IMG/VR virus record: IMGVR_UViG_3300034378_000003
Span: 1 to 20,351 of that record
Source: a virus
Strand: one strand, 5' to 3'
DNA length: 20,351 nucleotides
Each line of letters begins with the position of its first letter. The first letter of the stretch is position 1. Positions 1 through 20,351 of this stretch are shown here, in pieces. The position numbers and the translations under genes are program-made. The notes below the pieces were generated by a model, which was not told where the DNA came from, did no database searches, and saw nothing but the letters and a program-made list of their open reading frames with translations.

Positions 1-2
1 CG

Positions 3-287
3 CATATTTCGGCAAACAAGATGTTTGTCTACGGTGGGTCGTATGATGCTGGAACACGGACGTTTATCATCGACACCCGAGATTTACCTAATGATTACGA
101 AGTCACAGATGACGATTGGTTGGTCTACGATGGCCGTCGTTATGACATTAAGAGTATCAGTGAGTTCGAGCAACACACTGCTTGGGTAATCATTGGTAAA
201 GAAGTCAAAGGTGTAAGGCCAGAACAAATCTTCCACATGAAGGCTGAGAACTGGCTTGACGTGGAACACGAAGTAGAGCAAACATAA
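3..287 (+). CDS. Head-closure/head-tail connector protein, 5'-truncated by the window edge
   Basis: The frame is open from base 3, and the first ATG at 21 has no Shine-Dalgarno sequence before it, so this is most likely the C-terminal part of a longer gene that starts outside the window. The visible 94 residues carry a pattern typical of small beta-barrel head-closure/stopper proteins: a 'DDDWLVYDGRRYDIKSI' strand pair, then 'TAWVIIGKEVKG'. In siphoviruses such proteins sit below the portal and adaptor and seal the DNA-filled head before the tail joins. It lies directly upstream of the tail-terminator-like gene, and its TAA overlaps that gene's ATG (TAATG), which fits the usual connector gene order. 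It could instead be a different connector subunit of similar fold. The family call is by pattern and gene position. Confidence 0.6.
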   Translation, partial: HISANKMFVYGGSYDAGTRTFIIDTRDLPNDYEVTDDDWLVYDGRRYDIKSISEFEQHTAWVIIGKEVKGVRPEQIFHMKAENWLDVEHEVEQT

Positions 288-772
288 TGTTGGATGCAAA
301 TTTGGCCCGCTGGACGATGGCATCCATTGCCGTCTATTTTAAGGACGTAGCCGATACGATTGGCCTTACGTTCTTTGTAGAAGGTGTAGATGAACGAGAA
401 CCTGATACAATGCGTCAGGAACACGCAGAGTTGAGGGTTAGTGGTCCATACGTTCGTGAATTGAGTCACGACTACTGGCGTGTTCACATTGACATAAACA
501 TCATGCTGACGGACTACATGAAAATGTCCACAGAAGATGCTTACGACATCAATCGTTGGGGTGGTGTGTTCCTCACTGCTATGACGGACCCAATCCCAAT
601 CTTTCGATTTGGGACTGGACCTGACGATGATGGTTCCCTAGTTGGTTGTTTAACCCAGCGGAAGGGTTTTAGCGAACCAGCGCGTCTGATCCACTTTGGT
701 CAAGTAAGCCGCGAAGACCGAATCCGGCAGGCCGTTGTGGATGGTCGATTTGAAATGTACCTTTCGATGTAG
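287..772 (+). CDS. Probable tail terminator / tail completion protein
   Basis: A 161-residue soluble protein with no signal peptide or membrane segment. It starts at the ATG overlapping the previous stop, so it is probably translationally coupled to it. It sits between a connector gene and the tail-tube gene, the usual place of the tail terminator (lambda gpU-like), which caps the finished tube and docks it to the head. An alternating beta-rich middle ('YWRVHIDINIMLTD') and a helical first 25 residues agree with that fold, and the length is in the usual 120-170 residue range. I recognise no diagnostic motif, so the assignment rests mainly on position. A neck protein of another type is the main alternative. 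Confidence 0.55.
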   Translation: MLDANLARWTMASIAVYFKDVADTIGLTFFVEGVDEREPDTMRQEHAELRVSGPYVRELSHDYWRVHIDINIMLTDYMKMSTEDAYDINRWGGVFLTAMTDPIPIFRFGTGPDDDGSLVGCLTQRKGFSEPARLIHFGQVSREDRIRQAVVDGRFEMYLSM

Positions 773-782
773 GAGTTAAACA

Positions 783-1541
783 ATGGCACGAATTGAACTC
801 CGCGATGCGACCATTCGCATTAAGGATGGTCTCAGCGGCAGCGCAGTCATTGAGGAGGCTACTCCTGGTGCAACGGATACGGATGCTGACATCAATACCG
901 TCGTCCTGAATACAACTGACACTGACTTGGTGCCAGTCGGGGCTAGGTTTACTGTCAACACCGCCAACAACGTTACGACCTACACGGTCACAGCACGTAC
1001 ACCGGCGGACACAAGTCCGACGACAAACATTGAGTTTACGCCAGCTTGGGGTGCTAATACTCCATCGGCGAACGATGTAATCACTTTCCTCCCGCAGCAA
1101 ATTGATGTTACCATTGGTGAAGGTAATCTAACTTGGACAGAAGCCAAGGAATACGAATACCTGCTTGACCGTGGTGATCTTGATACGGTGAAGGAAGGTG
1201 ACGAGCAACCTCTTGAGGTCTCGCTTGAGTTTGTGTACGAGCACGTTACAACTGGTACTTCTGAGTCAATTACTCCGGTTGATGCTGTCAAGGGCATCGG
1301 TGGGGCGGCTGAGTGGGTATCAAGTTCTGATGACCTGTGTGAACCGTATGCAGTGGACCTTGAGGTTCTCCATTGTGTGCCGTGCGGCGGTGATGAAGAC
1401 GAGCGAATCGTCCTCCCAGATTTCCGTTACGAAAGCCTGGAGTACGACCTTGGTGAAGCCACGATCTCTGTCTCTGGTCGTTGCAACGTAAGTGATGCGA
1501 CTGTGACACGTGGCGATTATGATGACGATTGTCCGTCATAA
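783..1541 (+). CDS. Major tail protein (tail tube subunit)
   Basis: A 252-residue protein expected to polymerise into the non-contractile tail tube. The start ATG at 783 has a clean AGGAG at 771-775, seven bases upstream. The N-terminal strand 'MARIELRDATIRIKDG' and the C-terminal 'FRYESLEYDLGEATISVSGRCN' match a pattern I associate with phage tail-tube proteins. Residues 26-105 look like an inserted small beta domain (VPVGARFTV, TYTVTA, EFTPAW) between the first strand and the tube core (TIGEGNLTWTEAKEYEYLLDRG). Five cysteines (186, 198, 201, 234, 250) sit in the C-terminal third. There is no sheath gene beside it, which supports siphovirus morphology. The strong RBS and the terminator right after it fit a very abundant virion protein. 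Confidence 0.85.
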   Translation: MARIELRDATIRIKDGLSGSAVIEEATPGATDTDADINTVVLNTTDTDLVPVGARFTVNTANNVTTYTVTARTPADTSPTTNIEFTPAWGANTPSANDVITFLPQQIDVTIGEGNLTWTEAKEYEYLLDRGDLDTVKEGDEQPLEVSLEFVYEHVTTGTSESITPVDAVKGIGGAAEWVSSSDDLCEPYAVDLEVLHCVPCGGDEDERIVLPDFRYESLEYDLGEATISVSGRCNVSDATVTRGDYDDDCPS

Positions 1542-1560
1542 TCATAGTCGAACCCGTATA

Positions 1561-1590
1561 GTGGGGCGGGTTAGCCCCGCCCCACTTTCT
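1561..1590 (+). terminator. Intrinsic terminator after the tail tube gene
   Basis: A perfect 10-bp GC-rich stem, GTGGGGCGGG at 1561-1570 pairing with CCCGCCCCAC at 1576-1585, has a five-base loop and is followed by TTTCTTC. It lies 20 bases after the tube stop codon and before the chaperone's RBS. It probably terminates only part of the transcription, giving more tube than chaperone mRNA, because no promoter is evident before the next gene. Confidence 0.8.
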
Positions 1591-1616
1591 TCACTTTGTA
1601 AGAGGGAGAATCTAAC

Positions 1617-2162
1617 ATGAAAATCGGTGGTGTAGAAGTCAAAGGCCCGGCTGAGGAAGTTCTTGTACTCCCTCGACTGGATGAAGACATTGTTATCCGT
1701 GCTCGTGCAGTCACGAACATGGAGGTATTTGAGGCTCTAGTGCCTGAACCAAAGGCACCTGGGAGTCTTACGAAGAAGGGTTGGGTTCCCAACCTAAAGG
1801 ACGAAACCTACCGTCAAAAAGTTGAGACATACAATGCTCAACGTCTTGCCTACATGGTACTTCAATCTCTGAAGCCAAGCGAGATTGAATGGGAGACAGT
1901 CGATGAAGACAATCCCAAGACATGGGAAAATTGGACGGAAGAATTGCAGGCTGCGGGACTTTCAACTGTTGAAGTCAATCGAGTTGTCCTATGCGTAATG
2001 CAAGCCAACGCTTTGGACGAAGACAAACTGAAGGAAGCCCGTGAGGTTTTTCTACGTGGGGTGGCAGAGGAGGAAAGCGAATCCTCTGGCCTCCCAACAG
2101 AACCGGAGAATACGCCGTCTGGCGAGCCTGTGAACGATTCGGAGTCCGACCCCCAGGAGTAA
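1617..2162 (+). CDS. Tail assembly chaperone, short form (G-like)
   Basis: A 181-residue protein in the invariant position between tail tube and tape measure genes. The family coats the tape measure protein and recruits tube subunits during assembly, and is absent from the finished virion. RBS GGGAG at 1603-1607 precedes the ATG. The N-terminus ('MKIGGVEVKGPAEEVLVLPR') and the middle helical part (ETYRQKVETYNAQRLAYMVLQSL, TEELQAAGLSTVEVNRVVLCVM) resemble G-type chaperones. The last 35 residues are acidic and low in complexity (E, S, P, G), as is common for the linker where the frameshift takes place. Identity is inferred from position, architecture and the overlapping -1 frame. I see no enzyme motif. 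Confidence 0.82.
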   Translation: MKIGGVEVKGPAEEVLVLPRLDEDIVIRARAVTNMEVFEALVPEPKAPGSLTKKGWVPNLKDETYRQKVETYNAQRLAYMVLQSLKPSEIEWETVDEDNPKTWENWTEELQAAGLSTVEVNRVVLCVMQANALDEDKLKEAREVFLRGVAEEESESSGLPTEPENTPSGEPVNDSESDPQE

Positions 2163-2329
2163 AGAGCAACTGGGATGATTGCGATGTATGGACGCAAGCA
2201 AAGCTTGTTGCTTTCGAGCAAACACGGGAGCATGAGGAGCTTGAACTTCAGAAAGGGCTAGCAGGTGTTGGACCAAAGAAATCAGCACCTACACCTAAAG
2301 GACGCAGGGGTCGGAGACGAAGACGATGA
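1617..2329 (+). CDS. Tail assembly chaperone, long form made by -1 frameshift (GT-like)
   Basis: The -1 frame is open from base 2045, just after a TGA at 2042-2044, to a TGA at 2327-2329, and it contains no ATG, GTG or TTG. It therefore cannot easily be translated on its own. Its product is protein-like: 'WRACERFGVRPPGVKSNWDD', then a helix 'TQAKLVAFEQTREHEELE', then a lysine/arginine-rich end (GRRGRRRRR). An aromatic/'Y-or-F-x-Q-x-R-x-x-EE' helix of this kind is typical of the T half of chaperone pairs. A ribosome slipping back one base inside 2045-2155 would give a fusion of about 236 residues. The long-form stop overlaps the next gene's ATG (ATGA at 2326-2329). Slippage itself is inferred, by analogy with lambda gpG-gpT. 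Confidence 0.75.
2045..2051 (+). other. Candidate -1 slippery site (GGTTTTT)
   Basis: In the zero frame this reads G_GTT_TTT, directly after the -1 frame becomes open. The A-site TTT re-pairs perfectly after a -1 slip, while the P-site GTT re-pairs only in part. A second homopolymer, CCCCC at 2150-2154 (gaC_CCC_CAG), lies three codons before the zero-frame stop and could also allow slippage. The first site keeps the whole protein-like -1 segment and is preferred. No lambda-type GGGAAAG is present. Confidence 0.4.
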
Positions 2330-2829
2330 AATTCACCCCTAAGTTTGTCGCCCTCCACTTAGATGTTGCTGCCTACAAGCGGCATCTTAGTGAGTACATG
2401 GAAGATTGGCTCAAACAAGCTGGACAACAGTGGCTTCTTGCTACTGTTCATGCCGTAATTCCAACGTGGTCCAAAGCATCTAGGGCCACGTTCCAAACAC
2501 TTGCCCGTGAACTAGGTACTAGTGTTCCATACGGTCCACAACGAAGTCGTAAGGATCGTGAATCATTAGGTATTTCAACTGGTTCAGGTAGTGGTTTGGA
2601 ACTCGACCCGGAAAATTCGCGTTGGCACTTCAGGTATCACAGTACACTTCGGTATCTTGCTTACAATGAATACAATAGGGCTGAGAAGTGCAGCAATAAT
2701 GTATTCTATGGGTTAAGAAGTCCTACCCCTTACCACTTCCAGGAAAAGGGACAGAAAGCCTTTGAGCAATTTACTCGTTTCACGGAACTTCCTGATCCTT
2801 TCAAGTTCCTGAAAGCAACACAGGTGTAA
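2326..2829 (+). CDS. Conserved-type tail protein of unknown function
   Basis: A 167-residue protein between the chaperone pair and the tape measure gene. Its ATG overlaps the TGA of the frameshifted chaperone (ATGA), so it is probably coupled to the long form. Residues 40-60 read 'TVHAVIPTWSKASRATF' followed by 'LARELGTSVPYG'; near residue 105 is 'RWHFRYHSTLRYLAYNEYNR'. The pattern 'IPxWSxxSRATF...LA..LG' followed by a beta hairpin and 'Y..NEYN' resembles small tail proteins I associate with this position in siphoviruses, and loosely tail-completion (HK97 gp10-like) proteins. There are no membrane segments or catalytic motifs. The role is unknown; by position it is probably a tail assembly factor or minor tail protein. 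Confidence 0.75.
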   Translation: MKFTPKFVALHLDVAAYKRHLSEYMEDWLKQAGQQWLLATVHAVIPTWSKASRATFQTLARELGTSVPYGPQRSRKDRESLGISTGSGSGLELDPENSRWHFRYHSTLRYLAYNEYNRAEKCSNNVFYGLRSPTPYHFQEKGQKAFEQFTRFTELPDPFKFLKATQV

Positions 2830-2830
2830 T

Positions 2831-5800
2831 ATGCCCGAGGAAATCACGCAGAAATTAGGTTTTGAAGCGACAAAAGCGATTCAAACCTTAACGGATTTGA
2901 AGACGCGCCTTGATAGCTTTAAGACGAGCTTGAAAGGCGCGGCTGATGCTGCGCGCGATTTCAATACTAGCGCTGGTCCAGCAGCTAAGACCATGCGTGA
3001 TCTTGCTAAAGCTGCCAATAGTGCTGCCACGGCTGCACAAAAGTTATCAGGAGCTATGGGTGCATCACAGGCTTCCGTTTCTCAGACTGGTAAAGGATTG
3101 CAGACAACAGCAACAGCCGCTCAGAACTTGAGTGGGATGTACACACAAGCTGTTGCTGGCATGGGCACTAGTACACAAAATATGGCTAACCAGGTTACGG
3201 CGGGTACCACCAAAGCCTCGTCATCCATGACGAAAACTGGTTCTGCCATGAATCAGGCAGGGAGACAGGTTCAACAATCAGCCAAAGCAGCCGGGAATGC
3301 TACTACTGTAATGGGTAATCAAATGACCCGAGCAGGGCAGCAAGGGGCACAAGCTGCTAAGACAACTACCCTTTCTTGGAAGACTGTTCTTCGAGTAATT
3401 CAAGCTCAGATAATCATTCGCGCCTTCAGTGGGATCATCCAAGCGATGAAGGATGCGGCTAATTCTGCCATTGAGTTCCAGCTAGCTGTTGCAGAAGTTC
3501 AAACTATCGCACCACCAACACTTGGAAACTTGGATCAATTGGCGGCGAAAATTCGAGAAGTATCCTTGGAATTTGGTGTCGCGCAACAGATTGCGGCTGA
3601 AGGTGTGTATCAAATCTTGTCAAACCAGGTGGTGGAAGCATCACAGGCTTTTGACTTCTTTACCACTGCGCAAAGACTCGCCACGGTTACTTTAGCTGAG
3701 ACAAGGGATGCGGTAAATGCACTGTCATCAGTGATAAACAGCTACCAATTACATGCTTCGGAAGCTGAACGTATTTCAGGTACACTGTTCAAAACTGTTG
3801 AACTCGGTCGTTTGCGTTTGAATGAGATTGCCGATATTATTGGTCGAGTAACACCTTTGACCGCACAATTAGGCATTGAATGGGAAGAAGTTGCAGCATC
3901 TTTGGCTGTAATGACACGGCAAGGTGTGCGCGCTAACACAGCTATCACTCAAATGCGAGCTATCGTACTGAAGCTTATCAAGCCAACTGAGCAAATGCAA
4001 AGACTCTTTAGGCAATGGGGTGCACGTGATGCTGAACAAGCTATTCAAAAGTTTGGCGGGTTGGTAGGTTTGTTGCAGAAACTTGCCCAAGAAACAGACG
4101 GTAGCAGTGCTGAAATGGCACAATTCTTCAACCGTGTACGAGCCATTGCTGGTGTTTTAGGTGTGATGACGGGTGAAGGTGAAGAAGTTGCGGAGACACT
4201 CGACAAAATCAGAGATTCGGCCACAGCTTCTACTGAAGCATTCGAGAAATTCACCGAAGCACCCGCATTCCGTATCCAGAGAGCTATTACTGCAATCCAG
4301 GTAACATTTGAAGATTTGGCATCTAAAGCTCTTCCAGTATTAGCAGATATGCTGGAATGGATCGTGAAGATTGCTCCTGAAGCCGACACAATGGCACAGG
4401 CTTTCAAGTATGTAGGTATCGCAATTGTAGAGCTTACAAAAGTCGGTGCATTATTTGTTGTCTCAATGGTTGAGGGTTTGGCAACCATTATTGGTTGGGT
4501 TGAAGGCGTAGCTCAAATTATTGGTGATTTGTTCTCAGGTGTTTTGCCATCAGCAGAAAGCCTTAAACAAGCATTCACTGATACCAGCGCTGCCGCTGAA
4601 CAAATGATGAAGGAGATTGAGGCTGAAGAGGAACGCTTTGCGAAGCAATGGGAAGATAGACGCAAGCGTATGATGGCAGCGGATAAGAAATTCTGGCAGG
4701 AGCAATCACAAAATGCTTGGAATTTCTTGTCTGAAATTTCGCTTGTTTGGCAACGAATGGAAGCAATCGTTGATGCCGGTATTGAATCCGTAACTAAGAT
4801 TACTAGCCGCATGTGGGATAACGTTATTGCGGATGGTAAGGATGCTATCAAGGGCCTTGCTGATCTTCAGGATAATTTCCAAAAGAAGATGCGAGACCAT
4901 ATAAAAGAAACCTCAGACATGCGAGAACGTTTTGCTGAGGAAGATTTCCAACATCAACTTGATAGGTCTCAAGGTCTGCGTAAAGATCAATTACTGAGTC
5001 AACGAGTAGATGAAATTCTTGCACAGTCAAGAAGGGATTTGGCTAAAGCTGGTATCGACGAAGAGAAATATCGTCACGCCTTAGAAACAACGCACCGTGC
5101 TCAGGAATTGGCACGTGAGCGTGCTCAACATGCTCTCGAAATGGGTAATCGCGGTGCTGAATATCAAGCAATGAAGCAACTATCTAAGGCACGTCGAGCC
5201 GAAGAAAAAGCACGAGCGGCTCATGCCAAGGCTATGAATAGAGCCAATACCCAGGAGGCTCAACGATTCCGCGATGATATTGAACGACGAATGGAGTTAA
5301 TGGATGAACTCAGGAAAAACTGGACTGATATTCAGAAAGAACTCGCTAAGCAGGAAGATTCAAATAGCGAACGTTCTGCGCAACTTCGAGAGGATTTGAC
5401 TGAAGTTGAACGTCAAATGCGCGAAAATCTCTTCAATGAGCAAGAGTTGCGCATGGCGGAAGCTTTAGGAGCAGATAGAGAACGTCTGAAAGCCTTCAAT
5501 GAAGGTGTTCAGAATGTACTAACTGAAGCTAAGTTTGCTTGGGAGACTGAGGTAGCACGACTTCAAGCCATCTTAGATCGTACTGTCTTCAAACTCAAGG
5601 CCGATTTCGGTGACATTGGTGGTCAACTTAGTCAACTAGCACAAGAAGTTTTAGGTAGGGCTCGACTACCTTACGAAGACCCAGGACAATACCTCGGTAA
5701 AGCTTTCGATCAGGCACGTGACGCATTGCAACGTTATAAGCCTGACCAGATAGAAATTCAGGAGCTTACTGAGAAAATTGGGCGAACAACACAAAATGTC

Positions 5801-7270
5801 AAGGATATTCTTGATGAAGTGACTATGGAGCCTTGGGTGGCTACTTCAGAGCTACTTGCAAAGCTTTCTGTCAAGCATCGTGGTGACATCAAAGCAATGC
5901 AAGAAGATTACCGACGAATGGGTCAAGCAGAGATTGATCGCTACAATAATCTCGAACAACAAATTCGTAATGTAGCTAATGCTCTTGAAGCTGGTGTTGA
6001 TGTATCCAATTTGAACCTTGACAGTCTAAAGGCTCAAATTGACAAGGAAGTTGAACGTGGAAGGCTTACAGAGACAAATGCCAACAAGCTAAAGAAGGCT
6101 GTGGATCATCTTACAGAAACATTTGATGAAGCTGGTAAAAAGAAGGAGCTTATTGAAAAATGGGATGATACACCCCTTAAAGCTATGCAAGCATTGGTAG
6201 GCGAACTTGGTACTAAGACAGACGAATGGGCCAAAAAGGTCGAAGCAAGTGGTACTAAGACCGATGAAGTCGGGACGAAAACTGATGCCGTTAAAGGTAA
6301 GGTCGATGTTCTGAAAGGTGCCCATGATAACGTGACAGGAGCAATGGGTAATCAAGTTACGAAGTATGATACACAACTTCAGAAACTTGACCAACTAATT
6401 GCCAAGGAACGTGAACGAGCTAGAGCGGCAGCAGGCGCGCCTGCTGAAGCTGGTACTCCCACCGCGCCTGGTGCGCCTGGTGTCCCTGCTGAGCCTGCGG
6501 CTCCGACGCCAGAAGCAATCCCGCAGCAAGTTGAGAAAATCGACCAAAGTCTCAGTTTGCTAACGCAGAAAATCAATGAGGTTTCTCAAGCTGTACCAGC
6601 ATTAGGTACTGCTTTTGGACAGATTACACCTGCTGTCAGTGGTGTTGCACAGCAGGTAACGTTGGTCAAGACTGGCATTGACAGCGCTATCACTTCTACC
6701 GCTTCGTTGTGGCGGGGGTGGGATACAATGTCTGGTGAGGTGGCGGCGGTAGCTGGTGAACCTATGTCCAGTCTTATTAACGCCACCAATAACGCGAAGA
6801 CGGCTACGGACAATCTGAAAACGTCCTGGGATAGTGTAGCACAATCCATAGGAGTCGCAACCTCGGCGGCCGGACAAGCCGCTGCGGCGATGCAGCAAGC
6901 CGCCCAGGCTGCCGCAGCCGCAGCCCAAGCGTGTGCCCAGGCTGCCGCAGCGTGTGCAGGAGGCAGCGTAGGAGCGGCTCACGGGGGCCGTTACTTCCAG
7001 GTAGGTGGTCGTGGGACAGATCAAATCCCAGCTTGGCTGACGCCTGGTGAGTTTGTAGTGAACGCTCGTTCAGCACGAGATTTCTTTCCGCAGCTTCAAG
7101 CAATCAATGCGGGTCAGCAACCTGTGTACCGAGAGCAAGGTGGCTCAGTGACAACTGTTGGTGACATTCACGTCACAGTGCAGGGAGGCGAAAGCTCAAG
7201 TCAAACAGTCCGGGAAATCGCTACTGGACTACGAAGAGAACTTCGGAGGAAAACAGCGAGACTTTTCTAA
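2831..7270 (+). CDS. Tail tape measure protein (TP901 family)
   Basis: A 1479-residue protein that fills the tail tube and sets its length. Residues 1-180 are Ala/Gln/Thr-rich helices with heptad-like AAQ and KAA repeats. About 205-510 is the TP901 tape-measure core (EFQLAVAEVQTIAP, AEGVYQILSN, TAQLGIEWEEVAASLAVMTR, TAITQMRAIVLKLIKP). About 530-575 is a hydrophobic stretch (ALFVVSMVEGLATIIGWVEG), a possible membrane-inserting segment. About 590-1110 is long charged coiled coil. A triple 'GTKTDE/GTKTDA' motif lies near 1126-1152, a Pro/Ala/Gly linker near 1198-1232 and an Ala/Gln block with three Cys near 1345-1378. The end carries the conserved 'GGRGTDQIPAWLTPGEFVVN'. At roughly 0.15 nm per residue, the rule for tape measures, the tail would be a little over 200 nm. 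ATG at 2831 follows the previous stop by one base, with AGGTG upstream. Confidence 0.96.
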   Translation: MPEEITQKLGFEATKAIQTLTDLKTRLDSFKTSLKGAADAARDFNTSAGPAAKTMRDLAKAANSAATAAQKLSGAMGASQASVSQTGKGLQTTATAAQNLSGMYTQAVAGMGTSTQNMANQVTAGTTKASSSMTKTGSAMNQAGRQVQQSAKAAGNATTVMGNQMTRAGQQGAQAAKTTTLSWKTVLRVIQAQIIIRAFSGIIQAMKDAANSAIEFQLAVAEVQTIAPPTLGNLDQLAAKIREVSLEFGVAQQIAAEGVYQILSNQVVEASQAFDFFTTAQRLATVTLAETRDAVNALSSVINSYQLHASEAERISGTLFKTVELGRLRLNEIADIIGRVTPLTAQLGIEWEEVAASLAVMTRQGVRANTAITQMRAIVLKLIKPTEQMQRLFRQWGARDAEQAIQKFGGLVGLLQKLAQETDGSSAEMAQFFNRVRAIAGVLGVMTGEGEEVAETLDKIRDSATASTEAFEKFTEAPAFRIQRAITAIQVTFEDLASKALPVLADMLEWIVKIAPEADTMAQAFKYVGIAIVELTKVGALFVVSMVEGLATIIGWVEGVAQIIGDLFSGVLPSAESLKQAFTDTSAAAEQMMKEIEAEEERFAKQWEDRRKRMMAADKKFWQEQSQNAWNFLSEISLVWQRMEAIVDAGIESVTKITSRMWDNVIADGKDAIKGLADLQDNFQKKMRDHIKETSDMRERFAEEDFQHQLDRSQGLRKDQLLSQRVDEILAQSRRDLAKAGIDEEKYRHALETTHRAQELARERAQHALEMGNRGAEYQAMKQLSKARRAEEKARAAHAKAMNRANTQEAQRFRDDIERRMELMDELRKNWTDIQKELAKQEDSNSERSAQLREDLTEVERQMRENLFNEQELRMAEALGADRERLKAFNEGVQNVLTEAKFAWETEVARLQAILDRTVFKLKADFGDIGGQLSQLAQEVLGRARLPYEDPGQYLGKAFDQARDALQRYKPDQIEIQELTEKIGRTTQNVKDILDEVTMEPWVATSELLAKLSVKHRGDIKAMQEDYRRMGQAEIDRYNNLEQQIRNVANALEAGVDVSNLNLDSLKAQIDKEVERGRLTETNANKLKKAVDHLTETFDEAGKKKELIEKWDDTPLKAMQALVGELGTKTDEWAKKVEASGTKTDEVGTKTDAVKGKVDVLKGAHDNVTGAMGNQVTKYDTQLQKLDQLIAKERERARAAAGAPAEAGTPTAPGAPGVPAEPAAPTPEAIPQQVEKIDQSLSLLTQKINEVSQAVPALGTAFGQITPAVSGVAQQVTLVKTGIDSAITSTASLWRGWDTMSGEVAAVAGEPMSSLINATNNAKTATDNLKTSWDSVAQSIGVATSAAGQAAAAMQQAAQAAAAAAQACAQAAAACAGGSVGAAHGGRYFQVGGRGTDQIPAWLTPGEFVVNARSARDFFPQLQAINAGQQPVYREQGGSVTTVGDIHVTVQGGESSSQTVREIATGLRRELRRKTARLF

Positions 7271-7276
7271 GTGAAT

Positions 7277-7371
7277 AGTGCCAGTGTAGTAAAGGGCTGC
7301 ACGGAACCCAGCGGGCTTTCCGTAAGACACCCTGGCACTGGTGTTTGCAAGGTATAGCCCGCGAAAGCAAA
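7277..7371 (+). promoter_or_regulatory. Structured leader RNA candidate: two hairpins with complementary loops
   Basis: The 113-base gap after the tape measure gene holds nested inverted repeats. Hairpin 1 has AGTGCCAGTGT (7277-7287) against ACA-CC-CTGGCACT (7327-7339, with a two-base bulge), then an inner ACGGAA (7301-7306) against TTCCGT (7318-7323). Hairpin 2 has TTTGC (7344-7348) against GCAAA (7367-7371), which ends right at the GGAG of the next gene. Loop 1 contains GCGGGCT (7311-7317) and loop 2 contains its exact complement AGCCCGC (7356-7362), so a 7-bp kissing interaction is possible. No T-tract follows, so it does not look like an ordinary terminator. A role in translation control or mRNA processing is an inference. 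Confidence 0.5.
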
Positions 7372-7383
7372 TGGAGAAGAGAC

Positions 7384-7866
7384 ATGAGAACTCGACTTCC
7401 GATGCGCGGTTTCTACTTCATTGAGCACCGGAATAAGGCCGGAAAGCTCATCGGTATCTACCGCGTGCCTAATGGCATTACTGATGTGGGCATGAATGAC
7501 CTACTCGACGTGCATTTCGGAAACGATACACAGCACGCCCTTTGGTACATTGGCCTCATCGACAACTCTGGCTACTCTGGTGTTGACCCGACTGATACGA
7601 TGTCGTCGCACGCTGGGTGGACAGAGAACACCGACTATAGTGGGAACCGTAAGCAGTGGGTTGTTGGTTCTGCTGCGGGCCGTTCGATCTCGAATGGTAC
7701 AACGGCTGACTTCAACATCACTGGTACGGCAACTCTACGAGGTATCTTTGTAAACACAGATGAAACTGGCACAGCCGGTACTCTTTGGTCCACAGCCCTG
7801 TTCAGTTCGCCTGTTTCGGTTCAGAATGGTGACACGCTGAAGATCACTTATACGGTCAGCGGCTAA
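7384..7866 (+). CDS. Small beta-rich phage virion protein (probable fibre/tip-associated)
   Basis: A 160-residue protein. ATG at 7384 is chosen because GGAGAAGAG lies at 7372-7380; the upstream TTG at 7345 would put the start inside a hairpin and has no RBS. After 'LIGIYRVPNGITDVGMNDLL' comes a pattern I know from phage structural proteins: 'WYIGLIDNSGYSGV', 'DTMSSHAGWTE', 'FNITGTATLRGIFV', and a closing 'VQNGDTLKITYTVSG'. It is predicted to be nearly all beta. No catalytic motif, signal peptide or membrane segment is seen. It is flanked by the structured leader upstream and a strong terminator downstream, so it looks like its own expression unit placed between the tape measure gene and the adhesin array. 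A minor tail or fibre-base role is likely but inferred; a decoration protein is an alternative. Confidence 0.8.
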   Translation: MRTRLPMRGFYFIEHRNKAGKLIGIYRVPNGITDVGMNDLLDVHFGNDTQHALWYIGLIDNSGYSGVDPTDTMSSHAGWTENTDYSGNRKQWVVGSAAGRSISNGTTADFNITGTATLRGIFVNTDETGTAGTLWSTALFSSPVSVQNGDTLKITYTVSG

Positions 7867-7882
7867 GTCTCTCCCTCGGTGT

Positions 7883-7920
7883 GCCCCGGTGTGGGAGGAT
7901 TCCCGCGCCGGGGCTTTCTT
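7883..7920 (+). terminator. Strong intrinsic terminator before the adhesin array
   Basis: A 14-bp stem with a GGAT loop: GCCCCGGTGTGGGA (7883-7896) pairs with TCCCGCGCCGGGGC (7901-7914), including two T-G wobbles. It is followed by TTTCTT (7915-7920). It separates the 160-residue virion gene from the five-gene array. If it is efficient, the array needs read-through, antitermination or its own promoter; I see no clear promoter in the 14 bases that remain before the ATG at 7935. Confidence 0.85.
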
Positions 7921-7934
7921 CAAAAGGTGCGAGC

Positions 7935-8969
7935 ATGGCTCTACTTTGGGTCGATGGTTTTGAAGGCTATAGCCAGGTAGATGGTCAACAAATCTACCAG
8001 GAGCTAGGTCGCCGATACTCCATCGGTGGAGTCTACATTCGCGCTCAAAATGACGGTCGCTTTGGTGGATGGTCTGCCTGTGTGGCATACAACAATGTCA
8101 CATGGTTTATGACTCCATCACTAACGACTGATGATACATTCATTGTTTGTTTTGCAGTCAAATGGTTGTCTTCTATCGGTACCGATAGATTCTGTGAAAT
8201 GTGGAGCGATGGTACCCGAGGAATGGGTATCCGAGTTTTGTCAACAGGTGAAGTTGACATCTATCGTGGTACAACTTTCATTGAACGTTCAACTCTTTCA
8301 CCAATCAAGATTGGAAAGTGGCATTGGATTGAGTTCAAGGTTGTATGTGATAATTCGGCTGGTTCCTATGAAGTGAAGGTTGATGGAGTTACAGTTCTTT
8401 CAGCTTCAGGGGTAGATACACAACAGAACCTAGCTTACCACGATCAAGTAATCTTTCGAGGTACGGGCAGCAACAGCAGCAATACCCCTCGTATTGATGA
8501 TCTCTTTATCATGGATGGTACTGGTGGTAGTTACAATGACTTCATTGGACAGCGACGAGTTCTAGCAATCACTCCAAATGCTGATACAGCGGATGTTGAT
8601 TGGACAGTGAGTGGCGGCTCAGATCATTATGCGTTGGTAGATGATTTGGACCCAGATGATGATACCAACTACGTAGAAGATAGCGTCACAGATGAGGAAG
8701 ACATTTGGGAGTATAGCGATATTTCTGCCTTTGATGGTAGTGTTGATGCCTTGAGTTTGATTACGGGTGTAAGAATTACGGATGCAAGTCCGTATGATTT
8801 GAAAACTGTAGTCAAATCAGGTGGGACAAAATACGATAGTTCGGCGGAAACAATCGGTAACTCTGATTACGCAATGAAGGATCGGTTGATGGTCACTGAT
8901 CCTGACACTGGTTCGGCATGGACCCAGAATGGTATCAACAATGTCGAAATGGGTGTGAAGGTAGGCTAA
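7935..8969 (+). CDS. Tail adhesin-like protein, array paralogue 1 (LamG/jelly-roll-like)
   Basis: 344 residues, first of five related proteins that all begin 'MALLW-x-(D/E)GF' and end 'GVKV(G/D)'. ATG at 7935 follows AAAAGG (7922-7927); the in-frame GTG at 7881 lies inside the terminator and is rejected. Residues 1-205 look like a concanavalin-A/LamG jelly roll: 'DGRFGG' at 40-45, 'TPSLTTDDTFIV', 'WHWIEFKVVCDNSAGSYEVK' near 129-148, 'RIDDLFIMDGTGG' near 186. Residues 206-344 form a second domain with an acidic 'DPDDDTNYVED' (239-249) and 'DPDTGSAWT' (322-330). Jelly-roll domains of this type commonly bind carbohydrates on phage fibres, so a receptor-binding or fibre role is likely but inferred. 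Its TAA overlaps the next ATG. Confidence 0.85.
   Translation: MALLWVDGFEGYSQVDGQQIYQELGRRYSIGGVYIRAQNDGRFGGWSACVAYNNVTWFMTPSLTTDDTFIVCFAVKWLSSIGTDRFCEMWSDGTRGMGIRVLSTGEVDIYRGTTFIERSTLSPIKIGKWHWIEFKVVCDNSAGSYEVKVDGVTVLSASGVDTQQNLAYHDQVIFRGTGSNSSNTPRIDDLFIMDGTGGSYNDFIGQRRVLAITPNADTADVDWTVSGGSDHYALVDDLDPDDDTNYVEDSVTDEEDIWEYSDISAFDGSVDALSLITGVRITDASPYDLKTVVKSGGTKYDSSAETIGNSDYAMKDRLMVTDPDTGSAWTQNGINNVEMGVKVG
8958..8965 (+). promoter_or_regulatory. RBS of paralogue 2 embedded in the GVKVG codons of paralogue 1
   Basis: AAGGTAGG encodes part of the C-terminal K-V-G and lies about 7 bases before the ATG at 8969. No other Shine-Dalgarno sequence is available, since the genes overlap. Confidence 0.7.
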
Positions 8970-10003
8970 TGGCACTCCTATGGTTCGATGGCTTCGACAA
9001 ATACGGAGACGACGTAGGCTCGTGTGATCCTTTGAGGATCATGGAGACTCGTTATGCCATTCGTGGAGACAAGTTTTACCCTGAACCGGGTCGCTTTGGA
9101 GCTTATGCTATTGCACCACGTTGGGATGCAAATACCTGGTTTCAAACACCCCACCTGACAACAGACCGAACACTAATTGTTGGCTTCTCAATGAGGGCAT
9201 CGACCAACTGGGGTAGTGGCTACTTTTTACACCTAGTATCACACAACAATTGGAGTTTAGCTCTGTATCTTCATAGTGATGGTTCAGTATCAGTACGACG
9301 TAATACTACCATTCTTGAACAAACTGGAGCAGGTGTTCTTCCAAAGGAAGAATGGCGTTTTGTTCAACTGAAGATTTACTGCGATTCAACTAATGGTACG
9401 TGGGAACTTCGGATTGATAACACTACAGAACTCCAAGGGACAGGAAATACACAATCTGATAGTGATAACTATTACAGTGCTGTTCGTATCTCCAGCATCA
9501 ATCATCAGGCAACATACCAACCACGTTTCGATGATCTTTGGATTTGTGATTCAACTGGGGCTGTAGCAAACAACTTTCTTGGACCAGGGTACCGTGTATC
9601 AACGCTTAATCCATCGGATGATGGGGACTCATCTGATTGGACGCCTAATCCGTGGCCTGACCATGTAGACAATCTTGATGAATTGATCCAAGATGACACT
9701 GAGTACGTGGAAAGTAGCGCAGCAAATCATCTTGATCTGTATGATTATGACAGCCCACCAGCAATGAGCCAAATCAAAGGGGTTCAGGTTCAAACAGAAG
9801 CTATCATTACAGAACCTAATCCTCACACGCTCAAGACAGTCATCAAACACGCAGGGACAGAAGATGAGGATGCGGGGCAGATTGTAGGGACGAGCGATTT
9901 TCTCGTGGCCTACCAGAGGCTTATGCCTATCAATCCTGTAACAGCCGTTGATTGGATTCGACAAGATATTGAATACCTTCAGGCAGGTGTAAAGGTGGGC
10001 TGA
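8969..10003 (+). CDS. Tail adhesin-like protein, array paralogue 2 (most divergent)
   Basis: 344 residues. Start at the TAATG overlap, giving 'MALLWFDGFDKYGDD' aligned with its paralogues; an in-frame ATG 17 codons earlier lies inside paralogue 1 and has no counterpart elsewhere in the family. The jelly-roll landmarks are kept with changes: 'PGRFGAYAI' replaces DGRFGG, then 'TPHLTTDRTLIVGF', 'LKIYCDSTNGTWELRIDN', 'RFDDLWICDSTG'. The second domain is the least like the others: the 'DDDTSY' motif is 'QDDTEYVES', a 'LDLYDYDSPP' segment replaces the usual 'DIFEYADI', and the end reads 'NPVTAVDWIRQDIEYLQ' instead of 'DPDTG...WT'. It still closes on 'AGVKVG'. Divergence at the same positions suggests different ligand specificity or a different place in the fibre; both are inferences. 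Confidence 0.85.
   Translation: MALLWFDGFDKYGDDVGSCDPLRIMETRYAIRGDKFYPEPGRFGAYAIAPRWDANTWFQTPHLTTDRTLIVGFSMRASTNWGSGYFLHLVSHNNWSLALYLHSDGSVSVRRNTTILEQTGAGVLPKEEWRFVQLKIYCDSTNGTWELRIDNTTELQGTGNTQSDSDNYYSAVRISSINHQATYQPRFDDLWICDSTGAVANNFLGPGYRVSTLNPSDDGDSSDWTPNPWPDHVDNLDELIQDDTEYVESSAANHLDLYDYDSPPAMSQIKGVQVQTEAIITEPNPHTLKTVIKHAGTEDEDAGQIVGTSDFLVAYQRLMPINPVTAVDWIRQDIEYLQAGVKVG
9992..9999 (+). promoter_or_regulatory. RBS of paralogue 3 embedded in the GVKVG codons of paralogue 2
   Basis: AAGGTGGG, at the same offset before the ATG at 10003, supports the TGATG coupled start. Confidence 0.7.
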
Positions 10004-11067
10004 TGGCATTACTCTGGATTGAAGGTTTTGAGGGGTTGCAGTCTGGCTATGATCCAGGTTGGTGGAGTAATCAAGACCTTGAAAAGAATCTACTGCGACG
10101 TTATTGGCGAGCAAGTAGCCTAATCAATGGTCGTATGCGAACAACAGAGGGACGATTTGGTGGTTATGGTTTGGAGTTTTATCCAGGATTTGGTGTCTGG
10201 TTTCAAACGGCTCCATTGACCACAGATCGAACATTGATTACAGGGTGTGCCTTGCGTTGGGGTGATCGGAATGGTGGCGGGCCAGGACGAATCGTTTCAC
10301 TATATGACGGCGACAATTTAGAAGGGATGCAAGTTCGTGTTGCTGACTCTGGTATCAATCTTGAAATCTGGCGTGGCAACACAGTCATGGAAACACTCAC
10401 GGGAGCTGAAATTCCCGAAGATGAGTGGTTTTACATCGAGTTCAAGGTCTACTGTGACAATACAAATGGTACATGGGAACTACGACTCAATGGGAATGTG
10501 ATTGGCAGTGCTAGTGGCGTAGATACCCAAGCAAGTATTACCAACTATCATCAAACTGTTCAATGGAATACCAATTACTGCGATCAAAAGATTGATGACA
10601 TCTATATCTGTGATGGTTCTGGTTCAAAGAACAATGATTTTCTGGGTGTTATGCGAGTAATTCCTGCCTGGCCTGGTACAGACCAAACCATTGAATGGGA
10701 GACAATGGTTGGGGCTCCTGACCATCCAAGAGCAGTTAATGAGCAAGAGCCTGATGACGATACATCTTACATTGAAGATGATGATGTTGGTGATAAAGAC
10801 ATCTTTGACTATGCGGAAATTACGGATAGTTTCGGTACTGCTGCTGGGTTGATGATAAATACCCTTTGTAGAGAGACAGACGCACAAAGCTTTGATCTCA
10901 TCAACATTGTTCGTTCTAATGGGACAGAGTACGATCAGCCAAGTCAGAAAGTCGGTTCATCATCGTATGTTCACCGCTACGACATTTTGGAGTCTGATCC
11001 AGCCACAGGATTAGATTGGACAAAAACAGGGATCGACAGTGCTCAGTATGGTGTAAAGGTAGACTAA
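10003..11067 (+). CDS. Tail adhesin-like protein, array paralogue 3
   Basis: 354 residues, starting at a TGATG overlap with paralogue 2. The first 50 residues carry an extension not seen in paralogue 1 ('GYDPGWWSNQDLEKNLLRRY'), followed by 'TEGRFGGYGL', 'TAPLTTDRTLITG', 'YIEFKVYCDNTNGTWELRLN' and 'KIDDIYICDGSGSKNNDFLG'. The C-terminal domain is very close to that of paralogue 4 (shared 'EDDDVGDKDIF-x-YA', 'CRETDA', 'GTEYDQ', 'GSSSYV-x-RYDILESDP'), whereas the N-terminal parts differ much more. The pair thus shares a common attachment or oligomerisation domain with a divergent head. It probably acts as a virion surface adhesin. Confidence 0.85.
   Translation: MALLWIEGFEGLQSGYDPGWWSNQDLEKNLLRRYWRASSLINGRMRTTEGRFGGYGLEFYPGFGVWFQTAPLTTDRTLITGCALRWGDRNGGGPGRIVSLYDGDNLEGMQVRVADSGINLEIWRGNTVMETLTGAEIPEDEWFYIEFKVYCDNTNGTWELRLNGNVIGSASGVDTQASITNYHQTVQWNTNYCDQKIDDIYICDGSGSKNNDFLGVMRVIPAWPGTDQTIEWETMVGAPDHPRAVNEQEPDDDTSYIEDDDVGDKDIFDYAEITDSFGTAAGLMINTLCRETDAQSFDLINIVRSNGTEYDQPSQKVGSSSYVHRYDILESDPATGLDWTKTGIDSAQYGVKVD
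11056..11062 (+). promoter_or_regulatory. RBS of paralogue 4 embedded in the GVKVD codons of paralogue 3
   Basis: AAGGTAG lies before the ATG at 11067, in the same register as at the other junctions. Confidence 0.7.
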
Positions 11068-12149
11068 TGGCACTTCTTTGGGTTGACGGCTTTGAAGGCT
11101 ATGAGACGACAGATGAGCATTACATTGCTGATCGTCTCATTCGTCGAGGCTACACACATCCCGGTGGTCCTGGAGTTCGCTACAGTGTCAGAGATGGACG
11201 CTTTGGTGGTAAGTCTCTTTGGCTCTTTGGTGATGGTGGTCCGTGGGTAAGAACACCAGCTTTAACAACCGATAGGACATTGATTGCTGGGGTTTCTATC
11301 TACATGGAAGCAACAGATACTTACCCAGGAGCTAATCCAATCATCACCTTTTTTGATGGTGATAATAATGAAGGCATGATGGTCTACCTTAATGGAGACC
11401 CTGGACGTGGAACAAAGTTTCAAATTGCACGTGGATGGTCCGGTGCTGCTCCAGCGGCAATTCTTGAAACTGTAGATGATCCCTTGTTCCCTATGCCTCT
11501 TCAATGGTATCACTTAGAGTTCAAAGTTTACTGTGATAATACAGCAGGAACGTATGAGCTTAAATTGAACGGTGTGACCATTGCAAGTGATACTGGTGTT
11601 GACACGCAAGAAGGAACATCCAACTATCATCAGTCTGTAAGATTGCACAGTATTAATGATCGCACACCGCACTACGACGACCTATATGTTTGTGATGGTA
11701 CTGGCTCAAAGAACAATGATTTTCTAGGTGTGGTTAAAGCAGTCCCAATCTTCCCCGAATCTGACCATACAGCACAATGGGAAACAGTGGTAGGTGGTCC
11801 CAACCACGCAGATTCGGTTGATGAAATTGAACCTGATGACGACACAACCTACATTGAAGACGATGATGTAGGTGACAAGGACATCTTTGAGTATGCTGAC
11901 ATTACTGACTCTCTCGTGTCAATTGATGGTCTAATGCTGCACACAATTTGTCGAGAAACAGATGCTACAACATTTGACATCATTCAAATTATTAGATCAG
12001 GCGGCACAGAATACGATCAAGCGAGTCAAGCTGTAGGTTCGTCATCGTATGTCAATCGCTATGACATTCTGGAATCTGATCCAGACACAGCTTTGGATTG
12101 GACGAAGACAGGAATCAATGCGGCTCAATTTGGTGTGAAGGTGGACTAA
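11067..12149 (+). CDS. Tail adhesin-like protein, array paralogue 4
   Basis: 360 residues, the longest of the five, starting at a TAATG overlap. The jelly-roll half has 'RDGRFGGKSLWLFGDGG', 'TPALTTDRTLIAG', then a family-specific insertion around residues 110-145 with 'RGTKFQIARGWSGAAPAA' that is absent from the others, then 'LEFKVYCDNTAGTYELKLNG' and 'HYDDLYVCDGTGSKNNDFLG'. The second domain matches paralogue 3 closely in protein, yet many synonymous third bases differ, which argues against a very recent copy. The insertion falls between strands and could reshape a binding surface. An in-frame ATG at 11016 inside paralogue 3 is rejected as a start. Confidence 0.85.
   Translation: MALLWVDGFEGYETTDEHYIADRLIRRGYTHPGGPGVRYSVRDGRFGGKSLWLFGDGGPWVRTPALTTDRTLIAGVSIYMEATDTYPGANPIITFFDGDNNEGMMVYLNGDPGRGTKFQIARGWSGAAPAAILETVDDPLFPMPLQWYHLEFKVYCDNTAGTYELKLNGVTIASDTGVDTQEGTSNYHQSVRLHSINDRTPHYDDLYVCDGTGSKNNDFLGVVKAVPIFPESDHTAQWETVVGGPNHADSVDEIEPDDDTTYIEDDDVGDKDIFEYADITDSLVSIDGLMLHTICRETDATTFDIIQIIRSGGTEYDQASQAVGSSSYVNRYDILESDPDTALDWTKTGINAAQFGVKVD
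12138..12144 (+). promoter_or_regulatory. RBS of paralogue 5 embedded in the GVKVD codons of paralogue 4
   Basis: AAGGTGG lies before the ATG at 12149, in the same register as at the other junctions. Confidence 0.7.
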
Positions 12150-13186
12150 TGGCACTTCTCTGGATTGATGGCTTTGAAGGCTACGGCACAACTCTCAATG
12201 CCGATCCTGCGCCTGTTGATGTTCTCGGTCGTCGGTACCCTATTGCTAATACCCCGACGGGTATGGAGATTAAGGAGGGACGCTTTGGCGGTCGAGCCAT
12301 CTATTTCTGGAATAGTACATGCCAACTCAAAACGCCTGAACTTACTACCGATGATACCTTGATAGTTGGTGTTGCAACCAAACGAGAAATCAACAACGAC
12401 ATCTATCCAATTTCCATGTGTGATGGCATCACGTTGGGGATGAATATACGCATCCCTGGCGGCCAAAGTGAAATCTACATCTACCGTGGAAACTCCCTTG
12501 TAGAAATCACCAGTGGGGCTAACATCGGGATTGGTACTTGGCACCATATTGAGTTCAAAGTAAAGTGCCATGATAGCAATGGTGAATATGAACTCAAAGT
12601 AGATGGTATCTCTATCACCAGTGCTACGAGTGTCGATACAAAAGCTGGAGCAAACACTTACCATAACTCTGTTAAGCTAATGGTTCCATCTTCACATGGT
12701 CATCCTACCTGGGATGATCTCTGGATTTGTGATAGCACTGGTTCTCAAAACAATGACTTTCTTGGCAACCAGCGGGTATCAGCGATCTTTCCTGGCGGTC
12801 CCGATGATATAGCGGGTTGGGAAACATCGGTACCTGTTGGTAATCACTATGAGACTGTCGATGAAGAACAAGTAGACGATGACACTAGCTACATCGAAGA
12901 CGACGATAGTGGTGATAAAGACCTTTGGAATTACGGAAGTGTTCCTACCTATGGACAAATTCAAGGTCTTCAAATCAATACTGATTGTAAGGAAACTGAC
13001 GCAACTGACTTCACGCTAATCACCGTCATCAAATCGGGTGGGACGGAATACGACGATTCACCCCAAGCGGCAGGCAGCGGTGATTGGATTACACTTCGTC
13101 GTATTGCAGAACTTGACCCAGATACCGGCGCTCTTTGGACGGAGAGTGGCATCAATAATGGGATATTTGGCGTAAAGGTAGGGTAA
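12149..13186 (+). CDS. Tail adhesin-like protein, array paralogue 5
   Basis: 345 residues, starting at a TAATG overlap. Landmarks in order: 'MALLWIDGFEGYGTT', 'KEGRFGGRAIYFWNST', 'TPELTTDDTLIVG', 'IEFKVKCHDSNGEYELKVDG', 'TWDDLWICDSTGSQNNDFLG', 'VDDDTSYIEDDDSGDKDLW', 'DPDTGALWTESGINNG', and 'FGVKVG' at the end. In the C-terminal 'DPDTG...WT' and 'GINN' it resembles paralogue 1, while its acidic motif resembles 3 and 4, so the array looks mosaic. It is the only member whose stop does not overlap the next start; the repeat-containing gene begins one base after its TAA. Function is inferred as for the other members. Confidence 0.85.
   Translation: MALLWIDGFEGYGTTLNADPAPVDVLGRRYPIANTPTGMEIKEGRFGGRAIYFWNSTCQLKTPELTTDDTLIVGVATKREINNDIYPISMCDGITLGMNIRIPGGQSEIYIYRGNSLVEITSGANIGIGTWHHIEFKVKCHDSNGEYELKVDGISITSATSVDTKAGANTYHNSVKLMVPSSHGHPTWDDLWICDSTGSQNNDFLGNQRVSAIFPGGPDDIAGWETSVPVGNHYETVDEEQVDDDTSYIEDDDSGDKDLWNYGSVPTYGQIQGLQINTDCKETDATDFTLITVIKSGGTEYDDSPQAAGSGDWITLRRIAELDPDTGALWTESGINNGIFGVKVG
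13175..13183 (+). promoter_or_regulatory. RBS of the repeat-containing tail gene embedded in the end of paralogue 5
   Basis: AAGGTAGGG lies inside the last codons of paralogue 5 and serves the ATG at 13188. The array's junction signal is thus kept even where the next gene is not a paralogue. Confidence 0.65.
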
Positions 13187-13187
13187 C

Positions 13188-14696
13188 ATGGCACTGAGGG
13201 TGACGAGACAATACGGTGAAGTCCTGGGAGCGGGCGAAGGTAAGCTGCGTGTAACACGCCAGTATGGTGAAGTTCTTGGCTCGGGAGAAGGTAAGCTCCG
13301 TGTCACACGACAGTATATTGAAGTTCTTGCCTTAGCGTATGTTATCCACGAGCATAGTCTTAGCCAAAGCTTGGGCATTACCGATAATGCGCACGTGCCT
13401 GAACGACATGAACGATTGACTGATACTCTCGTTCTAACTGAGCGTGTTCCAGGTACATTCTCTGAAACCTTGGCCCACGATCTAAACCTCAGTGAGGCAG
13501 CTTCTCGTACACTTCCACAAAGTATCACTGATAACTTGAATCTCATCGTAGACTGGGATGGTATGCTCAGTGAAGGTGAGCATTCTTCATTCCATGACAC
13601 ACTGATCTTTACTCAAGATATTGAATTTGCTGCTGGTCTCTTCAATGTCCTGGAGACCGAAATGTCAATGACTGATAGTGTCAATGATATTGGACCACGC
13701 TATCGACTTTGTTGGAATCGGATTCACATGTATGATTACATGCCCTCCAAGTTTGCTAGTGCTGAGAGTGTTATCACTATGACAGATTTGACAGGGCGGG
13801 ATTACTTTGGAGTAGCTTCATCTACCATTAGTATGACAGACGAAGCATATTGGAGCGAAACTCCAGAAGATAATCTAGGGTTAGTTCAAAGCTTGGATTG
13901 GGGTAAGACAAAAGGCATTCCTGCTCAGTGGCTAAATCTGGAGCATACTGTCGATCTACAAGGTGATTGGTCACGAGCGGTTATCGAAACGCTCGGAATT
14001 GGACACTCTCTTACTTACTATCTACCAGACCCATGTGATGATAAAGCTTACACACCATTTGTAGGTGAAAGTGATGTAACTGATAGTCCTACACCACCAT
14101 CAGGAGACACGCCTTTTGTTCAAGGATTACCTGAAGGGGAACGATTCCTTTTACTCTACCCCGCCCTGGGTGAGTCTACTGACATCGTGGAACTTCGAGC
14201 ACCTAATCTTGACAATCGAGAGCGACAAGCTTTTACACGAATCAACCGTGAAACTCGTGGTGGTAAGTTAGTTATCTTTGCCGATCCTGATTGGCCAAAG
14301 ATCAATACCCTCGTTCTCAGTTTCTCTGGCTTGACAAAGACTGAAGTTGAAGAAGTTCAACAGTTCATGGTCGATCATATCGGTCAGGAAGTTGGTATTA
14401 TTGACTGGGAAGGACGGCAATGGGCTGGTATCATAACAACACCGAACGAACGAGCCGTCCAAGATGGGAAGCATGGATTTACCATCTCATTTGAGTTTGA
14501 AGGAGTGGTGTTTGATGAAATGCCATCTGGCACTGCTATGTCATTAGTCGATAGCTTTACCCACTTCTTCCACAAAGATCGTTCTCTAACTGATACCATT
14601 GAGTGGGTCCATTGGCCTCAGCGATGGGTTGAATTTCCTCGTAGTCTAACCGACACGCTTTCCATGTCCGATCAGGTACAGGAACAGGTGGTGTAA
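13188..14696 (+). CDS. Repeat-containing minor tail protein
   Basis: 502 residues. Residues 3-51 are nearly three copies of a 17-residue unit 'LRVTRQYGEVLG-x-GEGK', a motif I associate with phage tail and fibre proteins. From about 65 to 285 there are irregular repeats of the type 'LTDTLVLTE', 'ITDNLNLI', 'FHDTLIFTQ', 'TEMSMTD', 'STISMTDEA', which suggest a beta-repeat stalk. Residues about 285-443 form a globular domain ('LVIFADPDWPKINTLVLSF', 'GQEVGIIDWEGRQWAGIITT', 'GFTISFEFEGVVF'); a related fold may be present in the next, smaller gene. The stalk repeats resume afterwards (SLTDTIEW, SLTDTLSMSD), so the domain looks inserted in the stalk. It is probably a tail-tip or fibre attachment protein. 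The stop overlaps the next start (TAATG). Confidence 0.85.
   Translation: MALRVTRQYGEVLGAGEGKLRVTRQYGEVLGSGEGKLRVTRQYIEVLALAYVIHEHSLSQSLGITDNAHVPERHERLTDTLVLTERVPGTFSETLAHDLNLSEAASRTLPQSITDNLNLIVDWDGMLSEGEHSSFHDTLIFTQDIEFAAGLFNVLETEMSMTDSVNDIGPRYRLCWNRIHMYDYMPSKFASAESVITMTDLTGRDYFGVASSTISMTDEAYWSETPEDNLGLVQSLDWGKTKGIPAQWLNLEHTVDLQGDWSRAVIETLGIGHSLTYYLPDPCDDKAYTPFVGESDVTDSPTPPSGDTPFVQGLPEGERFLLLYPALGESTDIVELRAPNLDNRERQAFTRINRETRGGKLVIFADPDWPKINTLVLSFSGLTKTEVEEVQQFMVDHIGQEVGIIDWEGRQWAGIITTPNERAVQDGKHGFTISFEFEGVVFDEMPSGTAMSLVDSFTHFFHKDRSLTDTIEWVHWPQRWVEFPRSLTDTLSMSDQVQEQVV
13194..13331 (+). repeat. 51-bp in-frame tandem repeat, about 2.7 copies
   Basis: Copies at 13194-13244 and 13245-13295, plus a partial copy at 13296-13331, encode 'LRVTRQYGEVLG-x-GEGK'. 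The protein units are almost identical, while the DNA differs mostly at third codon bases (for example AGG/CGT/CGT, ACG/ACA/ACA), so the repeat is old and kept by selection on the protein. Confidence 0.85.
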
Positions 14697-15079
14697 TGCT
14701 AATGCTACGTGCTCCCTACCCTGCGATGCAGGCAACTGTTATTCTCCCTAGTCCAAAATGGGGTGATTCATCTGGTGTTGCTTCAACACTTCAAATTATG
14801 CGGGCAATGGATGGAACATCATACACTTATGTCCATGCAAAGGAAGGTAGAAAGAAGCTACAATGGGATTTCACAATTGCTCGAAACAAAGCTTTGGAAT
14901 TAAGAGCATTCATCAATGCCTACTACCGTTCAAAGATTCAAGTAACAGACCACAATGAAGATGTCTGGGTAGGCTACCTAATCAATAACCCATTTGAATA
15001 CACAGGTAGTGGTCGGGCTGTTGATTTTTCTGGTGGTGAGACAATGGACATTACTCTGGAATTTGAGGAGGAAGAGTAA
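14696..15079 (+). CDS. Small minor tail protein
   Basis: 127 residues, coupled by TAATG on both sides. The pattern 'LRAPYPAMQATVILPSPKWGD', 'MRAMDGTSYTYVHAKEGRKK', 'LQWDFTIARNKALELRAFI', 'DHNEDVWVGYLINNPFEY' and the closing 'ITLEFEEEE' is one I associate with small tail proteins that sit just before the hub gene. Its beta-rich end, with 'W-x-G-x-(I/L)...(F/L)EFE', resembles the globular domain of the preceding 502-residue protein, so the two may share a fold. It most likely connects the distal end of the tail tube to the hub. No membrane segment, signal peptide or enzyme motif is visible. The exact structural role (distal tail or tip subunit) cannot be told from sequence alone. Confidence 0.82.
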   Translation: MLMLRAPYPAMQATVILPSPKWGDSSGVASTLQIMRAMDGTSYTYVHAKEGRKKLQWDFTIARNKALELRAFINAYYRSKIQVTDHNEDVWVGYLINNPFEYTGSGRAVDFSGGETMDITLEFEEEE

Positions 15080-18000
15080 TGCGTGATGTACCTTCTGGTA
15101 TCCTGTCTAACTTGCAGCAACAGCATGGGGCTGAACCGATGCTCATTGTCGAAGTACAATGGGTAGATGATGGTCCGCGTGTTATGTATGCAGATCAAAA
15201 ACTCAATGGAGCCAGTTATCCCTATCCTCAGATAATTCAAGTAGGAAACTTCGATATGGCAATCCAAGTTGATGGTGCTAGTGATTCACAGCAGATCAAC
15301 ATTACCTTGGATGATGTCGATGGTAAGCTAAAGACTCTTGTTGACTCATACGATATTCACAAACGACCAGTTTGGGTCTATCAAGGTTTTCAAGGGCTTA
15401 CCATCAATCACAAGTTTCTTCTTTTCAAAGGGGAGATTAGTAGTCCTATCATTTGGGACGAGGGAGAACGCACACTCTCGTTTGACATTCTCACACGAAT
15501 CGAAGACACCGAAGTTGCTTTTTCGATGGAGGAAGGTGACTTTCCGACTATTCCAGAGGAGACTCTTGGTAAGGTTTGGCCGCTCGTTTTCGGCGAAGTT
15601 TGTAACATGCAGGCTGTTCAAGTACGGGCTCCATTACGAGGTTACATCACACATGGAGAGGGTGTTCACGACTTCACGTTACCAGATAGAATCTGCCAAG
15701 CTCGGTATATTCAGTGTTCTTCTGTGTCCATAGGCCAATCTACGACATTTATTGAAGACCCACCTGGAACATACACTACTCAATCAGAGGAAACATACGG
15801 CCCTGATCTTGAGTGTGTTGCGCACCGTTTTGAGACAATGTGTAATCTGGAGTTCTTACTAGAACAGCAATTATCGTATGAGCACCTGTATATCAACATT
15901 CGAGGCGGGGAAGATTTTCCGCAGCAGGAGACGATTCGACTGAACATTGGTGGAGCCATTTTTACAGGCTTCTTTGATGGCACACAATTTCGTGTTCTTG
16001 AACGTGAACACCCTGATTATGCTACCACTGAGCATGTGGCTTGCGCCCCTGTACCAGATCGGTCTATCGGGCTCGAACCAACTCATTGGACTTCAGGATG
16101 GAAGCAAACTGGCTCTAAGACAGCTTGGTATTTTGATGTTGATAATTACGACGAGGATTGCGACGATCTTGAAGTCTTTCGACAGACTTATGAAGGTGGT
16201 CCTACAGCGTCCCAAAAAGCATTTGATGATATGCCTACGGCAAGCTTCTTCTGGATTCCACCAGGTACAGACGTGTATCTTGAAGATGAGGCAGAAATTC
16301 TCTACATCGTGAGTCTCCTCCCTGCTACAATCAATCATGTTGCTGCTTACAAGTCGCAGCCAACGGGGAGGAAGTTACTGTTGGAGGTTCCTGCTGAATA
16401 CTACACAGTCTACGAGACTGATTACGATGGTTACACGGTAACAGAAATTGGGTTGAACAAGAAGCTAAGTCTTTATGACTCAGACTGGGATAACGACTTG
16501 TACATTTCGCTTACGTCCGATATTGGTCCAAATCCAGTAGACATCATTGAATGGTTGGTAAACAAGTATACCGATCTGACAATTGATACTGATTCGTTTG
16601 ATTTGGTGCGGGCCAATATGACGAATTACCCAACAAACTTTTGGGTAAAGGAACGCAAGAATATACTTGAATTGATTCGTGATATTGCCTTCCAAACTCG
16701 ATGCGCAGTCTACATTCGGAATGACACCATTTTCATCAAGTACCTTTCCAAGGAACCTGCCTCTGCTAGAACTATTACCGCAAGCGATATTCTTGTTGGT
16801 ACTTTCCAAGTGACGCATACGCCAACCGAGGATTTGGTGACAAAACATGAAGTAGAGTGGCAGAATGGTGAAGCTGGTATTGAAGATGACGACGAGGTTG
16901 TTCGGAAGATCGTGTTGAAGCACAATGTTCCTAAGTATGGGGTGCAGGAAGAAAGCTACAAATACTACACCCAAAACACTTACGAAACAATCTTGAAATC
17001 TGCAACCTTCTGGCTGATCCGACGCTCGCATACCTGGAAGTATGTATCCTTTGATACATCTATCAAGCATCTTGATTTGGACTTGTTTGATTGCATCACG
17101 CTTGATCTGCCACAATTTTCAGCTACACCAGTGAAATGCGTTATCACGAAAGCCCAGTTTGATAACACCAACAATACCATTCATTTCGAGGCATGGACCC
17201 CGGTTCGAGCGGGTACAACGGAACCCTATATTTGGGCTTGGCCTGCTGACCAATCTGCGTATCGACGATGGCCTGTTGATGGTGAACAACAATGGGCTGA
17301 ACCTGGATATGATTTCAATGTCAGCCCTCCAACTGACCATATCCTGTCAGGTGGTGGTGTAACAGAGGATGAGAATTTTGTTGTTTTGACCAGCGGTGAT
17401 AGATTTCCTTCTGACCTTGATGATGGGCCACCGACACTTTTCTGCGAAATCTCTGACTTCGAGGATGTTGAAGAAGAGGAGCCTGCCTTCCAAGCTTTGA
17501 AGTTAGCTCAGAAGAATAATCGTCAACAGACAGAGCAACAAATGAATAAGGATGTTCCTGCTTCAGGGAGTGACTCGGATAAAAAGAAAGAGCGTACAGC
17601 TTGTGGGCAGCCACAGTATGGTGATGGGTGTGTCTACGAAGTCAAAGTGATGTATGTTTATTCAATACTGGTAAGTTCAGGGATAATTCTAGGTGGCTGC
17701 AAAGGTGGTCCTTGTTGGTGTCGCAAGTGTGGAGGATCCTGTGCCGGATCGCTGTCATACTTCTGCCATACATTTGGAGCGGCTTTCTCTGCTTGGATGT
17801 TCTACAAGCAGAAACAAGCTGAAATTGCTGCCTTGGCGGCAAATTGTGGATACTGTTGTTATCAGACGCAACCTTATATGGTCATTGGTCCGTACTCCAT
17901 CCCCGACCCTGATTCGCCTTTCGGGGAGTGTGAGGATTTTCCAGGTGATCCTAATTCACCTAATCAAGGTGAAATATACGAACCTAAGCAGGCTACCTAA
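15079..18000 (+). CDS. Tail-tip hub / baseplate hub protein with a cysteine-rich C-terminal extension
   Basis: 973 residues, the largest tail-tip protein, coupled to the gene before it by TAATG. Residues 1-170 are beta-rich (IVEVQWVDDGPRVMYADQ, FKGEISSPIIWDEGERTLSF), as in hub proteins that close the tube. Residues about 480-720 contain a hub-like pattern: 'IIEWLVNKYTDLTID', 'ILELIRDIAFQTRCAVYIRN', 'FIKYLSKEPASARTI', 'DLDLFDCITLDLPQ', 'VITKAQFDNTNNTIHFE'. The last 130 residues are unusual: about 841-951 hold 12 cysteines, with 'GGCKGGPCWCRKCGGSC' and 'NCGYCCY', a hydrophobic stretch 'VKVMYVYSILVSSGIILGG' (856-874) and a second apolar patch 'FGAAFSAWMF'. Such a tail could bind metal or insert into membranes during DNA entry; that is inference. 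A classic lambda gpJ homologue is not obvious. Confidence 0.82.
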   Translation: MRDVPSGILSNLQQQHGAEPMLIVEVQWVDDGPRVMYADQKLNGASYPYPQIIQVGNFDMAIQVDGASDSQQINITLDDVDGKLKTLVDSYDIHKRPVWVYQGFQGLTINHKFLLFKGEISSPIIWDEGERTLSFDILTRIEDTEVAFSMEEGDFPTIPEETLGKVWPLVFGEVCNMQAVQVRAPLRGYITHGEGVHDFTLPDRICQARYIQCSSVSIGQSTTFIEDPPGTYTTQSEETYGPDLECVAHRFETMCNLEFLLEQQLSYEHLYINIRGGEDFPQQETIRLNIGGAIFTGFFDGTQFRVLEREHPDYATTEHVACAPVPDRSIGLEPTHWTSGWKQTGSKTAWYFDVDNYDEDCDDLEVFRQTYEGGPTASQKAFDDMPTASFFWIPPGTDVYLEDEAEILYIVSLLPATINHVAAYKSQPTGRKLLLEVPAEYYTVYETDYDGYTVTEIGLNKKLSLYDSDWDNDLYISLTSDIGPNPVDIIEWLVNKYTDLTIDTDSFDLVRANMTNYPTNFWVKERKNILELIRDIAFQTRCAVYIRNDTIFIKYLSKEPASARTITASDILVGTFQVTHTPTEDLVTKHEVEWQNGEAGIEDDDEVVRKIVLKHNVPKYGVQEESYKYYTQNTYETILKSATFWLIRRSHTWKYVSFDTSIKHLDLDLFDCITLDLPQFSATPVKCVITKAQFDNTNNTIHFEAWTPVRAGTTEPYIWAWPADQSAYRRWPVDGEQQWAEPGYDFNVSPPTDHILSGGGVTEDENFVVLTSGDRFPSDLDDGPPTLFCEISDFEDVEEEEPAFQALKLAQKNNRQQTEQQMNKDVPASGSDSDKKKERTACGQPQYGDGCVYEVKVMYVYSILVSSGIILGGCKGGPCWCRKCGGSCAGSLSYFCHTFGAAFSAWMFYKQKQAEIAALAANCGYCCYQTQPYMVIGPYSIPDPDSPFGECEDFPGDPNSPNQGEIYEPKQAT

Positions 18001-18012
18001 GAGGAGGGAGAG

Positions 18013-18393
18013 ATGAAAGAGCAGGTTTGCAAATACCAGCGCACACTTTACGAGGTAGACCGTAAAGTGCATGTTTCATCATGCGGTAACTACAAGTGTA
18101 TCCATCACTGCGGTCCAGTAAGTCGCATCATTTGCGATGATTGTAGCCTTCGTGAACCACCTGATTTGGAAGATCAGCGTGAACTTGAAACACTCGATGG
18201 TACTTACAACTACGAAGAAATCGAAGCAAGGACACCTGAAGAACGTCAAGCAATCTTGGAAACATATTGCTTCAAATGCAAGCATCTTGACACTGAAGCA
18301 AAAGTTTGTCAGGTGTGCGGCTGCACATTGCAAGCTCCTATTGATGAGTATGCAAAGTACGCCAACTTCCACTGTCCTTTGGAGCTTTGGTAA
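18013..18393 (+). CDS. Cysteine-rich zinc-module protein A
   Basis: 126 residues with 12 cysteines, RBS GGAGGGAG just before the ATG. The N-terminal module has C6, C24, C29, C33 and 'CDDCSLRE' (C41, C44) with adjacent HH. The C-terminal module is 'YCFKCKHLDTEAKVCQVCGC' (C86, C89, C99, C102, C104) ending in 'HCPLELW' (C121). The CxxC...CxxCGC...HCP-x-x-W layout looks like a zinc ribbon of a kind often seen in small phage proteins of unknown role. It shares both modules with the next gene. It follows the hub, whose own C-terminus is cysteine-rich, so a virion-tip or assembly role is possible; a regulatory zinc protein is the alternative. Function unknown. Confidence 0.8.
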   Translation: MKEQVCKYQRTLYEVDRKVHVSSCGNYKCIHHCGPVSRIICDDCSLREPPDLEDQRELETLDGTYNYEEIEARTPEERQAILETYCFKCKHLDTEAKVCQVCGCTLQAPIDEYAKYANFHCPLELW

Positions 18394-19139
18394 TGCAACT
18401 ACCTTGTCAAAAACGACGCCGAATTGTGCGAACAGAACGCGATGGTTCAAAGCGTGAGCTACACAAATGCGCGCATGGGATGGCTTCTACCTATCGACAG
18501 GAGGTAGATGACAACGTATGCGAAGGTTGTGTACTACGTCAAGTCTTGTTGAGTCAAAGACCTTGTAGTCCAAAGCCACCAAAGGAGCCTACGTATGCAC
18601 AGCCGGTGTTCGGAGAAGACGCTGAAATTTGCTACCGGCAAATAAATGCTGACCCGCCAGAATGTCCTGACGGCTACAAACGTAGGTTAGATGATCCCTG
18701 GACTTTCGATTCGATTTGGTTTCCTTGCCAGTATCGTCTTTTCAACAATGATTTGAAGCCCAATGGATCAGTCAAGATCAATCCTTACTGCATCCTAGCA
18801 AAGAAGCCCATTGATTTTGAGGAGTGCAATCGCTGCCAAGGTGCCCTGGCAAACGTAGGGGCTACCTTAAATCCTGATGAAACACCTGATTTTCCAGGTT
18901 TCACTAAGCAAATGCAGAACTACTGGGCAGCGGTACGTAAGTGGATAGCCGCAGGACGACCTGTTCGCTCTAAAGGAGAGGTAGAATTTCTGCATGGTAC
19001 TTATTGTGCCAAGTGCGATTGGTACGACAAAGAAAGCAAACGATGCAAGGGCTGTGGTTGTAAGGTGAGACCTAAAGGCTCAGCCATGCTGAACAAAATC
19101 AGAATGGCGACAGAACACTGTCCACGAGACTTTTGGTAA
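18393..19139 (+). CDS. Cysteine-rich zinc-module protein B
   Basis: 248 residues with 17 cysteines, starting at the ATG that overlaps the previous TAA; an upstream TTG at 18387 is rejected. Its ends match protein A: near the N-terminus 'HKCAH' and 'NVCEGCVLRQ' (C43, C46); at the C-terminus 'YCAKCDWYDKESKRCKGCGC' (C205, C208, C218, C221, C223) and 'EHCPRDFW' (C243). Between them is a 140-residue insert absent from A, with 'CYRQINADPPECPDGYKRR', 'CQYRLFNN', 'PYCILAKKPIDFEECNRC' and an Arg/Trp-containing helix. A and B look like an old duplication in which one copy gained a middle domain. Zinc binding is strongly suggested; the cellular or virion role is unknown. Confidence 0.8.
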   Translation: MQLPCQKRRRIVRTERDGSKRELHKCAHGMASTYRQEVDDNVCEGCVLRQVLLSQRPCSPKPPKEPTYAQPVFGEDAEICYRQINADPPECPDGYKRRLDDPWTFDSIWFPCQYRLFNNDLKPNGSVKINPYCILAKKPIDFEECNRCQGALANVGATLNPDETPDFPGFTKQMQNYWAAVRKWIAAGRPVRSKGEVEFLHGTYCAKCDWYDKESKRCKGCGCKVRPKGSAMLNKIRMATEHCPRDFW

Positions 19140-19228
19140 TGGTAGCCAGCAGGTCGTAGTCGGCAAGCGGCATCACAAACATCAACCAAATCACGCCGCG
19201 ATAGTCGAATGCTGGCGACCTGCTACCA
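19140..19228 (+). promoter_or_regulatory. Structured non-coding leader upstream of the small basic gene
   Basis: A long-range stem joins AGCAGGTCG (19148-19156) to CGACCTGCT (19216-19224), continued by TGGT (19140-19143) against ACCA (19225-19228) across a four-base bulge. Inside it GCGGC (19167-19171) pairs with GCCGC (19195-19199) around a 23-base loop that contains no G. No T-tract follows, so it is not a standard terminator. It ends a few bases before the AAGGGAG ribosome binding site at 19233-19239. It may be a leader or a small RNA. Confidence 0.45.
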
Positions 19229-19246
19229 ATACAAGGGAGTACCGCG

Positions 19247-19393
19247 ATGGGATGTTGTGCAGGCGGTAGGAAGAGTGTGGGTAATCGCAACACCAAGAAT
19301 GTGCGAATCCCTGGGACGACTCGGACAAAGAAGTCCAAGATGAATCGTGCTGGCAAGCGAAAAATACGCCGGGCTCAAGGACATAAAAGATAA
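19247..19393 (+). CDS. Small basic MGCC protein
   Basis: A 48-residue ORF with an AAGGGAG ribosome binding site (19233-19239) seven bases before the ATG. It starts 'MGCCAGGRKS' and is then strongly basic, with many Lys and Arg ('TRTKKSKMNRAGKRKIRRAQ') and almost no acidic residues. Small phage proteins beginning MCG/MGC and rich in Arg/Lys occur in tail regions; their role is unknown. The vicinal cysteines continue the cysteine-rich theme of the three genes before it, and the basic tail could bind DNA or RNA or anionic lipid. It is the last plus-strand gene before the convergent minus-strand genes. The good RBS and strong amino-acid bias argue for a real gene, though a chance ORF of this length cannot be excluded. 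Confidence 0.65.
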   Translation: MGCCAGGRKSVGNRNTKNVRIPGTTRTKKSKMNRAGKRKIRRAQGHKR

Positions 19394-19427
19394 CCCCGCC
19401 GGGGCCACGTTGGCAAGTCCAGCGGGG
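19394..19427 (-). terminator. Hairpin between convergent genes, minus-strand terminator
   Basis: CCCCGC (19394-19399) pairs with GCGGGG (19422-19427), and smaller inner pairings are possible. Read on the minus strand the hairpin is followed by TTATCTTTT, a reasonable T-tract, so it probably terminates the exonuclease transcript. On the plus strand no T-tract follows, so it would be weak for the tail run. Confidence 0.6.
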
Positions 19428-19433
19428 AGCAAA

Positions 19434-20051
19434 TCAGCGTCCGAATGAGGCTAGCATCGCTTTGTACAGTTTAGCTTCAGCTAGGGCATCACCCAAGGCA
19501 TCGTGTGCATTGTCGTTGACAATACCATACTTCTTGCACACCGCCCCAAGACTGACATACGGGAAAGGCGTCTTCAGTCCATGATATGTAGCGGCATCGT
19601 TGATGCTCAATGCGAAGAGCATCGTATCCCGTGGGTGCGGGTGGAAAAACTGATTGAAGGATTCTATCCCTAGCCAATTAGTCAAGAAGCCACGTTCAAA
19701 GGCCCAGTTATGGGCTAATGGCATGAGGCTCCGTTGAAAAGGCAAGTTGAGATTCTGGAACCATTCATCGAACAGATCAGCAACCTTCCAAGCGTCAGGG
19801 CAGTTGCTCATCAATTCCTCTATGTCCAACCCATGAACCATTTGGGCTCCATGCTCACACCGCTCTGGGTGAGCCGGTGCGATGTTCATATAGAAGGGAT
19901 TGATGTCGGGGACAGGTTCAATCTCGCTTGTGAGTGGTACAACGGCAATCTGAATGATCTCGTGGAACCCTGCCACTCGACCAGTTGTTTCCACGTCTAC
20001 GGCAACCATCATGTTGCCATTCAGATTTAGTAAGCTATTCGGTGCAGGCAT
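19434..20051 (-). CDS. DEDDh 3'-5' exonuclease (DnaQ-like)
   Basis: 205 residues when started at the ATG at 20051, which has GGAG eight bases upstream and gives 'MPAPNSLLNLNGNMMVAVDV'. A longer in-frame ATG at 20324 would add 91 residues that read as an overlapped, non-coding frame and is not preferred. ExoI is 'VAVDVETTG' (D19, E21); ExoII is 'AHNWAFERGFLTNWLG' (N115, F118, with E119 where Asp is usual); ExoIII is 'HDALGDALAEAKLY' (H183, D188). The family removes nucleotides from 3' ends using two metal ions, in proofreading or nucleic-acid turnover. It lies on the opposite strand to the tail genes and probably belongs to the replication or early region. Fold is certain from the motifs; the substrate is unknown. 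Confidence 0.9.
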   Translation of the reverse strand: MPAPNSLLNLNGNMMVAVDVETTGRVAGFHEIIQIAVVPLTSEIEPVPDINPFYMNIAPAHPERCEHGAQMVHGLDIEELMSNCPDAWKVADLFDEWFQNLNLPFQRSLMPLAHNWAFERGFLTNWLGIESFNQFFHPHPRDTMLFALSINDAATYHGLKTPFPYVSLGAVCKKYGIVNDNAHDALGDALAEAKLYKAMLASFGR

Positions 20052-20265
20052 TTCCATCTCTCCAATCTTCACCTTCATCTTGCCATTTCTTCTTACGATC
20101 CTCGGGAGGTTCCCATGAGTCGCCTTCAAAGAATCCTTCTTCTGGCAGAGTATCTTCCGGCCCCACTGTTGTTGGAGGCAGAGAAGGCGCTGCTGGCGGC
20201 TTTGGTTGCTCGGGAGGCCGTGTTGGTCCGTCACCACTTGATTCCAAACGCAACAAACGCAACAT
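20035..20265 (-). CDS. Proline-rich acidic small protein
   Basis: A 76-residue ORF overlapping the start of the exonuclease gene by 17 bases in another frame. The composition is strongly biased: a Pro-rich half ('PTRPPEQPKPPAAPSLPP') and an acidic, Trp-containing half ('DSWEPPEDRKKKWQDEGEDW'), which looks coded rather than random. The ATG at 20265 is the only start after an in-frame stop, but it has no visible RBS. The other frame here is Cys/Gln-rich and does not look coding, while 'MASESLRRQLEP' at 20324-20289 in that frame looks more protein-like. A frame change near 20265, or a sequence error, is therefore possible. It was not recognised as any family and is probably disordered. The remaining bases up to 20351 show no other feature. 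Confidence 0.55.
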   Translation of the reverse strand: MLRLLRLESSGDGPTRPPEQPKPPAAPSLPPTTVGPEDTLPEEGFFEGDSWEPPEDRKKKWQDEGEDWRDGNACTE

Positions 20266-20351
20266 TTTGCGGTTGTTGGGGATGTTTGCGGCTCAAGTTG
20301 CCGTCGCAAGCTCTCGCTTGCCATTAGTAATGCGCGTTTACCGTGGTGGCG

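Follow-up and report, generated by a model that had tools for sequence, protein, structure and literature searches.

Five tandem genes in the tail module of the virus studied here, a phage from an uncultured sample, encode full-length members of one protein family whose first half is predicted to adopt a concanavalin A-like lectin fold. Rather than a system of a new kind, this array is an expanded, well-kept instance of an arrangement that recurs in phage tail modules. Members of such arrays are kept as separate lineages and are gained, lost, and probably exchanged, with a lectin half that changes fast and another half that changes slowly. We proposed, with moderate confidence, that the five proteins are most likely tail-associated accessory lectins of differing specificity that share a docking domain and bind the host surface. 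In the literature searched, which comprised papers open without subscription, no prior description of a tandem array of lectin-fold tail proteins was found.

Gene Structure of the Array

The window, that is, the whole stretch of DNA analyzed, is a complete virus record of 20,351 bases and probably represents a genome fragment. The array lies in the tail module, with a tape-measure gene upstream (phrog_23013, E = 3e-34; PF10145, E = 1e-25) and tail-tip genes downstream. The features are listed below, where L numbers denote related viral contigs.

7384..7866, +, 160-aa protein (phrog_8123, E = 3e-18), fixed upstream neighbor of the array by synteny
7871..7924, +, leader, CTCCCTCGG, terminator-like, with a 14-pair hairpin (7883-7914) and a U-rich tail (fold z -4.3)
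7935..8969, +, copy 1, 344 aa, lectin-fold domain and C-domain; orthologue, copy 1 of L006-L009, L011, and L013
8958..8963, +, AAGGTA, Lys-Val codons of copy 1; also at 9992-9997, 11056-11061, 12138-12143, and 13175-13180
8969..10003, +, copy 2, 344 aa, the most diverged paralogue; orthologue, copy 2 of L006-L009, L011, and L013
10003..11067, +, copy 3, 354 aa, structure predicted; orthologue, copy 3 of L011 and L013
11067..12149, +, copy 4, 360 aa; orthologue, copy 4 of L011 and L013
12149..13186, +, copy 5, 345 aa; orthologue, copy 5 of L011 and L013
13188..14696, +, 502-aa protein, fixed downstream neighbor of the array by synteny

The original prediction of five paralogues of 344-360 aa, all opening with MALLW and encoded on the plus strand between 7935 and 13186, was confirmed from the open reading frames, and the motifs that it named were found (MALLW..GF, GRFG(G), EFKVYCDNT, DD(L/I).ICD.TG, and the GVKV(G/D) end). 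With copy 3 as the query, the other four copies were matched over their full length at E = 3e-115 to 8e-46, with no internal stops; judged from these matches, homology among the five copies is far beyond chance. Identity between paralogues is approximately 30-55% across the array, the other copies being 33-43% identical to copy 1, and copies 3 and 4 form the closest pair (51-55%). The start codons of copies 2-5 overlap the preceding stop codon by 1 nt (TAATG or TGATG). At the conserved GVKV end, Lys-Val is encoded by AAGGTA or AAGGTG, located five bases 5' of the next start, and this sequence may thereby double as a ribosome-binding-like site for the next copy.

Family Membership and Predicted Fold

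All five copies belong to PHROG 2448 ("unknown function"; E = 1e-28 to 2e-37), and the matches span model positions 2-334 of 335 (from position 17 in copy 3). The match is thus full-length, but this family, with no assigned function, names the proteins without explaining them. For the five copies, nothing above the cut-off was found in Pfam and no match in NCBIfam, and sequence searches of solved structures with the five copies, the 120-member profile, and the C-domain profile returned nothing credible.

An AlphaFold2 model of copy 3, built with 120 family members (pLDDT 94.5, pTM 0.93), comprises a concanavalin A-like beta-sandwich (residues 1-221) followed by a smaller C-terminal beta-sandwich. 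In the fold search, the first half of this predicted model showed the two-sheet jelly-roll of the concanavalin A-like lectin/glucanase fold, with matches to the X122 module 8q28 (Z = 17.8), Cip1 (17.2), glucuronan lyase (17.1), the alginate lyase Aly36B (16.6), CBM66 (14.5), and the baseplate BppU module of Douge (14.4). Single-chain structure prediction, which had been suggested as a check, therefore yielded a carbohydrate-binding-like fold, and a first half described beforehand as jelly-roll/LamG-like is supported as lectin-like. For the suggested heteromeric fiber, no support was found; each chain is predicted to fold into a pair of compact globular domains that lack a fiber shaft. Viral models related over the full length include a virion structural protein of AchV4 (TM 0.78).

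The closest solved folds of the lectin half, namely X122, Cip1, glucuronan lyase, Aly36B, and CBM66 (Z = 14.5-17.8), belong to cellular polysaccharide-acting enzymes and polysaccharide-binding modules that are 7-15% identical to it and do not carry the phage C-domain. A phage protein with the same fold is BppU (gp23) of mycobacteriophage Douge, whose binding module (residues 116-311) binds both M. smegmatis cells and fragments of LAM when produced on its own (PMC13033339). In BppU, an N-terminal domain forms a ring around the distal tail protein, whereas the proteins of the window begin with the lectin domain at residue 1, with no preceding domain, and continue into the C-domain. Sequence similarity between the window proteins and Douge BppU was not detected; the likeness lies in the fold and counts as analogy rather than sequence homology.

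A lectin fold by itself is no proof of sugar binding, and the binding role of the family is a prediction from models. When modeled alone, the C-domain gave a pLDDT of 95.2, and its best fold matches were carbohydrate-binding modules at Z of at most 8.0; these weak matches leave room for a C-domain that might itself bind rather than dock. A named fold for the C-domain was rejected because the fold-search matches were only middling.

Homologues in Cultured Phages and in Virions

A tblastn search with copy 5 reached nine cultured phage records only, and copy 3 was used instead. By tblastn, about 200 phage records contained the family, including many from Chi-like phages, and despite this presence PHROG 2448 is without an assigned function. 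With half-specific profiles, the same C-domain was recognized in YSD1_31-34, Enc34 ORF33-36, four genes of Salmonella phage SLP-22, three genes of Proteus phage Saba, AchV4_0025-0027, and five consecutive genes of Serratia phage JS26, often beside a lectin half that has diverged. The C-domain profile from the window's family matched YSD1, Enc34, SLP-22, Saba, JS26, and AchV4 at E = 4e-4 to 7e-21. Among the closest known systems are those of the Casjensviridae (YSD1, Enc34, AchV4, and JS26), which likewise carry tandem tail-module proteins, annotated as hypothetical, that end in this C-domain, several with a recognizable lectin half. However, the run of genes in Casjensviridae comes after the tail-tip/tail-fiber genes, whereas the array of the window precedes them, and the first halves in Casjensviridae differ far more among themselves, some to the point that profiles no longer recognize them.

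AchV4_0025 and AchV4_0026, both of which carry the C-domain of the window's family, were detected in virions by LC-MS/MS and were described by the authors as unlike any characterized structural protein (PMC7996906). This result supports the earlier assignment of the five copies as virion proteins, here of the tail module. The family member of phiCbK is absent from the eight proteins detected in phiCbK virions (PMC3556154).

Copy Number and Orthology

We addressed the copy number of the family in the slot between the 160-aa and 502-aa genes, the neighbors of which are conserved. One copy was present in L014, L016, and L021, two in L006-L009, three in L023 and L033, four in L040, and five in the window, L010, L011, and L013, and also in L028 on a different branch. 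Among 65 clusters bounded on both sides, 29 were single, 24 had two copies, 5 had three, 2 had four, and 5 had five, in a sample that leans to near relatives, since the patterns were built from the window copies, and that includes some near-duplicate contigs. The statement that phages normally carry one or two such genes thus holds for 53 of the 65 bounded clusters but not for the other 12, which have at least three, nor for cultured Casjensviridae with their 3-5 tandem C-domain proteins.

In the tree, every copy position formed its own supported clade, and each window copy was nearest to the same-position copy of the five-copy relatives, with the exception of copy 1, the best match of which was in L006. 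Copies 1 and 2 are common to two-copy phages, and the clades of copies 3, 4, and 5 hold, among the tree rows, the window, L011, and L013 only; L010 is nearly identical to L011. Copy 5 is the window copy nearest to the single copies of L014, L016, and L021. L007 is close to the window, L011, and L013 in its other genes, yet has only copies 1 and 2, which indicates that a block of three copies was gained or lost.

A conflicting history was observed for copy 1. In the tree of the flanking genes, the window formed a group with L011 and L013 (support 87/97), which L007 joined next (97/98); the copy 1 tree instead placed the window with L006, L008, and L009 (95/96). The flank clade was rejected for copy 1 (AU test, p = 8e-5; p = 0.019 with L007 added), and was not rejected for copy 2 (p = 0.07). 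The simplest reading is that copy 1 was probably exchanged while its neighbors stayed; alternatively, the same copy 1 tree would arise from the loss of one of two older copy-1 lineages.

Beyond phages, no family matches were found in plasmids. Bacterial genomes were searched with the five-copy alignment, the 120-member alignment being too diverse for this purpose, and only two contigs were found, in metagenome-assembled genomes (MAGs) binned as Anaerolinea and Dechloromonas, which give no firm host. In the 63-kb contig of the Anaerolinea MAG, the syntenic tail module is complete and includes one family member (L092:1074-15172); this contig is possibly a host hint, or else a mis-binned phage contig. 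The 3-kb contig in the Dechloromonas MAG (L093:27-3012) is made up entirely of tandem family members, at least four in number, and contig or match ends truncate two of these.

Selection and Divergence of the Two Halves

In every comparison of a window copy with its orthologues, pN (0.14-0.43) was below pS (0.59-0.87). Where dS could be estimated, the dN/dS of the array was 0.07-0.23, and as many dS values were saturated, the direction alone is safe; the array tends to evolve faster than the neighboring 160-aa and 127-aa genes (0.04-0.11). The five full-length copies are all intact and under purifying selection, in agreement with the absence of decay noted before.

In 25 of the 27 orthologue pairs compared, which are not independent, conservation was lower in the lectin half than in the C half. 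In particular, copy 5 of the window compared with its orthologues at 0.60-0.64 in the lectin half and 0.88-0.90 in the C half, and window copies 3 and 4 are 43% identical in the former and 69% in the latter. Variation clusters at residues 11-66 and 91-138. This sequence pattern is what a fixed docking domain with a variable binding face would be expected to give, but it holds for recent divergence only, because family-wide both halves are about equally diverged (0.32 and 0.33).

The Leader before Copy 1

The leader was compared among 76 loci. The motif CTCCCTC occurred at most 90 nt upstream of the first copy at 27 of them, versus about 0.3 expected, and a strong hairpin preceded the first copy at 32. 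In relatives, the arm sequences of the hairpin differ and the pairing is kept through compensatory changes. As the leader is present in one-copy and five-copy phages alike, whatever the copy number, it belongs to the slot and not to the expansion. The simplest reading is that it would act as an intrinsic terminator that is partly read through. The leader had no match in Rfam, and sigma-70-type promoters inside the array were not above the shuffled expectation. We found no description of either the array behavior or the leader in the openly accessible literature that was searched.

Proposed Role of the Array

In the accessory role that we proposed, the N-terminal concanavalin A-like lectin domain would most likely bind a host surface glycan, and the smaller C-terminal beta-sandwich would most likely serve to dock the protein on the tail or its tip. 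The array would grow and shrink through whole-gene gain, loss, and exchange at one fixed site of the tail module, and differing binding properties would keep the copies side by side, so that virions would display several lectins. The 1-nt stop/start overlaps would link the expression of the copies, and the terminator-like hairpin 5' of the array would keep them at a lower dose than the tail genes upstream. What we infer here is that the lectins bind glycans and are displayed at the same time, that the C-domain docks, and that the hairpin attenuates. Receptor binding by a set of different binders, as the original prediction had it, is plausible, and it fits a lectin half that diverges faster and a copy 1 whose history conflicts with that of its flanks. 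The absence from phiCbK virions and the equal family-wide divergence of the two halves count against accessory lectins. A fuller version, in which each virion carries five lectins that differ in glycan specificity and share one type of dock, with members traded as cassettes and a dose set by the leader, is put forward tentatively. If the lectins do bind different glycans, this would explain broader adsorption in some tailed phages without an altered main tail fiber, and it opens unannotated genes of well-studied Chi-like phages to direct testing.

It is rather unlikely that the proteins are instead decoration subunits of the tail tip or tail, with a lectin-like fold but no binding role and each copy at its own tail position. 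The fixed place in the tail module, the homologues in virions, the position-specific orthologues, and the strong purifying selection would all suit such subunits. However, a copy number of one to five in otherwise syntenic phages is hard to reconcile with essential position-specific subunits, and the faster change of the lectin half and the conflict between copy 1 and its flanks also count against this reading.

We also weighed polysaccharide-degrading enzymes (lyases) that would remove capsule or exopolysaccharide, each acting on its own polymer type, and consider them unlikely. Glucuronan lyase and alginate lyases are among the folds nearest to the lectin half (Z = 16-17), Pfam Polysacc_lyase is matched by 7 of the 120 family members (lowest E, 1e-5), and the annotation of phage Pam4 assigns a polysaccharide lyase to one homologue region. 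In the window, however, the Polysacc_lyase match (PF14099) is limited to copy 1 at E = 6e-4, with 20.2 bits against a gathering cut-off of 29.9; identity to the lyases is 7-12%, and the near-invariant residues are mainly Gly, hydrophobic, and acidic. Finally, display of one copy at a time, with the array as a reservoir for recombination or expression switching, could draw on the terminator-like leader, the history of copy 1, and conserved gene borders that could aid recombination, but it is improbable given five intact copies with pN well below pS, the coupled starts and ribosome-binding-like site of copies 2-5, the presence of two paralogues together in AchV4 virion preparations, and promoter-like sites no more frequent than in shuffled sequence.

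Neighboring Genes and Other Elements of the Tail Module

Downstream of the array, the gene order is the 502-aa gene, a 127-aa gene, and a 973-aa gene, the product of the last being weakly similar to gpJ and Phage-tail_3. No contractile-sheath gene was recognized, and by gene content the phage is likely a siphophage. The 160-aa protein shows a weak likeness to the podophage fiber protein gp80 (Gp80, E = 3e-4, below the cut-off), and the 502-aa protein had no family match in the Pfam, PHROG, and NCBIfam searches. At the 5' end of the 502-aa gene (13194-13295), two 51-nt tandem repeats, 75% identical, encode LRVTRQYGEVLGxGEGK and are followed by a third, partial copy; the first 45-50 residues of the 502-aa protein are strongly conserved in L028 and L092, and the remainder is not.

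Upstream of the tape-measure gene, a 252-aa gene (783-1541), perhaps the tail-tube gene judged by its position, is represented by at least two tandem full or partial copies in L006 (2445-4238), L014 (1870-3719), and L016 (1583-3712). Between the tape-measure gene and the 160-aa gene, a conserved intergenic element of approximately 100 nt (7277-7370) is near-identical in L007, L010, L011, and L013. It contains two interleaved pairings, CCAGTG/CACTGG and GCGGGCTTT/AAAGCCCGC-like, an arrangement that suggests a pseudoknot, and an Rfam search with this element gave no match.

Toward the end of the window, two adjacent genes (18013-18393 and 18387-19139) encode cysteine-rich zinc-ribbon-like proteins, both of which match phrog_13558 near their C-termini. 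An exonuclease gene of the DNA polymerase proofreading type (19434-20294, minus strand; RNase_T, E = 6e-12; phrog_192, E = 2e-26) follows on the opposite strand and marks the end of the tail operon.
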